From positions 1,984,001 to 2,048,000 of the forward strand of contig NZ_CP107785.1 of the NCBI RefSeq assembly GCF_036345915.1: a stretch of 64,000 nucleotides of DNA, given 5' to 3'. Made by a program: the position numbers and the translations under genes. The DNA comes from Nocardia sp. NBC_00565. Lineage in GTDB: Bacteria > Actinomycetota > Actinomycetes > Mycobacteriales > Mycobacteriaceae. Positions 1 to 64,000 of this stretch are shown piece by piece; the stretch's first letter is position 1, and the number at the start of each line of letters is the position of its first letter. The notes under the pieces are model-generated. The model searched no databases and had not been told where the DNA came from. It saw only the letters and a list, made by a program, of their open reading frames with translations.

Positions 1-151
1 ACTCCGCCCGCTTCTCAGCCGTGGCGAAGGAAAACAGCCGAAGCCGCTCATCCCACAGCGCGGGCGCGGCGTACGGCAGGCCGTCAACGGAGTCGGTCAC
101 CGGGAACAGGGTAGTAGCGGGTCGGTCGCGGCCTACAAGTCCGACCCCCAT
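1..151 (-). CDS. Partial hypothetical protein (N-terminal ~50 residues)
   Basis: An open frame on the minus strand starts at an ATG at 149-151 and runs off the left edge. The visible part begins MGVGLVGRDRPATTLFPVTD and contains the stretch PYAAPALWDERLRLFSFATA, which has the composition of a real actinobacterial protein. It lies 45 bp downstream of the MazF-like gene on the same strand. I do not recognise the family, and no clear ribosome binding site precedes the ATG, so the start may lie elsewhere. The competing plus-strand frame over this interval looks like an antisense shadow (serine/arginine-rich). Confidence 0.35.
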   Translation of the reverse strand, partial: MGVGLVGRDRPATTLFPVTDSVDGLPYAAPALWDERLRLFSFATAEKRAE

Positions 152-196
152 TCGGCGTGGCTGCGTCCGGTTTGCCCCTGTTCGCTCCAGGGTGCG

Positions 197-541
197 TCAG
201 AGGTCGAACCGGGCCCGCACTCCGATCTTGACCTGGTCGAGCACTTCCGGAGCAAGATCACCGACGTGTTCGGTGAAACTGTCCTTGGCGACGATCGCGA
301 TATCGTACAGTGCGATCACCCGCGTGCCCTCGGGCATTGCGACAGTGAGCAATTGGTGCCGTGACGGTACCTCGCGAGCCTCCCGCACCGGCGCCGCGAC
401 CAGCATGGGGCGCTGCCGGATCACCACATCGGAGTCGACGACGACCACGGTTGCGCGCCGCCCGGAGATCGGGCTGACGAGATTCCAAACCTGGCCTTGA
501 TGTGTGCGGGACCGCGCCAGGCTGCGTATCCCGGGCCGCAT
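197..541 (-). CDS. PemK/MazF-like toxin-fold protein (tentative)
   Basis: About 114 residues from the ATG at 541. The pattern resembles the MazF/PemK fold: a GQVW motif where toxins have RGEVW, a hydrophobic VVVVDSD strand where toxins read PVVVLSSD, and a C-terminal helix (LAPEVLDQVKIGVRARFDL). MazF-type proteins are mRNA endonucleases paired with a small antitoxin. No antitoxin gene is visible next to it, and its first ~20 codons overlap a MarR remnant on the other strand, so the original upstream partner may have been lost by rearrangement. The start is uncertain because no ribosome binding site stands out. Confidence 0.45.
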   Translation of the reverse strand: MRPGIRSLARSRTHQGQVWNLVSPISGRRATVVVVDSDVVIRQRPMLVAAPVREAREVPSRHQLLTVAMPEGTRVIALYDIAIVAKDSFTEHVGDLAPEVLDQVKIGVRARFDL

Positions 542-719
542 CCGAACACGACCGCGGCAGCGCCTCACTACAGCTCACCGGCCACGGCGATCTCTGCTCG
601 CGGACGCGCGGGACTATCAACGTCGAGTCTTCGCCGGCCTCACCGCCGACTGGAGCCCCGACGACCGGCAGCGCTGTGCCGACTATCTCCACGGTGTAGC
701 GGATCAACTGCGGCGGTGA
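520..719 (+). pseudogene. 3' remnant of a MarR-family regulator, frameshifted
   Basis: Two overlapping frames together read as the C-terminal half of a MarR winged-helix regulator. The first (from about 520) gives the wing and following strand, GCVSRAASEHDRGSASLQLT. Near 585-592 the reading must move to the next frame, which gives LLADARDYQRRVFAGLTADW and the dimerisation helix WSPDDRQRCADYLHGVADQL to a stop at 719. The N-terminal dimer helix and the recognition helix are absent. It is therefore 5'-truncated and also carries a frameshift, and cannot make a working regulator. Confidence 0.6.
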
Positions 720-763
720 CCTTCCGGAATTACCCAGCCTGCGGGCGCAGCCGCTCGGTGGAT

Positions 764-3700
764 CTACTTCGCGGGCGGCGGGGATAAGAGGCGGCGGAGC
801 AAGGTCTTGGCTTGTTCGATGACCGCGTCTATGCCGTTGTGGGCGGGCATGTTCGGGTCGGCAATGTCGAGAACTCGGCCCAGGTTGTTCAGGGCGAACT
901 CCATGTCGCGGAGGGCTCGGGGGCTGGCCGGGTCTGTCTCCAAGAGATCCTTGGCGATCGAGAGGGCTTCTCGATAGACCTCAACGGCGGTGTCGAGATC
1001 GGCTTCGCGTTCGGCGGTTTGGCCGATGGCGGACAGGATCAGGGCGACGTCGCGATGCAGTTGAGGGTTGTCCGGGTCGTTGGCGGCTAGGCGGCGCGCC
1101 AAGACCAGGGCTTCGGTGTTGTGGCGGAAGGCCAGGGTGTAGGCGCCGGTCGCGGCGGCTACCTTGGCCAGTTGGTGGTGGGAGATGCTGAGGTCGCGTT
1201 GTTTTTCGGTGTTGGTGGGGTCGGCGGTGGCGAGTTGTCGTGCCAGGGTGAGGGATTGGGTGTAGTGGTGGTCGGCGGCCAGGTAGTCGCCGGTGCATAT
1301 GGCGAGGTCGCCGAGTTTGTCGTGCGAGATGCTGAGGTCGCGCTGATTTCGGGCGTTGCGCGGGTCGGCGTCGGCGAATCTGCGGTGGATGGCCAGGGAT
1401 CGGGTGTAATGCGACAGGGCGGTGTCGAGTTCGCCGAGTTGCAGGGCGACATCGCCGGAGCGGTTGAGGGCAATGGCCAGGTCGCGTTGGTATTCGGCAT
1501 TGCCGGGGTCCTTCTCGGCGAGTTCGCGGTGGATGGCCAGGGATTCGGTGAAGAAGTTGGCTGCTTCCTCGGGGGTTTCGAAAAGTAGCGCGGTGTCGCC
1601 GATCTGCTGCATGGCGATGGCGACGTCGCGCGCGATTTCGGTATCGCCGGGATCGGCCCGCGACAGTTCATTACTGATGAGGAGCTTCTCGAGGTAATGG
1701 CGGCTGGCGGTGTCGCCGTGTCCAGCGCGCATGGCGAGGTCGCCGAGTTTGCCGTGGGCGATGGCCAGACCGCGGCGAGATTCGGCGGCGTCGGGGCCGA
1801 TGTCGGTGAGATCACCATGCACGGTGAGGGATTCGGTGTAGAGCCGATGGGCGCCGTCGAGATCCGCGGTGAGCACGGCCAGGTCGCCGAGCCGGATGCA
1901 GGCGTTGGCGAGGTCGCGGCGCAGGTCGACCCGGGTGGCGTCGTTATCGGCGAGAGCCCGGCGGATCGCGACCGCCTCGGTGTGGTGGGCGAGTGCGGCG
2001 GTGAGATCGCCGGTGCGTACCGCGATATCGCCGAGGCTTTCCAGGGCGCGGCTGAGGACCTGTTGCATCTCGACGCTGTGCGGTTCGGTGCGGGTGAGAT
2101 GCCGTGCGGTGCGCAGAGATCGGCTGTAGTGCTCGCGGGCGGTGCCGAGGTCACCGGCCAGCATGGCGAGTTCGCCGAGGGTGTCCAGGCCGACGACAAG
2201 GGCGCGCCTGGCTTCGGCGCTGCCCGAGGAGAACTGCACTCGGGCACGCAGCACGTCCACGAGCGCGGTCTGGCGATCCGTTGCGGCCCTGAGGTTTCCG
2301 GTTCTGCGCAGCGCGCGTACCTCGCGTTCGGCGAGCTCGATATAACCGTGGGTGTCGGTGGGCAGGGTGGGCATGATCTCGCCGAGCAGAGCGGCGACTT
2401 GTAGTTGGTCCAGCTCCCGGCAGAATGGCGCGGCGAGTTCGGTCAGCTCCGGATACCGGCCCGCGGCGAGCAGATGACCACATGCCTCGCTGAAGTCGTC
2501 GAAATCCCGGAAACCAGCTGAGATTCGGGCGGTCCGCATCGCATAGGCCCGGCTGTGGCGGCGGATTCGGTCCGCGCCCTGATGCGCGTCGAGCGCCTGG
2601 GCGACCCACGGGTGCACGAGATAGCGATCGTCATCGGTGGTCAGTAGCGTGAGTCCGAGCAGCGTGTCGATGGCCGCCATGGCGTCGCGGCGATCGGTTC
2701 GTGTCGCGTCGGCCCCGAAACGCGCGTGGATGATGTCCAGATCGCGCAGGGGCGCGCGGGACAGCGAAATCTGCAGCAGCAGTTCGCGTTCGGCCGGTCC
2801 GAGCAGCTCCAGCAGCGCGTCCATCAAGATGTCCCGCGTGCCGAGTACCACCGCGGTATCCAGGCTTTCGGCCAATGTCCGGTCCTGGCCGAGATCGACG
2901 TCGTGTGCGTCGGCCAGCCGACGCAACTTCTCGCCGACCGGACGTAACGTGCCGTCCCCACCGCGCAACAGCGCGTCGACGAATTCGATGAGCCGCGGAT
3001 GCCCACCGATGGTGCGCGCGACGAGCTGACGCTCATCCGGCCGCAGACCGCTGATCTGGGGCAGCCGCAGAAACATTCGCTTCAGCTCCGCCGGACTCAA
3101 CGGCGTCAACCCGACCTCCGTGAGACCGGAGCCGCCGGGGATCGGATAGCGACATGTGACCAGCAGTTTTCCCGTCGCCGCCACCCGGCACAACTGCGAA
3201 AACTGTTCACCGAAGCCGGGGTCCAGGAATTCCGCACCGCCCGGCCGCGTCAGATTCTGCTCGAAATCATCGAACAGCAAGAGCAATCGGCTGCCGGCCA
3301 GTAACCGATGGATATGCTTCAGCGCCTGTGCGTCGCCGACGCGGCCGAGCGCATCGGCCACCGCTCGCAACGCCGGATCATCCTGGATCGCCGCGCGTAC
3401 CGCCGTACACAACGCCGACGGATTCCATTGCCCCACATGCTCGGCGATATGCCACCCGCGCTCGCGCATTCGCGCGGCCACACGTCCGGCAACCGCCGTC
3501 TTCCCGAGCCCACCCATCCCGGTGATCACCACACCGGGGCCGCCCCGTGGCGTGTCGAGCATCCGCACGATATCGCGCACCGCCCCGCGACGGCCGATCA
3601 GATACCCGACCGGTAACTCGCGCACCGTCGCACCGCTCGGCGCTTGCGTGCGCCGACCCAGCGCCCGCGGCGGTGCGAGATGATTCCAGAGCGGCCGATC

Positions 3701-4717
3701 CGCGACTCCGGTGAGCAGTGTCGGCACAAACCACTCCGGCGGCACCACGGCTCCTTCGTTGAGCCGCCGCTGCTCGAGGAAATACCGCGCCTGCCCCAGG
3801 GCAAAAGCAACTGACCGGTCGGGATGCGTGGACAGCATGGCGTAGAACGACTTCGCCAACAGCGTGGCGTAGTCATCGGTGACCCGAGTCTGCATGACGA
3901 GCACCCGCTCGACACCCCCATTGATCAACGTCCGCGCCAAACCCGCAGGCCCACCGTCGACTCCACCGCAACTCGACAGCACCACCAACGGCAGCGTCCG
4001 CTCGGCCGCCCGCAGCGCCGCGATGAGATCCGCCGCCGCGACCGGATCCGGATCGCCGTCCTCGCTCTCCAACTCCAGCATCGTCGCCGACCCGTGCGCA
4101 CTCAGATGCAGCACCTGGAACTCCTCGGCCCGCAGCGCGGCGGTGATCTGCGACAGCGCGGCGACTTCCAGAATCCGCACCCCGCCGCCACCCGCGGTCG
4201 GCACCTGCGATACCGCGTCCAGGATCGCCTGCATCTCGGCTTCGACGTCCAATGGCGCACTGGCCGTGCGGGTCTCGGTCGGTGCGGCGACGGCGGCGAG
4301 CACCTTCAACGGTCCCGCCATGAGCATCGGCGCGGCCGCGGCACCGGAATGCCTGCGCGAGACGACCACATTCGGCCGCGTGGCCAGCGGTATGTCATCG
4401 GCGAGAACGAGCATTTCATAGGGCAACAGCATCGTGTCGTCGTCCACGTCGAATACGATCTCGGTATCGGAGCCATCGACGAGCAGCGTCAGCTGCCGGG
4501 CCGTCCGCGCGTCGAACAGCGCGTCACGCAGGGCCTTGCCGATCTGAATGACGGTGCGACGCACCGTTTCCGGCTGACCGCCCAGCCCATGCCAGGCCGA
4601 CGCCACCGGTTCCGGTAGCGGCGCGACCCATTCGCCGATGGGCGCATCCGCCGCCAGCACCCTGGTCCGCAAGGATTCGCCCGCATCGCGACGCACCATG
4701 ACGCGAACTCGATTCAT
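764..4717 (-). CDS. CHAT-protease / STAND NTPase / TPR protein
   Basis: A 1317-residue multidomain protein. Residues ~90-340 form a CHAT (caspase-like) peptidase: the catalytic His is in HLSAHG (His208) and the Cys in VLSSCGG (Cys250). A P-loop NTPase of the STAND/NB-ARC type follows, with Walker A GMGGLGKT (400-407) and Walker B LLLLFDDFEQ (~477-486). Residues ~850-1300 are consecutive ~50-residue tetratricopeptide repeats sharing motifs such as LGDLA and DLAIA. Proteins with this plan are sensor-effectors: the TPR array recognises a trigger, NTP-driven assembly follows, and a protease is activated. It begins 48 bp downstream of an XRE-TPR regulator on the same strand, so the two are probably co-transcribed. 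The trigger and protease target cannot be read from sequence. Confidence 0.88.
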   Translation of the reverse strand: MNRVRVMVRRDAGESLRTRVLAADAPIGEWVAPLPEPVASAWHGLGGQPETVRRTVIQIGKALRDALFDARTARQLTLLVDGSDTEIVFDVDDDTMLLPYEMLVLADDIPLATRPNVVVSRRHSGAAAAPMLMAGPLKVLAAVAAPTETRTASAPLDVEAEMQAILDAVSQVPTAGGGGVRILEVAALSQITAALRAEEFQVLHLSAHGSATMLELESEDGDPDPVAAADLIAALRAAERTLPLVVLSSCGGVDGGPAGLARTLINGGVERVLVMQTRVTDDYATLLAKSFYAMLSTHPDRSVAFALGQARYFLEQRRLNEGAVVPPEWFVPTLLTGVADRPLWNHLAPPRALGRRTQAPSGATVRELPVGYLIGRRGAVRDIVRMLDTPRGGPGVVITGMGGLGKTAVAGRVAARMRERGWHIAEHVGQWNPSALCTAVRAAIQDDPALRAVADALGRVGDAQALKHIHRLLAGSRLLLLFDDFEQNLTRPGGAEFLDPGFGEQFSQLCRVAATGKLLVTCRYPIPGGSGLTEVGLTPLSPAELKRMFLRLPQISGLRPDERQLVARTIGGHPRLIEFVDALLRGGDGTLRPVGEKLRRLADAHDVDLGQDRTLAESLDTAVVLGTRDILMDALLELLGPAERELLLQISLSRAPLRDLDIIHARFGADATRTDRRDAMAAIDTLLGLTLLTTDDDRYLVHPWVAQALDAHQGADRIRRHSRAYAMRTARISAGFRDFDDFSEACGHLLAAGRYPELTELAAPFCRELDQLQVAALLGEIMPTLPTDTHGYIELAEREVRALRRTGNLRAATDRQTALVDVLRARVQFSSGSAEARRALVVGLDTLGELAMLAGDLGTAREHYSRSLRTARHLTRTEPHSVEMQQVLSRALESLGDIAVRTGDLTAALAHHTEAVAIRRALADNDATRVDLRRDLANACIRLGDLAVLTADLDGAHRLYTESLTVHGDLTDIGPDAAESRRGLAIAHGKLGDLAMRAGHGDTASRHYLEKLLISNELSRADPGDTEIARDVAIAMQQIGDTALLFETPEEAANFFTESLAIHRELAEKDPGNAEYQRDLAIALNRSGDVALQLGELDTALSHYTRSLAIHRRFADADPRNARNQRDLSISHDKLGDLAICTGDYLAADHHYTQSLTLARQLATADPTNTEKQRDLSISHHQLAKVAAATGAYTLAFRHNTEALVLARRLAANDPDNPQLHRDVALILSAIGQTAEREADLDTAVEVYREALSIAKDLLETDPASPRALRDMEFALNNLGRVLDIADPNMPAHNGIDAVIEQAKTLLRRLLSPPPAK

Positions 4718-4765
4718 CGCCCACCCCTAACCACCAGCGATGAAACCAAAACTACGCCCGAATGA

Positions 4766-5998
4766 TCACTCGGGCGACAGCGTCCGCAACTGGTCCAGAT
4801 ACACCCGGGTGCGCGGATCGCCGGGGAACCGCTCGATGATCTCCCGCGCCGCCTCGCCCGCGATCCACATCAGCGACGGCAGCGACCGGCGCTTCCCGGC
4901 GAAGGCCCGCATGCCCTCCTCCAGTGCGAGCTCCAGATCCCGATCGCGCACGGCGACGACAGCGAGAGTCAGATGAGCCTCGGAGACCCGCATCGGATTG
5001 CGCACCGTGCCATCGGCCCTTGTCGAGTTGCGGATCACCTCGCGCGCATAGGATTCGGCGAGCCGATCCTCGCCGGCCACCCGGCAGCAGTCCATCGCGT
5101 AGAAGTCGAACTTCTGCGGATCGACCACGAAATGGTTGTCCAGATTGGTCGGATGGTCGAGTCGCTCGAGGATAGCTCGGCCCTGGTTCAGCGATGCATC
5201 TACCTCGTGTCGATCGCCGAGCCGGGCCCATGCCTTCGCACGTTGAGCGGACAACTGGACGCCGACGCCAAGTTTGCTGGTGGCCGCCAGCGCCGGGTCG
5301 ACCGCTTCGATCGCGCCGCGATAGTTGCCCTGGGTCAGCGCGAACCAGGCCGCCATTTCCGCAGCCCAGCCGGTGATCTCGGCGTTCTCCGACTCCCGGC
5401 CGAGTGAGTGCGCCGCGCGTCGGGTGGCTTCGGCGGTGGTGCGCCTGCCGAGGTCGTAGTCCACGCAACCGACCAGCAGCGCGACCCAACCGGCCAGTAC
5501 GAGGATTTCCCGATGCTGCGATAGCGTCAGTCGGCCGTCCAGGAGTGAGGTGATGCGGCGCAACCAGGACGTGCCCTCGGTGTGCAGATTGTGCGGATCG
5601 GCGAAGGGATACTCGCAACACAGCCGCTCGGCGGTGATGCGAATGGCGTCCAGGGTGGCGGTGGAGACGTCCGACATCCGCAGTCGGCCAATGAACTCCA
5701 GCGTGTCCATTCCAGTGGCCGAAAGCAGCTCATCGTCCCGGTTAGGGCGATTTTTCGGGAAGAACGCCGCCGTCACCGTATCGAATGCGGCCGCGATGAT
5801 AGGGGCATAGAAATCATCCGGTCGCGACTCGCCCGACTCCCAACGACGCCAGTTGCGCAAGAGGGTACTGTCCGTCGGCAGGTTGTGCGAAGACTTCGCG
5901 CGCATCACACGGACGGCGTCGGCTTGTGACCACCCCCGCGCATCGCGTTCGGAGCGCATTCGGACAGCCCAGACGGGTCGATCGTCTCCAGCGGCCAC
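4766..5998 (-). CDS. XRE-family regulator with TPR-like C-terminal domain
   Basis: 410 residues. The N-terminus (~10-70) is a helix-turn-helix of the XRE/Cro type (ERDARGWSQADAVRVMRAKS, then LRNWRRWESGESRPDDFYAP). The rest is helical and alanine-rich with TPR-like repeats, as in the large actinobacterial class of one-component regulators whose TPR part senses a peptide or protein. The ATG is at 5998. It is the first gene of a two-gene minus-strand unit with the CHAT-STAND protein and is divergent from the resolvase-like gene. It probably controls the downstream effector, but this is inferred from position only. Confidence 0.8.
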   Translation of the reverse strand: MAAGDDRPVWAVRMRSERDARGWSQADAVRVMRAKSSHNLPTDSTLLRNWRRWESGESRPDDFYAPIIAAAFDTVTAAFFPKNRPNRDDELLSATGMDTLEFIGRLRMSDVSTATLDAIRITAERLCCEYPFADPHNLHTEGTSWLRRITSLLDGRLTLSQHREILVLAGWVALLVGCVDYDLGRRTTAEATRRAAHSLGRESENAEITGWAAEMAAWFALTQGNYRGAIEAVDPALAATSKLGVGVQLSAQRAKAWARLGDRHEVDASLNQGRAILERLDHPTNLDNHFVVDPQKFDFYAMDCCRVAGEDRLAESYAREVIRNSTRADGTVRNPMRVSEAHLTLAVVAVRDRDLELALEEGMRAFAGKRRSLPSLMWIAGEAAREIIERFPGDPRTRVYLDQLRTLSPE

Positions 5999-6230
5999 AT
6001 CTGTAGTATCTCATCAGTTAACGCTCGGTGGCCCGAATAGGGCATACAGATGTCACTGGGTTGACAGCTGCACTCGCAGTTTTGCGTCCTACATGATGGA
6101 TATGGGCGCGGAAGGTTTGCCAAGCCCCATATTTAAGAACATCTGCTCTTGCAAGTGCGCAGCACCCCTCGGCGACGAGGGTGATCCACTAAAAGAGAAC
6201 AGCGAGATCCCCAATCCAACGGAGGTTCGG

Positions 6231-6536
6231 GTGGAAGCGTTGATCTATGGATACGTGCGTGACGATCTGGCCGATGGCCAAAGTGCAGAGCTAGAGGATG
6301 CGATGAGCAGCCTCGCCCGCGAAGAAGGGCTCTGCTTCGCCGCAACATTCCATGAATCGACTTCCGGTGATGGCACGGCGTTCGCCGAGCTGACCCAGGA
6401 GCTCAAGCGGGCTGACGCGCACCACGTTGTGGTGCCGTCACTCGATCACTTTGCCGGCCAGACGATTCCGCGAGACATTCTGATCGCGAAGTTGGCCCAG
6501 GATGCCGCGGCCCAAGTGTGGACCGTCGAGGAGTGA
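6231..6536 (+). CDS. Small resolvase-N-terminal-like protein
   Basis: A 101-residue protein from a GTG at 6231, chosen because GGAGG lies six bases upstream and similarity begins here (VEALIYGYVRDDL). The fold resembles the catalytic domain of serine recombinases: the GYVR strand, a helix carrying SLAREEGLCF, and the ADAHHVVVPSLDHF strand-turn. There is no DNA-binding tail, and the catalytic serine expected after the first strand is not evident. Stand-alone proteins of this kind are common in Streptomyces and Nocardia and are probably not recombinases. Its last 99 bases are antisense to the 3' end of the adenylation-acyltransferase gene. Confidence 0.6.
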   Translation: MEALIYGYVRDDLADGQSAELEDAMSSLAREEGLCFAATFHESTSGDGTAFAELTQELKRADAHHVVVPSLDHFAGQTIPRDILIAKLAQDAAAQVWTVEE

Positions 6537-9029
6537 TCTCTTAGCGATAGCGCGCTTCGCGGACAGGCGTCGCACTCCTGCCACCATCCGCGCCCCGAGC
6601 ACACCGGCGCCGAGCGATGCGAGCAACGCCAGGACATGGTGTTGCCCGAACAGCGGATACACCTGCCAGTGCAGCAGATAGACGAACAGTGAGCTGTCGG
6701 CCAATATCGCTGCGGCCCCGGCGATCAGCGCCGGAACGCGTACCGCGGGCAGCCAGATCAACAAGAGCAGTCCGGCCATGACGAGCCGCTCCCGATCGAT
6801 GACGCCGAAATAGCCGGGCACCGAAACGAGCAGTACCGCGCTCACCAGCAGCCGCTGCCAGATCGTCGTAGCCTTCGCCGCGGCCCAGCCGAGCGCGAAG
6901 AACCAGCAGGCCAGCGGAGAAAAGGGCACCTCGGCCTTCGGGTAGAGCCCGAACGACTGGTACCGGAACACCAGCGTGAGCGCGACCACCCCCAGCGCGA
7001 ACCAGAACGGCTCGCGCCGCTGCAGCGCATCGACGAACGGCACGCGGATCAGCAACGCGGCCACGATCATGAACAGCACCAGCACCTCGATGAACCACAG
7101 GTGCCCGGCGGTATCGCTGTCGTGCGGCCCCAGAATCTTGTTGAGCAGCAGCACGTTCTGCCAGCCGTAGTAATCGGAGAACAGCAGCGTGAGCGCCACC
7201 CAGCCGGCCGTCGGGACGGCGATGAGCGCCACCGTGCGCAACGCGTGGCGCAACCGTTCGGCGCGTTCGGATCCGGTCACCGCGAAGCGGGCGAAGTTGA
7301 ATCCCGCGACGCCGAGCAGGACGTGCGCGGCGCCCCACGCGATGAACAGGCCGATATGTGAACTGGCGATCAGCACGATGCCGACCGCGCGCAGCAGCGT
7401 GCCGGTATCGAGTGATCGGCCGAAGATGGTGGGGTGGCGCGGAATCGCCGATAACTCGGCGACGGTGCGGTGCGGCCAGTCCGACGGGAGCCGCCCGAGT
7501 GCCCGTTCGAGGCGGGCGGCGGTGGTCACGTAGGACAGCGAGTTGCCGCCGAGATCGACGAAGGTGCTGTCGGGGCGGATCAGGGCCGGATCCAGGCCCA
7601 GCGCAACGGCATACAGGGCCGCAATGTCGCGGGGCATCGGGTCCGTCGGCGTCGGTGCGGTGAGCAGTCGGATGGCCGGGTAGTCGGGTTTGCCGGTGGG
7701 CAGGCGGGGTATCTCGTCGACCGCACAGGCCTGGATGGCGGCGGCGGGTAGTCCGGACAGCCGGGCCGCCGTCCCGGTGAGCGAGTCGTCCGCGTTCTCG
7801 GCCGCGATGACCAGCTGGTCGCCGGTATCGGTGCAGCAGGCCGTGAAACCGGCCGCGGCCAGTCCGGATTCGACGTGTTGCAGGTCGATGCGCAGGCCGA
7901 AGATCTTGGCGAAGCGGCTGCGCCGGCCGACGACCTGGTACAGACCGTCCGGTGTGCGCCGGGCCAGATCGCCGGTGCGCAGGCCGTCCACGGTGTGGCC
8001 GATGGCCAGATCGCGCGGGCAGGTGGCGTAGCCCATCATCACGTTGGGGCCGTGATACACCAGCTCGTGAGCGTCCCCGTGGTCATCGATCGGCTCGAGG
8101 GTGAATCGGCCGCCGGTAATCGGCACACCGATGCAGTCCGGGTGTTTTCCGGCCAATTCCGGTGGCAGATAGGCCATTCGCGCGGTGGCCTCGGTCTGGC
8201 CGTACATGACGAAGAAGTCCCATCCGGCGCGCTGGCCGAGACGGGCATACGCGCGCACCCGCTCGGGTGCGAGGCGCCCGCCGGCCTGGGTGATGTAGCG
8301 CAGATCGGGCAGGCGCATGCGATCGAAGCCGATGCGGTCGAGCAGGTCGATGGTGTACGGGACCGCCGCGAACGAGGTGACCCGGTGGACGCGCACGTCG
8401 TCCCAGAACTCGTCATCGACAACCGACCGCTCGGTCAGCAACAGGCTCGCACCGCGCAGCAGATGACTGTGCACGACCGACAGGCCGTAGCAATAGAACA
8501 TCGGCAACGTCGTCGCCGCGCGATCCTCGGGCCCGATGGACAGGTACTCGGCGATCGAGGAGGCATTGGCCAGCAGGTTCCGCGCCGACAGCCGCACCAG
8601 TTTCGGCGAACCGGTCGAGCCCGAAGTGCTCAGCAGCAGCGCGAGATCCGGGTGCAGTCGATGCGCGGAGACCGCGCGCCGGACCTCCGGTGTGTCGCCG
8701 TCGATCACGACATCGGGATCGTAGGTCGCCAGCAATTCATTGGTGATCTCGGCGGCGAGCAATACGACGCAGCCCGCGCTCAGCGCGCCGAGATACGCGA
8801 CGAGCGAGTCGATATCGTTGCGCGCCGCGAGCGCGACGAGCCGCCGGTTCGGTCCGAGCTGTCGCGCGTACTCCTCGACGAGCGCCGCCAGCTGCGCATA
8901 GGTGATCCGTTCCGAACCATCCGGCACCGATTCCGCTGCTGTGACGGCCGCCGATGGAGATCGAGAGCAAAGGACGGCGATCCGGTCGTCGAAATGGCGA
9001 AGGTGCGCGACGATCCGGTGAATAGTCAC
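6438..9029 (-). CDS. Adenylation domain - carrier domain - membrane acyltransferase fusion
   Basis: 863 residues. Residues ~1-460 are an AMP-forming acyl/aminoacyl-activating enzyme: P-loop STSGSTGSPK (134-143), YGQTEA (276-281), RTGDLARR (351-358) and the C-terminal lysine motif PTGKPDY (K447). Residues ~465-530 are a phosphopantetheine carrier domain with the attachment serine in DLGGNSLS (Ser497). From ~550 there are roughly nine or ten membrane helices resembling an acyltransferase-3 module (ASSHIGLF at the first helix, LLHWQVYP near the end). The simplest reading is that an acid is adenylated, tethered to the carrier and passed to a membrane acyltransferase for export or surface acylation. 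The substrate is unknown. The last ~33 residues are antisense to the resolvase-like gene and look like an unnatural extension. Confidence 0.8.
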   Translation of the reverse strand: MTIHRIVAHLRHFDDRIAVLCSRSPSAAVTAAESVPDGSERITYAQLAALVEEYARQLGPNRRLVALAARNDIDSLVAYLGALSAGCVVLLAAEITNELLATYDPDVVIDGDTPEVRRAVSAHRLHPDLALLLSTSGSTGSPKLVRLSARNLLANASSIAEYLSIGPEDRAATTLPMFYCYGLSVVHSHLLRGASLLLTERSVVDDEFWDDVRVHRVTSFAAVPYTIDLLDRIGFDRMRLPDLRYITQAGGRLAPERVRAYARLGQRAGWDFFVMYGQTEATARMAYLPPELAGKHPDCIGVPITGGRFTLEPIDDHGDAHELVYHGPNVMMGYATCPRDLAIGHTVDGLRTGDLARRTPDGLYQVVGRRSRFAKIFGLRIDLQHVESGLAAAGFTACCTDTGDQLVIAAENADDSLTGTAARLSGLPAAAIQACAVDEIPRLPTGKPDYPAIRLLTAPTPTDPMPRDIAALYAVALGLDPALIRPDSTFVDLGGNSLSYVTTAARLERALGRLPSDWPHRTVAELSAIPRHPTIFGRSLDTGTLLRAVGIVLIASSHIGLFIAWGAAHVLLGVAGFNFARFAVTGSERAERLRHALRTVALIAVPTAGWVALTLLFSDYYGWQNVLLLNKILGPHDSDTAGHLWFIEVLVLFMIVAALLIRVPFVDALQRREPFWFALGVVALTLVFRYQSFGLYPKAEVPFSPLACWFFALGWAAAKATTIWQRLLVSAVLLVSVPGYFGVIDRERLVMAGLLLLIWLPAVRVPALIAGAAAILADSSLFVYLLHWQVYPLFGQHHVLALLASLGAGVLGARMVAGVRRLSAKRAIAKRSLLDGPHLGRGILGQLRDQNVSRNRLAGKVIE

Positions 9030-9128
9030 CGGAAAAGTCTAGATGGCAAGCCTTTCCTCACCTACACGTGGCCCCATGGCGAACTTCCGGTGAACTACGT
9101 GGACCAGAACCGCAGCGGCTCGAACGGA

Positions 9129-10022
9129 TTACAGTCCGAAGCTACCCGGACCGCGCCTGCGCAGGTACTTTTCGAATTCGGCGGCGATCGCGTCACCGTC
9201 GATCTTGGCCATCGCGTCGTTCAGATCGACGGCCGCGTCGCCACGCTCCTCGAGTGAGCGCACATACTCGCTGATCTCGTCGTCGCCGACGGTCATCTCG
9301 TTGACGGCGTTCTCCCAGTCCTCGGCCTGCTTGGGCAGCTCACCGAGTGGCACCTCGATATCGAGCACATCCTCGACGCGGTGCAGCAGCGCGATCGTCG
9401 CCTTCGGATTCGGCGGCTGCGAGACATAATGGGGGACCGCGGCCCAGAAGGACACCGCGGGCACGCCCGCTTTCACACACTGATCCTGCAGTACACCGGT
9501 GATCCCGGTCGGCCCCTCGTAGCGGGTCTGCTCCAGGTTGAACCGCTCCGCGGCTTCCTTGCTGTACGCCGATCCGGTGACCGGCACCGGGCGGGTGTGC
9601 GGGGTGTCGGCGAGCAGCGCGCCCAGAATGACGACGGTCTGCACGCCCAGCTGTTCGATGAACTCGAGCAGATCAGCGCAGAAGCTGCGCCAGCGCATAT
9701 TGGGTTCGATACCGCGCAGCAGCACGATGTCGCGGTCGCTGCCGGGCGGCGAGCAGACCGAGAGCATGGTGGCGGGCCACTGGATTTCCCTGGTCACACC
9801 GTCGACCTGACGTACCGTCGGACGGTTGACCTGGTAGTCGTAGTAGTCCTCGGAGTCGAGTTCGGCCAGCGGCTCGGCATCCCAGATCAGTTCCAGATGC
9901 TCGACGGCACCGCTAGCCGCATCACCCGCGTCGTTCCAGCCTTCGAAGGCGGCGACCAGCACGGGATCGCGCAATGTCGGCAGTTCCGGCTCGGGTGACA
10001 CCGGAGATTCACTGGAGTTCAC
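9129..10022 (-). CDS. PAC2-family protein (proteasome assembly chaperone-like)
   Basis: 297 residues from a GTG at 10022 (VNSSESPVSPEPELPTLRDP). An ATG 60 bases further upstream is in frame but adds an arginine-rich stretch that looks non-coding. The core has the PAC2 signature: LVAAFEGWNDAGDAASGAVE near the N-terminus, IVLLRGIEPNMRW, and the later GPTGITGVLQDQC segment. In mycobacteria the homologue (Rv2125) is next to metH, the same order as here. The biochemical role in bacteria is unsettled. It is divergent from metH with about 150 bp between them. The C-terminus is acidic and probably helical. Confidence 0.85.
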   Translation of the reverse strand: MNSSESPVSPEPELPTLRDPVLVAAFEGWNDAGDAASGAVEHLELIWDAEPLAELDSEDYYDYQVNRPTVRQVDGVTREIQWPATMLSVCSPPGSDRDIVLLRGIEPNMRWRSFCADLLEFIEQLGVQTVVILGALLADTPHTRPVPVTGSAYSKEAAERFNLEQTRYEGPTGITGVLQDQCVKAGVPAVSFWAAVPHYVSQPPNPKATIALLHRVEDVLDIEVPLGELPKQAEDWENAVNEMTVGDDEISEYVRSLEERGDAAVDLNDAMAKIDGDAIAAEFEKYLRRRGPGSFGL

Positions 10023-10168
10023 CCCGGTCAGCCTACGGCGTAAGACCACGGTGTGTTGAATTTGTAGCGGTCGGCGCGGCACCTCGATTTCACCTGTCTG
10101 AGTAGGTGTGGACCATCACACCGACATGGTGGCCAAGGGTGTCTCACCCGCCCACTACGCTTGATCAC

Positions 10169-13100
10169 ATGTCTGCGTCCATCCCCGCCGAGTTCGATAC
10201 CACGCTTCTCGACACGCTCCGTCGGCGTGTCGTCATCGGCGACGGTGCGATGGGCACGATGTTACAGGCGGCGGATCTGACCCTGGATGACTTCCGGGGT
10301 CTGGAGGGCTGCAACGAAATTCTCAACGACACCCGCCCGGACGTGCTGCGCAGTATTCATCGCGCGTACTTCGCGGCCGGTGCGGACGCGGTCGAGACCA
10401 ATACCTTCGGCTGCAATCTGCCGAACCTCGCCGACTACGACATCGCCGACCGGATTCGCGATCTGTCCGAGCGCGGCACTCGCCTGGCCCGCGAGGTCGC
10501 CGACGAGATGGGTCCGAGCGCCGACGGCACCCCGCGCTATGTGCTCGGTTCGATGGGGCCGGGCACGAAACTGCCGACGCTGGGTCATGCCCCCTATACC
10601 GCGCTGCGCGACGCCTACACCGAGTCGGCGCTCGGCATGCTCGACGCGGGCGCGGATGCCATCCTGATCGAAACCTGCCAGGACCTGCTGCAGGTCAAGG
10701 CGGCGGTGACCGGCAGCCAGCGTGCGATGGCCCAGCTCGGTCGTCGGATTCCGATCATCACTCACGTCACCGTGGAGACCACCGGCACCATGCTGGTCGG
10801 TAGCGAGATCGGCGCGGCGCTCACCGCGCTGGAGCCGCTCGGCATCGATATGATCGGGTTGAACTGCGCCACCGGGCCGGACGAGATGAGCGAGCATCTG
10901 CGTCATCTGTCCAGGCATGCGACGGTTCCGGTTTCGGTGATGCCCAACGCCGGTCTGCCGGTGCTCGGCGCGAATGGCGCGGAGTACCCGCTCTCACCCG
11001 AGGAACTGGCGATCGCTTTGCGTGGCTTCGTCTCCGAGTTCGGGCTCGCGCTGGTCGGCGGCTGCTGTGGCACCACGCCCGAGCACATCCGGCAGGTCAC
11101 GGCGGCGGTACGCGAGGTGGAGCCGACGCTGCCGCCGCTGGACGCGCGCCGCGAACCGGTGCACGAGCCGAGCGTGTCGAGCATGTACACGGCGGTGCCG
11201 TTCGAACAGGACGCCTCCGTCCTGATGATCGGCGAGCGCACGAATGCCAACGGTTCCAAGGCATTCCGCGATGCCATGCTCGCCGAGGACTGGCAGAAGT
11301 GCCTGGACATCGCCAAGGACCAGACCCGCGACGGCGCGCACATGCTCGACCTGTGTGTGGACTACGTCGGGCGCGACGGCACCAGGGATATGCAGGCCCT
11401 GGCCAGCAGGCTGGCGACCGCCTCGACGCTGCCGATCATGCTCGACTCCACCGAAACCCCGGTCCTGCAGGCCGGTTTGGAGCATCTGGGTGGTCGCTGC
11501 GCGGTCAACTCGGTGAACTACGAGGACGGCGACGGCCCCGAATCGCGGTTCCAGCAGACGATGAAACTGGTCGCCGAGCACGGCGCCGCGGTGGTCGCGC
11601 TGACCATCGATGAGGAGGGCCAGGCCCGCACCGCCGAGAAGAAGGTGGAGATCGCCGAGCGGCTCATCGCCGACATCACCGGCAACTGGGGTCTGCTGGA
11701 GAGCGACATCATCATCGATACGCTGACCTTCACCCTCGGCACCGGCCAGGAGGAGTCGCGGCGCGACGGCATCGAGACCATCGAGGCGATCCGGCTGCTC
11801 AAACAGAAGCATCCGGACGTGCAGACCACCCTCGGCCTGTCGAATATCTCCTTCGGCCTGAACCCGGCCGCGCGCCAGGTGCTGAATTCGGTGTTCATGC
11901 ACGAATGCGTCCAGGCCGGACTGGATTCCGCGATCGTGCACGCCTCCAAGATCCTGCCGATCGCGCGCATTCCGCAGGAGCACCGCGAGACGGCGCTGGA
12001 TCTGGTCTACGACCGCCGCAGTGCGGACTACGACCCGCTGCAGACGCTGATGTCGCTGTTCGAGGGGGTGTCGGCATCGTCGTCGCGGGCCTCGCGCGCC
12101 GAGGAAATGGCCGCGCTGCCGCTGTTCGAGCGCCTGGAGCGCCGGATCGTCGACGGTGAGAAGGCCGGTATGGAGGCCGATCTCGACGCCGCGATGGCCG
12201 AGGTGCCGCCGCTGCGGATCATCAATGAAACGCTGCTGTCGGGCATGAAGACGGTCGGCGAGCTGTTCGGCTCCGGTCAGATGCAGCTGCCGTTCGTACT
12301 GCAGTCGGCCGAGGCGATGAAGGCCGCGGTGGCCTACCTGGAGCCGCATATGGAGGCCACCGACGACAGCGGCAAGGGCCGTATCGTGCTGGCGACCGTC
12401 AAGGGCGACGTGCACGATATCGGCAAGAACCTGGTCGACATCATCCTGTCCAATAATGGCTACGAGGTCGTCAACCTCGGCATCAAACAGCCGATCGCGA
12501 CCATCCTGGACGCGGCCGTCGACAAGAAGGCCGATGTGATCGGCATGTCCGGCCTGCTGGTGAAGTCGACCGTGGTGATGAAGGAGAACCTGGAGGAGCT
12601 CAATACCAAGGGCGTCGCCGACCAGTACCCGGTCCTGCTCGGCGGGGCCGCGCTGACCCGCGCCTACGTCGAGAACGATCTCACCGAGGTCTACCACGGC
12701 GACGTGCACTACGCGCGCGACGCCTTCGAGGGCCTACACCTGATGGACCAGATCATGACCCGCAAGCGCGGCGGCGGTGTCGATCCGGACAGCCCGGAGG
12801 CGATCGCCGAACGCGAGAAGGCGGCCGAACGCAAGGCGCGCCACGAGCGCTCCAAGCGGATCGCCGAACAGCGCAAGGCGGTGGAGGTGCCGATCGAGGT
12901 GCCCGCCCGCTCCGATGTGGCGGCCGATCTGCCGGTCGCGGTGCCGCCGTTCTGGGGTACACGGGTGGTGAAAGGCGTTTCGCTGCAGGAGTATTCGGGG
13001 CTGCTCGATGAGCGTGCGCTGTTCCTCGGACAGTGGGGGCTGCGCGGTCAGCGTGGCGGCGAGGGACCCAGCTACGAGGAGCTGGTGGAGACCGAGGGGC

Positions 13101-13765
13101 GTCCGCGGCTGCGTTATTGGCTGGACCGGCTGTCGACCGAGGGGGTGTTGCAGCACGCGGCGCTGGTGTACGGGTATTTCCCGGCGGTCTCCGAGGGCGA
13201 CGACGTCATCGTGCTGACCGAGCCGAATCCAGATGCGCCGCAGCGCCACCGGTTCACCTTCCCGCGCCAGCAGCGCGACCGTTTCCTCTGCATCGCCGAC
13301 TTCATCCGGTCGCGCGAACGTGCCCGCGAGACCGGCCAGGTCGATGTGCTGCCGTTCCAGCTGGTCACCATGGGCCAGCCGATCGCCGACTTCGCCAATG
13401 AACTGTTCGCGGCCGACAACTACCGCGACTACCTCGAGGTGCATGGCATCGGCGTCCAGCTCACCGAGGCGCTCGCCGAATACTGGCACCGCCGCATCCG
13501 CGAAGAGCTCGTGCTGGAAGGGCATTCGGTCGCCGACTCCGATCCCACGGACGTGCTGGACTACTTCAAACTCGGCTACCGCGGCGCGCGGTACTCCTTC
13601 GGCTACGGTGCCTGTCCGGACCTGGACGATCGTGCGAAGTTGGTGGATCTGCTGGAGGCCGATCGCGTCGGCGTCGTCCTGTCCGAGGAGCTACAGCTGC
13701 ATCCGGAACAGTCCACGGATGCCTTCGTCCTGCTGCATCCGGAAGCGAAGTACTTCAGCGCCTGA
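10169..13765 (+). CDS. metH: Cobalamin-dependent methionine synthase MetH
   Basis: 1198 residues from the ATG at 10169. It transfers methyl from 5-methyltetrahydrofolate to homocysteine through cob(I)alamin, making methionine. All four modules are present: an N-terminal homocysteine/zinc domain with ligands in GLNCATG (Cys233) and GGCCGTT (Cys299, Cys300); a pterin-binding domain from ~350 (IGERTNANGSKAFRDAM); a cap and B12 domain with DVHDIGKN, whose His749 is the lower axial cobalt ligand; and a C-terminal S-adenosylmethionine reactivation domain ending in HPEAKYFSA. An upstream in-frame ATG at 10106 adds a tryptophan-rich tract and was rejected. I see no cobalamin riboswitch in the ~150 bp leader. 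Confidence 0.97.
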   Translation: MSASIPAEFDTTLLDTLRRRVVIGDGAMGTMLQAADLTLDDFRGLEGCNEILNDTRPDVLRSIHRAYFAAGADAVETNTFGCNLPNLADYDIADRIRDLSERGTRLAREVADEMGPSADGTPRYVLGSMGPGTKLPTLGHAPYTALRDAYTESALGMLDAGADAILIETCQDLLQVKAAVTGSQRAMAQLGRRIPIITHVTVETTGTMLVGSEIGAALTALEPLGIDMIGLNCATGPDEMSEHLRHLSRHATVPVSVMPNAGLPVLGANGAEYPLSPEELAIALRGFVSEFGLALVGGCCGTTPEHIRQVTAAVREVEPTLPPLDARREPVHEPSVSSMYTAVPFEQDASVLMIGERTNANGSKAFRDAMLAEDWQKCLDIAKDQTRDGAHMLDLCVDYVGRDGTRDMQALASRLATASTLPIMLDSTETPVLQAGLEHLGGRCAVNSVNYEDGDGPESRFQQTMKLVAEHGAAVVALTIDEEGQARTAEKKVEIAERLIADITGNWGLLESDIIIDTLTFTLGTGQEESRRDGIETIEAIRLLKQKHPDVQTTLGLSNISFGLNPAARQVLNSVFMHECVQAGLDSAIVHASKILPIARIPQEHRETALDLVYDRRSADYDPLQTLMSLFEGVSASSSRASRAEEMAALPLFERLERRIVDGEKAGMEADLDAAMAEVPPLRIINETLLSGMKTVGELFGSGQMQLPFVLQSAEAMKAAVAYLEPHMEATDDSGKGRIVLATVKGDVHDIGKNLVDIILSNNGYEVVNLGIKQPIATILDAAVDKKADVIGMSGLLVKSTVVMKENLEELNTKGVADQYPVLLGGAALTRAYVENDLTEVYHGDVHYARDAFEGLHLMDQIMTRKRGGGVDPDSPEAIAEREKAAERKARHERSKRIAEQRKAVEVPIEVPARSDVAADLPVAVPPFWGTRVVKGVSLQEYSGLLDERALFLGQWGLRGQRGGEGPSYEELVETEGRPRLRYWLDRLSTEGVLQHAALVYGYFPAVSEGDDVIVLTEPNPDAPQRHRFTFPRQQRDRFLCIADFIRSRERARETGQVDVLPFQLVTMGQPIADFANELFAADNYRDYLEVHGIGVQLTEALAEYWHRRIREELVLEGHSVADSDPTDVLDYFKLGYRGARYSFGYGACPDLDDRAKLVDLLEADRVGVVLSEELQLHPEQSTDAFVLLHPEAKYFSA

Positions 13766-14261
13766 CCAACGGTGGCCGCACGAGCTCATGCGTGAGCCGT
13801 GCGGGCATTGCCAGGTCGGCCCAAACAATGCCGACCGGTCTGTTGGTATCTGCGAGCTCGTATCGGACCGGTGCGGACGTTGTGATTCTCGCCGCAGCGA
13901 TCTCGGCTCGGACGGCTGGGTTTCGGATCCGACATGGCCTTGATTACCTCGTGATATGTGTGATCAATTGCGCCGGAAGCGATCGCGCGGCGACACGAGG
14001 GGCCGCGACGCGCGGGTGTTTCCCGGCAGCCGCGCGCGCCTGACCTGGGGTATCGCCATCCGGTCCGCGTGGCGGTGGATGGATGTCGGTCCGGTATGAC
14101 AAAGTCGGAACTGTTGGTACTGCATCCGGGGCAGTCGCGGATGCGAACATTCTGCGGCAATTCGGGTGCAAAGCACTTCAGCGCGTAGCATTTTCGAAAG
14201 ATTTCCGCTTACGCGCGGAGTGCGGGATGACTCGGCGAGCAAGCAGGAGGGGTACAACACG
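13766..14261. other. Intergenic region without a supported gene (496 bp)
   Basis: Between metH and the kinase gene. Several overlapping short frames occur on both strands, but none has a recognisable family, and they share the arginine/serine-rich composition of shadows. The kinase ribosome binding site (GGAGGGG, about 14245) is at the right end. I identify no RNA gene or terminator here. Confidence 0.5.
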
Positions 14262-15929
14262 ATGACGGCGGACCGGTTGATCGCTGGACGGTATCGGCTC
14301 ACGGATCCGATCGGCACGGGTGCCATGGGTGTCGTGTGGCGGGCCACCGACGTTCGGCTGCGACGCACGGTTGCGGTGAAACAGTTGATCCTGGGACCGG
14401 GACTTTCCCGATCGCAGGCACTGGAGGCCAAACTGCGCGCCATGCGCGAGGGGCGCATCGCGGCGCGACTGCATCACCCGAATGCCATCACCGTCTTCGA
14501 TGTCGCCGAAGAGGACGGTCAGCCGTGGCTGGTCATGGAGTACATGGACGCGCCGAGTCTGGCGGCGAAGCTGTCCGGCAAGCGGACCCTGGCCCCGACC
14601 GAGGTGGCCCGCATCGGCGCCCAGGCCGCGGGCGCGCTGGCCGCCGCGCACGACGCCGGCATCATGCACCGAGATGTGAAACCCGCGAATCTGCTGGTCG
14701 CCGACGACGGTACGGTCAAGATCACCGACTTCGGCATCTCGCGCGCCGTCGGCGACGTGACCGTCACCGCGACCGGATTCCTGGCGGGTACCCCCGCCTA
14801 CCTCGCGCCGGAGGTGGCGCGCGGCGAGAACCCCGAACCGGCCTCGGATGTCTTCGCACTCGGATCGACGCTCTACGCGGCGGTCGAGGGCACCCCGCCG
14901 TTCGGTGAGGGTGACAACGCCCTGGCGGTGCTGCACGCGGCGGCCCGCGCCCAGGTGCCGCCGCCACGACATGCCGGAGAGCTGGGCCCGGTGCTGATGC
15001 GGCTGCTGGCCGCGTCGATCGACGGCCGGCCGAATATGCGTGAGGCCAAGGCGGCGCTGGAAGCCGTTGCGGCGGGCCGCACGCCGGCGCTGGCGACCAC
15101 GCCCGCGGTGACGAAGGTGATGCCCGCGCCAGGTGCCGTGCCCGACTCCGACGCGGGCGCGACAACGATCTTGAACAAGTCGAGAACCGCGGGGAATTCA
15201 GCGAATGCCGCCGGGATGGTCGGCGCCGCGGCACCGGCCGTCACCGTCGCGCCGCCGCCCGCCCCACCGAAGTCCGGCGGCACCCTGCCCGGCGGTGGCG
15301 GTGGTGGCGAGCAGAGTCGCGGCAGGTTGATCGCGGTGGCCGCGGTCGCGGCGGTGGCGGTGCTCGTCCTGGTGGCGGTGATCGCGTCATCGCTGAAGAA
15401 CGACAACTCGGACAGCACCGCGGTCGGCTCCGCGACGTCCGCACCCGCGGTGAACAACCCCGAGAACAACGCACCGCAGTCGCCGATCGCGATCGAACCG
15501 GGGCAGCCGGAGCCGCAGACACCGCCGACGACCACACCGCCGAGCAGCACGCCGACGCCGACCACGTCGGCCAAGCCGTCGACCTCCGCGCCGCCCACGA
15601 CCACCACCACCCCGTCCGGCCCCGCCACCGCCGACCGGATCTCCCAATTCGTCTACGGCTACTACGGCATGCTGCCCGGCAACGCCCAAGGCGCATGGTC
15701 CCAGCTCACGCCCGCCTATCAGGCCCAGACCGGTGGCTTCGGGTCCTACTCGCAGTTCTGGTCCACGGTCCGTTCGGTGAGCGTGGGGGCCGTCACATCG
15801 AGCGGTGAGAACCGGGCGGTCGTTTCGCTGACCTATAGCCTGAAGAGCGGCTCGACCTCCTCGGAGAACCGTTGGATCCAGGTCGCGTCGGACAACGGGC
15901 GATTGCTGATCGCCGCTTCGGGTCTATAG
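14262..15929 (+). CDS. Transmembrane Ser/Thr protein kinase (PknB/PknD-like)
   Basis: 555 residues from the ATG at 14262, preceded by AGGAGGGG. The kinase domain (~8-275) is complete: glycine loop IGTGAMGVV, catalytic lysine in VAVKQL (Lys40), HRDVKPANLL (136-145), DFG (156-158) and APE (182-184). An alanine/proline-rich linker leads to one membrane helix (~356-378), followed by a Pro/Thr-rich extracellular spacer and a ~100-residue C-terminal domain (ISQFVYGYYGMLPGNAQGAW) resembling the sensor domains of some nocardial kinases. It should phosphorylate cytoplasmic targets in response to an outside signal. The HAD gene starts 19 bp downstream and is probably co-transcribed. Confidence 0.93.
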   Translation: MTADRLIAGRYRLTDPIGTGAMGVVWRATDVRLRRTVAVKQLILGPGLSRSQALEAKLRAMREGRIAARLHHPNAITVFDVAEEDGQPWLVMEYMDAPSLAAKLSGKRTLAPTEVARIGAQAAGALAAAHDAGIMHRDVKPANLLVADDGTVKITDFGISRAVGDVTVTATGFLAGTPAYLAPEVARGENPEPASDVFALGSTLYAAVEGTPPFGEGDNALAVLHAAARAQVPPPRHAGELGPVLMRLLAASIDGRPNMREAKAALEAVAAGRTPALATTPAVTKVMPAPGAVPDSDAGATTILNKSRTAGNSANAAGMVGAAAPAVTVAPPPAPPKSGGTLPGGGGGGEQSRGRLIAVAAVAAVAVLVLVAVIASSLKNDNSDSTAVGSATSAPAVNNPENNAPQSPIAIEPGQPEPQTPPTTTPPSSTPTPTTSAKPSTSAPPTTTTTPSGPATADRISQFVYGYYGMLPGNAQGAWSQLTPAYQAQTGGFGSYSQFWSTVRSVSVGAVTSSGENRAVVSLTYSLKSGSTSSENRWIQVASDNGRLLIAASGL

Positions 15930-15947
15930 ACAGAGGAGACGGATCGA

Positions 15948-16619
15948 GTGACGGCGATACTTGCCGGTGTGCTGTGGGATATGGACGGCACGCTGCTCGA
16001 TTCGGAGAAGCTGTGGGATATCGGCGTGCGCGAACTGGCACGCGCTCATGGCCACGAGATGAGCGCGGAGTTGCGGCACGCGCTGATCGGCGCGTCGGGG
16101 CCGAACGCGCTGCGGCTCATCTTCGACGGCCTCGGCATCGAGCCGACGCCCGAGACGGTGCGGGCCGCGGGCGAATTCATCGATCGGCGGATCACCGAGT
16201 TGATGGCGGGTCCGATTCCGTGGCGTCCCGGTGCGAAGGACGCGCTGTCGCTGGTGCGCACCGCAGGCCTCGCGACCGCGTTGGTCACCAATACCAAGCG
16301 GTCGCTTACAGAATTGGGTCTGGATACCCTCGGCCGCGACTTTTTCGACGTGTCGGTCTGCGGTGACGAGGTCGAGCACGGCAAGCCCGAGCCGGACATC
16401 TATCTGCGCGCCGCCGAACTGCTCGGCGTCGACCCGCGAGACTGTGTGGCATTGGAGGATTCGCCCACCGGCGCGGCCGCGGCCACCGCGGCGGGCTGTG
16501 CGGTGATCGTGATCCCGTGTGAGATACCGGTTTCCGACGCGCCAGGGCGGGTATTCCGAGAATCGTTGGAGGGTTTGACCCTCGAAGATCTGGAAGATGC
16601 TCTGCGCGTTCGTGGTTGA
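15948..16619 (+). CDS. HAD-superfamily hydrolase, subfamily IA
   Basis: 223 residues from a GTG at 15948 with GAGGAG about 10 bases upstream. It has the HAD motifs: WDMDGTLLDS (nucleophile Asp11, acid Asp13), LVTNTKRS (motif II Thr), GKPEPDIYL (motif III Lys) and ALEDSPTG (motif IV acidic pair). The cap between motifs I and II is helical, as in phosphoglycolate-phosphatase/beta-phosphoglucomutase-like enzymes. The substrate cannot be assigned; relatives dephosphorylate small sugar or polyol phosphates. It follows the kinase gene at 19 bp and is separated by ~200 bp from the next gene. Confidence 0.9.
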   Translation: MTAILAGVLWDMDGTLLDSEKLWDIGVRELARAHGHEMSAELRHALIGASGPNALRLIFDGLGIEPTPETVRAAGEFIDRRITELMAGPIPWRPGAKDALSLVRTAGLATALVTNTKRSLTELGLDTLGRDFFDVSVCGDEVEHGKPEPDIYLRAAELLGVDPRDCVALEDSPTGAAAATAAGCAVIVIPCEIPVSDAPGRVFRESLEGLTLEDLEDALRVRG

Positions 16620-16826
16620 GCGTCGCACTGCGCGGCGCCGGGGTGTGTTCGGGACGGATCATGATCATTCGGTCCGTCCGGTTGTGCGCCGACACACCCG
16701 ACCTCGGCATAGCGAGAGTTACTGTGCCGCAACGCAAGTGCGCGCTGCTGGTAGGTGTGACCGTAGTCACCGGCAACTTTCTCGAATCCCGGGCGTGTCG
16801 TCGGCCGCGCCCACCAAAATTACGCC

Positions 16827-17690
16827 ATGGCGGCGACGGGTGTCCTGGACGAGATCGTCGATTCGGCACGGTATCCGCTGGGGGATCCGAACGGTGCCGG
16901 GTGGCAGCAGGCGGTGGCGCGGGCGCGGGCCGAGCTGGCCGCGAGCGGCTGCACCGTGCTGCGGGAGTTCATCCGCCCAGAGCTGATCGAGACTCTGCGC
17001 GCGCAGGGCGAGGCGATGGCACCGGACGCGCATTACAAAGTCGAACGGGTCAACGCCTACAACATTCCGTTGGATACCGAACTGCCGGACGATCATCCGG
17101 GCCGCATCGTGCTGGAACGCGGCAACGCGTTCGTCCCGCGCGATCGCATTTCGCCTGCGGCGCTGATCCATCGGCTCTACACCAGCACGGTGTTCCAACG
17201 CTTCGTCGCGGACTGTTTCGGACTGGCCGAGCTGCACGAATTCGCCGATCCGCTGGCCGGACTGTGTCTGAACGTAGTGTCCCCCGGAATGTCGCACCCC
17301 TGGCACTTCGACACCAACGAATTCACCGTCAGTATGTTGACCCAGCCCGCCGCGGCCGGTGGAATCTTCGAGTACTGCCCGAATATCCGCTCACCCCACG
17401 CCGAGCATCTCGATGACGTGCGCGATGTGCTCACCGGTTCCGGTGCGCGCCTCGTCCAGCGCCTCGAGCTGCGACCCGGCGACCTGCAGTTGTTCCAGGG
17501 CCGCTTCTCACTGCACCGCGTATCACCGGTCGAGGGCGGCACGGCAAGGCATTCGGCGATCTTCGCCTATACCGATCGGCCCGGTGTCATCGGCACCGTG
17601 GAACGCACTCGTCAGCTGTTCGGACGAGTGCTACCCGATCACCTAACCGCCGCGGCCGACGCCGTCCGTGGCGATCGGTTGCTCGACTGA
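16827..17690 (+). CDS. Putative Fe(II)/2-oxoglutarate-dependent oxygenase
   Basis: 287 residues from the ATG at 16827. The double-stranded beta-helix iron triad is visible: HxD in PWHFDTNEF (His160, Asp162) and the distal His in RFSLHRVSP (His230), followed by Arg241 in a position suited to bind 2-oxoglutarate. The aspartate in HxD points to a hydroxylase rather than a halogenase, which would have Gly or Ala there. It is the first of three closely spaced genes (gap of 10 bp to a methyltransferase, which overlaps a carnitine-acyltransferase-like gene). This recalls gamma-butyrobetaine or trimethyllysine hydroxylation in carnitine synthesis, although the sequence is not obviously of that family. 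The substrate is unknown. Confidence 0.7.
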   Translation: MAATGVLDEIVDSARYPLGDPNGAGWQQAVARARAELAASGCTVLREFIRPELIETLRAQGEAMAPDAHYKVERVNAYNIPLDTELPDDHPGRIVLERGNAFVPRDRISPAALIHRLYTSTVFQRFVADCFGLAELHEFADPLAGLCLNVVSPGMSHPWHFDTNEFTVSMLTQPAAAGGIFEYCPNIRSPHAEHLDDVRDVLTGSGARLVQRLELRPGDLQLFQGRFSLHRVSPVEGGTARHSAIFAYTDRPGVIGTVERTRQLFGRVLPDHLTAAADAVRGDRLLD

Positions 17691-17700
17691 GAGGGACGAT

Positions 17701-18537
17701 ATGCCAGCGCCGTTGCATACGACCGGGAAAGCTTCCTTCGACAATATCTACGACCGTCCCGATCCACGCGAATACTACGCCCGGATGTCCGAATTGGACT
17801 ATCGCATACCGGAACTGGCCAAACCGTTCTTCCAGCAACAGATTCGGGAATACCGCGCCCGCGCGCGCGTCGATTCCCCGACCGTCCTCGATATCGGCTG
17901 CTCCTACGGCGTGAATGCGGCACTGCTGCGCCTCGACACCACAATCAGCGATCTGGCCGACCACTACCGGGTCGGCGCGGATGCCGACCACGCCGCACTC
18001 ATCGCGCGCGACCGGGGCCTCGTGGCCGCGCGCGACCAGTTCACCGGCGTTCGCTTCATCGGCATGGACGCCGCCCGACCCGCGCTCGCCTACGCGCGGG
18101 AAGCCGGATTCCTGCACGACACCGTGCACGCCGATCTCGAGGCCGGCGACCCGACCGATGCGCAACGCCGTACGCTGGCGGCCGCGGATATCGTCATCTC
18201 GACCGGCTGTATCGGCTACGTCACCGAGAAGACCGTCAAACGCGTGGCACTGGCGCATCCGCGTCGGCGGCCGTGGATGGCACACTTTGTGCTACGCATG
18301 TTCAGTTTCGAACCGATCGCCGCGGAACTGGCCGCGCTCGGTTACCACACCGAGCGAGCCCCCGGGGTGTTCGAACAACGTAGATTCGCCTCCGACAGTG
18401 AACGCACCCAGGTGCTGAATACCTTGGCCGCCAACGGTATCGACACCGAAGGCCAGGAAAGCACGGGCTGGCTGCTCGCCAACCTGTATATCTCGCGACC
18501 GCTCCAGAACCACGCCGACCCCGAGGACCCGCATTGA
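17701..18537 (+). CDS. Class I SAM-dependent methyltransferase-like protein
   Basis: 278 residues from the ATG at 17701, with a GAGGGA ribosome binding site. The glycine-rich SAM loop VLDIGCSYGVNAALL (62-76) is clear, and a second acidic segment with DIVISTGCIGYV fits motif IV. The N-terminus (ASFDNIYDRPDPREYY) is shared by small-molecule methyltransferases. Its stop overlaps the TTG start of the acyltransferase gene, so the two are translationally coupled. With the upstream oxygenase and downstream acyltransferase it could N-methylate an amino acid to a betaine; that role is inferred from neighbours. Confidence 0.72.
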   Translation: MPAPLHTTGKASFDNIYDRPDPREYYARMSELDYRIPELAKPFFQQQIREYRARARVDSPTVLDIGCSYGVNAALLRLDTTISDLADHYRVGADADHAALIARDRGLVAARDQFTGVRFIGMDAARPALAYAREAGFLHDTVHADLEAGDPTDAQRRTLAAADIVISTGCIGYVTEKTVKRVALAHPRRRPWMAHFVLRMFSFEPIAAELAALGYHTERAPGVFEQRRFASDSERTQVLNTLAANGIDTEGQESTGWLLANLYISRPLQNHADPEDPH

Positions 18538-20345
18538 CCGAACGCACCTTCGCCGCCGACGACCACCTGCCCCGGGTGCCCCTGCCGACGCTGGAGGACA
18601 GCGGCGAGCGGTTGCTGCAGTGGTGCGCACCACTGCTGACCGCCGACGAATTCGCCGCTACCGAGGCTGCTGTCGCCGATCTGCTGAGCGCCGACGGCCC
18701 CGGCCGGAAACTGCACGCGGCACTTGCCGAATACGACGCGACCCCCGGCGTCGGCAGCTGGCTGGACCTGTTCTGGCCCTCGCGCTATCTGGGCCGGCGC
18801 GATCGCATCGCGTTGAACGCCAACTTCTTCTTCCTCTTCCGCGACGACACCCCACTGGCCACCTCCACCGAAGCGACCCAGGTGGACCGCGCGGCCGGAA
18901 TCGTCGCGGCGGCGGTCGATTACAAGCTGGCGCTCGATATCGAGGCCATCGCGCCGGTCACCCAGCGTGGGCAGCAGCTGTCGATGTGGCAGAACAAGTA
19001 CCTGTTCTCCGAGACCCGGATTCCGGGAGTGCCGCAGGATTCCGTGCGGGTGCCCTACAGCGACGAATGGCCGGGCCATTCCGATGCCAGGCATATCGTG
19101 GTGTTCTTCCGCGGCAGCATGTTCCGGATGGATGTCATCGGCCCGGACGGTGCGCCATATTCGCACGATGATCTCGCCGACGGGCTGCGCGCGGTGCTCA
19201 AGGCCGGTGCGCGCTCGGCCCGCACCGAAACCGCCGTCGGGCACCTGACCACCAAGGCCAGGGCCGAATGGGCGGCCAGTAGACAGGGATTGCGCGCCGA
19301 ACCCGCGAACGTCGCGGCGTTGGACGCTATCGAGACCGCGCTGTTCTGTCTGTGCCTGGAGGACTTCACGCCGCGCGACGAACTGCAGGCCTGCGATCAG
19401 CTGCTGCACGGCGACAGCGCCAACCGCTGGTTCGACAAGGCGGTGTCGTTCATCGTCTTCGGTGACGGGCAGGCCGGCATCAATGTCGAGCACTGCGGAC
19501 TCGACGGCACCACCATCCTGTCCTTCGTGGACACGCTGCTGCAGACCCCCGCCGCCGAGCACGCGAGTCGGTCCGGGGCACAGCCGCAGGGTCTGCCCGC
19601 GGTGGAGCCGATCGAGTTCGTGCTCGACGCGGCGCAGCGGGCCGATATCGCCGCCGCGGGTTCGGCATTCGCCCGGTACGCGGCCGAGAACGCCACCACG
19701 ACAGTGTCTTTCGATTTCGGTACGGGTCGGGCCAAGCAGTTGGGCATCTCGCCGGACGCGTTCGCGCAGCTGAGTTATCAGCTGGCGCATCGGCGCAGCA
19801 AAGGTCTGACCGGGGCCACCTATGAGTCCATCGCGACCAGGCAGTACCGCAACGGGCGCACCGAAGCGATGCGGGTCGTGACGCCGGAGATGGTGGCCTT
19901 CGTCGATGCCATGCAGGATCCGGCGGTCGCTCCGGCCGAGCGGCTCGTGGCCGCGCGGACCGCTGCGGGCGCGCACGTCGAACGGGCCAAGCAGTGCCAG
20001 CAGGGTGACGCGCCCGAACAGCATCTGTGGGAGCTGGAGTGGATCCAGCGGCGGCGCGGCGCGGAACTCGGCGTCACCGACCCGATCCCGCTCTACACCA
20101 GTCCCGGCTGGACGATCATGCGCGACGACTACCTGAGCACCAGTTCGGCTCCGTCGGTCAATATCCGCTACTTCGGTTTCGGATCGACCAGCCCGAAGTG
20201 CATCGGCGTCGCCTATGTCCTGCTGCCGGATCGGTGGAACCTCTACCTGGCCACGCCCACGCCGGTCGCCGACGAGATGTACGCCTTCGCGGATCATCTG
20301 AGGACCGCCGTCGCCGACCTGGAGGCCCTGCTCTCCGGATCCTGA
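18534..20345 (+). CDS. Choline/carnitine O-acyltransferase family protein
   Basis: 603 residues. The start is a TTG at 18534 overlapping the previous stop (TTGA). The family signature is complete: active-site His in INVEHCGLDGT (His320), the YRNGRTEAMR segment that positions the carboxylate and CoA, and YLSTSSAPS (STS at 535-537) near the C-terminus. Family members move acyl groups between CoA and the hydroxyl of carnitine or choline. They are typical of eukaryotes and uncommon in bacteria. The setting behind an oxygenase and a methyltransferase suggests an acceptor made by those enzymes. A perfect 21-bp inverted repeat follows 27 bp downstream and probably ends the transcript. Confidence 0.88.
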   Translation: MTERTFAADDHLPRVPLPTLEDSGERLLQWCAPLLTADEFAATEAAVADLLSADGPGRKLHAALAEYDATPGVGSWLDLFWPSRYLGRRDRIALNANFFFLFRDDTPLATSTEATQVDRAAGIVAAAVDYKLALDIEAIAPVTQRGQQLSMWQNKYLFSETRIPGVPQDSVRVPYSDEWPGHSDARHIVVFFRGSMFRMDVIGPDGAPYSHDDLADGLRAVLKAGARSARTETAVGHLTTKARAEWAASRQGLRAEPANVAALDAIETALFCLCLEDFTPRDELQACDQLLHGDSANRWFDKAVSFIVFGDGQAGINVEHCGLDGTTILSFVDTLLQTPAAEHASRSGAQPQGLPAVEPIEFVLDAAQRADIAAAGSAFARYAAENATTTVSFDFGTGRAKQLGISPDAFAQLSYQLAHRRSKGLTGATYESIATRQYRNGRTEAMRVVTPEMVAFVDAMQDPAVAPAERLVAARTAAGAHVERAKQCQQGDAPEQHLWELEWIQRRRGAELGVTDPIPLYTSPGWTIMRDDYLSTSSAPSVNIRYFGFGSTSPKCIGVAYVLLPDRWNLYLATPTPVADEMYAFADHLRTAVADLEALLSGS

Positions 20346-20372
20346 TACACCCGGAGTTCCCGCATCACGTCT

Positions 20373-20416
20373 GGGCGTCGCACCCTCTGTAGGCACCTAC
20401 AGAGGGTGCGACGCCC
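20373..20416 (+). terminator. Perfect 21-bp hairpin after the acyltransferase gene
   Basis: Arms 20373-20393 and 20396-20416 are perfect reverse complements separated by two bases (CA). No T-run follows, which is usual for actinobacterial terminators. It separates the acyltransferase unit from hisE. The symmetry would also suit a protein-binding site, but a terminator is simplest. Confidence 0.7.
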
Positions 20417-20526
20417 GACAATGGGTGCGGCTGTCGGGCTGGTGCGGGTGAGCACGGATCAACGGGATACGGGGCCGGTGGGCCGGAGCAACGGCCCCGC
20501 ATACCCGTCTGAAACAATGGCTCACC

Positions 20527-20790
20527 GTGAAGAACTTCGAAACCCTGTTCGCCGAGCTGCAAGATCGTGCGGTCACCCGCCCCGAGGGGTCCGGAACCGT
20601 GGCGGCATTGGACGCGGGCGTGCATTTCCAGGGTAAGAAGGTGCTCGAGGAGGCCGGGGAAATCTGGCTGGCCGCCGAGCACGAGGGCGACGAAGCGCTC
20701 GCCGAGGAGATCTCGCAACTGCTCTACTGGGTCCAGGTGCTGATGGTCGGCCGTGGATTGAAGCTCGAAGACGTGTACCGACATCTGTGA
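20527..20790 (+). CDS. hisE: Phosphoribosyl-ATP pyrophosphatase HisE
   Basis: 87 residues from a GTG at 20527 ([15 protein letters not shown]). It hydrolyses phosphoribosyl-ATP to phosphoribosyl-AMP, the second step of histidine synthesis. The acidic metal-binding helix [18 protein letters not shown] and the [14 protein letters not shown] helix are characteristic of this all-alpha NTP pyrophosphohydrolase fold, and the length is normal. hisG starts 46 bp downstream, so the pair forms a hisEG unit as in mycobacteria. Confidence 0.96.
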
Positions 20791-20836
20791 CGGCGCGTCG
20801 ATCCGAAGTTTCTCCTCTCCGAAAGGACCCGTTCCC

Positions 20837-21688
20837 ATGCTGCGTGTAGCAGTCCCCAATAAAGGCGCCCTGTCCGAATCGGCCACCTCGATCCTCGCCG
20901 AGGCCGGTTACCGCAAGCGCACCGACGCCCGCGACCTGACCGTCCTCGATCCGGCCAACCAGGTCGAATTCTTCTTCCTGCGACCCAAGGACATCGCCAT
21001 CTACGTCGGCTCCGGTGAGCTCGACCTCGGCATCACCGGCCGCGATCTGGCCCTGGATTCCGGTGCACCGGTCCAGGAACGGCTTTCGCTGGGCTTCGGC
21101 CGCTCCACCTTCCGCTACGCCGCCCCGGCCGGGCGCGAATGGAAGGTCGAGGACCTCTACGACAAGCGCATCGCCACGTCCTACCCGAACCTGGTGCTCG
21201 GTGACTTGCGGCGGCGCGGTATCGAGGCCGAGGTGATCCGCCTCGACGGCGCGGTGGAGATCTCCATCCAGCTCGGTGTGGCCGATGCCATCGCCGATGT
21301 GGTCGGTTCGGGCCGCACGCTGCGCCAGCACAATCTGGTCGCCTTCGGCGAGACGCTGTGCGATTCGGAGGGCGTGCTCATCGAGCGCACCGGCTCCGAT
21401 CCGAGGGAACGGGTCCGCAACCAGCTCATCGCCCGCGTCCAGGGCGTCGTCTTCGGCCAGCAGTACATCATGCTGGACTACGACTGCCCGAAGGAACTGC
21501 TCGACGAGGCGGTCAAGATCACCCCCGGCCTCGAATCGCCCACGGTATCCCCGCTGGCCGACCCGAACTGGGTCGCGATCCGCGCCATGGTCCCGCGCAA
21601 ACAGGGCAACGAGGTCATGGACCAACTCGCCGAACTCGGCGCCAAGGCGATCCTGGCCTTCGATATCCGCTCCTGCCGCGCCTTCTGA
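20837..21688 (+). CDS. hisG: ATP phosphoribosyltransferase HisG (long form)
   Basis: 283 residues from the ATG at 20837 ([20 protein letters not shown]). It catalyses the committed step of histidine synthesis, ATP plus PRPP to phosphoribosyl-ATP, and is feedback-inhibited by histidine through the C-terminal ACT-like domain, which is present here (~210-283, ending [15 protein letters not shown]). The periplasmic-binding-protein-like catalytic core includes [16 protein letters not shown] and the PRPP loop [15 protein letters not shown]. Length matches the long-form enzyme, which needs no HisZ. Confidence 0.97.
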
Positions 21689-21820
21689 GAACCACACTGC
21701 CGCAGCGCATCCGGTTTGTCGCATATGCGTGATTGATTCACGCTGAGCGCAACCGGTGTGCGCGGGTTTCGGACGTCGGTACGCTGCGTGCCTCTTGATG
21801 GGGAACGCAAGGAGAACGAC

Positions 21821-21955
21821 GTGTCGCAGACACCGCCCGAGGAACGTCCGGGCAGCACATTCGCGTGGAACGAGGACTGGCTGGCCGCCGTCGTCGGGCT
21901 GGTACTGATCGGGCTCGTGCTGGTCGGTGCGATTCCGGATTGGCTGGTGCCGTGA
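21821..21955 (+). CDS. Small single-pass membrane protein coupled to the YeiH-type transporter
   Basis: 44 residues from a GTG at 21821 with AAGGAG upstream. A short hydrophilic N-terminus (SQTPPEERPGSTFAWNEDW) precedes one membrane helix (LAAVVGLVLIGLVLVGAIPD). Its stop (TGA) overlaps the ATG of the next gene, so the two are translationally coupled. It is probably an accessory subunit or a split N-terminal helix of the putative exporter; similar small proteins precede YeiH-family genes in related genomes. Confidence 0.7.
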   Translation: MSQTPPEERPGSTFAWNEDWLAAVVGLVLIGLVLVGAIPDWLVP

Positions 21956-23122
21956 TGTCGGAAAATGACGGCAAGACCGCGCCGGACACAGCTTCCGAGT
22001 CCGATGTATCGGACGCCCCCGTGCGCTCGGAAACATCTGCGCTGCAGTCGATCTCGCGCCCAACCGGGGCGGAGATAGCGGCCGGTATCGTGACGGTCAT
22101 CCTGCTCGGCGCGTTGACCCGATACTTCGACACCCACGTCCCCCAGTGGGCGGTGGACACACCGTTCAATCGGGTGGCCAAGTCGATCGAATTCCCGGTG
22201 TACGCCATCGCGATCGGCCTGATCGGCAATGTCGTGCTCGCGAAACTCGACCTCCGGGAACGTCTTTCGGCCGGTTTCCGCACCGAGTTCTTCATCAAGA
22301 CCGGCGTCGTGCTGCTCGGCGCGTCGATCAACCTGAAGATCCTGGTGACCGCGGCGGGTCCATCGATCGTGCAGGCGCTGCTGCTGATCACCGCGGTCTT
22401 CGGCTTCACCTGGTGGCTGGGCGGTCGACTCGGCCTCGACGACAAGTTGCGCGCGCTGCTCTCCTCGGCCGTTTCGATCTGCGGTGTCAGCGCCGCCATC
22501 GCGGCCGCCGGCGCGGTGCAGGCCAAGCGCGAGCAGATCGCCTACGCAGCCTCGCTGGTGATCATCTTCGCGCTGCCCTCGATCTTCATATTGCCCTGGC
22601 TCGCTGATGTTTTCGGCCTGTCCGATGCGGTCGCCGGCGCCTGGATCGGCGGCAATATCGACACCACGGCGGCCGTCGCGGCATCCGGTGCCATCGCGGG
22701 GGAGCAGGCGCTGCAGATCGCCACCATCGTCAAGACCACGCAGAACGCACTGATCGGCATCGTCGCGATCGCGCTGACCGCCTATTTCACGCTGCGGGTC
22801 GAGCGCAACCCCGGCGCGGCCCGGCCCTCGGCGCGCCAGTTCTGGGAGCGGTTCCCGAAGTTCGTGATCGGCTTCGTTGCCGCCTCCGTCATCGGGACCG
22901 TTTATCTGCAGTCGGTGGACAAGAAGACCGGCACGGCGCATATCGCGATAGTCAACGATCTGCGCAACTGGTTCCTGATTTTCGCCTTCGTCTCTATCGG
23001 CCTCGAATTTTCTCTGCGCGGCCTGCGCGAGGCGGGGTGGCGGCCGGTCGTCGGCGGCTCTGGTGAATCTGGCGGTCGGCTTGGGCCTTTCGGTGCTGCT
23101 GTTCCACAACTTCACCGTGTAG
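21955..23122 (+). pseudogene. YeiH/PSE-family putative sulfate exporter, frameshifted near the 3' end
   Basis: From the ATG at 21955 the frame encodes ~10 membrane helices of the YeiH (Cons_hypoth698) family, with motifs such as GVVLLGASINLKILV, AVSICGVSAAIAAAGAV and AGAWIGGNIDTTAAVAASGA. After LREAGWRPVV (about 23050) it turns into unrelated sequence ending at 23235. The neighbouring frame there reads ALVNLAVGLGLSVLLFHNF and stops at 23122, exactly the expected last helix. One extra base (or two missing) in the GTCGGCGG stretch explains this. It may be a true mutation or a sequencing error; otherwise the protein would be near normal. Confidence 0.75.
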
Positions 23123-23333
23123 ATCCGCACCGGTCACCTGCTGTTCCGATGTTCGCCGGTCATTCCGGCGAGCATCGGGGCGGTGTGTGTCTCGGGCCGT
23201 GCATTTTGTTCGATGCGAAACTCACGAAAATTTAATGATTCGCCCGCAACACTGGGGGCATGTCGGGCGAAATTATCAATGGAAGGGCCCGGGCGGCGAG
23301 ACCGTTCAGGTATGAGGCATAGGGGAGGATGCA

Positions 23334-23483
23334 GTGAAACCAGATGCGGGGCCGGTCGGCTCGTGGTGGCGGATTCGCAATGTGCTCATCGTGATCGGTG
23401 ATGTCATCGGCGTACTGGTGCTGATCGGCGTGATCGCGATACTCGGATCGCACGGCTTCCATTCGGAGGTCTTCCTCGGCTGA
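23334..23483 (+). CDS. Small membrane protein (49 aa)
   Basis: A GTG start at 23334 has GGGGAGG about 7 bases upstream. The product has a short basic/tryptophan N-terminus (VKPDAGPVGSWWRIRN) and one long hydrophobic helix (VLIVIGDVIGVLVLIGVIAI). The family is not recognised. It is convergent with the RecB-like nuclease gene (stop at 23508). Position after hisG and before that nuclease corresponds to the small membrane proteins found there in relatives. Confidence 0.6.
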   Translation: MKPDAGPVGSWWRIRNVLIVIGDVIGVLVLIGVIAILGSHGFHSEVFLG

Positions 23484-23507
23484 GCCGATCCCAGTGCGGC
23501 GCGGCGG

Positions 23508-25846
<2,339 letters not shown>

Positions 25847-26025
25847 CGTCAGCAACCTTTCGGTTCGGTCGGCGAAGCGGGTCGCCGTGGACTGGTTAGG
25901 GCAGGCTAACATGGTTGTTCCGCCGCCGATCGCAGCCCAGATGTGATCACGACGAAACCATGTCGGAAAGCGAGAACGGTTCGCGCCCGGTAGCGTTAGT
26001 AGACCGGGACTGGGAGGAGCAGCAC

Positions 26026-27786
26026 ATGAGCCCCATCGAGAATTCGGATTCGGCGGCCTGGAGAGAGCTCGAGGCGGTACGCGCCGAAGCGGCTGCACTC
26101 CGCAGGCAACTAGCCGATTCGCCGGATCGTGCACGGGAATTGGAAGCCCGTATCGATTCGCTGACCATTCGCAACACCAAGCTGATGGACACCCTCAAGG
26201 AAGCGCGCCAGCAGCTTGTCGCGCTGCGTGAGGAGGTCGATCGGCTCGGTCAGCCACCCAGTGGATACGGCGTTCTGATCGGTGTGTACGAGGATCAGAC
26301 GGTCGATGTATTCACTTCGGGCCGCAAGATGCGTCTGACGTGTTCACCCAATATCGACACCTCGACCCTCGAATACGGCCAGACCGTGCGCCTCAACGAG
26401 GCGCTCACGGTCGTGGAGGCCGGCATCTTCGATGCCGTGGGTGAGATCGGCACATTGCGCGAGATCCTCGACGACAGTCGTCGCGCGCTGGTCGTCGGAC
26501 ATGCCGACGAGGAGCGCGTGGTGTGGCTGGCGGGTCCGCTGGCCAAACTTGCCGAGGTCGACGATCTGGACGATCCGGATCAGCCGATTCGCAAACTGCG
26601 GCCGGGTGATTCGCTGCTGGTGGATACCAAGGCGGGCTTCGCCTTCGAGCGCATCCCCAAGGCCGAGGTCGAGGACCTCGTACTCGAGGAAGTGCCCGAT
26701 GTCGACTACACCGATATCGGAGGCCTCGGTCGGCAGATCGAGCAGATCCGTGACGCGGTGGAATTGCCGTTCCTGCACAAGGATCTGTTCCGCGAGTACG
26801 CGCTGCGGCCGCCGAAGGGTGTGCTGCTCTACGGCCCGCCCGGTTGCGGTAAGACGTTGATCGCCAAGGCTGTCGCCAACTCGCTGGCGAAGAAGATCGC
26901 CGAGGCGCGCGGTGAGGATGCCAAGGAAGCCAAGTCGTTCTTCCTCAACATCAAGGGCCCTGAGCTGCTGAACAAGTTCGTGGGCGAGACCGAGCGCCAC
27001 ATCCGGATCATCTTCCAGCGGGCCCGGGAGAAGGCCTCCGAAGGTACGCCGGTGATCGTGTTCTTCGATGAGATGGACTCGATCTTCCGCACCCGCGGTT
27101 CGGGCGTGTCCTCGGACGTGGAGACCACGGTCGTGCCGCAGCTGCTCTCGGAGATCGACGGTGTCGAGGGCCTCGAGAATGTCATCGTGATCGGTGCTTC
27201 CAACCGCGAGGACATGATCGACCCCGCCATCCTGCGGCCCGGACGTCTCGATGTGAAGATCAAGATCGAGCGGCCGGACGCGGAATCGGCGCAGGACATC
27301 TTCTCGAAGTACCTGGTCGAGGAACTGCCGCTGCACGCCGACGATCTCGAGGAGTTCGGCGGCGACAAGGGTCTGTGCATTCGCGCGATGATCGAACGGG
27401 TCGTCGATCGGATGTACGCCGAGAGCGAGGACAACCGCTTCCTGGAGGTCACCTACGCCAACGGTGACAAGGAGGTCCTGTACTTCAAGGACTTCAACTC
27501 CGGCGCCATGATCCAGAACATCGTGGACCGCTCCAAGAAGTACGCCATCAAGGCGATACTCGATACCGGCAACCCGGGCCTGCGCATCCAGCATCTCTAC
27601 GATTCGATCGTGGACGAGTTCTCCGAGAACGAGGACCTGCCCAACACCACGAATCCCGATGACTGGGCCCGCATTTCGGGTAAGAAGGGCGAGCGGATCG
27701 TCTACATCCGCACGCTGGTTACCGGCAAGAACGCCTCCGCGAGCCGCGCCATCGATACCGAGTCGAATACGGGTCAGTACCTGTAG
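26026..27786 (+). CDS. mpa: Proteasome-associated AAA ATPase Mpa/ARC
   Basis: 586 residues from the ATG at 26026, chosen because GGGAGGAG lies ten bases upstream; an in-frame ATG at 25960 would add 22 residues. It recognises pupylated proteins, unfolds them and feeds the 20S proteasome. The order is an N-terminal coiled coil (~10-75), two OB domains, and an AAA+ module with Walker A GPPGCGKT (270-277), Walker B VFFDEMDS (345-352) and sensor GASNRED. It ends in GQYL, the tail that docks in the proteasome alpha ring. dop and pup are at the far right of the window rather than adjacent. A tandem partial copy of its 3' end follows. Confidence 0.97.
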
Positions 27787-27802
27787 ATCTTGGAGCCGAG
27801 GG

Positions 27803-27832
27803 GCCGCGCTTCCGTTGGGAGCGCGGCTTTTT
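27803..27832 (+). terminator. Rho-independent terminator of mpa
   Basis: Stem GCCGCGCT / AGCGCGGC (27803-27810 and 27820-27827) with a nine-base loop, followed by a run of five Ts. It is 17 bp after the mpa stop. Confidence 0.85.
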
Positions 27833-27953
27833 CGGGTGAGCGGATCGTCTGCATCCGGCTGCGTCTAATTCACCGGCAAGAACGCCTCCGTGAGCAGGGC
27901 GATCGATACCGAGTCGAATACGGGTCAGTACCTGTAAGTTTTGGAGCCGAGGG

Positions 27954-27982
27954 GCCGCGCTTCCGTTGGGAGCGCGGCCTTT
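27954..27982 (+). terminator. Duplicated copy of the mpa terminator
   Basis: Same stem and loop as the terminator at 27803-27832, with the T-run reduced to CTTT. It is part of the second copy of the mpa 3' duplication. Confidence 0.65.
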
Positions 27983-28070
27983 CGGCGTTCGGGGGTCATC
28001 CTCGTGGTCTACATGCCGGTCATCCTCGGGGTTGATGTGGGTGGTTGGCCGGTTGGATTAAAATTTGGCC

Positions 28071-28706
28071 ATGCGGTCAGGAAATGGGACGGACGGTCGG
28101 CAGCGGTCGTTCATCGAGGAGGCGCGGCGGCGGCAGATCATCGCGTCCGCGGTGGAGGTGATCTCCGCGGTGGGGTACGGGGGTGCTTCGCTGGCGCGGA
28201 TCGCCAAGCATGCCGGGATCTCGAAGGGAGTGATCTCCTATCACTTCGAGGGCAAGGACGATCTGATGACGCAGCTGGTGATTCAGCTGTACGTCTCCGG
28301 TGCGGAGCACATCGCACCCGCCGTGATGGCGGCCGAGGGGGCGCGAAATCAGTTGCTGGCCTATGTGGAATCGAATCTGGGCTTCATCGATGCGAATAAG
28401 AAGTACGTCGCGGCGCTCACCGACGTGGTGTTGAATTTGCGTGACGCGGACGGCAAGCCGCGGTTCGCCTCGGCGGATGGGGAGCAGGAGATCATTCAGC
28501 CGCTCGTCGACATCATGCGCGAGGGGCAGCGGGCCGGGGAATTCGGCACATTCGATCCGCTGGTGATGGCCAAGTCGATTCGGGACGCCATCGATGGCGC
28601 GGCCGGGCGCGCCATCCGGGAGCAGGACTTCGATATGAAGACGTACTCGGCGCATGTGTGCCGGTTGTTCGATGTGGCAACCCGGAAGGAGGGAACTGAT
28701 GACTAG
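28071..28706 (+). CDS. TetR-family transcriptional regulator
   Basis: 211 residues from the ATG at 28071; a TTG two codons earlier is also possible. The N-terminal helix-turn-helix is typical (RRQIIASAVEVISAVGYGGA, then LARIAKHAGISKGVISYHFE), followed by a helical ligand-binding domain. The stop overlaps the start of the GT39-type gene by eight bases, and that gene's ribosome binding site (GGAGGG) lies within this frame, so the two form one transcript. It probably controls that unit. Confidence 0.9.
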   Translation: MRSGNGTDGRQRSFIEEARRRQIIASAVEVISAVGYGGASLARIAKHAGISKGVISYHFEGKDDLMTQLVIQLYVSGAEHIAPAVMAAEGARNQLLAYVESNLGFIDANKKYVAALTDVVLNLRDADGKPRFASADGEQEIIQPLVDIMREGQRAGEFGTFDPLVMAKSIRDAIDGAAGRAIREQDFDMKTYSAHVCRLFDVATRKEGTDD

Positions 28707-30128
28707 TGTGGTGGAAACCCAAGCGCAGCAGGAAGATACGGTCGAATCCGGGCCGCCGTTCGCCTGGGTCGGCGTCGGGGCAATCGCGGCGGTGTCGGCG
28801 GTCATGCTGTTCGTATCGCTCGGACGCTACGGGTTCTTCGGCGACGAACTGTATTTCGTGGCGGCCGGGCGCCGACTCGGATTCGGCTATGCCGATCAGG
28901 GGCCGCTGCTGCCCGCCATCGCGCGGCTGATGGATCTGATCGCGCCGGGATCGCTGGCGGCGCTGCGGATTCCGGCCGCGCTGGCGACGGTGGTCGCCGT
29001 CCTGATCAGCGCCCAGATCGCGCGCGAGCTGGGTGGCTCGAGGACCGCGCAGGCGCTGACCGCGACGGCGTACGCGACCTCGCCATTCCTGCTCGTACAG
29101 GGAACTCAGTTGGCCACCAACTGGTCACGGCGCTCGATATGCAGGTGAAGTGGCTGATTCCGTTCTTCTGGCTCGCGATTGCGATCGGTGTGGCGGTCTA
29201 CGGTCCGCGGGAGCTGTTGCGGCGGCCCGCGCTGTGGCTGGGCGCTGTGCTCGTGGTCGTGGTGACCGCGCCGACCTTGATCTGGCAAGCCGGTCACGAC
29301 TGGCCGCAGCTGCGGTTGGGTGCGGTGGTCGCGGCGGAGCAGGCGACGATCGGTGGCCGGTACACCTGGCTGCCGCTGGCCCTCGCTGCCGCCGGATTGT
29401 TCGGCGGGGTCATGCTGATCGTGGGCATCTGGGCACTGTTTCGCTCGGAGTCGTTGCGGCCGTACCGATTTCTCGCGCTACTGCCGCTGCTGCTGACGGT
29501 GGTGTTCATCGTCACCAACGGTCGTCCGTACTACGCGGCCGGGTGCTATGCGGCCGTAATGGCGGCGGGTGCGGTTCGGTGGACCGAGAACGCCCGACGG
29601 TGGCGGATCTATGTGACCGTGGCGCTGGTGGCTGTTTCGGTGGCGATCGCGGTGTTCTCGATGCCGTGGCGATCCGAGTCGACGATCGACCCGGTCGACA
29701 ATCAGGCCGAGGCCGGTATCCAGATCGGCCTGTACGGCAGGTTCGGCTGGCCGGAGCTGCGTGCGGCGACCGCCGACGCCTACCGGGCGCTGCCGGAATC
29801 CGAACGGACCAAGGCCGTCATCATCACCGACTCCTATTGGCAGGCAAGCGCTTTGGACGTCGAGCGCGAGCATTACGGGCTGCCCGCCGTCTACAGTCCG
29901 AACCGTGGCTTCGGATACTTCGGCACCCCACCGGATTCGGCGGCAACGGTGCTGTGGGTCGGCAATGCCGAAGAGGAAATGCGTTCCACCTGTTCGGAAT
30001 TGACGCCTATCGGCCGCGTCGACGCACGGCTGGGCTACCCGGATGTCACCCGCAACGTCACCATCTGGCGCTGCACACCGCGTCATCCCTGGTCGCAGGT
30101 CTGGGCGGATATGCTCCGCCTCGACTGA
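28699..30128 (+). pseudogene. GT39/PMT-type membrane glycosyltransferase, internally deleted and frameshifted
   Basis: From the ATG at 28699 the frame matches the intact paralogue at 42007-43542: FFGDELYFVAAGRRLGFGYA, then YATSPFLLVQGTQLATN. At about 29118 it jumps to sequence corresponding to ~35 codons further on (LVTALDMQVKWLIPFFW) in another frame, so the first frame ends at 29148. The remainder is open to 30128, including the C-terminal domain (YGRFGWPELR, YSPNRGFGYFGTP). An ATG at 29139 could start a product lacking the N-terminal catalytic Asp-Glu. Enzymes of this fold use polyprenyl-phosphate sugars. As a glycosyltransferase it is very likely inactive. Confidence 0.8.
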
Positions 30129-30180
30129 ATCGGCGTCCTCCGATTCGTTCAAGACCGCCGGACACTGGCCGTATTGACTG

Positions 30181-30209
30181 GAGCCGGGGCTGCTCGCCGG
30201 CCCCGGCTC
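30181..30209 (+). terminator. Hairpin between the GT39 pseudogene and the VOC gene
   Basis: Ten-base perfect stem GAGCCGGGGC / GCCCCGGCTC with a nine-base loop, 53 bp after the pseudogene stop and 20 bp before the VOC start. No T-run. Confidence 0.55.
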
Positions 30210-30229
30210 GAGCATCAGGAGGTATCGGT

Positions 30230-30658
30230 ATGAAGGCCCACATCAACGCGATCACTTTGGCCGTCAGTGACCTGGAGCGGTCCCTGCGCTTCTACCGCGA
30301 CGGCCTCGGCCTCTCCTCACCGGGCATCGTCGGCACGGAATTCGTCCGCGATGAGCGGACTCCGGGCGGTTCGGTCGCCATGTTCACCCTCGACGGCGGG
30401 CTCATCCTCTCGCTCTATTCGCGCACCGATCTGGCGCTGGATGCGGGCATCGCGCCCGAGCGAGTCGCCGGTTCACCGATCAGCCTCGGCTTCTTCGCCG
30501 AGAGCCGCGAGGGCGTCGATCACATTCTGGAACAGGCCGAACAAGCGGGCGGCACGATCGTCCGTCCGCCGCTGGTCCGCCCGTGGGGAATTTACGCGGG
30601 CTACTTCAGCGATCCCGACGGTCACCTCTGGGAAGCGATTTACTTCTTGAACAACTGA
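30230..30658 (+). CDS. VOC-family (glyoxalase/bleomycin-resistance fold) protein
   Basis: 142 residues from the ATG at 30230 with AGGAGG nine bases upstream. It has two beta-alpha-beta-beta-beta units: INAITLAVSDLERSLRFYRD (His4/Ile start of motif one) and GGTIVRPPLVRPWGIYAGYF with SDPDGHLWEAIYF at the end, where His and Glu are candidate metal ligands. Members act as lyases, dioxygenases or drug-binding proteins. The specific role is unknown. It is separated from the PPIase gene by a bidirectional hairpin. Confidence 0.88.
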   Translation: MKAHINAITLAVSDLERSLRFYRDGLGLSSPGIVGTEFVRDERTPGGSVAMFTLDGGLILSLYSRTDLALDAGIAPERVAGSPISLGFFAESREGVDHILEQAEQAGGTIVRPPLVRPWGIYAGYFSDPDGHLWEAIYFLNN

Positions 30659-30750
30659 TCATCGCGGATCAGCGGGGACTGGTCAGTGCCCGTGTGGTCC
30701 GGCATAGGCCACTGGGGTCGCCCGTCGAGTGCGACCACGAACCGGCCACG

Positions 30751-30783
30751 CGCGGTGCGGCCCGCAGGGGGGGTCGCACCGCG
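30751..30783. terminator. Bidirectional terminator between VOC and cyclophilin genes
   Basis: Nine-base stem CGCGGTGCG / CGCACCGCG (30751-30759 and 30775-30783) between two convergent genes. No clear T-run on either side. Confidence 0.55.
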
Positions 30784-30790
30784 GCGCGGG

Positions 30791-31519
30791 TCAGTTCTTT
30801 GTGGTGGTTACCGTGTTCAGGACGACATCGGCGCTGGGGCGGCCGTCGCCGGAGCTATCGGCGACGCCTGCCTGGGCGACCCGGTCGAGGACGTCCGTGC
30901 CGTTGGTGATCTTGCCGAACGGGGTGTAGTTCGGGGGCAGTTGCGAATCCTTGTACACCAGGAAGAACTGGCTGCCGTTGGTGTCGGGGCCCGCGTTCGC
31001 CATGGCTACGGTGCCCGCCGGGTAGGTCGCGCCGTCCAGGTTCTCGTTCGGGAATTGGTAGCCGGGGCCACCCGTTCCGGTGGCGCTCGGGTCACCGCAT
31101 TGCAGTACGAAGATGCCCGAGGTGGTGAGGCGGTGGCACTGGGTGTGGTCGAAGTACTTCTGACCGGACAGGAAGACGAAGGAATTCACCGTGCGCGGCG
31201 CACGGCCCGCCTGCAGTGCGATATCCACGGTGCCGCAGGTGGTCTCCAACTTCGCGGTGTAGGCCGCGCCCGGATCGATCGTCAGCGCGGGTTCGGCGTC
31301 CCACTGTTTGGTCTCGGGCTTGACCATATCCGGGGCCGCGCAACCGGCGACCGGTGTGCTCCCTGGATCCGCCGAGACGCCGCCCGGGGCAAAGACCGCG
31401 AGGCTCGCGCCGACGGCGAATACGCCAAGGCCCCGTAGCAGGGCGGTCCCGACTCGGCGATGCTGCTGCCTGGTGGGCTGATGGTGGTCGAATTGCCGCG
31501 CCTGCACATCGCTGCTCAC
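30791..31519 (-). CDS. Secreted cyclophilin-type peptidyl-prolyl isomerase
   Basis: 242 residues from a GTG at 31519 with AAGGAGAC upstream. A basic N-terminus and hydrophobic segment (ALLRGLGVFAVGASLAVFAP, ~26-45) form a signal or anchor, so the enzyme acts outside the membrane. The cyclophilin domain follows: FVFLSGQKYFDHTQCHRLTT, GPGYQFPNENLDG and MANAGPDTNGSQFFLVYKDS with the catalytic-site Gln-Phe-Phe, then YTPFGKITNGTDVLDRVA. It should assist folding of exported proteins. Extra cysteines (CAAPD, TTCGTV, TQCHR, LQCGD) may form disulphides. Confidence 0.93.
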   Translation of the reverse strand: MSSDVQARQFDHHQPTRQQHRRVGTALLRGLGVFAVGASLAVFAPGGVSADPGSTPVAGCAAPDMVKPETKQWDAEPALTIDPGAAYTAKLETTCGTVDIALQAGRAPRTVNSFVFLSGQKYFDHTQCHRLTTSGIFVLQCGDPSATGTGGPGYQFPNENLDGATYPAGTVAMANAGPDTNGSQFFLVYKDSQLPPNYTPFGKITNGTDVLDRVAQAGVADSSGDGRPSADVVLNTVTTTKN

Positions 31520-31669
31520 CGGTGGAGGTCTCCTTCTGTTGGGGATCGCATCGGGTGATGCTCAGCGGATCATTCCATCTCGACGCCCCGAGTGGAACGG
31601 ATACCGCATTGCGACTGTGTGGCAATAGATATGCGGCCACGATCACCGAGCCGATTCGTGAATGTCGGG

Positions 31670-33124
31670 TCAGGCGCGGCGGACGCGGCGGTAGGTGGGG
31701 GCGGCGGTGGTGGCGGCGACCAGTTCGGTGGTGAGCCAGTCGAGGTCGGCGTCGGTGATGGGGGCGACGGTGATGCGGAGGTGGTCGCCGAGGGGGTGGT
31801 CTTCGATCTCGAAGGGGCGGCCGGGAGCGGCCTTGATGCCGGCGGCGGCGAGGGAGATCATGGCCGCGTTCTCATCGGCCACCGGGAGCCAGAGGTTGAT
31901 GCCGTCGCCGCGAGCGATGGTAGTGCCCTTGCGGGCCAGGCCGCGCCGGAGTTCGGTTGAGCGCCTTCGGTATTCGGTGCGGGCCGCGGTCACGGTGCGG
32001 GCGGCGGTGTCGTCGTCGAGCATGGTGAGCAGTAGGCGTTGCAGTAGGCGGCTGGTCCAGCCCGGGCCGAGCATGCGGCGCTCGATCACCGGGTCGAGCA
32101 GCTCGGCGGAGCCGCCGACCACTGCGAGGCGCAGATCGGCCCCATGTGATTTCGAGTAAGACCGGATATGTGCCGTTCGAGGCAATCGCGCGCCAAGGGA
32201 ACGCAGTGCGGCGGAGGCGATTCCGGCGGAGTGGTCGTCCTCGATGACGAGTGTATTCGTGCCGGAAAGGATTTCGGTCAGCTCGCGGACACGTCTGGCG
32301 GTCAGCGAGACGCCCGTCGGGTTCTGTGCGCGCGGCTGCAGGATCAGCGCAATGGCACCTTGTTTTCTGACAGCGCGCCTCAAATCGTCTGGTAGCAAAC
32401 CAGATTCGTCCATCCGAACGGCTACCGGCCGAGCGCCGATACGGGCGAGTAGATCGAGAAATGGTGGGAAGCACGGATCTTCGACCGCGACCGCATCACC
32501 GAGCCGCACGTGCGTGGTGAGCAATCGATCGACGGCATCGAGAGCGCCATCGAGAACCGCGAGCCGTTCGGCGCGAAACGGCCAATCGGCGCGCACCTTC
32601 GCGGCCAATTCCGGTAACACCGCCTCGCCGAGATAGTCGGCGGCCAAACCGCCCCGCCCATGATCGGTGATCGCGTGCAGCGCGGCAGCCAGATCGGGCA
32701 ATAGCTCCGGATCCGGCGTCCCCCGGGAAAGATCGATACGGAACGCACTGTCCGAGGGCGGATGCAGTCGCTGATAACGCCCGGTCGGCGGCACCGGACG
32801 GGTTCCGTCCGGTTCGCCGACAAATGTCCCGGCCCGCCCCCGCGCCACGATCGCACCGGTGGCCGCCAACGCCCGCCAAGCCTGGTTGACGGTAGCGGGC
32901 GAGACCCGCAACTCTCGAGCGACCTCCCGCACCGTCGGCAACCGCGCCCCGGGTTCGACTGCCCCCGAACGAATCCGCCGACTCACCGCCGCCGCGATTC
33001 CGGCCGGCGTCCGATCTTCGAGGTCCCCGCTGAACAGCCCCGACCCGATAACGGCAGGTGCCGACGCGGCGTCTCGCGCATCGTCTGCGGGCACCTGTGG
33101 CGCGGTAGCGGGGTCGAAGTTCAC
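31670..33124 (-). CDS. MocR/PdxR-type GntR regulator with aminotransferase-like domain
   Basis: 484 residues from a GTG at 33124 (VNFDPATAPQVPADDARDAA); the frame extends to a TTG at 33172 but without a ribosome binding site. Residues ~60-125 are a GntR winged helix (GARLPTVREVARELRVSPAT, VNQAWRALAATGAIVARGRA). The rest is a fold-type-I aminotransferase domain with the PLP lysine in SYSKSHGADLR. It is divergent from the pyrimidine catabolic operon that starts at 33247, so it is the likely regulator of that operon, sensing a PLP adduct or an amino intermediate. Confidence 0.9.
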   Translation of the reverse strand: MNFDPATAPQVPADDARDAASAPAVIGSGLFSGDLEDRTPAGIAAAVSRRIRSGAVEPGARLPTVREVARELRVSPATVNQAWRALAATGAIVARGRAGTFVGEPDGTRPVPPTGRYQRLHPPSDSAFRIDLSRGTPDPELLPDLAAALHAITDHGRGGLAADYLGEAVLPELAAKVRADWPFRAERLAVLDGALDAVDRLLTTHVRLGDAVAVEDPCFPPFLDLLARIGARPVAVRMDESGLLPDDLRRAVRKQGAIALILQPRAQNPTGVSLTARRVRELTEILSGTNTLVIEDDHSAGIASAALRSLGARLPRTAHIRSYSKSHGADLRLAVVGGSAELLDPVIERRMLGPGWTSRLLQRLLLTMLDDDTAARTVTAARTEYRRRSTELRRGLARKGTTIARGDGINLWLPVADENAAMISLAAAGIKAAPGRPFEIEDHPLGDHLRITVAPITDADLDWLTTELVAATTAAPTYRRVRRA

Positions 33125-33203
33125 AGCGTCATTCTGCGTCGGGCACAGCGCCGGAACTATGACCGGCCCCAAGGTTTACGGCTACGAAACTGTTTCCGCA
33201 ATC

Positions 33204-33214
33204 TTGTAACACAA
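33204..33214. promoter_or_regulatory. Short palindrome in the MocR/amidohydrolase intergenic region
   Basis: TTGTAACACAA, a 4-3-4 palindrome, is centred 38 bp upstream of the amidohydrolase start. Position suits an operator for the divergent MocR regulator. The symmetry is short and could be chance. Confidence 0.3.
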
Positions 33215-33235
33215 CCGAATTGAGTCTCGGTGAAG

Positions 33236-33241
33236 TATAAC
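33236..33241 (+). promoter_or_regulatory. Candidate -10 box of a leaderless transcript
   Basis: TATAAC ends six bases before the ATG at 33247, and no Shine-Dalgarno-like sequence precedes that ATG. This spacing would place the transcription start at the start codon. A convincing -35 hexamer is not seen. Confidence 0.45.
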
Positions 33242-33246
33242 AAAGC

Positions 33247-34083
33247 ATGGGAATCGTTCGAGCCGCGCTCGTCCAGACGAACTGGACAGGCGATAAAGAG
33301 TCCATGATCAAGGCGCACGAGGACTACGCCCGCCAGGCCGCCGCACAGGGCGCCAAGGTGATCTGCTTCCAGGAGTTGTTCTACGGCCCGTACTTCTGCC
33401 AGTTGCAGGACGCGAAGTTCTACGACTACGCGGAATCGGTGCCGGGTCCGACCACGGAGCGATTCGCCGCCCTGGCGAAGGAATTGGGGTTGGTGCTGGT
33501 CCTGCCGGTGTACGAGCAGGAACAGCCGGGCCTGCTCTACAACACCGCGGCGGTCATCGATGCGGACGGCAGTTACCTCGGTAAGTACCGTAAACACCAC
33601 ATTCCGCACGTCAACGGGTTCTGGGAGAAGTTCTACTTCCGCCCCGGCAACCTGGGCTGGCCGGTCTTCGACACCGCGGTCGGCAAGGTCGGCGTCTATA
33701 TCTGTTATGACCGGCACTTCCCGGAGGGCTGGCGTGCGCTCGGCCTGGCGGGCGCGGAGATCGTGTTCAACCCCTCCGCGACCTCGCGCGGGCTGTCCGG
33801 CTACCTGTGGCAACTGGAGCAACCCGCCTCCGCGGTCGCCAACGAATACTTCATCGGGGCCATCAACCGGGTGGGCATCGAGGAGTACGGTGATGACGAT
33901 TTCTACGGAACCAGCTATTTCGTAGATCCGGAAGGTAAATTCGTCGGAGACGTCGCCTCGGACACCGACCCCGAGCTGGTGATCCGTGACCTCGATATGG
34001 ATCTGATCAAGGTGGTGCGCGACCGCTGGGCGTTCTATCGCGATCGCCGCCCCGACGCCTACGGACCGCTGGTGGCTCCCTGA
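33247..34083 (+). CDS. Beta-ureidopropionase-like nitrilase-superfamily amidohydrolase
   Basis: 278 residues from the ATG at 33247. The nitrilase-fold triad is visible: Glu43 (ICFQELFYGP), Lys116 (KYRKHHIP) and Cys153 (YICYDRHFPE). Sequence style (PHVNGFWEKFYFRPGN) fits the N-carbamoyl-beta-alanine/N-carbamoylputrescine branch. Immediately before a hydantoinase gene it most likely cleaves N-carbamoyl-beta-alanine (or beta-aminoisobutyrate) to the amino acid, CO2 and ammonia, the third step of reductive pyrimidine degradation. It is first in the operon; hydA follows after 16 bp. Confidence 0.88.
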   Translation: MGIVRAALVQTNWTGDKESMIKAHEDYARQAAAQGAKVICFQELFYGPYFCQLQDAKFYDYAESVPGPTTERFAALAKELGLVLVLPVYEQEQPGLLYNTAAVIDADGSYLGKYRKHHIPHVNGFWEKFYFRPGNLGWPVFDTAVGKVGVYICYDRHFPEGWRALGLAGAEIVFNPSATSRGLSGYLWQLEQPASAVANEYFIGAINRVGIEEYGDDDFYGTSYFVDPEGKFVGDVASDTDPELVIRDLDMDLIKVVRDRWAFYRDRRPDAYGPLVAP

Positions 34084-34099
34084 GGCTGGTGATATCGAT

Positions 34100-35521
34100 A
34101 TGACGAAGACGTTCATTCATGGCGGCACGGTGGTCTCGGCTACCGGATCGCAATTGCTCGATGTGCTGATCGACGGCGAAACAATCGTCGCCGTCCTGCA
34201 GCCGGGTGCCACCGCACTGGGCGCGGATCTCACCGCGTCCGCGGATGTGGTCATCGACGCGACCGGCAAATACGTGATTCCCGGCGGCGTGGACGGGCAC
34301 ACGCATATGCAACTGCCCTTCGGCGGCACCGAGGCCTCGGATACCTTCGAGACCGGCACCCGGGCCGCCGCCTGGGGTGGCACCACCACCATCGTCGACT
34401 TCGCCGTGCAGAAGCCGGGGGAGCGGGTGCAGGACACTCTCGGGCTGTGGCACGAGAAGGCCGCGGGGAACTGTGCGATCGACTACGGCTTCCACCAGAT
34501 CATCGGTGAGGTGAACGACGAATCCCTCAAGGGGATGAGCGAATTGGTGGCCGAGGGCGTCACCAGCTTCAAGTTGTTCATGGCCTATCCCGGGGTCTTC
34601 TACTCCACCGACGGTCAGATTCTGCGGGCCATGCAATCGGCGGGCGATCTCGGCGCGCTGCTGATGATGCACGCGGAGAACGGCATTGCCATCGATGTGC
34701 TGGTCGAGCAGGCGCTGGCGCGCGGCGAAACCTCGCCCTACTACCACGGCGTCACCCGGCCGTGGCAGATGGAGGAGGAGGCCACCCACCGCGCGATCAT
34801 GTTGGCGCAGTTGACCGGTGCGCCGCTGTATGTCGTGCACGTCTCGGCCAAGCAGGCGATGGAACAGATCGTTGCCGCACACGGCAACGGGCAGAACGTC
34901 TTCGGCGAGACCTGTCCGCAGTATCTGTACCTTTCGCTCGAAGAGCAGTTGGGTGCACCGGGTTTCGAGGGCGCGAAATGGGTGTGCTCGACACCGCTGC
35001 GTTCGAAGGCCGAAGGCCATCAGGACGAGCTGTGGCGCTACATCCGCACCGGTGCGGTCACCTCGGTCAGCACCGACCACTGTCCCTTCTGCATGAAGGA
35101 CCAGAAAGAGCTGGGCGTCGGCGATTTCAGCAAGATCCCCAATGGGATAGGCGGCGTCGAGCATCGGATGGACCTGATGTTCCAGGGCGTGAAGAACGGC
35201 CTGATCTCACTGGAACGCTGGGTCGAGGTGTGCTGCACCACCCCGGCGCGGATGTTCGGCATGTATCCGCGCAAGGGTGTCATCAGTCCGGGCGCCGACG
35301 CCGACATCGTGGTCTACGACCCGAACGGCCATACCAGCATCGGCTTGGGCAAGACCCACCACATGAATATGGACCACTCGGCCTGGGAGGGCTTCGAGAT
35401 CGACGGACATGTCGACACCGTGCTCTCGCGCGGCCGCGTGATCATCGACGATGGCGCGTACCTGGGCAGCACCGGCCACGGCCGGTTCATCGTACGCGAA
35501 CTGTCGCAGAACCTGATCTGA
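34100..35521 (+). CDS. hydA: Dihydropyrimidinase / hydantoinase
   Basis: 473 residues from the ATG at 34100. It opens the ring of dihydrouracil or dihydrothymine to the N-carbamoyl amino acid. Amidohydrolase metal ligands are all present: GHTHM (His67, His69), the carboxylated lysine in TSFKLFMAY (Lys158), His191 in MMHAENG, His247 in VVHVSA and Asp326 in STDHCPF. Length and the C-terminal HMNMDHSAWEGFE region are typical of dihydropyrimidinases. A 20-bp tandem duplication covers its stop codon. Confidence 0.95.
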   Translation: MTKTFIHGGTVVSATGSQLLDVLIDGETIVAVLQPGATALGADLTASADVVIDATGKYVIPGGVDGHTHMQLPFGGTEASDTFETGTRAAAWGGTTTIVDFAVQKPGERVQDTLGLWHEKAAGNCAIDYGFHQIIGEVNDESLKGMSELVAEGVTSFKLFMAYPGVFYSTDGQILRAMQSAGDLGALLMMHAENGIAIDVLVEQALARGETSPYYHGVTRPWQMEEEATHRAIMLAQLTGAPLYVVHVSAKQAMEQIVAAHGNGQNVFGETCPQYLYLSLEEQLGAPGFEGAKWVCSTPLRSKAEGHQDELWRYIRTGAVTSVSTDHCPFCMKDQKELGVGDFSKIPNGIGGVEHRMDLMFQGVKNGLISLERWVEVCCTTPARMFGMYPRKGVISPGADADIVVYDPNGHTSIGLGKTHHMNMDHSAWEGFEIDGHVDTVLSRGRVIIDDGAYLGSTGHGRFIVRELSQNLI

Positions 35522-35551
35522 CTCGAAATGGCCTGATCTGACCCGAAATGG
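35512..35551 (+). repeat. 20-bp tandem duplication over the hydA stop codon
   Basis: Copies 35512-35531 and 35532-35551 differ at one base (T or C in the tenth to twelfth positions). The first contains the final hydA codons and stop. The second lies just before the ribosome binding site of the F420-dependent enzyme gene. Confidence 0.85.
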
Positions 35552-35561
35552 AGAGTGCCGC

Positions 35562-36599
35562 ATGGATATCGGTGTGGTGCTGCAATGCACACCCCCCGCA
35601 TCGCGGGTGGTAGAACTGGCCAGACAGGCGGAGACGCACGGCTTTTCGCACGTGTGGACCTTCGACTCGCACCTGCTGTGGCAGGAGCCCTATGTCATCT
35701 ACAGCCAAATCCTCGCCGCCACCCGCAAGGTCGTCGTCGGCCCGATGGTGACCAACCCGGCCACCAGGGACTGGACGGTGACCGCGTCGACCTTCGCGAC
35801 GCTCAACGATATGTTCGGCAACCGCACCGTCTGTGGTATCGGCCGTGGCGACTCCGCGGTGCGGACCCTCGGCGGCAAACCGACCACGCTGGCGATACTG
35901 CGCGAATCCATCGAGGTGATAAGGGAACTCGGCAATGGCCGCAGCGCCCGCATCGGTGACACCGTGGTGCGGTTTCCGTGGGCGAGCGCCTCGGCACTCG
36001 AGGTGTGGGTGGCCGGATATGGCCCGCGCGCGCTCGATCTGACCGGCGAGGTGGCCGATGGATTCATTCTGCAGCTCGCCGATCCGGATATCGCCGCGTG
36101 GACGATCGCCAGGGTGCGCGCGGCCGCCGAGAAGGCGGGCCGTGCTCCCGGATCGGTGAAAATCTGTGTGGCCGCACCGGCTTACGTCACCGACGGTTCC
36201 GATGCCGCGACGGCGCACGCCCGCGAACAGTGCCGCTGGTTCGGTGGCATGGTCGGCAATCATGTGGCCGATATCGTCGCGAAATACGGTACCGACGGCG
36301 ACATTCCGACCGCGCTCACCGAGTACATCGCAGGCCGCCGGGGCTACGACTACAACGAGCACGGCCGGGCGGGTAATACGCACGCCGAATTCGTGCCGGA
36401 CGCGATCGTGGACCGCTTCTGCCTGATCGGCACCCCCGACGAGCAATTGGCTCGGTTGCACGAGCTGGAGAAGCTCGGCGTCGACCAGTTCGCGGTTTAC
36501 CTCCAGCACGACGCCAAGACCGCCACGCTGGAGGCGTACGGGGAGTCGGTGCTGCCGCGGTTGGCGCATCCGGTCACGGCGACGGCGGGCGCCGAATGA
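35562..36599 (+). CDS. LLM-class (F420-dependent) oxidoreductase
   Basis: 345 residues from the ATG at 35562 with GGAGAG upstream. It is a TIM-barrel of the luciferase-like group: MDIGVVLQCTPPASRVVELA, HGFSHVWTFDSHLLWQEPYV, VVVGPMVTNPATRDWTVTAS, and the cofactor segment CGIGRGDSAVRTLGG. This type is usually F420-dependent in actinobacteria and recurs beside hydantoinase genes. Its place after hydA and before the importer suggests it reduces the pyrimidine (or another ring) with F420H2, substituting for a missing dihydropyrimidine dehydrogenase; this is inference. Confidence 0.85.
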   Translation: MDIGVVLQCTPPASRVVELARQAETHGFSHVWTFDSHLLWQEPYVIYSQILAATRKVVVGPMVTNPATRDWTVTASTFATLNDMFGNRTVCGIGRGDSAVRTLGGKPTTLAILRESIEVIRELGNGRSARIGDTVVRFPWASASALEVWVAGYGPRALDLTGEVADGFILQLADPDIAAWTIARVRAAAEKAGRAPGSVKICVAAPAYVTDGSDAATAHAREQCRWFGGMVGNHVADIVAKYGTDGDIPTALTEYIAGRRGYDYNEHGRAGNTHAEFVPDAIVDRFCLIGTPDEQLARLHELEKLGVDQFAVYLQHDAKTATLEAYGESVLPRLAHPVTATAGAE

Positions 36600-36712
36600 T
36601 CGCCTCGGCGGCGGCGCTGCTCGCGTTGGCGGCGGCCTGCTACGAGGTGGCCAGACGTCGTCTCGCCGAGGCCGAGACAGCACATGTGCCGGTATCAGAG
36701 GGTGATCGATGA
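36596..36712 (+). CDS. 38-aa coupled micro-ORF (possible small membrane protein)
   Basis: Its ATG overlaps the stop of the LLM gene (ATGA at 36596-36599). The product has a hydrophobic alanine/leucine N-terminus (MIASAAALLALAAACYEVAR) and a charged tail (RRLAEAETAHVPVSEGDR). Its own stop overlaps the next ATG. The family is unknown. The perfect coupling on both sides is the main support that it is translated. Confidence 0.45.
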   Translation: MIASAAALLALAAACYEVARRRLAEAETAHVPVSEGDR

Positions 36713-36819
36713 GCGTGGGAAATCGGCGAGTGCGCCGTCACGTGGATGCGGTCGGCACGCTCGCGGCTATGGCGCGCGCGGCATTTGACACATGCTCGAT
36801 ACCGGTGGGTGCGCGATGA
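36709..36819 (+). CDS. 36-aa coupled micro-ORF
   Basis: It starts at an ATGA overlapping the previous micro-ORF and ends at an ATGA overlapping the permease start at 36816. The product (MSVGNRRVRRHVDAVGTLAA...) is basic at the N-terminus and mildly hydrophobic in the middle. No family is recognised. It may exist only to carry ribosomes to the permease start. Confidence 0.35.
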   Translation: MSVGNRRVRRHVDAVGTLAAMARAAFDTCSIPVGAR

Positions 36820-37703
36820 GTGCGGTCGCCCGGGCGCGTCGAGTCGCGTACGCGGTCGGCGTCCTTCTGTTGGTCGTCGCCGTGTGGGAGCTCGTGAAGG
36901 CTTTTGTGCCCGAACGTGGGGTCAGCATCGGTGATCAGCGCATCCTGCCGCGCACGAATGACGGTGCGCTGCCGCATGTCTGGTCGGTCATCACGGTGCT
37001 CGGTGACAAGGACGGCTCCGGCACCGTCGGTGGCACACTCGTGCGCACAGCCGGATTCACCTTCGGCCTCGCACTGCTGGCGTTGGCGATCGGCACGGTC
37101 GTCGGTATCGCGCTGGCCGTGGTGATGCAGCGCTTCTCCTTCGTCGAACGGGGATTGCTGCCCTATATCATTGTCTCGCAAACGGTTCCGCTGATCGCGC
37201 TGGCGCCGCTGGTTGCCGGATGGGGCGGCAAGATCGTCATCGCCGGTGAGCCGTGGCGGCCGTGGATGAGCATCGCCGTCATCGCGTCGTATTTGGCCTT
37301 TTTCCCGGTCGCGGTCGGGATGTTGCGCGGACTGCAGGCACCGTCGAAGGCCTCGGTTGAACTGCTGTACAGCTACTCGGCGAGCTGGTGGGAAACGCTG
37401 TTGCACTTGCGGTTTCCGGCGGCGGTCCCACATTTTCTGCCCGCGCTGCGCCTGGCCGCTGCGGCATCGGTGATCGGTGCGGTGGTCGCGGAGATCTCGA
37501 CCGGGACTGCGGGCGGGATCGGCCGCCAGATCATCGTGTTCTCCCAGCAGGCGACCGGCGATGCCGCCCGGCTGTACGCCGCCGTGCTCGTCGCCGCCCT
37601 GCTCGGCGTCGCCGTCACCGCCGTGGTCGGCTTCGCCGAATTCGCACTACGTCGTTACAGCCGTCCGGTCGGGGCGCGCAGCTCGTCAGGAGGTACCCGT
37701 TGA
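36816..37703 (+). CDS. ABC transporter permease (NMT1/THI5-type importer)
   Basis: 295 residues from the ATG at 36816 with about six membrane helices. The BPD_transp_1 coupling region is visible as SVELLYSYSASWWETLLHLR followed by FPAAVPHFLPALRLAAAASV. It is related to SsuC/TauC/ThiX-type permeases. Its stop overlaps the TTG start of the ATPase gene. A second, non-identical permease lies after the ATPase, so the importer has a heterodimeric membrane part, as in nucleobase-precursor systems. Confidence 0.92.
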   Translation: MSAVARARRVAYAVGVLLLVVAVWELVKAFVPERGVSIGDQRILPRTNDGALPHVWSVITVLGDKDGSGTVGGTLVRTAGFTFGLALLALAIGTVVGIALAVVMQRFSFVERGLLPYIIVSQTVPLIALAPLVAGWGGKIVIAGEPWRPWMSIAVIASYLAFFPVAVGMLRGLQAPSKASVELLYSYSASWWETLLHLRFPAAVPHFLPALRLAAAASVIGAVVAEISTGTAGGIGRQIIVFSQQATGDAARLYAAVLVAALLGVAVTAVVGFAEFALRRYSRPVGARSSSGGTR

Positions 37704-38584
37704 CCGGGAAAGCAGAATCAGCCGTGGCGGATACCGATGAGACGGTGGTGCCCGAACCCGAGCGGCCGGCCGATGTGGCCGCGGTCGATCTGGTCGATGT
37801 CGGCAAGATCTTCGACGCGGGCTCGGTCACCGCGCTCACCGACGTTTCGCTGAAAGTCCAGGCAGGCGAATTCGTTTCCCTGATCGGCCCGTCCGGCTGC
37901 GGCAAATCCACCCTCCTGCGCATCATCGCCGATCTGGAGCAGCCGAGCAGCGGCACCGTGACCGTGCACGGTAAAACCGCACGGCAGGCCAGAATCGACC
38001 AGGACTACGGCATCGCCTTCCAGCAGGCGGGCCTGCTCGACTGGCGCACCGTGCAGGCCAATGTCGAACTACCCCTCGAACTACACAAGGTCCCGAAGGC
38101 CGAAAGACGCGCACGCAGTGCGGAACTGCTCGAGATGGCCGGTCTGACGGATTTCGCGCAGCGCTATCCGGCGGAACTGTCCGGTGGCATGCAGCAGCGG
38201 GTGGCGATCGCTAGGGCACTGGCCCGCAAACCCTCGCTGCTACTGATGGACGAACCATTCGGCGCACTGGACGAGATGACCCGGGAACGGATGCAGGGCG
38301 AACTGCTGCGCATCGCCGGCGAGACCACCGCCGCCGTCGTTTTCGTGACGCACTCGATTCCGGAGGCGGTCTTCCTCTCCGACCGCGTGGTGGTCATGTC
38401 ACCGCGCCCCGGTCGCATCACCGAAGTCGTGCCGACCGGCGGCTGGGGCCGCGAGGCGGGTGTCAGCGGGGACGATATCCGTTCCAGCGAAGCCTTTTTC
38501 GAGGCAGTCGCCGCCGTCCGCACCGCGCTGCGCGGCGGGCACGAGGCCGCCGACATCATCGTGGCCGGACAGGATGTGCGATGA
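37700..38584 (+). CDS. ABC transporter ATP-binding protein
   Basis: 294 residues from a TTG at 37700 overlapping the permease stop, with AGGAGG eight bases upstream; the frame upstream of it is antisense-like within the permease. Walker A GPSGCGKST (63-71), Q-loop FQQAGLLDWRT, signature LSGGMQQRVAIARAL, Walker B LLLMDEPFGALDE and the switch His in VTHSIPEA are all present. It energises the importer with the flanking permeases. Confidence 0.94.
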   Translation: MTGKAESAVADTDETVVPEPERPADVAAVDLVDVGKIFDAGSVTALTDVSLKVQAGEFVSLIGPSGCGKSTLLRIIADLEQPSSGTVTVHGKTARQARIDQDYGIAFQQAGLLDWRTVQANVELPLELHKVPKAERRARSAELLEMAGLTDFAQRYPAELSGGMQQRVAIARALARKPSLLLMDEPFGALDEMTRERMQGELLRIAGETTAAVVFVTHSIPEAVFLSDRVVVMSPRPGRITEVVPTGGWGREAGVSGDDIRSSEAFFEAVAAVRTALRGGHEAADIIVAGQDVR

Positions 38585-39357
38585 AAACCTGGCTACCACC
38601 GGTGGTGTTCGGCGTCGGCGGCCTGGCGCTGTGGCAGGTGCTCACGGTCGTCGCCGGTGTGCCGTCGTTCCTGCTGCCCGCACCGACCGCGATCGCGAAA
38701 CAGTTCACCGAGAACTTCGGCCGCATCGTCGACGCCGCGACCGCGACCGGCACTAACGCCCTCATCGGCCTGCTGGTCGGTGCCGTCCTCGGCATCGTCG
38801 CGGCGATGCTCGCGGTGCGGTTCCGACTGGTCGAGGGCCTGCTGACCCCGCTCGCCGCCGCCGCGGCCGCGGTGCCGATCGTCGCGCTCGCCCCGCTGCT
38901 GAATTCGATGTATTCCACCACCACCGATACCCCGCGCCGCATGGTCGTCGCCATCGTGGTGTTCTTCCCGATGTTCGTCAGCACCGCCCGTGGCCTGCGC
39001 CAAGTGCCGCAGGTGCACGCCGATCTGATGACCTCGTATGCGGCCGGCGGCTGGCAGATCACCCGCACGGTGCGGTTGCCCGCGGCACTGCCCTACCTGT
39101 TCACCGGTCTGCGCATCGCGGCGCCGGGCGCAGTGATCGCCGCCATTATCGCCGAATACTTCGGCGGCTTGCAGAACGGCCTCGGCAGTCGAATCACCTC
39201 GGCCGCAGCCAATACCGCCTATCCACGGGCGTGGGCCTATGTGGTCGGCGCCATGATCGTCGGCCTGCTCTTCCTCGCCGCCGTGCTGATCCTCGAACAA
39301 CTGACCCGCCGACCCCGGACCATCCTGATCCGCGACATCTTTGGGAGATCGAAATGA
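38581..39357 (+). CDS. ABC transporter permease (second subunit)
   Basis: 258 residues from the ATG at 38581, overlapping the ATPase stop by four bases. About six membrane helices, with the coupling region LMTSYAAGGWQITRTVRLPA followed by ALPYLFTGLRIAAPGAVIAA. Its stop overlaps the start of the substrate-binding protein gene (ATGA at 39354). It is paired with the permease at 36816. Confidence 0.92.
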   Translation: MKTWLPPVVFGVGGLALWQVLTVVAGVPSFLLPAPTAIAKQFTENFGRIVDAATATGTNALIGLLVGAVLGIVAAMLAVRFRLVEGLLTPLAAAAAAVPIVALAPLLNSMYSTTTDTPRRMVVAIVVFFPMFVSTARGLRQVPQVHADLMTSYAAGGWQITRTVRLPAALPYLFTGLRIAAPGAVIAAIIAEYFGGLQNGLGSRITSAAANTAYPRAWAYVVGAMIVGLLFLAAVLILEQLTRRPRTILIRDIFGRSK

Positions 39358-40496
39358 GAAGTAATACCAGGCGTTTGCGTGCTTGTCTCGCGCTGGTGGC
39401 GTTGGCGGCGGCCGCGCTGACCGGCTGCAGCACCACCGACAACACCTCCGGGACCACCGCCGACGGGCTGACCAAGGTCCGCCTGCAACTGCAGTGGTTC
39501 AAGCAGGGCCAGTTCGCCGGTTATCTGGCCGCCGTGGACCAGGGCTTCTACAAGGAACAAGGCTTATCCGTCGAAATCCTCGACGGCGGTACCGATATCG
39601 TGCCCCAGACCGTACTGGCCCAGGGCCAGGCCGATTACGCGATCGCCTGGGTGCCCAAGGCGCTCGCCTCCCGTGAGGCCGGGGCGGGCATCACCGATGT
39701 GGCCCAGGTATTCCAGCGCTCGGGCACCAAGCAGGTCTCGTTCAAATCCGACAATATCTCGGGCCCGGCCGCACTGCGCGGCAAGACCGTCGGAAACTGG
39801 GGCTATGGCAATGAATTCGAGCTGTTCGCCGGGATGACCAAAGTCGGCATCGATCCGGCCAAAGATGTAAAACTCGTTCAGCAGCAGTTCGATATGAACG
39901 CGTTCCTGGCCAAGGACATCAACGCCGCCCAGGCCATGTCCTACAACGAATACGCCCAGCTACTCGAGACGAAGAATCCGGCCACCGGAAAGCTGTACAC
40001 CGCGGATGATTTCGCCACCATCGACTGGAACGACGAGGGCGTCGCCATGCTGCAGGACGCGATCTGGGCGAATTCGGAGAAGCTGAAGGATCCGAAATAC
40101 CAGGACCAGACGGTCAAGTTCATCGCGGCCTCGCTGAAGGGCTGGGCCTTCTGCCGCGACAATGTCGACAAATGCCGCGATATCACCGTCGCCGCGGGCA
40201 GCACCCTCGGCGCGACCCATCAGCAGTGGCAGATCAACGAGGTCAACAAGCTGATCTGGCCCTCGCCCAACGGCCTCGGGATGATCGACAAGACCGCATG
40301 GGACCGCACCGTGAAGATCGCCAAGGAGACCAAGAACCAGGAGGGCGTGACGGTGCTGAAGAAGGATCCCGATGCGGACGCCTTCACCAACGAATACGTC
40401 ACCAAGGCACTGGATCTGCTGAAGTCCGGCGGAATCGACGTCACCGGAACGGGATTCACGCCGCAGCAGGTGACCCTGACCGAAGGCGGTAAATAG
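39354..40496 (+). CDS. NMT1/THI5-like substrate-binding lipoprotein
   Basis: 380 residues from the ATG at 39354. A lipoprotein signal peptide ends in AAALTGCSTT (lipobox Cys ~25). The mature part has the NMT1/THI5 pattern (KVRLQLQWFKQGQFAGYLAA, VDQGFYKEQGLSVEILDGGT, LRGKTVGNWGYGNEFE). Homologues bind pyrimidine-like compounds such as thiamine precursors, and riboflavin in other branches. Here, between a pyrimidine catabolic operon and a beta-amino acid aminotransferase, the likely cargo is uracil, thymine, a dihydropyrimidine or a hydantoin. Confidence 0.9.
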   Translation: MRSNTRRLRACLALVALAAAALTGCSTTDNTSGTTADGLTKVRLQLQWFKQGQFAGYLAAVDQGFYKEQGLSVEILDGGTDIVPQTVLAQGQADYAIAWVPKALASREAGAGITDVAQVFQRSGTKQVSFKSDNISGPAALRGKTVGNWGYGNEFELFAGMTKVGIDPAKDVKLVQQQFDMNAFLAKDINAAQAMSYNEYAQLLETKNPATGKLYTADDFATIDWNDEGVAMLQDAIWANSEKLKDPKYQDQTVKFIAASLKGWAFCRDNVDKCRDITVAAGSTLGATHQQWQINEVNKLIWPSPNGLGMIDKTAWDRTVKIAKETKNQEGVTVLKKDPDADAFTNEYVTKALDLLKSGGIDVTGTGFTPQQVTLTEGGK

Positions 40497-41804
40497 GTGG
40501 TCGATCACGTCTTCTATCCCTGGAGCGCCCAGGCGACCCTGAATCCGGTGCCGATCGTCGGCGCGTCGGGCTCGTGGTTCTGGGAGGAGAGCGGCAAGCG
40601 CTATCTCGACTTCTCCTCCCAACTGGTGAATGTCAATATCGGCCACCAGCATCCGGATATCGTCGCCGCGATCATCGAACAGGCACAGAAACTCGCCACC
40701 ATCTCGCCGACCGTCGGCAACGAGACGCGCAGCGAACTGGCCAGGCTGATCGTCGAACGCGCACCCGGTGACCTGAATCGGATTCTGTTCACCACCGGCG
40801 GCGCGGAGGCCGTCGAGCATGCGGTGCGGCTGGCGCGCAGCTACACCGGCCGTACCAAGATGCTCGCGGCCTATCGCTCCTATCACGGCGGCACCGGCGT
40901 CGCGATCGGTCTGACCGGCGAGCCGCGGCGCTGGGGCGCGGAGCCGACCAATGTCGACGTCGTCCGCTTCTTCGGTCCGTATCCGTATCGATCGCCTTGG
41001 GGTACAACAACTCTCGAAGACGAGACGACGGCGGCGCTGAATCACCTGCGTCAAGTCATCGAATTGGAGGGGCCGCAGCACATCGCGGGCCTGATCCTGG
41101 AAACGGTGGTCGGCACCAACGGTGTGCTCGTGCCGCCGCCCGGCTATCTCGCCGGCGTACGGGAGCTGTGCGACGAATTCGGCATCGTCTACATCGCCGA
41201 TGAGGTCATGGTCGGATTCGGCCGGGTCGGTGAATGGTTCGCGGTGCAGGCCTTCGACGTCGAACCCGACATCATCACCTTCGCCAAGGGCGTGAACTCC
41301 GGATACGTCCCGCTCGGCGGCGTACTGATGGCCGAGCGGATCGCCCAACGCTATGACGAGACGGTGTATCCGGGTGGGCTCACCTACGCCGGACATCCGC
41401 TCGCGTGCGCGGCGGGCGTCGCTTCGATCGGCGTTTTCGAACGCGACGGCATCCTCGACCACGTGCGCTCGGTCGGTGCCGATGTGCTCGGAAAAGGCTT
41501 GGCGGAGTTGGCATCCCGGCATTCGAGCGTCGGCGAGGCGCGCGGGCTCGGCTACTTCTGGGCGCTGGAGCTGGTGCGCGATCCGCACACCCGCGAGCCG
41601 CTGATCCCGTTCGCGGCCGCCGGTCCCGCCGCGGAGCCGATGAACCGGGTCACCGCCGCCGCCAAGGAACGCGGACTGTGGCCGTTCAATGCGGGCAATC
41701 GTTTCCAGATCGCGCCGCCACTGACCACCACGGCCGAGGAACTGCGTACTGGCCTGGAGATCGTCGACGAGGTGCTGGAGGTCGCCGACGAATACGTGCC
41801 GTGA
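40497..41804 (+). CDS. Class III (omega) aminotransferase, probably for beta-alanine / beta-aminoisobutyrate
   Basis: 435 residues from a GTG directly after the previous stop. It is a PLP fold-type-I class III enzyme: Asp235 in YIADEVMVGFGR and the Schiff-base Lys264 in ITFAKGVNSGY. It should move the amino group from beta-alanine or beta-aminoisobutyrate to a keto acid, giving malonic or methylmalonic semialdehyde, the end of the pathway encoded here. No semialdehyde dehydrogenase gene is present in the window. It is last in the operon. Confidence 0.9.
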   Translation: MVDHVFYPWSAQATLNPVPIVGASGSWFWEESGKRYLDFSSQLVNVNIGHQHPDIVAAIIEQAQKLATISPTVGNETRSELARLIVERAPGDLNRILFTTGGAEAVEHAVRLARSYTGRTKMLAAYRSYHGGTGVAIGLTGEPRRWGAEPTNVDVVRFFGPYPYRSPWGTTTLEDETTAALNHLRQVIELEGPQHIAGLILETVVGTNGVLVPPPGYLAGVRELCDEFGIVYIADEVMVGFGRVGEWFAVQAFDVEPDIITFAKGVNSGYVPLGGVLMAERIAQRYDETVYPGGLTYAGHPLACAAGVASIGVFERDGILDHVRSVGADVLGKGLAELASRHSSVGEARGLGYFWALELVRDPHTREPLIPFAAAGPAAEPMNRVTAAAKERGLWPFNAGNRFQIAPPLTTTAEELRTGLEIVDEVLEVADEYVP

Positions 41805-42006
41805 TCGCGGCGAGTTCGATGACGACCCCGCCCTGCTGCCAGGTCTGATAAGAATCGGCTCGCACGGGTTTGCCGTCCGGGTCGAAACTGGTCGGCAGGG
41901 CAGGGCGACACACTGACGATCGGGACTTGCCCGGCGGCTCAGGGGCGCGACGGCTGATTCCCGCTACATTCGAGCGGTCCATCTCGGAACCCCTCCAGGA
42001 GCTGGC

Positions 42007-43542
42007 GTGACCGACACCGCAGATCGTCAGGGGGCAGCCACCGCGCCTGCGGTCCGTCCGCCGCTGGCGACCGCCGGCATCGGCGTCATCGCGGCCGTCG
42101 CACTGGCGGTGTTGGTGTTCTCGGCGAGCCGCTACGACTACTTCGGCGACGAGCTCTACTTCCTGGCGGCGGGACGGCGGCCGTCGTTCGGCTATGCCGA
42201 TCAGGGGCCGGTATTGCCGATGCTGGCGCGGTTGATGGATACCATCGCGCCGGGCGATTTCTTTGTACTGCGGCTGCCGGTGGTAGCGCTGACCGTGCTC
42301 GGCGTCGTGCTGTGCGCACTGATAGCGCGCGAGCTCGGCGGCGGACGCGGCGCGCAGATCTTCGCCGCGATCGCCTACGCGACCTCGCCGTTCCTGCTGC
42401 TCCAGGGCAAGATGCTGACGACCAACGCGGTCGACACCGTGCTCTGGGTGATCATCACGTGGCTGGTCGTGCGCTGGGTGCGGACCCGCCGCGATGGCCT
42501 GCTGCTGTGTGCGGCTCTGGTCACCGCGGTCGATATGCAGGTGAAATGGTTGATCCCGTTCTTCTGGATCGGCGTCGCGGCGGGGTCGCTGATCTTCGGT
42601 CCGCGCGAACTGGTGCGGCGGCCGCTGCTGTGGCTCGGCGGGGCGATCGTGGTGGCGGCGACGGTGCCGTCGTTGATCTGGCAGGCGCGCCACGATTGGC
42701 CGCAGCTGTCGATGGGGGAGGTGATCAGCGGTGAGCAGGGCATCCTCGGCGGCCGGGTGATGTTTGTGCCGCTCGCGCTGCTGCTGGCCGGATACTTGGG
42801 CGCGGTCTTGTTGATCTACGGCGTATGGGCGCTGCTGCGCCATGTCTCGCTGCGGCCCTACCGGTTCCTCGGGGCGACCCTGCTGATACTGGTCGCCATC
42901 TTCCTGGCGATCGGCGGACGGATCTACTACGTCGCCGGGATGTACGGCGTGGTGCTCGCTGCGGGTGCGGTCGGTCTCGCCGAACTGGCGGGTCGACTGA
43001 ATCCGGCCCCGCGCCGCTTGGTCGCAGGGGCCGGTGCGGTACTCGCCGCGGTGGCCACGGGCTATCTGCTGTGGGCGACCCCGTGGCGCGACGCCGCACA
43101 CGTCCAGCCGCCGGCCGGTGACGCCGAGGCCGCCATCAATATCGGCGTCTACGGCGAATTCGGCTGGCCGGAACTAACTTCCGCCGTCACCAAGGCGTAC
43201 GACTCGCTCACCCCGGCCGAACGCGCCGACGCTGTCATCGTCACCGACACCTACTGGCAAGCCAGCGCCCTTGACCAATTCGACCGTGCCCACCTGCCCT
43301 CGATCTACAGTCCCAGCCGCGGCTTCGGTTATTTCGGCACACCCACGGACAACGCGTCGGCAGTCATCGCCGTCGGCGTCAACGATGCCTTCCTGCACTG
43401 GGATTTCGACAACTGCGCACCGGTCGCCAAGGTGGACAGTCGAATCGGCTACCCGGGCAATACCCAGGACGTCACGGTCTGGACTTGCACCGGTCTGCGC
43501 CACCCGTGGTCTGAGGTATGGCCGGCCTGGATGCACCTGTAG
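42007..43542 (+). CDS. GT39/PMT-type membrane glycosyltransferase
   Basis: 511 residues from a GTG at 42007 with AGGAG upstream. The first luminal loop carries the Asp-Glu of YDYFGDELYFLAAGRRPSFG, the likely catalytic site of GT-C polyprenyl-phosphate-dependent glycosyltransferases. About ten membrane helices follow, then a C-terminal extracytoplasmic domain (GVYGEFGWPELTSAVTKAYD, YSPSRGFGYFGTP). It is a paralogue of the broken gene at 28699. The last 117 bp including the stop are duplicated immediately downstream. Confidence 0.88.
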   Translation: MTDTADRQGAATAPAVRPPLATAGIGVIAAVALAVLVFSASRYDYFGDELYFLAAGRRPSFGYADQGPVLPMLARLMDTIAPGDFFVLRLPVVALTVLGVVLCALIARELGGGRGAQIFAAIAYATSPFLLLQGKMLTTNAVDTVLWVIITWLVVRWVRTRRDGLLLCAALVTAVDMQVKWLIPFFWIGVAAGSLIFGPRELVRRPLLWLGGAIVVAATVPSLIWQARHDWPQLSMGEVISGEQGILGGRVMFVPLALLLAGYLGAVLLIYGVWALLRHVSLRPYRFLGATLLILVAIFLAIGGRIYYVAGMYGVVLAAGAVGLAELAGRLNPAPRRLVAGAGAVLAAVATGYLLWATPWRDAAHVQPPAGDAEAAINIGVYGEFGWPELTSAVTKAYDSLTPAERADAVIVTDTYWQASALDQFDRAHLPSIYSPSRGFGYFGTPTDNASAVIAVGVNDAFLHWDFDNCAPVAKVDSRIGYPGNTQDVTVWTCTGLRHPWSEVWPAWMHL

Positions 43543-43679
43543 TCGACCATGTCGAACTGGTTGCCAAGGTGGACAGCCGAATCGGCTACCCGGGCAATAC
43601 CCAGGACGTCACGGTCTGGACTTGCACCGGCCTGCGCCACCCGTGGTCTGAGGTGCGGCCGACCTGGATGCACCTGTAG
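43426..43679 (+). repeat. Duplication of the GT39 gene 3' end
   Basis: 43426-43542 (39 codons including the stop) and 43563-43679 match over 117 bp with about five substitutions and no gaps, period 137 bp. The second copy keeps the reading frame and the stop but has no start. Its end abuts the stop of the WYL regulator gene at 43681. Confidence 0.92.
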
Positions 43680-43680
43680 T

Positions 43681-44631
43681 TCAGGCCAGCGCGGCCCGGA
43701 ATCGGTCGGTGATCGCCCGCAGGTGGGCGGCGAGTTCGGCGCCGTCCTCGATATGGAAGTCGGTGTCGATGGCGGCGAGCAGGAAGACCAGTGCCCGCGG
43801 ATTGTCCGCCCCGATATCCAGCAGACAGCTGTGCTCGTCGACCGCGGTGACGGTCCCGTAGCCCGCCGCGTCGCGGGCGACAGTGGAGTTGGCGGGTACG
43901 TGCAACCGAATGATCGCCCGCGAGGGCCACATTCGCGCCACATTGCTCGAAACATGGCTTGCCGCATCGCCGCCGGGGATGGGACGCGGCTCGAACCGTG
44001 GCCCGGTCGGGATGATCGGACTGATCCGGTCGGCTCGGAACGTGCGCCAATCGGCCCGATCTCGATCCCAGGCAACGAGATACCAGCGCGGACCCCAGGT
44101 GACGAGCTCGTGCGGCTCGGTATCGCGACGACTCGTCCGCCCGTCGTGGCCGCGATAGTCGAAGCGCAGCCGGTGCCGATCGCGACAGGCGGTGGCCAGG
44201 GTGGTGAGCACCTGCGCGTCCACCGTCGGCCGGGTGCTCGGCGCGGAAACCGCTGCCGGGCGTAGCAATTCGACCCGATGGCGCAGCCGGGCGGGCAGCA
44301 GCTGTTCGAGCTTGACCAAGGCGCGCAACGCGGTCTCGCCGATCCCGGTCACCCCGGAGGTGGTGGCGGTGCGCAGCGCGATGGTGATGGCCACCGCCTC
44401 CTCGTCATCCAATTGCAGTGGCGGCAGCCGGGTTCCGGCATCGAGTCGATACCCGCCATCGATGCCCTTGCTCGCGTGCACCGGATAGTCCAGCGCGCGG
44501 AGCTTGTCGATATCCCGGCGCACGGTGCGGGTGCTGACACCGAGCCGATCGGCGAGGTCTCGGCCGGACCATTCCCGTCGTGTCTGCAGCAGTGCCAGTA
44601 GCCGCAGCAGCCGAGCTGAGGTCTGTTTCAC
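43681..44631 (-). CDS. WYL-domain transcriptional regulator (YafY-like)
   Basis: 316 residues from the ATG at 44631. The N-terminal HTH_11 winged helix ([40 protein letters not shown]) is followed by a WYL sensor domain with [20 protein letters not shown] and a C-terminal WCX-type extension. It is divergent from an epoxide hydrolase gene, with a GGACA-TGTCC inverted repeat between them, so it probably controls that gene and itself. Confidence 0.92.
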
Positions 44632-44656
44632 GATTTCTCAGTCTGCCAGGACTAGA

Positions 44657-44671
44657 GGACAGAAGTTGTCC
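44657..44671. promoter_or_regulatory. Inverted-repeat operator candidate GGACA-N5-TGTCC
   Basis: Perfect five-base arms at 44657-44661 and 44667-44671 in the 64-bp gap between the divergent regulator and epoxide hydrolase genes. The location fits a binding site for the WYL regulator. Confidence 0.55.
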
Positions 44672-44695
44672 GCTAGTGCCCATAGCGTTCTTTCC

Positions 44696-45859
44696 ATGAG
44701 CAACGAGATCACCCCCTTCCAGATCGACATCCCGCAATCCGACCTCGACGATCTGAACGCCCGGCTGGCCGCCGCCCGTTGGCCCGCGCGGCTGCCGGAT
44801 GTGGGCTGGGCCCGGGGCGTGCCGGTCGAGTATCTGCGCGAGCTGGTCGAGTACTGGCGCACGGCCTACGACTGGCGGGCGCAGGAGGCGCAGTTGAACA
44901 AAATCCCGCAGTTCACCACCGAAATCGATGGGCAGAACGTGTATTTCGTGCATGTGCGCTCGCCGCGGCCGGATGCGACGCCGCTGATTCTGACCCACGG
45001 CTGGCCGGGTTCGTTCGTGGAGTTCCTCGATGTCATCGGCCCGCTCACCGATCCGGCGGCGCACGGCGGCGATCCGGCCGACGCCTTCCATGTGGTGATC
45101 CCGTCGCTGCCCGGCTTCGGCTTCTCCGGGCCGATCGTCGAGACCGGGTGGAATGTGGCCCGGGTCGCGGCGGCGTGGGCGGAGCTGATGCGCCGACTCG
45201 GCTACCAGCGCTTCGGTGCGCAGGGCGGCGACCTCGGCGCGTTCGTCGCGCCGGAGCTGGGGCGGGTGGCCGGTGCTCGGGTGCTCGGCGTGCACGTCAA
45301 CGCGGCGACGTTCGGCTTCATCCCCTTCGGCGAGGTCGCCGAGGACGAGCGCGCCACCATGACCGAGGCCGAAGTGGCCAGACTGGGTCGCATCGCCGAT
45401 TTCCGCGGTGACGGCAGCGGTTATTTCAAGATCCAGTCGACGCGGCCACGGACCCTGGCCTACGGCCTGCACGACTCGCCGGTCGGGCAGTTGGGCTGGA
45501 TCGTGGAGAAGTTCAAGGAGTGGAGCTTCCCCGCGGACGCGCTGCCCGAGGCCGCGATCGATCGCGACCGGCTGCTCACCAATGTGATGCTCTACTGGCT
45601 CACCGGAACGGCGGGCTCTTCGGCCGAAATGTATTACGAGAACATGCATTCCAGCAATTACCACACCACCCCGGCGACGATGCCGACCGGTGTCGCGGTC
45701 TTCGCGCAGGACATCGCGATCCGCCGCTACGCCGAAACCGGCAACAACATCGTGCACTGGTCGGAGTTCGAGCGCGGCGGGCACTTTGCCGCGCTGGAGG
45801 CGCCGGATCTGTTCGTCGATGACGTGCGGTCGTTCTTCCGGAGCCTGGATCGAGGGTGA
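44696..45859 (+). CDS. Epoxide hydrolase (alpha/beta hydrolase with N-terminal EHN domain)
   Basis: 387 residues from the ATG at 44696. The N-terminal EHN region ([20 protein letters not shown]) leads to the hydrolase core: oxyanion HGWPGS (101-106), nucleophile Asp179 in AQGGDLGAF, and the catalytic His363 in RGGHFAALE. Family members convert epoxides to diols through an ester intermediate. A long hairpin at 45867-45906 follows. Upstream frame extension to 44504 is antisense to the regulator and rejected. Confidence 0.93.
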
Positions 45860-45866
45860 GCCGCAG

Positions 45867-45906
45867 CGCCGGGGTTCGGCCGGCCGGTGCCGACCGCACC
45901 CCGGCG
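45867..45906 (+). terminator. Hairpin after the epoxide hydrolase gene
   Basis: CGCCGGGGT (45867-45875) pairs with ACCCCGGCG (45898-45906), and the loop contains a second pairing TCGGC / GCCGA. It lies eight bases after the stop and 20 bp before the next ATG. Confidence 0.6.
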
Positions 45907-45926
45907 GTCATGGTTAATTGGAAGCC

Positions 45927-46298
45927 ATGACATCTGGGGAGACCGAGATCTGGCACAACCCGCGGTGCACCAAGAGCCGCAACGCGACCGCGCACCTGGA
46001 CGAGGCGGGCGTCGAGTACACGGTGCGGCGCTACCTCGACAATCCGCCGACCGCGGCCGAACTGCGCGCGGTGCTGACGCGGCTGGGGGCCGAACCGTGG
46101 GAGATCACCCGCACGGGTGAGCAGATCGCGAAGGATCTCGGCATGTCCGGGTGGGGGCGCACCGCGGCCGATCGGGATCAGTGGATCGAGGCGCTGGCGA
46201 CGCATCCGCAGCTGATCCAGCGCCCGATCGTGCTCACCGCGGACGGTGGCGCGGTGATGGCGCGGGACGAGGAGACACTGCGGTCGCTGGCCCCCTGA
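45927..46298 (+). CDS. ArsC/Spx-family thioredoxin-fold protein (arsenate reductase-like)
   Basis: 123 residues from the ATG at 45927; a TTG three codons earlier is less likely. The active-site motif HNPRCTKSRN places the reactive cysteine at 14, and RPIVLTADGG is the conserved C-terminal Arg-Pro motif of the family. Proteins of this YfgD-like branch are annotated as arsenate reductases, but no arsenic genes are nearby, so the true substrate is open. Confidence 0.9.
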   Translation: MTSGETEIWHNPRCTKSRNATAHLDEAGVEYTVRRYLDNPPTAAELRAVLTRLGAEPWEITRTGEQIAKDLGMSGWGRTAADRDQWIEALATHPQLIQRPIVLTADGGAVMARDEETLRSLAP

Positions 46299-46355
46299 TT
46301 TCCGGGTCGAATCGGCGGCCCTTTCGCGGCGAATCAGGCGGTAGGGTCGGCAAAT

Positions 46356-47036
46356 ATGAAGGTACAACTGCGGCATAGTCCGGCCTCCGCCGTCGCGCGG
46401 TGCTTCCTGGCCGGCGGCGAGCCGATGCGGGTCGAGAGCGGCGCCATGGTCGCCCACTCGGCGGGAGTTTCGTTGCAGGCCAAGGCCGAAGGCGGCATCC
46501 TCGCCGGCCTGAAGCGATCGGTGCTCGCCGGCGAATCGTTCTTCGTCTCGACCTTTACCGCACCGCCGCAGGGCGGTTGGGTCGATGTGGCGCCCGCGCT
46601 ACCCGGCGACATGCTGAACCTGCAGATCACGCCGGATCGGCCGTTCTTCATCAGCCGCGGCGGCTGGATCGCGAACTCGCACGGCGTGCAGGTCGAGGGC
46701 AAGTGGGGCGGCTTCGCGAACCTGTTCGGCGGCGAGGGCGGCTTCGGTCTGCGTGCGCACGGCGACGGTGAGGTGGTCGTCGGTGTGTTCGGCGCGATCG
46801 ATGTCATCGATCTGCAGCCGGGCGAGCCGATCACCATCGACACCGGGCATGTGGTGGCCTATGACCTGGCGATGAACTTCACCATTCGGCGGGCCGTCTC
46901 CGGGCGGTCGATCCAATCGCTCAAGTCGGGTGAGGGCTTCGTCTTCGACTTCACCGGACCCGGTCGGGTGCTGCTGCAGACCCGCAATCCGGGCGCGTTC
47001 GCCGCGTGGGCCGGATCGACCGCGTCCTCGGGCTAG
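46356..47036 (+). CDS. AIM24/TIGR00266-family protein
   Basis: 226 residues from the ATG at 46356. The family shows repeated glycine-rich beta strands: KVQLRHSPASAVARCFLAGG, VESGAMVAHSAGVSLQAKAE, FITPPQGGWVDVAPALPGDM-like segments, and VEGKWGGFANLFGGEGGFGL. It is a double-stranded beta-helix resembling mitochondrial AIM24, with no known catalytic residues. Function is unknown. It stands alone on this strand. Confidence 0.85.
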   Translation: MKVQLRHSPASAVARCFLAGGEPMRVESGAMVAHSAGVSLQAKAEGGILAGLKRSVLAGESFFVSTFTAPPQGGWVDVAPALPGDMLNLQITPDRPFFISRGGWIANSHGVQVEGKWGGFANLFGGEGGFGLRAHGDGEVVVGVFGAIDVIDLQPGEPITIDTGHVVAYDLAMNFTIRRAVSGRSIQSLKSGEGFVFDFTGPGRVLLQTRNPGAFAAWAGSTASSG

Positions 47037-47123
47037 GTCCGCGTTTTCACGGGCCCCTTACCTGCTGGACATGTAGATCGTGCAAAATGCAAATTTCATA
47101 TCGGGTCCAGCAAGGGAATGTAC

Positions 47124-47195
47124 ATGGAGCTCCTCGAGGTCGCAGCGACCATCCTCACCCAGTTCATGACGGTTCTGAGCGGTAGCGCCGCCTGA
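47124..47195 (+). CDS. 23-aa hydrophobic micro-ORF followed by a strong hairpin
   Basis: The ATG at 47124 has AAGGGA six bases upstream; an ATG two codons earlier (47118) is also in frame. The peptide MELLEVAATILTQFMTVLSG-SAA could form one amphipathic or membrane helix. It ends 17 bp before a perfect 16-bp hairpin, so a short transcript carrying only this ORF is possible. No family is recognised, and expression is not shown. Confidence 0.4.
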   Translation: MELLEVAATILTQFMTVLSGSAA

Positions 47196-47212
47196 TCGGA
47201 GACTGCGGTGAG

Positions 47213-47245
47213 ACGGCCCATCAGGTCCAGGACCTGATGGGCCGT
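47213..47245. terminator. Perfect 16-bp hairpin terminator
   Basis: Arms 47213-47228 and 47230-47245 are perfect reverse complements around a single base. It lies between the micro-ORF (plus strand) and the Nudix gene end at 47260 (minus strand), so it can end transcripts from both sides. Confidence 0.8.
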
Positions 47246-47259
47246 CGCTGTTGTCGGCC

Positions 47260-47793
47260 TCAGTCGAAGAGTTGGTCGATGAGCACGCGGGTATCGGGAA
47301 CGAACGGCCACGCCGAATCGGCCAACCGCGTTCGCAGTTCGGCATCGGTCCACCACCAGCCGTCGACGATCTCCTCGGGCTGGTGCCGGATGGGCCCGTC
47401 GTAGCGCAGTTCATAGGCGAACAGATGGCAGCGCATCGGCTTGCCCTGCCATTCACCGTCCCAGGACGCGCTGGCCCGCAGCGGCAGCGGAGGTGCGTCG
47501 GCGGGCCGGACGATGCCCAGTTCTTCCGCGAGTTCACGGATAGCGGTCTGCGCCGGGGTCTCGCCGGGATCGACGACGCCACCGGCCAGACAGTCGTGCA
47601 TGCCCGCGAAAACCATCTTGGTATCGGTGCGGCGGTGCACGTAGATCCGCTCGCCGTCGCCGGAGCGGACCAGCACGCCCGCGCTGGCGTGCCAGATGCC
47701 GTCGCGATAGACGGTGGCCCGGTCCGCGACGCCGATTTCGCGACCCGCGGGGTCGTAGATCGTGATCATCTCCGAGTGAGGGTGCACAGACAC
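47260..47793 (-). CDS. Nudix hydrolase
   Basis: 177 residues. The Nudix box is complete: GGVVDPGETPAQTAIRELAE followed by ELGI, matching Gx5Ex7REUxEExGU. The N-terminus (YDPAGREIGVADRATVYRDG, then GIWHASAGVLV) resembles the isopentenyl-diphosphate isomerase/YfcD-like Nudix group, which hydrolyse nucleoside diphosphate derivatives. The start is taken at 47793; Met9 (47769) is an alternative. Confidence 0.9.
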   Translation of the reverse strand: MSVHPHSEMITIYDPAGREIGVADRATVYRDGIWHASAGVLVRSGDGERIYVHRRTDTKMVFAGMHDCLAGGVVDPGETPAQTAIRELAEELGIVRPADAPPLPLRASASWDGEWQGKPMRCHLFAYELRYDGPIRHQPEEIVDGWWWTDAELRTRLADSAWPFVPDTRVLIDQLFD

Positions 47794-47847
47794 CGGTCGA
47801 GGGTAACCTGATCACCGCACGCCACCCTGAGAGAGGACCGCCCCAGA

Positions 47848-48225
47848 ATGGTGCTTCCGCGCGCCCTGGCGAAATTGAACCGCCGTGTCACCAATCCGCT
47901 GCTCGGCCGCCTAGTCGGCCGGGTCGCGCCGATGGCCATGGTGGTGCACAAGGGACGAAAATCCGGTCGCCCCTATCGAACTCCGGTGTGGGCGTTCGAG
48001 CGCGACGGTGTCTACCGGATCGCACTCACCTACGGACGCGATGTCGATTGGGTCAAGAACATCACGGCCGCAGGCGGTTTCGAGCTCGAGACCAAGGGTA
48101 CGGTCGTGCTGCTCATCGATCCGAGGGTGGACAACGACCCGTCGGCGCGGTGGGCGCCGCTCGGTGTCCGGCAGGCGCTGAAGTTGATGGCGGCCACCGA
48201 CTACCTGCAGGTGCGCCCCGCCTAG
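47848..48225 (+). CDS. Ddn-like F420H2-dependent nitroreductase-family protein
   Basis: 125 residues from the ATG at 47848 with GAGAGGA upstream. It has the split beta-barrel signature of the deazaflavin-dependent group: MVVHKGRKSGRPYRTPVWAF, TYGRDVDWVKNITAAGGFEL. It uses reduced F420 to reduce quinones or other small molecules. The sequence is short but typical for the family. A perfect hairpin ends the transcript at 48243-48276. Confidence 0.88.
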   Translation: MVLPRALAKLNRRVTNPLLGRLVGRVAPMAMVVHKGRKSGRPYRTPVWAFERDGVYRIALTYGRDVDWVKNITAAGGFELETKGTVVLLIDPRVDNDPSARWAPLGVRQALKLMAATDYLQVRPA

Positions 48226-48242
48226 CGGTACCACTGAACGCC

Positions 48243-48276
48243 GAAACCCCTTGTCCGAGCTTGGACAAGGGGTTTC
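48243..48276. terminator. Bidirectional terminator, 14-bp perfect stem
   Basis: GAAACCCCTTGTCC (48243-48256) pairs with GGACAAGGGGTTTC (48263-48276) around a six-base loop. It sits between two convergent genes and gives a short T-run on the plus strand. Confidence 0.85.
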
Positions 48277-48278
48277 AT

Positions 48279-48929
48279 TCAGGCGCGCTCGCGCGGGTCG
48301 AGCACCACCTGCGTCCCCGGTGTGGTCGCGACCTGCAGGGTGCGCAGTCGCAGCAGTGCCGGGTGCTCCTCCAGCAGCCGCGCGGTGTTGGCGAGCGAGC
48401 GCAGCGCCGCAGCTTCCGCGCGGGCTCGTTCCAGTTCGGCACGACCGCGCTCCTTGGCGAGCACCGTTTCCAGTGCCGCCTTGCGCAATTCACCCGGCAG
48501 CATGAGATCGCGGGCGTTCAGGCCATCGACGCGAAGGCCGAGTCCGGCCACCGCCGTGGCGATTTCGACGAGATCACCGACGAGCAGGGCACGGTCGGCG
48601 ACCAGCTCGTCGAGGGGGTGACCCGCGACGGCCCGGCGCGCCGCGTCCTGTACCGCGGCGTAGAGCACGCTCTCCGGATACTGTGCGCCGGTGGTGAACT
48701 CCTCCGGATCGGTGACCTGCCAGTTCAACGCGTAGCTGACCCGCAGCGAAAGTCCGTCGAGGGTGAGCAGCTCCTGTCCGCTGACGGTCAGCAGCCGGGG
48801 CCGCATGTCGACCACGATCAGCGTGCAGCGCTTGTCGTCGTACCGGTGGCGTCCCGGCTCGAGCACTCGCTCGAGGGTACCGTCGCGGTACAGCAGCGTC
48901 CGCTGCCATGCCATGACCGTTGTATACAT
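48279..48929 (-). CDS. SPFH/Band-7 (slipin-like) protein
   Basis: 216 residues from the ATG at 48929, chosen because GGGAGGAG lies eight bases upstream; a GTG three codons earlier would be too close to it. The SPFH core is visible: VLEPGRHRYDDKRCTLIVVD, LTLDGLSLRVSYALNWQVTD, YAAVQDAARRAVAGHPLDEL, followed by a coiled-coil helix rich in Glu, Arg and Ala (~155-190). There is no obvious N-terminal membrane segment. Such proteins scaffold membrane microdomains; the specific role is unknown. Confidence 0.85.
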   Translation of the reverse strand: MYTTVMAWQRTLLYRDGTLERVLEPGRHRYDDKRCTLIVVDMRPRLLTVSGQELLTLDGLSLRVSYALNWQVTDPEEFTTGAQYPESVLYAAVQDAARRAVAGHPLDELVADRALLVGDLVEIATAVAGLGLRVDGLNARDLMLPGELRKAALETVLAKERGRAELERARAEAAALRSLANTARLLEEHPALLRLRTLQVATTPGTQVVLDPRERA

Positions 48930-48939
48930 GTTTCTCACT

Positions 48940-49244
48940 CCTCCCGTGGTGTGTGTCGTTGGCTACCCGGTGGTTTCGGATGTCACCCGGTCCGGGTCAC
49001 GGGTCCGCGACGGGGGTCTCCCACGGTTGTAGCCGTGGAGCCCGCAGAGCCGTTTGCCGCATCCGACCCGGAGCCGGATGGCATCGCTGAGGAATCGAAC
49101 CTCATCCAGGCTTTCGCCCTTCGCCAGGTAAGAGGCCGAGTCCGACACGGGGAACGCGATCCGGAGATTCCGGTGCGCCCCTTGACTCGACCTCGGATAA
49201 CGATAGGGATCGCGGCCGGAGTGTGCGAATGATTTATTGGGCGG
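48940..49244. other. Intergenic region with only a doubtful small ORF (305 bp)
   Basis: A minus-strand frame from a GTG at 49148 to 48963 encodes 61 residues (MSDSASYLAKGESLDEVRFL...) with a plausible beginning but a basic tail (RGRPPSRTRDPDRVTSETTG) and no ribosome binding site. It may be a remnant. I see no RNA gene, terminator or repeat here. Confidence 0.35.
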
Positions 49245-50135
49245 TCACCGTCGCTGGCGCTTCGGTTTCGCGCCGGGTTTCGGGGCCGCGGCGACGCGGG
49301 CCGCGGCGACGCGCGTTGCCTCGGCGGCTGTTTCGGCGTCGAGCCGCCGGTAGACGAAGTGTTGTTGTGCGAGCGTCCACGCGTTGTTCGTGACGAAGTA
49401 CAGCAGGATCGCGACCGGCAGCAGTGCGCCGCCGGCAATGGCGGCGGCCGGGAAGGCCCACAGGGTGAGGTGGCGCATGAACGGCAGCTGCGTCGTTCCG
49501 GCACCGGTCTGCCGGTCCACAGCCGCCCGCGCCGTGAAATGCGTTGCGACAGCGGCGATCACCATGATCGGCAGTGCGACGATCGCCACCGTTGAAAGCA
49601 ACTCGCCCGCGCCGGCGACGGTGGCCGACAGCGGTGCGCCGAATAGCTCGGCGTGCAAGAAGGACTGGACGTCGCCGGGGCCGAAGAGGTAGTTCGCGGT
49701 GGCGGCGTTCTGTTCGGCGGTCATCGACGCCGTGCGGCCGATCGGCAGATAGTCGAAGGTGCCGGTCCGGTCGAAGGAACGCAGCACATGGAACAGCCCG
49801 ACGAAGACGAATATCTGGGCGATCAGCGGAACCAGGCTGGCGAAGGGATGCACGCCGTTGTCCTTGAAAAGCCGTTGGATTTCGGTGTTCTTGCGCTGCG
49901 GATCGTCTTTGTATTTCCGCTGAATTTCCTCGACTCGTGGCCGCAGTCGCTGCATGGCGGCCTGCGTGCGCGCCTGTTTCAGGAACGGCAGGAACAACGC
50001 CGCCCGCAGGGTGACGACGAGAAAGATGACCGCGAGCATCCAGGCGAGTCCACTCGCTGGACCGAGGACGGCGCCGAAGGCGGTGTGCCACACCCAGAGA
50101 ATGGCGGACACGGGGTAATAGATGAAGTCGAGCAT
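49245..50135 (-). CDS. YidC/Oxa1-family membrane insertase (paralogue)
   Basis: 296 residues from the ATG at 50135. It has the YidC core: MLDFIYYPVSAILWVWHTAF, the amphipathic segment FLKQARTQAAMQRLRPRVEE, an IQRKYKDDPQRKNTEIQRLF cytoplasmic helix pair, and about five membrane helices with LPIMVIAAVATHFTARAAV. The hydrophilic-groove arginine is probably in the Leu-Arg of VTLRAALFLP. The C-terminus is basic (AAPKPGAKPKRQRR), as for ribosome contact. It is not in the rnpA-yidC context, so it is a second copy; a DUF6412-type gene is upstream on the same strand. Confidence 0.9.
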   Translation of the reverse strand: MLDFIYYPVSAILWVWHTAFGAVLGPASGLAWMLAVIFLVVTLRAALFLPFLKQARTQAAMQRLRPRVEEIQRKYKDDPQRKNTEIQRLFKDNGVHPFASLVPLIAQIFVFVGLFHVLRSFDRTGTFDYLPIGRTASMTAEQNAATANYLFGPGDVQSFLHAELFGAPLSATVAGAGELLSTVAIVALPIMVIAAVATHFTARAAVDRQTGAGTTQLPFMRHLTLWAFPAAAIAGGALLPVAILLYFVTNNAWTLAQQHFVYRRLDAETAAEATRVAAARVAAAPKPGAKPKRQRR

Positions 50136-50246
50136 GGGAGAGCACCTGACTGTGGAAACGTGCGTCCACGCACGTCGTTGGGAACGGGTCAGCCGAAATG
50201 CCGACGACCGTGCGGCCGTCAGGCGGCAGCGACCGCAGAACAGTCG

Positions 50247-50546
50247 CTACGCGGCGACCGACCCCGGTGCTCGGGGGCGCGGACGTCCCGCGGTGTCCGG
50301 ATTGCTCTGGCGCAGGAACGAACCCCGACGCCGACGCTGTGCCGAGGGCGGCGGACCCGAGTGGGCCAGCGCTAGCGGCAAGAGTTGGGTGCTCCGCACC
50401 GAGAGCAGCGCGAAAACCAGCGCAGCCGCGATGACGCCGAAGGCGGCCAGCGCCGCCGGCTCGTTCGTGGGTGCCGCGGCCAGCGCGAGCGCGGGCACGA
50501 CGAGTGCGAAGACCGCAAACGCCAGCAGATGTACCCGCGAGAACAT
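50247..50546 (-). CDS. DUF6412-like small membrane protein
   Basis: 99 residues from the ATG at 50546. Two hydrophobic helices (VHLLAFAVFALVVPALALAA and AALAAFGVIAAALVFALLSV) are followed by a basic tail with RRRGSFLRQSNPDTAGRPRP, the signature of the DUF6412 group that accompanies YidC paralogues in actinobacteria. It is 111 bp upstream of the YidC-like gene. The function is unknown. Confidence 0.65.
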   Translation of the reverse strand: MFSRVHLLAFAVFALVVPALALAAAPTNEPAALAAFGVIAAALVFALLSVRSTQLLPLALAHSGPPPSAQRRRRGSFLRQSNPDTAGRPRPRAPGSVAA

Positions 50547-50660
50547 GCCAAAGAGCCTACCGGCCGGATGCCTGCCCCGGCGATATAGTGACTCGGCGCT
50601 CACCGAAATTGCTGATGGCCCCAGCTATCGAAAGAATCCAGCGATCGAAGGAGCAGTGCC

Positions 50661-51089
50661 GTGAATTCGTACGACTCTTTCTCCGCCGAGATCATGCCCG
50701 CATCGGTCCGCACGGCCCGAATTCTCGCGTGGTGCCTGGCCGGACTCGGCGTCGGGTTGATCATCATCGCCATCGTGACCGGCAATCCGGACCTCGGTGG
50801 TGCGATCGCGTTCGGCTACCTGTTCGCCTGGCTGCTCGGCGGCGTCGCCTTCGCCTTCGGTATGGACGGTCGCACCGTACAGGTGATCGCGGTCGCCCTC
50901 GCGGCGGTGTCGGCGTTCCTGTGCCTGGGTTTGACGGCTGTCGGCCCGCTGCCGGGGTTCGCGGGCCTGTGCCTGTCGGTCGCTGTCATCGTGCTGCTGT
51001 GCAAGCGGGAATCCACCGCCTGGTTCATCCGGCATCGACAGGCCACCACCGACTACATTGCGCAGCCGCCGTCGGATGTGAACGGGTAG
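50661..51089 (+). CDS. Four-helix membrane protein of unknown function
   Basis: 142 residues from a GTG at 50661, with AAGGAG upstream. A short hydrophilic N-terminus (MNSYDSFSAEIMPASVRTAR) is followed by four hydrophobic helices (ILAWCLAGLGVGLIIIAIVT; GGAIAFGYLFAWLLGGVAFA; VQVIAVALAAVSAFLCLGLT; LCLSVAVIVLLCK) and a C-terminus with FIRHRQATTDYIAQPP. I recognise no family. Confidence 0.75.
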   Translation: MNSYDSFSAEIMPASVRTARILAWCLAGLGVGLIIIAIVTGNPDLGGAIAFGYLFAWLLGGVAFAFGMDGRTVQVIAVALAAVSAFLCLGLTAVGPLPGFAGLCLSVAVIVLLCKRESTAWFIRHRQATTDYIAQPPSDVNG

Positions 51090-51166
51090 ACGAGCTGATC
51101 CCAGATCAGTGTGAACAGACCGAAATTGACGTCGCCGACACCGGCGAACTTCAGGTGATGGAATCG

Positions 51167-51988
51167 CTAGGGTGCGTCGCCGAGATCCCACTGGATGCGG
51201 CGGCTCAGCGCCGAGGGCGGCAGGCCGAAGGTACGGCGGCAGGTGCGAGTCAGATGCGAGCTGTCGGCGAAACCGGCGGCGTGGGCGGCGGCGGTGAGGT
51301 CGTCGCCGGAGCGGACGCGGGTGATCGCCACATGTAGTCGGAGCCAGAGTATGTAGGGCCGCAACGGAATTCCGACCTGCGCGGTGAACAGATGGGTGAG
51401 TCTGGTCGCCGAGATGCCGACCCGGCGCGCGACATCCGCGCCGCGGATCGGGCCGTCGCCGACCAGACTCGGTAGTAGTTCGAGTGCGTCGGTGACCGCC
51501 TCGTGGCGATCGTCCTCGACCTGCTGGGTGTTGTCGCGCTCGAGATCGTCGACGACGTCGGCTACCAGATCAGCGAGCGTTTCCCGCTCCGGATCGATGG
51601 GCAGCGAATGCGCGCTGTCGGCCCAGCCGTACGTATGGGCCCTGCGGTCGGCGGCCGCGCCCGCGACGGATTCGGGGTCCAGATAGATCGCGGTGCCCCG
51701 CTCGGCGCCGGTGGCGATGCGGTGCGGTGCGTCGGCGGGAACGATGACATGGGTGCCGCGGTGCCGGATACCGCTGGCGTCCACCACGACCACCGGCGTA
51801 CACGCGGCGACAACCCGGACGGCATGGTGCGCGTGCAGCGAGGTCGGGCCGATGGTGCCGCCGAAGGCGAGGACGCCCGCCCGCAGCAATGCGGTGCCCT
51901 CCCAACGCAGTTCACCGGGTGTCCCGGGGGCATCGTGCATGGATCGGGGAGAGGTGGTTGCCCCGCTGGTAACCAGAGCCTTCATCAT
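51167..51988 (-). CDS. AraC-family transcriptional regulator
   Basis: 273 residues from an ATG at 51988 (or 51985). The N-terminal part is a small cupin-like sensor (LHAHHAVRVVAACTPVVVVD, VIVPADAPHRIATGAERGTA). The C-terminal ~100 residues are the double helix-turn-helix: VARRVGISATRLTHLFTAQV and AAHAAGFADSSHLTRTCRRT, FGLPPSALSRR. Its target is unknown. Confidence 0.9.
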   Translation of the reverse strand: MMKALVTSGATTSPRSMHDAPGTPGELRWEGTALLRAGVLAFGGTIGPTSLHAHHAVRVVAACTPVVVVDASGIRHRGTHVIVPADAPHRIATGAERGTAIYLDPESVAGAAADRRAHTYGWADSAHSLPIDPERETLADLVADVVDDLERDNTQQVEDDRHEAVTDALELLPSLVGDGPIRGADVARRVGISATRLTHLFTAQVGIPLRPYILWLRLHVAITRVRSGDDLTAAAHAAGFADSSHLTRTCRRTFGLPPSALSRRIQWDLGDAP

Positions 51989-52037
51989 TGGATGCTCCCG
52001 GGTGACTGCGAATCCCGAATCGGATCCCTCACGGAGA

Positions 52038-52464
52038 CTATCCCGGTCGCACGGCCGCTGTCAGGGTAACGGCGACGCGATCGAGGAACTCGGTGACCAG
52101 GGGCAGGCGGTCGGGGTGTCCGGGAACCGGGTGCGCAGGCCGAGGCCGTCGTCGGGGTGGATGGCCGCGTCGGCGGCCCGCACTGTGGTGGCGAAGTCAC
52201 GTTCGGCGGGCACCCGGGCCGGGGCGTTGGCGACCGGCCGGCCGAAGGTGTTGTGTGGTGGCGCGGTTCTCGCCGGCTGCGCACCGGAAACACCGGATCG
52301 GTCTCGGCCGCCCGATACAACTCCCCGGTTATGTCCGGTGCGTCGAAGTTGCAGTGCAGTGCGTCGTGGCGGGGGATACGGGCAGCGAGTGCGGGTCCGT
52401 CGATCGGACCCGCGACATCGAAATGCGCGGCAAGCCAGGTCGTCAGTCCGCCGTTGCGGGACAC
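52038..52464 (-). pseudogene. Remnant of a condensation-domain (PapA-like) acyltransferase
   Basis: Three frames give pieces of one protein: SRNGGLTTWLAAHFDVAGPI plus ALAARIPRHDALHCNF (frame open from 52464), then NTFGRPVANAPARVPAERDF in a second frame, then PLVTEFLDRVAVTLTAAVRP in a third, ending at 52038. The first resembles the start of condensation/PapA domains (FDVxGPxD...RHxALR). Most of the protein, including the expected HHxxxD active site, is missing. The assignment is tentative, but the decay pattern is clear. It begins nine bases downstream of the PucR gene stop. Confidence 0.4.
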
Positions 52465-52472
52465 CCCGGCGG

Positions 52473-53645
52473 TCAGGGGGCGAAGTCTGCGGATTCGAGG
52501 CGACGGGCGAGGCGTGCGGCAGAGAGGGTCATGGCGTCGGCGGGGCGATGTGGATCGAGGCCGGTGAGTTCGTGTACACGGGACAGGCGATAGGTCACCG
52601 TGTTGCGGTGCACGCTGAGCTGTCGCGCCGTCGCCAACTGGTTGAACCCGCTGTCGACGAACACCTCGAGGGTCGCCGCCAGCATCGGCTGGGTATCGAG
52701 CGGCGCGAGCACCGCGGCCAGCCCCGGTCGTGCCGCGTCACTCACCGCAACCGTGTACTCGAACTGTAAATTCGTTCTGCGGCAGAGGATTTCGCGACGA
52801 GTCAGACATCGGCCGAGTTCGGCGAGCACCCGCGCCTCGGCGAACATCGCGGGGATCTCCGCCCTGGTCAGTGCCGCGCCGACGCCGACCCAGTACGGCG
52901 GCGCCTGGTCGGGTTGGTGTGCGGGTAGTCGCGCGGTGAGCCCGGTAAGGGCGGCCGCACCGTCATCACCCGGCTGCAGCGGGATGAGTGCGGTCCAGCC
53001 GCCCGCGTCCAGCCGCAGGAAGACGCCCGGAGTCGCCTCCACCCGATGCCGCAGCGCCGATGCCGGCCCACCGCGGGTGCCGCACAGGCGGAAGACCGCG
53101 ACGAGGAAGGCGTCGGCGACCGTGATGACGGGGTCGTTGGCCCACTCGACCGGGTCGTGCCCAGTGAGCAGGGCCTCGGCGATGCCGCGCCGACGCTCCA
53201 GCAGTTCCCAGCGCGGATCGTGCGAACGCTGCGTCGCCGCGGTGGCGATGCGGGTGGTCACCAGGGTGACGTATTTCAGCAGCACCAGTGCGGCGTCGAG
53301 CAGCAGGTCTTGTTCGGTGGCGGTGGCCGATTCCCGCAGCCGCTCCCAGATGAAGGCCGCGCCGAGCCGATACCGGTCGAGCACTTCGGGCAGCGGCGCG
53401 CCATCGCGGAGCCGGTCCATGGCCAACTCGACGAGCTCACGGGTGTCCTCCTCCGAGGGTTCGGTACCTCGGCGCAGATACTCGAAGAACAGGTCGACGT
53501 TGAGCTTCGTACCGCGCGCGAAGTCGGTCTCCACCAAGGACTGCGGTAGCCGCGGATAGGGTGGCAGGGTGGCGTAGAACCCGTCGACCAGCGCGGCCGC
53601 CCTGCGGTGCAGATCGTCGAACGCCCGTGTCCGCGATGGCATCAT
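52473..53645 (-). CDS. PucR/CdaR-family transcriptional regulator
   Basis: 390 residues. The C-terminal helix-turn-helix (NQLATARQLSVHRNTVTYRL, SRVHELTGLDPHRPADAMTL) is the PucR HTH_30 type; the middle is a GGDEF-like CdaR domain, and the N-terminal ~170 residues are a helical RsbRD-type domain (DLHRRAAALVDGFYATLPPY). The start may be Met1 or Met2. It lies 21 bp downstream of the acyl-CoA synthetase remnant on the same strand and may once have been co-transcribed with it. Confidence 0.88.
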   Translation of the reverse strand: MMPSRTRAFDDLHRRAAALVDGFYATLPPYPRLPQSLVETDFARGTKLNVDLFFEYLRRGTEPSEEDTRELVELAMDRLRDGAPLPEVLDRYRLGAAFIWERLRESATATEQDLLLDAALVLLKYVTLVTTRIATAATQRSHDPRWELLERRRGIAEALLTGHDPVEWANDPVITVADAFLVAVFRLCGTRGGPASALRHRVEATPGVFLRLDAGGWTALIPLQPGDDGAAALTGLTARLPAHQPDQAPPYWVGVGAALTRAEIPAMFAEARVLAELGRCLTRREILCRRTNLQFEYTVAVSDAARPGLAAVLAPLDTQPMLAATLEVFVDSGFNQLATARQLSVHRNTVTYRLSRVHELTGLDPHRPADAMTLSAARLARRLESADFAP

Positions 53646-53666
53646 TGAAACTTCTCCGTCCCGAAC

Positions 53667-54745
53667 CTACTTCGAGTAGAAGCTCTCGATCGTATCCGTG
53701 TAGCGGGTGGCGATCGGGGTGCGTTTGAGTTTGCCGGTCGCCGTCAGGACGTCACTGCCCGGCTCCCAAACCTCGGGCAGCACGATGTACTTCTTGATCT
53801 GCTCCACCCGGGAGAGTTTGCCATTGGCGGCGGCGACACCCCGCTCGATTGCGGCCAAGACCTCCGGAAGAACTCGTGCACCTCGGGTGGGATGGCCACC
53901 GAACCGGTGACCGCGGCACGGACCTGATCCAGGCCGAGGCGGGTGCGGATCGACGAGAGCACCAGGCGATCGGCGAGATTGTACTGGAGTTTCGCCGATA
54001 GACCATGGGTTCGGCCATCGGACGCGGCCCTTGCGCGGGCGCGGCCGGTCCGCACCGCCCACTGGATCAGCGCGTGTTTGACCGGGCTCGGTTCGGCGGC
54101 GAAGCGCTCCTCGAGCGCGCCCTTCACCTTCACCCAGATCCGGGGCACGCCGAGGAAGACGGTCGGGTGCACCTCGGCCAGCGCCTCGGCGACCATCTTC
54201 AGGTCGGCGACGGTGGTGATCTCGCCGCCTTCCAGCATCGTCAGGTAGTGCGCGAACCAGCGGTTGGCGGCGTGCGCGTCGGGCAGGTACGAGATCACCC
54301 GGTCGCTGCTGCTGCCGCCACCGAATTGTTCGATGACGCGGGCGTTTTCGATGAAGTTGGTGTGGGTGAGTTCGACGCCCTTCGGCGGGCCGGTGGTGCC
54401 GGAGGTGTAGACGATGGTCAGCAGGTCATCGGGTCCTACACCGCGCCAGGTGGTTTCGAAGTCGAAGTCCTCCTGAGGTGTCGCCTCGACTGTCGACAGT
54501 GCGATCGTGCCCGCCGCAGCCTCATCGACGCAGATCACGTGCTCGACGTTATTGCCCTGGGCCGCAGCCTTTTTCACGGCCTCCAGGATCTTCGGCGCGA
54601 ACTGGCGCTCGCAGATGACGATTGTGTTGCCCGCGTTGCCGAACTGGTAGGCGAGCAGGTCGACGGGGTTGGTGTTGTACACCGAGAACGGGGTGCCGCC
54701 CGCGTGCAGAACGGCGGTATCGCAGAGGTGGAATTCGGGCTCAAT
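53667..54745 (-). pseudogene. FadD-type long-chain acyl-CoA synthetase, multiply deleted
   Basis: The upstream frame (to 54760) matches acyl-CoA synthetases from the region after the first ~80 residues: EFHLCDTAVLHAGGTPFSVY, the AMP P-loop VYTSGTTGPPKGVELTH and later TGSVAIPPEVHEFFR. At about 53880 it joins, out of frame, the extreme C-terminus: LAAIERGVAAANGKLSRVEQ and VLTATGKLKRTPIA (the latter holds the catalytic lysine motif), stopping at 53667. Roughly 200 residues with the YGxTE and TGD motifs are lost. The N-terminal ~80 residues are also missing or replaced. It cannot be active. Confidence 0.85.
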
Positions 54746-54991
54746 AGATGTCGAGGTCACACGGCTGGCGAACGCTTGTGCAGGTGACTCCGTCGTCGCC
54801 TTTCAGCACAACGCATCGGCGCGGCGCGGCGCTAGCGACAAATGCGCAGACTGTTGTGCTTTGTCTTGTGCACGTGACCAAAATGCGTCCGATCGGTGGG
54901 TTGGTTCTGCCTCGGTTCGTCGACCACCACGAGGCGGATCACGTCATCGGTGACAAATCGGCCGAACTCTACTTCGACGTGTAGTCCCGAA
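54746..54991. other. Intergenic region between two decayed units
   Basis: About 246 bp. One short plus-strand frame (MRPIGGLVLPRFVDHHEADH..., ending 54984) has no ribosome binding site and no family. I see no hairpin or RNA. It may be a scrap of a lost gene. Confidence 0.3.
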
Positions 54992-55774
54992 TCAGTCGAG
55001 GTGGAGTTCGCTGTTGATGGTGGTGAAGGCGGTGGGGGTGAGGCCGAACATGGCGCGGAAGGTGTCACTGAAATGTGAGGGGGAGGCGAAGCCGGCGTCG
55101 ACGGCGGCGCGGGTGAGGTCGTGGCCCGCGGCATAGGCCTCGGCTACCCGCAGCATTCGGGCCCACTGGACGTAACGGCGGAAGCTGGTGCCGGTTTGTT
55201 CGGCGAAGGTGCGCAGGAAGTACGACGTGGACAAGCCTGCGGCGCCGGCCTTTTCGGCGGCGCGTTGTTGCTCGGTCGGATCGGCGCGGATGGCCGTGGC
55301 GACGGCGGCGATGCGCGGATCGCGGATGGTGGGGATCGGGATGCTGGCGAGGTCGAGGAGCCGGTCGATATCCGGCCGCGGATCGGCACAGAGCTCGATC
55401 AGTTCGGCCTCGTGGCGGTGGTCGGCACTGTATCCGTTGACGGTGCGCCGCATGCCGCCCAGGCAGCGGGCCATGCTGGTCGAGGTCGGGTCGAAGAAGC
55501 AGAACAGCTTGCGGACGTCGGGGTCGAGGACGTGGTGGGTGACGCGGGCTCGGAACAGGAAGCTGCGGGCGGTGATATCGGGGGAGTCGGCGACGCGGAC
55601 ACGAAACGGGCCGTCCAGTCCGACGCCGAGGCAGGCGACCGCGGTGGAGTGCGCGCCGAGGGCCATGCCCGGCCCGATGTAGACGGCGTGCCCGAGCCGT
55701 AGCCAGAGCTGCGCGTGCGCGGTGGCGACCGCCGCGTCGGGAGGACACGTTTCTGGAAGTGCTGACCGCACCAT
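54992..55774 (-). CDS. AraC-family transcriptional regulator
   Basis: 260 residues from the ATG at 55774; the longer frame to 56065 overlaps the hydrolase fragment on the other strand and is rejected. The C-terminal ~100 residues form the double helix-turn-helix (AEKAGAAGLSTSYFLRTFAE, AVDAGFASPSHFSDTFRAMF, GLTPTAFTTI). The N-terminus is a sensor domain (LWLRLGHAVYIGPGMALGAH). It is divergent from the truncated alpha/beta hydrolase gene, so that hydrolase was probably its target. Confidence 0.9.
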   Translation of the reverse strand: MVRSALPETCPPDAAVATAHAQLWLRLGHAVYIGPGMALGAHSTAVACLGVGLDGPFRVRVADSPDITARSFLFRARVTHHVLDPDVRKLFCFFDPTSTSMARCLGGMRRTVNGYSADHRHEAELIELCADPRPDIDRLLDLASIPIPTIRDPRIAAVATAIRADPTEQQRAAEKAGAAGLSTSYFLRTFAEQTGTSFRRYVQWARMLRVAEAYAAGHDLTRAAVDAGFASPSHFSDTFRAMFGLTPTAFTTINSELHLD

Positions 55775-55824
55775 GTCCGCGACGATACCGAAGGACGCTC
55801 CGCGAGACGGTGAGGAGATCAAGG

Positions 55825-56103
55825 ATGAAATCGGATGAGCAAGCGATGTCGATAGGTGAGCCGACATTCGAGTTGCGCGAGGTAACGGTCGATGGTGCGC
55901 GACTGCGTTACGTCGATACCGGACAGGGCGAGCCGCTGGTGCTGCTGCACGGCTGGCCCGAGAGTCACGCCGCGTGGCGGCACCAGATCGGGCCACTCGC
56001 GTTGTCGCGCAGGGTGATTGCACCGGACTGGCTCGGCTGGGGCGATTCCGACCGCGACCCGGCACTGAGTTGTGACTACGACAGCGAGGTCGACCGGATC
56101 GTG
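55825..56103 (+). pseudogene. 5' fragment of an alpha/beta hydrolase
   Basis: From an ATG at 55825 with GAGGAG upstream the frame encodes the first ~92 residues of an alpha/beta hydrolase: VDGARLRYVDTGQGEPLVLL, the oxyanion HGWPES and APDWLGWGDSDRDPALSCDY. At about 56100 homology stops abruptly, before the nucleophile elbow, and the sequence becomes the antisense of the monooxygenase gene. No catalytic Ser/Asp or His remains. The promoter side and AraC gene are intact, so a deletion removed the 3' part. Confidence 0.8.
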
Positions 56104-57848
56104 TCGAGCGCGTACGGAGGATCGCCGATGCCGACGACGCGGAGGTTGCCCCACGGGTCGCGCTCCTGGAGTCGGCCCGCGGTGGGCTCCCTGCCGGGCA
56201 GGGTCAGGAATACCTCGGCCCGCCCCGGATCGGGCAGTTCGCCGCCGTCAGCCGGTGCGAGGCGTCCGTACCAGTGGTAGAGGCCGTCGATCGGATCCGG
56301 ATGTCCGCTGAGGGTGACTTCGACCGGAACCTCCGCGCCCGGTGCATCGAGTAATGTCGGGCCTGAATACTGGTGTGCCGGTTCACGATCCGCAGGCACG
56401 GTCAGGTCGTAGTGCCCTGGATCAGGTCTGCGCATTCTCCGCCAGTAGGAGACGCTGGAGCCGGGCCATGCGGCGCGGTTGACCTCGTGCTCGTCCAGGT
56501 ACCAGCTCTGGCAGCCACCCGAATTCCACACGGTACCAGCCAATTTCGCCTGCATGCGACGGTTGAACTCGTGCTGCGGCGCGGCCCGGACTTCGATGCG
56601 GCTGCTCGAGGTCTTGCCCAGCAACTCCAGGCATCGGCGGATATACCGGGCCTGCGCCTCGATCATGAAGACGATGGATTGGTTTCCCCCACCGGAATTC
56701 GGGCCCATGATGAGGAACAGATTCGGGAACCCGTGCACCGCGACACCGAGAAAGCCTGCCATTCCAGCGCGCCAGGCATTTTGCAGCGTGCGCCCATTCG
56801 CGCCGACGATGTGCTGGTCGGCGAACCGATCGGAGATCTTGAATCCGGTGCCGTACACGATGGCGTCGAATTCCTGCTCGATGCCATCGGCGGTGACGAT
56901 CCCGGTCTCGGTGAGCGAGGTGATCGGCGAGGTGACCAGTGTGACGTCATCGCGTTGCAGTGCCGGATAGTAGTTGTTGGACACCAGAATTCGCTTGCAC
57001 CCGAGCCGGTAGCCGGGCGTGCGGCTGCGGCGCAACTCCGGGTCGGTCACCTGCCGACGCAGATGCGCGCGAGCGAGGACTTCCACGCGCCGCATGAGCT
57101 CGGGATTCATGAACGCCGGGATCAACGACTCGTAGCCCCAGTAGATCGCCCAGCGGTAGAGCCGTTGCGATCCCGGCAGATACCGGAACATCCGATGCTC
57201 CACCGATGACAGCGGCCGATCCGGCTTCGGCACGATCCAGTGTGGTGTTCGCTGGAACACCGTCACGTGCTCGGCCTGCGTTGCGATCTGCGGTACGAAT
57301 TGCACTGCGCTGGCCCCGGTTCCGATGACGGCGATCCGCTTGCCGGTGATATCGAAATCGTGATCCCACTGCGCGGAGTGAAAACTGCGCCCCCGGAACG
57401 TCTCCCGGCCAGGGAAGTCCGGCACGCTCGGTTCGTGTAGCGGCCCCGGCGCCAGCACCACCGCACGCGGCCGGAAGTACCGCCCGTCCGCGGTGCGCAC
57501 CTGCCAGCGGTCGGTCTCGTCATCGAAATCGAGCGCGACGACGTCGGCACGCAGCCGAATATGCCTGCGGATATCGAATTTATCCACCGTGCGGCGTAGA
57601 TAGTCCAGTATCTCGGGCTGCCGGGCGAACATCCGGGTCCACCGCTGATTCGGTTCGAACGAATAGGAGTGCATCAGCGACATGACATCGCAACCGCACC
57701 CGGGATAGGTGTTCTCCCGCCAGGTTCCGCCGATCTCATCGGCCTTCTCCAGCACGACGAAGTCGTCGAAACCGGCCTTGCGCAGTTCGATCGCCATGCC
57801 GATACCACCGAAACCGGCTCCGACGATGAGGATTTCGGGTTCGGTCAT
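56076..57848 (-). CDS. Baeyer-Villiger-type flavin monooxygenase with C-terminal DUF4873
   Basis: 590 residues from the ATG at 57848. The FAD motif VGAGFGGIG (9-17), the Baeyer-Villiger fingerprint FRGRSFHSAQWD (151-162) and the NADPH motif VIGTGASAVQ (~174-183) are intact. The C-terminal ~100 residues (from YSGPTLLDAPGAEVPVEVTL to WGNLRVVGIGDPP) look like DUF4873, often fused to such enzymes. The final ten residues (LDTIRSTSLS) are encoded antisense to the hydrolase fragment, so the original stop was lost at the deletion junction. Its start overlaps the stop of the diiron oxygenase gene. It should oxidise ketones to esters, or a similar substrate; which one is unknown. Confidence 0.88.
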   Translation of the reverse strand: MTEPEILIVGAGFGGIGMAIELRKAGFDDFVVLEKADEIGGTWRENTYPGCGCDVMSLMHSYSFEPNQRWTRMFARQPEILDYLRRTVDKFDIRRHIRLRADVVALDFDDETDRWQVRTADGRYFRPRAVVLAPGPLHEPSVPDFPGRETFRGRSFHSAQWDHDFDITGKRIAVIGTGASAVQFVPQIATQAEHVTVFQRTPHWIVPKPDRPLSSVEHRMFRYLPGSQRLYRWAIYWGYESLIPAFMNPELMRRVEVLARAHLRRQVTDPELRRSRTPGYRLGCKRILVSNNYYPALQRDDVTLVTSPITSLTETGIVTADGIEQEFDAIVYGTGFKISDRFADQHIVGANGRTLQNAWRAGMAGFLGVAVHGFPNLFLIMGPNSGGGNQSIVFMIEAQARYIRRCLELLGKTSSSRIEVRAAPQHEFNRRMQAKLAGTVWNSGGCQSWYLDEHEVNRAAWPGSSVSYWRRMRRPDPGHYDLTVPADREPAHQYSGPTLLDAPGAEVPVEVTLSGHPDPIDGLYHWYGRLAPADGGELPDPGRAEVFLTLPGREPTAGRLQERDPWGNLRVVGIGDPPYALDTIRSTSLS

Positions 57849-58743
57849 GCGTACAGCCCCCGCCAGCGCCAGATGCGCTTGCCCACCGGACCGATCAACC
57901 CCTGCTTGTCCAAGAACGCGCCGAGATTCGCGGCACCGGTGCCGAGCGCCTTCTTGGCGTACGGATTGCCGGTCGCGATCTGCCGGGCCGCGCGCCCGTC
58001 CAACCCGGCGCGGTCGTACATGTGCCGATTGGTCATGAGGTACACGAACAGCGGCGTGGCCACCGCGACACACAAACGGGTGTAGGCCAATTCGGCCTGC
58101 GACATGGTGGCCACCCGCCGGGCGAGCGCATCGCGCGCGAACCCGATATGCCGTGCCTCCTCGGTCACGTGGATGCGCATCGCCCGAGATACCAAGGGCT
58201 GCAACTCCGGATCGTCGAGGGTGCGCCGCTGCAACGCGTCGAAGATCTCCTCACCGACCAGCGCGCCCACCCAGGTCATCGACCCGCGCAGGAACAGTGG
58301 CAGCGCGCCGATGGCCAGCCGGCCGGGCAGCCGGGGCCCGTACGGACGCGCCTCGATCCGATCGATGAGTTTGCCGAACATCATCATGTGCCGGCACTCA
58401 TCGCCCATTTCGGTGAGCGTGTAGTGCGAATGCCGGGTGGTCGGGTCATCGCGCAGCAGCTCGCGCAGTAGCAGCCGGTTGAGCAGGTTCTCGAACCAGA
58501 TGCCACCGAGAGCACGTTCGCCAGCTCCTGGCGGGACAGTTCCCGACGCTGCTGCGGGCTCATGGATTCCCACAGCGCGGTGCCGTACAGCGAGATCACT
58601 TCGGGCGGCAGGAACAGTTTGTCCGGATCCAGCGGCGCGTCCCAGTCCAAATCGACGGCAGGCTCGTAGGACTTCTGCACCGAACCGGTCAGCAGGCGCT
58701 GCGCGAAGGATTCCTGCGGGATGGCCGCGGCCTCGTTGCCCAT
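57845..58743 (-). pseudogene. AurF-like diiron oxygenase, single-base frameshift
   Basis: The ATG at 58743 opens a frame that reads FAQRLLTGSVQKSYEPAVDL to RRELSRQELANVLSV; near 58502-58507 the frame changes, and the rest (GIWFENLLNRLLLRELLRDD... to the stop at 57845) is open. Restoring one G (GTGGC to GTGGGC) gives the continuous NVLSVGIWFENLL. The diiron ligands are present as two ExxH motifs: ECRH in MGDECRHMMMF and EARH in VTEEARHIGFA. It is either a real frameshift or a sequencing error. Relatives are N-oxygenases or hydroxylases. It is co-oriented with the monooxygenase, overlapping it by four bases. Confidence 0.82.
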
Positions 58744-58796
58744 GTCAGCTCCAACTCTCGAATATCCGATACAAGCTGTTACACTCAGATTAGTGA

Positions 58797-59228
58797 GACA
58801 CGCTGCGCGATGCCGTGCACGGTGCGGTCGGTACCTACGTCGGCTGGGTGGAACGGCATCCGAATCTGCACCGATTCCTGGGTGAGGCCGCACCGCAAGG
58901 GGATTCGTCGCAGGCGCTCACCGGCGCGCGTAACCGCATCGGCGGCAGGCTGGCCGATCTCTTCGCGGTCTCATTGGCGCGCTTCGGTATCGACCCGAAC
59001 CGGGCCCGCCCGATGGCCTTCGGCATCATCGGCTTCGTCGACGGCTTCGTGAACAACTGGCGCGCCGACGCCGCGACCACGCTGACCTCCGATCAGGTCG
59101 AGGGGATTCTCACCGAATCCGTCCTGGCCCTGTTCGAAGGCAACGCGCGCAGCCTCGGAGTTCCATTGGCGCGCGACACGATCGTGGCCGATCTGCTGAA
59201 CCGCGCCGAACCCGTGCGGTCGCCCTAG
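58797..59228 (+). pseudogene. TetR regulator lacking its DNA-binding domain
   Basis: The frame opens after a stop at 58794-58796 and reads as the C-terminal ligand/dimer domain of a TetR protein (TLRDAVHGAVGTYVGWVERH, GIIGFVDGFVNNWRADAATT) to 59228. The first ~70 residues with the helix-turn-helix are missing. A GTG at 58793 in another frame may be the original start, cut off by a deletion. A GTG at 58815 could start a 137-residue product without DNA-binding ability. It is divergent from the diiron oxygenase/monooxygenase pair and was probably its repressor. Confidence 0.75.
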
Positions 59229-59770
59229 CGATCATTGGGTGCATCTCGCTGATGGAATTCCATTGCGAGAGCGAGTAATTCGGCCATGTGGTCACCATCG
59301 GTGCGGGACAGTCGCACCGCTTCGTCGGGCGCGAAGGTGCGGACCTCGAGAATATTCTCGCCATCGTCGGGATTGGTCGGCTCGGAATCGAGCACCACAT
59401 CCGCCGTACACCACAGCCACGCTTTGTGCGGGTGCGGCTGCCACGGATAGTAGGGCTCGGCGTGATCGGTGGTCGTGTGATGCGCGCCGATCGGGCGTAC
59501 CGGTCCGACCGGGCGGGCACCGGCCTCCTCCCGAAGTTCGCGGCGTACACAGTCATCGATCGTTTCGCCCGCTTCTCGAGTGCCACCGGGCACGATCCAG
59601 ATATCGCGATCATCGCGGCACAGCACGATCTGCCCACCGACGAAGCAGATGACGTGGATATTGCTGACGAGTTCGTCGGGCGGCAGCTCGGTGGAAAACC
59701 GGACATCCAGACCGCCCCATTCCCAGCGGGTCGGCGTGTGCAGCAACGGGTATCGTTCGGCGAGCGTCAC
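59225..59770 (-). CDS. Nudix hydrolase
   Basis: 181 residues from a GTG at 59770 (VTLAERYPLLHTPTRWEWGG). The Nudix box GGTREAGETIDDCVRRELRE followed by EAGA is complete. The N-terminal extension and LCRDDRDIWIVPGGT place it in the mutT-like pyrophosphohydrolase group; the substrate is not predictable. It overlaps the TetR remnant by four bases tail to tail. Upstream in-frame codons to 60034 are antisense-like and rejected. Confidence 0.88.
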   Translation of the reverse strand: MTLAERYPLLHTPTRWEWGGLDVRFSTELPPDELVSNIHVICFVGGQIVLCRDDRDIWIVPGGTREAGETIDDCVRRELREEAGARPVGPVRPIGAHHTTTDHAEPYYPWQPHPHKAWLWCTADVVLDSEPTNPDDGENILEVRTFAPDEAVRLSRTDGDHMAELLALAMEFHQRDAPNDR

Positions 59771-59789
59771 ACCGGCGACGCTAGTGCAC

Positions 59790-60530
59790 TCACTCGGTCC
59801 CGGACTTGCCGATCTGGAAGTGGATATGGTCGATATGCGCCGCGCGTCCGGTCGGCTGTGCGTCCGGATGATCCGGATGCATGATGAAACTCGGCGCACC
59901 GATGCTGGAGATGGCGCTGGTGGGATCGGGACTGTCGGAGCCGTCCTGCCATTCGCTCGCGCCGAAATCGTAGACACTGCGGAAGAAGTCGGCGACGAAC
60001 AGGTCGCCGTCGGGATCGCCGAGCGGACTCGCATCGGGTTCGTCGAGTCGATAACACACGCGCGAGCCGGTGCCGCGCGGCCAGGTGCCGCCGGGTGTCA
60101 CCGCGGTCTCCACGATGCTCCAGTGCGCCGCCACGGTGATCTTGCGCGATACATCGCCGACCGGCATGGTGACCCCGGCGAAATCCACCGCGCGACCCTG
60201 GCCGTGGCAGTCGACGCGCGGGGAGCCGTCGGAATGCGTTCCGCCCCCGTCTATTCCGATCGTGAACATATCCGTGACGCCGAAATTGGCGGCCAGGAAA
60301 CGGCAGAATCGCCACAGCGCCAATGCATTTCGCGGGTCGAGGTGTTTCGGTGCCGCTGGCATATCGCCATCGTGGACGATCACCCCGGCGATATTGCCCG
60401 GTTGGCGTTTTCCGGAGTGCGGGTCGAATCCCGCGAATCCGATCATGGCCGGAGACGCTGGCCCATCGAAGAGAATCAGATCCTCGTTCGCGAGACGTTC
60501 GAGTTCGGCGAACGCGTGGTCCTTACTCAT
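59790..60530 (-). CDS. M15-like zinc peptidase-fold protein (tentative)
   Basis: 246 residues from the ATG at 60530. Two clusters resemble the zinc site of D-Ala-D-Ala carboxypeptidase/hedgehog-type M15 peptidases: HSDGS...DCHGQGRAVDF (His99, His109, Asp116) and the C-terminal HIDHIHF (His232-His237). No signal peptide is seen, so it may act in the cytoplasm or be exported by another route. The N-terminal ~90 residues do not match a known domain. Confidence in the fold is moderate and in the function low. It is 19 bp upstream of the Nudix gene on the same strand. Confidence 0.6.
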   Translation of the reverse strand: MSKDHAFAELERLANEDLILFDGPASPAMIGFAGFDPHSGKRQPGNIAGVIVHDGDMPAAPKHLDPRNALALWRFCRFLAANFGVTDMFTIGIDGGGTHSDGSPRVDCHGQGRAVDFAGVTMPVGDVSRKITVAAHWSIVETAVTPGGTWPRGTGSRVCYRLDEPDASPLGDPDGDLFVADFFRSVYDFGASEWQDGSDSPDPTSAISSIGAPSFIMHPDHPDAQPTGRAAHIDHIHFQIGKSGTE

Positions 60531-60742
60531 GGCTCGGGCCGGTTCCGACACGACGCACCTCCGGTGCAACTGAAAACGATACGTCGACGCAGTTCGGTGA
60601 CGCTGCGTAAGAATCCGGCACCCGAGCGAAAAGAACACGAGTAGTTCGGTACTCGTGTTCTCTTCGTCCCGCCCGTCGCTGAACTCGACGGCCTGTGCAC
60701 CTGTTTCGGGCGGCTGAACTGCGGCGATGTGCTCGAGCGTGG

Positions 60743-61984
60743 CTAAGCGGCGGTGTTGGTCCGCGGTTCGCGGGCCAACGTGCGGTAGCTGAGATTCCAC
60801 AACCACTCCACCGGACCGCGTTCGAACCGGCGCAGCCACAGATGCGCCGCCGTAACGATGATCAGCGCGACCAGCAGGTAGACGCCGATCGTGAACGGCA
60901 CGCGTGCCGCAGGCGAGACCCGGGCGGCAAGCCCGAAACCCCACCCGTAGCACAGGACCGATGCGACAAGATTCTGCAGGATGTAGCAGCTCAGCGCGGT
61001 GCGGCCGACCTCGGTGAGTCGTCCGCCGACGAATCCGACCCGTGGGCGGCGCAGGTAGAACTCCGCGACCAGCGCGAGAATGCCGAAGGCGACGAACGGT
61101 GCGGTGCCGTATCGGGTGAGCAATACCAGGTCGCCGCCGCCGAGCACACCGACCGCCAGATCGATGGGCGCGGCGATCGCGAATCCGAGGATCATCAGCC
61201 GCTGGCGAATGCGCGCGCCCTCCGGGCCGAACACGCCGGCCCGGAACAGCTGCGCACCGGCCAGGAACAGCGCGATCGACATCGGGAAGACGAAGATCGG
61301 CTCGAAACGGAACGTGCCCGCATCCCGCAGACGGAACAGCGCCAGATCCCAGAATGATCCGCCGGCATAGGGATTCGGATCCAGCGTTCGGGGTGTCGTC
61401 GAATTCTGTTGGCCCGCAAGGGCGATGGCGGTCCCGATGAGCGTCAGCATCGCGATGTGGAATCCCGCCGCGATCATCAGCCAACGACGTTGCGCGCGTG
61501 CACTTGTCGCGAGGATGTAGGCCACGACCAGCCCGGTCATCGCGTAGCCCATCAGTACGTCGAACTCGGCGACGAATACGAAGTTCAGCACGCCGTCCAG
61601 GAACAGCAGTCCGGCCCGCCACGGATAGCTCCCCGGCCAGCGTCGACCGCCGCGCACCGCCGAACCCTGCTGGATGGCGAGGCCGATGCCGAACATGATG
61701 GTGAGCAGCCCGAGGAATTTGCCCTGCGCCAGCTGCTGCAATATCGGCTCGGCCCACAGCCGGCCGGTCGCGGAGCCGCGGAGCTCGTCGAGATAGCCGA
61801 CCAGGCCCTCGGCGTTGGTGAGGATCCAGACATTGGTGCCGAGCGTGCCGAGGATCGCGATTCCGCGCAGCACGTCCAACGCGACCAGCCGCGTGCGGAC
61901 AGCGCTCTTCGACGCGACGGACTCGTCCGGTTTGCGGTGCCGCGCCGCGATGTCGGATCGGGAATCGGCGATCGAATCGGTCAT
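60743..61984 (-). CDS. DUF418-domain membrane protein
   Basis: 413 residues from the ATG at 61984. About nine or ten membrane helices are present, with the family features RLVALDVLRGIAILGTLGTN at the start, KFLGLLTIMFGIGLAIQQGS, and near the end RTALSCYILQNLVASVLCYG and FERGPVEWLWNLSYRT (conserved Gly-Pro-x-Glu-x-Leu-Trp). The family is sometimes linked to acyl transfer or lipid transport but has no settled function. The longer frame to 63643 is antisense to dop and is rejected. Confidence 0.9.
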   Translation of the reverse strand: MTDSIADSRSDIAARHRKPDESVASKSAVRTRLVALDVLRGIAILGTLGTNVWILTNAEGLVGYLDELRGSATGRLWAEPILQQLAQGKFLGLLTIMFGIGLAIQQGSAVRGGRRWPGSYPWRAGLLFLDGVLNFVFVAEFDVLMGYAMTGLVVAYILATSARAQRRWLMIAAGFHIAMLTLIGTAIALAGQQNSTTPRTLDPNPYAGGSFWDLALFRLRDAGTFRFEPIFVFPMSIALFLAGAQLFRAGVFGPEGARIRQRLMILGFAIAAPIDLAVGVLGGGDLVLLTRYGTAPFVAFGILALVAEFYLRRPRVGFVGGRLTEVGRTALSCYILQNLVASVLCYGWGFGLAARVSPAARVPFTIGVYLLVALIIVTAAHLWLRRFERGPVEWLWNLSYRTLAREPRTNTAA

Positions 61985-62113
61985 GCTCCGAATATCCCGG
62001 CCACCCCGGCCTGCACGTATCCTTCGGAAGTACCACCCTGGGTATGACATTGAGGTCCATCGAGATCGCCGGTCGCGCCAGGCCGCACGCGCGCGTCGCC
62101 TAGGCTCGACGGT

Positions 62114-63613
62114 ATGCAGCGCATCATCGGCATCGAGGTCGAATACGGCATCTCCACTCCCACCGAGCCGTCCGCCAACCCGATCCTCACCTCTACCCAA
62201 GCGGTTCTCGCCTACGCGGCCGCGGAGGGTGTGCCGCGCGCCAAGCGAACGCGCTGGGACTATGAGGTGGAATCGCCGCTGCGTGATGCGCGCGGTTTCG
62301 ACCTGAGCCGGATGAACGGTCCGGCCCCGGTGATCGACGCCGACGAGGTCGGCGCCGCCAATATGATCCTGACCAATGGCGCCCGGCTCTACGTCGACCA
62401 CGCCCACCCGGAGTACTCCGCGCCCGAGGTCACCGACCCCATCGACGCGGTCATCTGGGACAAAGCGGGCGAGCGGGTGATGGAGGCGGCGGCCCGGCAC
62501 GCCTCGAGTGTGCCCGGCGCCCCGCGGCTGCAGCTGTACAAGAACAATGTCGATGGCAAGGGCGCCTCCTACGGCACCCACGAGAACTACCTGATGAGCC
62601 GCGATACCCCGTTCAACCAGATCATCGTCGGGCTCACCCCGTTCTTCGTCTCGCGCCAGGTGATCTGCGGTTCCGGCCGGGTCGGCATCGGCCAGTCCGG
62701 TGACCACGCCGGGTTCCAGCTGTCCCAGCGCGCGGACTACATCGAGGTCGAGGTCGGCCTGGAGACCACGCTCAAGCGCGGCATCATCAACACCCGCGAC
62801 GAACCGCACGCCGACGCCGACAAGTACCGCAGGCTGCACGTCATCATCGGCGACGCCAACCTCGCCGAGATGTCCACCTACCTGAAGGTCGGCACCACCG
62901 CGCTGGTGCTGGACCTGATCGAGGCCGGGGAGGATCTGTCGGATCTGCAACTGGCCCGTCCGGTCACCGCCGTGCACCAGATCAGCCACGATCCGACCCT
63001 GCGCGCGACGGTGGCGCTCACCGACGGCCGCGAACTCACCGGTCTGGCGCTGCAGCGCATCTACCTGGACCGGGTGGAGAAGTTCGTGGCCCGTAGCGGC
63101 AGCGACGACGCCCGCGTCAAGGACATCCTGGAGAACTGGGCCATGGTGCTGGATCTGCTGGAGCGCGATCCGCTGGAGTGCGCCAACCTGCTCGACTGGC
63201 CCGCCAAGCTGCGCCTGCTCGAGGGTATGCGCCAGCGTGAGGGCCTGAGCTGGGCCGCGCCCAAGCTGCACCTGATGGACCTGCAGTACTCCGATGTGCG
63301 CCTGGACAAGGGCCTGTACAACCGCCTGGTCGCCCGCGGTTCGATGAAGCGCCTCATCAACGAGCAGCAGGTGCTCGACGCGATGACCAAGCCGCCAACC
63401 GACACCCGCGCCTACTTCCGTGGCGAATGTCTGCGTCGTTTCGGTGCCGATATCGCGGCGGCCAGCTGGGATTCTGTGATCTTCGACCTTGGTGGCGATT
63501 CCCTGGTGCGCATCCCGACCCTGGAACCCCGCCGCGGGACGAAGGCGCACGTCGGCAAACTGCTCGACGGTGTGAATACTGCCGCTGAACTGGTCGAACA
63601 GCTGACCACCTAG
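62114..63613 (+). CDS. dop: Depupylase/Pup deamidase Dop
   Basis: 499 residues from the ATG at 62114 ([14 protein letters not shown]). It deamidates the C-terminal Gln of Pup and removes Pup from substrates. It is a glutamine-synthetase-like carboxylate-amine ligase fold, with the Mg/ATP site in IEVEYG (Glu8 and Glu10), the Dop-loop region (~40-85) distinguishing it from Paf[15 protein letters not shown] and THENYLMSR. The length agrees with Dop. pup starts 317 bp downstream, and mpa is about 34 kb away. Confidence 0.96.
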
Positions 63614-63929
63614 CCCAGATGAGTGAATAAGCCCAGGTCGCAACGATTATCGTGGAAGTAACCACGTCGGAGCGACCCGTACGAGCAACCCGTTCGCGGC
63701 CTGTCCAGCGTCCGAGTCGTCGAAGCGCATGCGACGCAGTCGCGAGCCTCGACGACTCGGACGCGAGACCAAGGGGGCCGCGAACACGCCGCGGCCACAC
63801 GGCCGATAACAGAGCACGTTGTCGGGATGGCTGGGTAGTGTTTAGGTACGGGCACGGACATTGCTCATGATCAGGGTCGTGCTCAGAATGGAGCCCTGGT
63901 CGTGATGAGGACAGAGGAGGTCGGCTGCC
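63614..63929. other. Dop-Pup intergenic region with a branched inverted repeat
   Basis: 316 bp without a supported gene. It contains the inverted repeat at 63708-63764. The right end carries GAGGAGG, the pup ribosome binding site. Any pup promoter would lie between ~63770 and 63910, but no clear -10/-35 pair was identified. Confidence 0.6.
63708..63764. repeat. 16-bp inverted repeat with internal hairpin
   Basis: Arms 63708-63723 and 63749-63764 are perfect reverse complements. The 25-base loop contains a further hairpin GCGAC-GCA-GTCGC (63731-63743). It could terminate dop transcription, attenuate pup or act as a protein-binding site. No T-run follows. Confidence 0.65.
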
Positions 63930-64000
63930 ATGGCACAAGAGCAGACCAAACGCGCCGGGGGCGGCGACGAGGACGAGGGCCCGGAGGGCGTAGACGCCGC
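63930..64000 (+). CDS. pup: Prokaryotic ubiquitin-like protein Pup (5' part)
   Basis: The ATG at 63930 follows GAGGAGG. The first 23 residues (MAQEQTKRAGGGDEDEGPEG...) are the hydrophilic, disordered N-terminus typical of Pup, which threads into Mpa. The gene runs off the right edge, so the C-terminal GGQ/GGE is not visible. Position after dop supports the assignment. Confidence 0.93.
   Translation, partial: MAQEQTKRAGGGDEDEGPEGVDA

Follow-up and report, generated by a model that had tools for sequence, protein, structure and literature searches.

The oxygenase (OX), methyltransferase (MT) and acyltransferase (CAT) genes of Nocardia sp. NBC_00565 are supported by their distribution as a conserved, self-contained pathway. 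We give even chances to the reading that this pathway is complete in three steps and leads to a small O-acyl hydroxy-amino-acid betaine. The linkage of the three genes is near-obligate, some genomes carry an MT–CAT fusion, and the acceptor site of CAT has switched.

Organization of the locus

The window, a 64,000-nucleotide stretch of contig NZ_CP107785.1, carries OX (16827–17690, 287 residues), MT (17701–18537, 278 residues) and CAT (18534–20345, 603 residues) on the forward strand at 16827–20345. The first-pass annotation had described three coupled genes, and they are indeed tightly coupled, same-strand open reading frames: MT follows OX after a 10-base gap, and CAT begins with a TTG start codon in a 4-base overlap with the MT stop. 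The cassette is flanked upstream by metH, a Ser/Thr kinase gene and a HAD gene, and downstream by hisE-hisG. At 20 other Nocardia loci, the HAD gene is located upstream in 18, hisE is located downstream within the stretch in 18, and both are found in 16; the siting next to hisE is not peculiar to the source strain. Genes at the compared loci were called with a codon-usage script, and the OX of L246, missed by the script, was placed by a separate search.

A perfect 21-bp inverted repeat with a 2-nt loop lies between CAT and hisE (20373–20416). This hairpin had been thought to isolate the cassette; the repeat exists, but it is strain-specific. None of the 28 readable CAT–hisE gaps of other Nocardia contains a perfect inverted repeat longer than 14 bp (repeats of 10–14 bp occur in six), which rules out the hairpin as a conserved signal. 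Since it has no equal in these gaps, no second copy elsewhere in the genome with 3 or fewer mismatches and no T-tract in the sequence scanned behind it, the hairpin falls outside the conserved unit. It is possibly a strain-specific transcription stop.

Distribution and linkage of the three genes

The first-pass annotation had proposed a search for co-occurrence, and this search found the genes almost always together. Among 148 Nocardia genomes, OX is present in 146, MT in 147 and CAT in 147, which rules out a rare cassette or a single-strain oddity. Across the class (345 genomes), an orthologous OX and a cassette-type CAT were each found in 35 genomes; the two sets coincide exactly, and the genes adjoin. 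Both samples were drawn evenly from larger groups. By these counts, the linkage is far beyond chance. The linked trio also occurs, scattered, in Streptomyces, Actinomadura, Amycolatopsis, Actinokineospora and Frankia. No other gene family is its wide companion: the most frequent one occurs in 29 of 91 loci, in Streptomyces only, and a larger cluster containing the cassette is ruled out on this basis. In seven Nocardia loci (L264–L269 and L274), a pyridine-nucleotide-disulphide oxidoreductase gene lies between MT and CAT, and in L270 it lies upstream of MT; it is missing from the remaining loci read. Its identity was obtained by scanning L264 and L269, and the other copies were named by their like openings.

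Some genomes separate the genes. Nocardia G048 has MT and CAT without OX, and G164 (Frankia by its group label) has OX–CAT and MT–CAT in separate places; thus, the steps can be uncoupled. Such cases would be expected if the three genes formed an operon by history only and served unrelated processes. We consider this explanation highly improbable, since the trio is linked across six genera with no other widespread neighbour, fusions exist, and the OX and CAT genome sets are identical among the 345 genomes.

Adjacent OX and CAT without MT were observed in 12 of 80 loci (80 kept out of 388). A diverged MT homologue is encoded elsewhere in 11 of these 12 genomes, and these in-trans homologues fall in clades without any copy from 24 MT-containing genomes. 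Their surroundings are alike in 8 of 11 compared loci, with genes resembling xanthine dehydrogenase subunits by eye, and are uninformative. In the twelfth genome, Amycolatopsis anabasis (L191), no MT homologue was found at E ≤ 0.001. Since MT is missing from these loci, and from L191 altogether at this threshold, methylation may not be obligatory. OX and CAT alone might then produce an acylated hydroxy amino acid, with MT as an optional single N- or O-methyltransferase and a product that is not quaternary. The generic fold of MT is compatible with this scheme. We regard it as doubtful but deserving of some weight, since the homologues elsewhere in 11 genomes and the MT–CAT fusions argue against it, and the known acceptors of the CAT family are trimethylammonium alcohols.

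Hydroxylase-type iron site of OX

OX matches PF23169 (HalD) above the cut-off (E = 5e-13) and retains the HxD motif (HFD), the distal His and the Arg, in agreement with its earlier description as a 2-oxoglutarate oxygenase with HxD...H. Pfam returned only this match and a weak one to WelO5. The best structural match of the predicted OX structure is to HalB/Hydrox/BesD, and the identity to the ten best structural matches listed is 14–20%. Radical halogenases without the Asp/Glu iron ligand are described in one report (PMC10187165), and HalB has Gly at this site. The ligand loss of BesD-type radical halogenases is absent from OX, where the Asp is found in 139 of 139 aligned sequences; judged from the alignment, the iron ligand is of the hydroxylase type and not of the halogenase type.

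In BesD, the acids E123 and D143 touch the substrate amino group (PMC13244439). With BesD numbering transferred to HalB by motif, and the equivalents of D239, R77 and W241 left out of the comparison, OX has Leu143 in 136 of 139 sequences (Tyr in three) and Thr163 in 139 of 139, and thus lacks both acids expected of a lysine or ornithine hydroxylase. The aligned sequences are distinct (identical ones dropped), come from several loci per genome in places, and exclude those below 300 bits or 240 residues, among them the second OX of G053 (298 bits) and distant OX relatives. This second OX has Ile at the Thr163 site. OX is predicted to be a hydroxylase of an amino acid or an amino-acid-derived small molecule.

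Distant relatives of OX and MT lie near a DddP-like M24 gene (L231), an arginine deiminase/DDAH-like gene (L232) and an ABC transporter of the amino-acid type (L233); at L068, the neighbours are PALP, OTC and a second methyltransferase. These neighbours are suggestive of amino-acid chemistry only.

Class I fold of MT

The Pfam methyltransferase matches of MT are all sub-threshold, and its predicted structure is a confident class I methyltransferase with a Rossmann fold (pLDDT 90), which bears out the SAM methyltransferase proposed earlier. The modelled fold does not discriminate between N-, O-, S- and C-methyl transfer. MT has no match at E ≤ 0.1 to Methyltransf_33, which we take to be the Pfam family of the EgtD-type amino-acid trimethyltransferases, and is not assigned to that type. 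A PDB sequence search with MT returned nothing specific, and OX, MT and CAT are all without an NCBIfam match at E ≤ 0.1.

The onium centre could be sulfur, in which case the product would be a hydroxylated, acylated relative of S-methylmethionine or DMSP. MmtN, a methionine S-methyltransferase, is among the many class I Foldseek matches of the MT model, and the OX relative of L231, 46% identical to OX, adjoins an M24 protein that matches DddP best in NCBIfam, at 291 bits where the cut-off is 600. However, MmtN has no sequence match to MT at E ≤ 1 and is absent from another list of 50 structural matches, and the DddP-like neighbour is found in one genome (G457), which itself has no PF00755 match. 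A sulfonium product is thus very unlikely.

Acceptor and acyl sites of CAT

CAT matches PF00755 over 573 of 574 profile positions (511.5 bits, cut-off 22.3; E = 4e-153) and is the sole match to this family in the 9.71 Mb genome. Its relatives are CPT2, CrAT, COT and ChAT, of which CPT2 and CrAT are closest. Specificity sites were placed by sequence alignment of distinct CATs, and predicted structures cover MT and OX. Identical sequences, those below 150 bits or 450 residues, and two f35 CATs were excluded, and several loci per genome are included in places. The first-pass annotation had credited CAT with all key motifs. This holds for the catalytic His, which is present in 155 of 155 sequences as in the PF00755 family, but the Arg of the carnitine acyltransferases is replaced by Gln.

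This Arg, seen in CrAT (Arg518), COT and CPT2, presumably binds the carnitine carboxylate. CAT has Gln in 139 of the 140 sequences covering the site and Arg in one (L069), with 15 sequences short of it, and thus lacks the mark of a carnitine-specific acyltransferase. The Arg is kept in two non-cassette bacterial CATs, and one paralogous cassette (G053) has the carnitine-type Arg in its CAT. Since Gln replaces Arg, the acceptor is probably other than carnitine; Gln could still bind a carboxylate. The Tyr452 site of CrAT is conserved, and all 151 sequences that cover the Thr465 and Thr467 sites have Thr at the first and Ala at the second. In ChAT, Val/Asp/Asn replace Thr465/Glu/Thr467 and position 518 is Asn, a signature that CAT, with its Thr, Ala and Gln, does not share.

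We take the Met564 site of CrAT to be the acyl-length gate, at which Gly, as in CPT2, would admit long-chain acyl groups. CAT has Phe here in 111 of 112 covering sequences and Leu in one, with 43 short of the site, and the Gly of long-chain acyl carnitine acyltransferases is absent. Since Phe occupies the gate, the acyl group is probably short.

The family of CAT, its nearest relatives CPT2 and CrAT, and its retained Thr465 and Tyr452 sites would suit a bacterial carnitine pathway, in which OX would turn gamma-butyrobetaine into L-carnitine or a near homologue, MT would supply methyl groups, and CAT would yield an acylcarnitine. The near-invariant Gln, at a site where the two non-cassette CATs have Arg, argues against this pathway, as do the HalD and weak WelO5 matches of OX, since the known carnitine-pathway oxygenases are of the TauD type. 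We consider it improbable.

Proposed pathway and its meaning

The order of hydroxylation, methylation and acylation proposed in the first-pass annotation fits the enzyme families and the gene order, and MT–CAT fusions support it. We infer the substrate, the N-methylation, the acyl length and the reaction order as follows. OX would hydroxylate an unactivated carbon of an amino acid common in the cell, or of an acid derived from one, as its family and motif suggest. MT would act next, most likely methylating nitrogen to trimethylammonium, and CAT would esterify the new hydroxyl group from a short-chain acyl-CoA, e.g., acetyl-CoA. A betaine is a plausible product; it would be an analogue of acetylcarnitine or acetylcholine, but no carnitine ester and probably no long-chain lipid.

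With somewhat less than even confidence, we propose a new class of small signalling- or osmolyte-like O-acetyl (short-acyl) hydroxy-amino-acid betaines. Three dedicated enzymes would make them, in a pathway that belongs to the core metabolism of Nocardia and turns up again in Streptomyces, Actinomadura, Amycolatopsis and Frankia; this would be a bacterial equivalent of acetylcarnitine/acetylcholine chemistry, with an acyltransferase specificity class of its own. Given the core place of the pathway in Nocardia, the product may be of use as a chemotaxonomic marker or act as a physiological solute. With a pathway near-universal in a well-studied genus and encoded by three adjacent, expressible genes without further constant members, a hidden conserved metabolite would be open to direct testing. 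The Gln site of CAT may mark a third acceptor-specificity class beside the carnitine and choline enzymes, and OX would widen the family of free-amino-acid hydroxylases used as biocatalysts. Among the top-ranked papers of a literature search, judged by title and abstract opening, none deals with the OX–MT–CAT gene set, and we do not claim its absence from print.

Comparison with known systems

In eukaryotic carnitine biosynthesis, a trimethylated amino acid is hydroxylated and then acylated. The chemical logic of an oxygenase, methyl groups and O-acylation is alike, whereas the Nocardia cassette uses another oxygenase family and three adjacent bacterial genes, and its acceptor is apparently not carnitine. 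OX shares the fold family of BesD, HalB and Hydrox (PF23169), but has the Asp ligand, and Leu and Thr replace the two acids for the lysine amino group. CAT resembles CrAT, COT and CPT2 in full-length homology, the catalytic His, the Tyr452 and Thr465 sites and the STS motif, and differs from them in Gln at Arg518, Ala at Thr467 and Phe at Met564. With ChAT it shares the family, the catalytic His and the lack of the carnitine Arg, which is presumably Asn in ChAT. However, CAT keeps Thr at 465, and its Ala467 and Gln518 fit neither CrAT nor ChAT.

Organization and conservation of the three-gene cassette

The three same-strand genes that the first-pass annotation placed at 16827..20345, and read as a candidate pathway to an acylated betaine, are present as described in the 9.71 Mb, single-contig home genome of the window. 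The Fe(II)/2-oxoglutarate oxygenase gene (OX, 16827-17690) matches PF23169 (HalD, E 5e-13), and the class I SAM methyltransferase gene (MT, 17701-18537), which follows after 10 bases, has methyltransferase matches below threshold only. The TTG start of the choline/carnitine-type acyltransferase gene (CAT, 18534-20345) overlaps the stop of MT, and its product matches PF00755 over the full length (E 4e-153). The NCBIfam search gave no match for any of the three, and the nearest named relatives of MT are Nocardia proteins (P0004-P0011) with 86-89% identity, which points to a Nocardia host; the top match, outside this named set, reaches 96%. The perfect 21-bp hairpin that was said to isolate the cassette exists; it seems particular to this strain rather than general, and the scan found no T-tract behind it. 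OX is very probably a hydroxylase, not a halogenase. In L232 (5233-6849), a 33%-identical relative of OX lies directly after an arginine deiminase/dimethylargininase-like gene.

MT and CAT were each found in 147 of 148 sampled Nocardia genomes, and OX in 147, or 146 when a weak match in G048 (E 8e-5) is set aside. All three are absent from G055, a Nocardia draft of about 1340 contigs, and the CAT match is split into two pieces in G028, G072, and G135 (best E 1e-88 to 1e-98). MT is flanked by OX and CAT in 30 of the 30 top Nocardia loci. Among 20 further loci picked to span diversity, a HAD gene lies upstream in 18 and hisE lies downstream within the stretch in 18, with both in 16. The single-contig G048 has MT and CAT without OX, and an LGFP-repeat protein gene is found upstream of MT instead (L271). 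A pyridine-nucleotide-disulphide oxidoreductase gene stands between MT and CAT in L264-L269 and L274 (PF07992 in L264 and L269), and one at L270 (3975-5336, minus strand) belongs to this series of cassette insertions in some Nocardia.

A PF00755 protein occurs in 37 of the 345 genomes of the class, and the 35 that score above 500 bits are exactly the 35 with OX at E < 1e-100. OX adjoins CAT in all 35, with MT in between in 32; G397 and G430 carry OX-CAT without a local MT, and G164 has OX-CAT and MT-CAT at two separate places. The GTDB contig scan gave 388 OX relatives, and the best 80 of these, from Streptomyces, Actinomadura, Amycolatopsis, Actinokineospora, Frankia, and relatives, have CAT beside OX in every case and MT beside OX in 68. 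No further family in the 91 loci compared approaches the frequency of the cassette genes: the largest is found in 29 loci, in Streptomyces only, and other recurrent neighbors are a Ser/Thr kinase type (12 loci, three genera) and an acyl-CoA-dehydrogenase-like type (6 loci). The protein distances of OX, MT, and CAT correlate at ~0.90 over 52 loci, to which species history also contributes. The conserved co-occurrence that had been named as a check is thus borne out, both within Nocardia and by the identical OX and CAT genome sets, and we consider it very probable that the three genes form a conserved pathway.

Methyltransferase fusions and copies in trans

MT and CAT are fused into a single open protein of 889 aa in the second cassette of Nocardia G053 and of 940 aa in Frankia G461, and in G405 and G445 both are spanned by an open frame, of 1037 and 990 codons, respectively. 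Of 12 genomes with OX-CAT lacking MT, 11 encode an MT homologue elsewhere (38-45% identity), and Amycolatopsis anabasis is the only one in which none was found. An extra homologue occurs in only 5 of 24 MT-containing genomes, a subset of the 68 (Fisher p 7e-5, with kinship not removed and different query proteins for the two counts). In a 92-row MT tree, the copies found in trans in the 11 genomes fall into three groups, none holding a copy from the 24. Another supported clade takes in the second copy in L212, one of the 11, together with the extra copies and the window genome's own paralogue. Since eight of the 11 in-trans copies share one group, there may have been only three independent events. 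The methylation step looks to be required in the pathway. Three results speak most clearly against the overall reading: OX-CAT loci that lack MT, the MT-CAT genome without OX, and the lone genome without a detected MT.

The predicted MT model has a sound class I fold and does not tell the acceptor. The second MT-family gene of the window's genome (L061, 8529-9371, minus strand; G000:C1:3497573-3498352) is 39% identical, lies far from the cassette, and belongs to a clade apart from the cassette MTs. In L068 (6383-11432, minus strand), the genes around a distant MT homologue (34%) encode an OTC-like carbamoyltransferase, a second methyltransferase, a PALP enzyme, and an MFS transporter; this run looks like an uncharacterised cluster for a small amino-acid natural product.

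Acyltransferase site and predicted product

Stand-alone second CAT paralogues, 49-53% identical to the cassette CAT, are found in five Nocardia genomes (L276, 4125-5909, minus; L277, 4325-6115; L278, 4023-5813, minus; L279, 3922-5712, minus; L280, 3832-5622, minus). In all five, the catalytic His is replaced by Glu (EESGLDG versus EHCGLDG), with Arg at the carnitine site. Those in L276 and L277 adjoin class I/II aminotransferase and D-2-hydroxyacid dehydrogenase genes (Pfam), with an MFS transporter also nearby (Pfam in L277), and L278 and L279 have like protein openings for two of these neighbors. These paralogues would be diverged or non-acyltransferase CATs with their own cluster.

The cassette CAT had been credited with all key motifs, which is right for the catalytic His, found in each of 155 rows; the residues at Tyr452 and Thr465 (CrAT numbering) are retained as well. 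The claim fails at the Arg518 site: of the 140 rows that cover it, 139 have Gln. The single Arg belongs to the second full cassette of G053 (L281, 4321-6987), in which OX is 53-55% identical, and which may represent a sister pathway that uses another acceptor. Two non-cassette bacterial CATs, outside the counted rows, also have Arg. At the Met564 site, presumably the acyl-length gate, 111 of the 112 rows that reach it have Phe, from which a short acyl group is predicted.

We take Arg518 of CrAT to hold the carnitine carboxylate, and choline acetyltransferase presumably has Asn at this site. From the site residues, the acceptor is probably neither carnitine nor plain choline; that carnitine is not the natural acceptor is likely. 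A beta-hydroxy amino-acid betaine would offer the N-C-C-O core of choline, and its carboxylate would lie clear of the former Arg position. An O-acyl hydroxy-amino-acid betaine is the predicted product, to which we give an even chance. The pathway is of interest as near-universal within one genus and testable with only three genes. Its CAT differs from the carnitine acyltransferases CrAT, COT, and CPT2 in having Gln at the 518 site, where Arg is common to all three.
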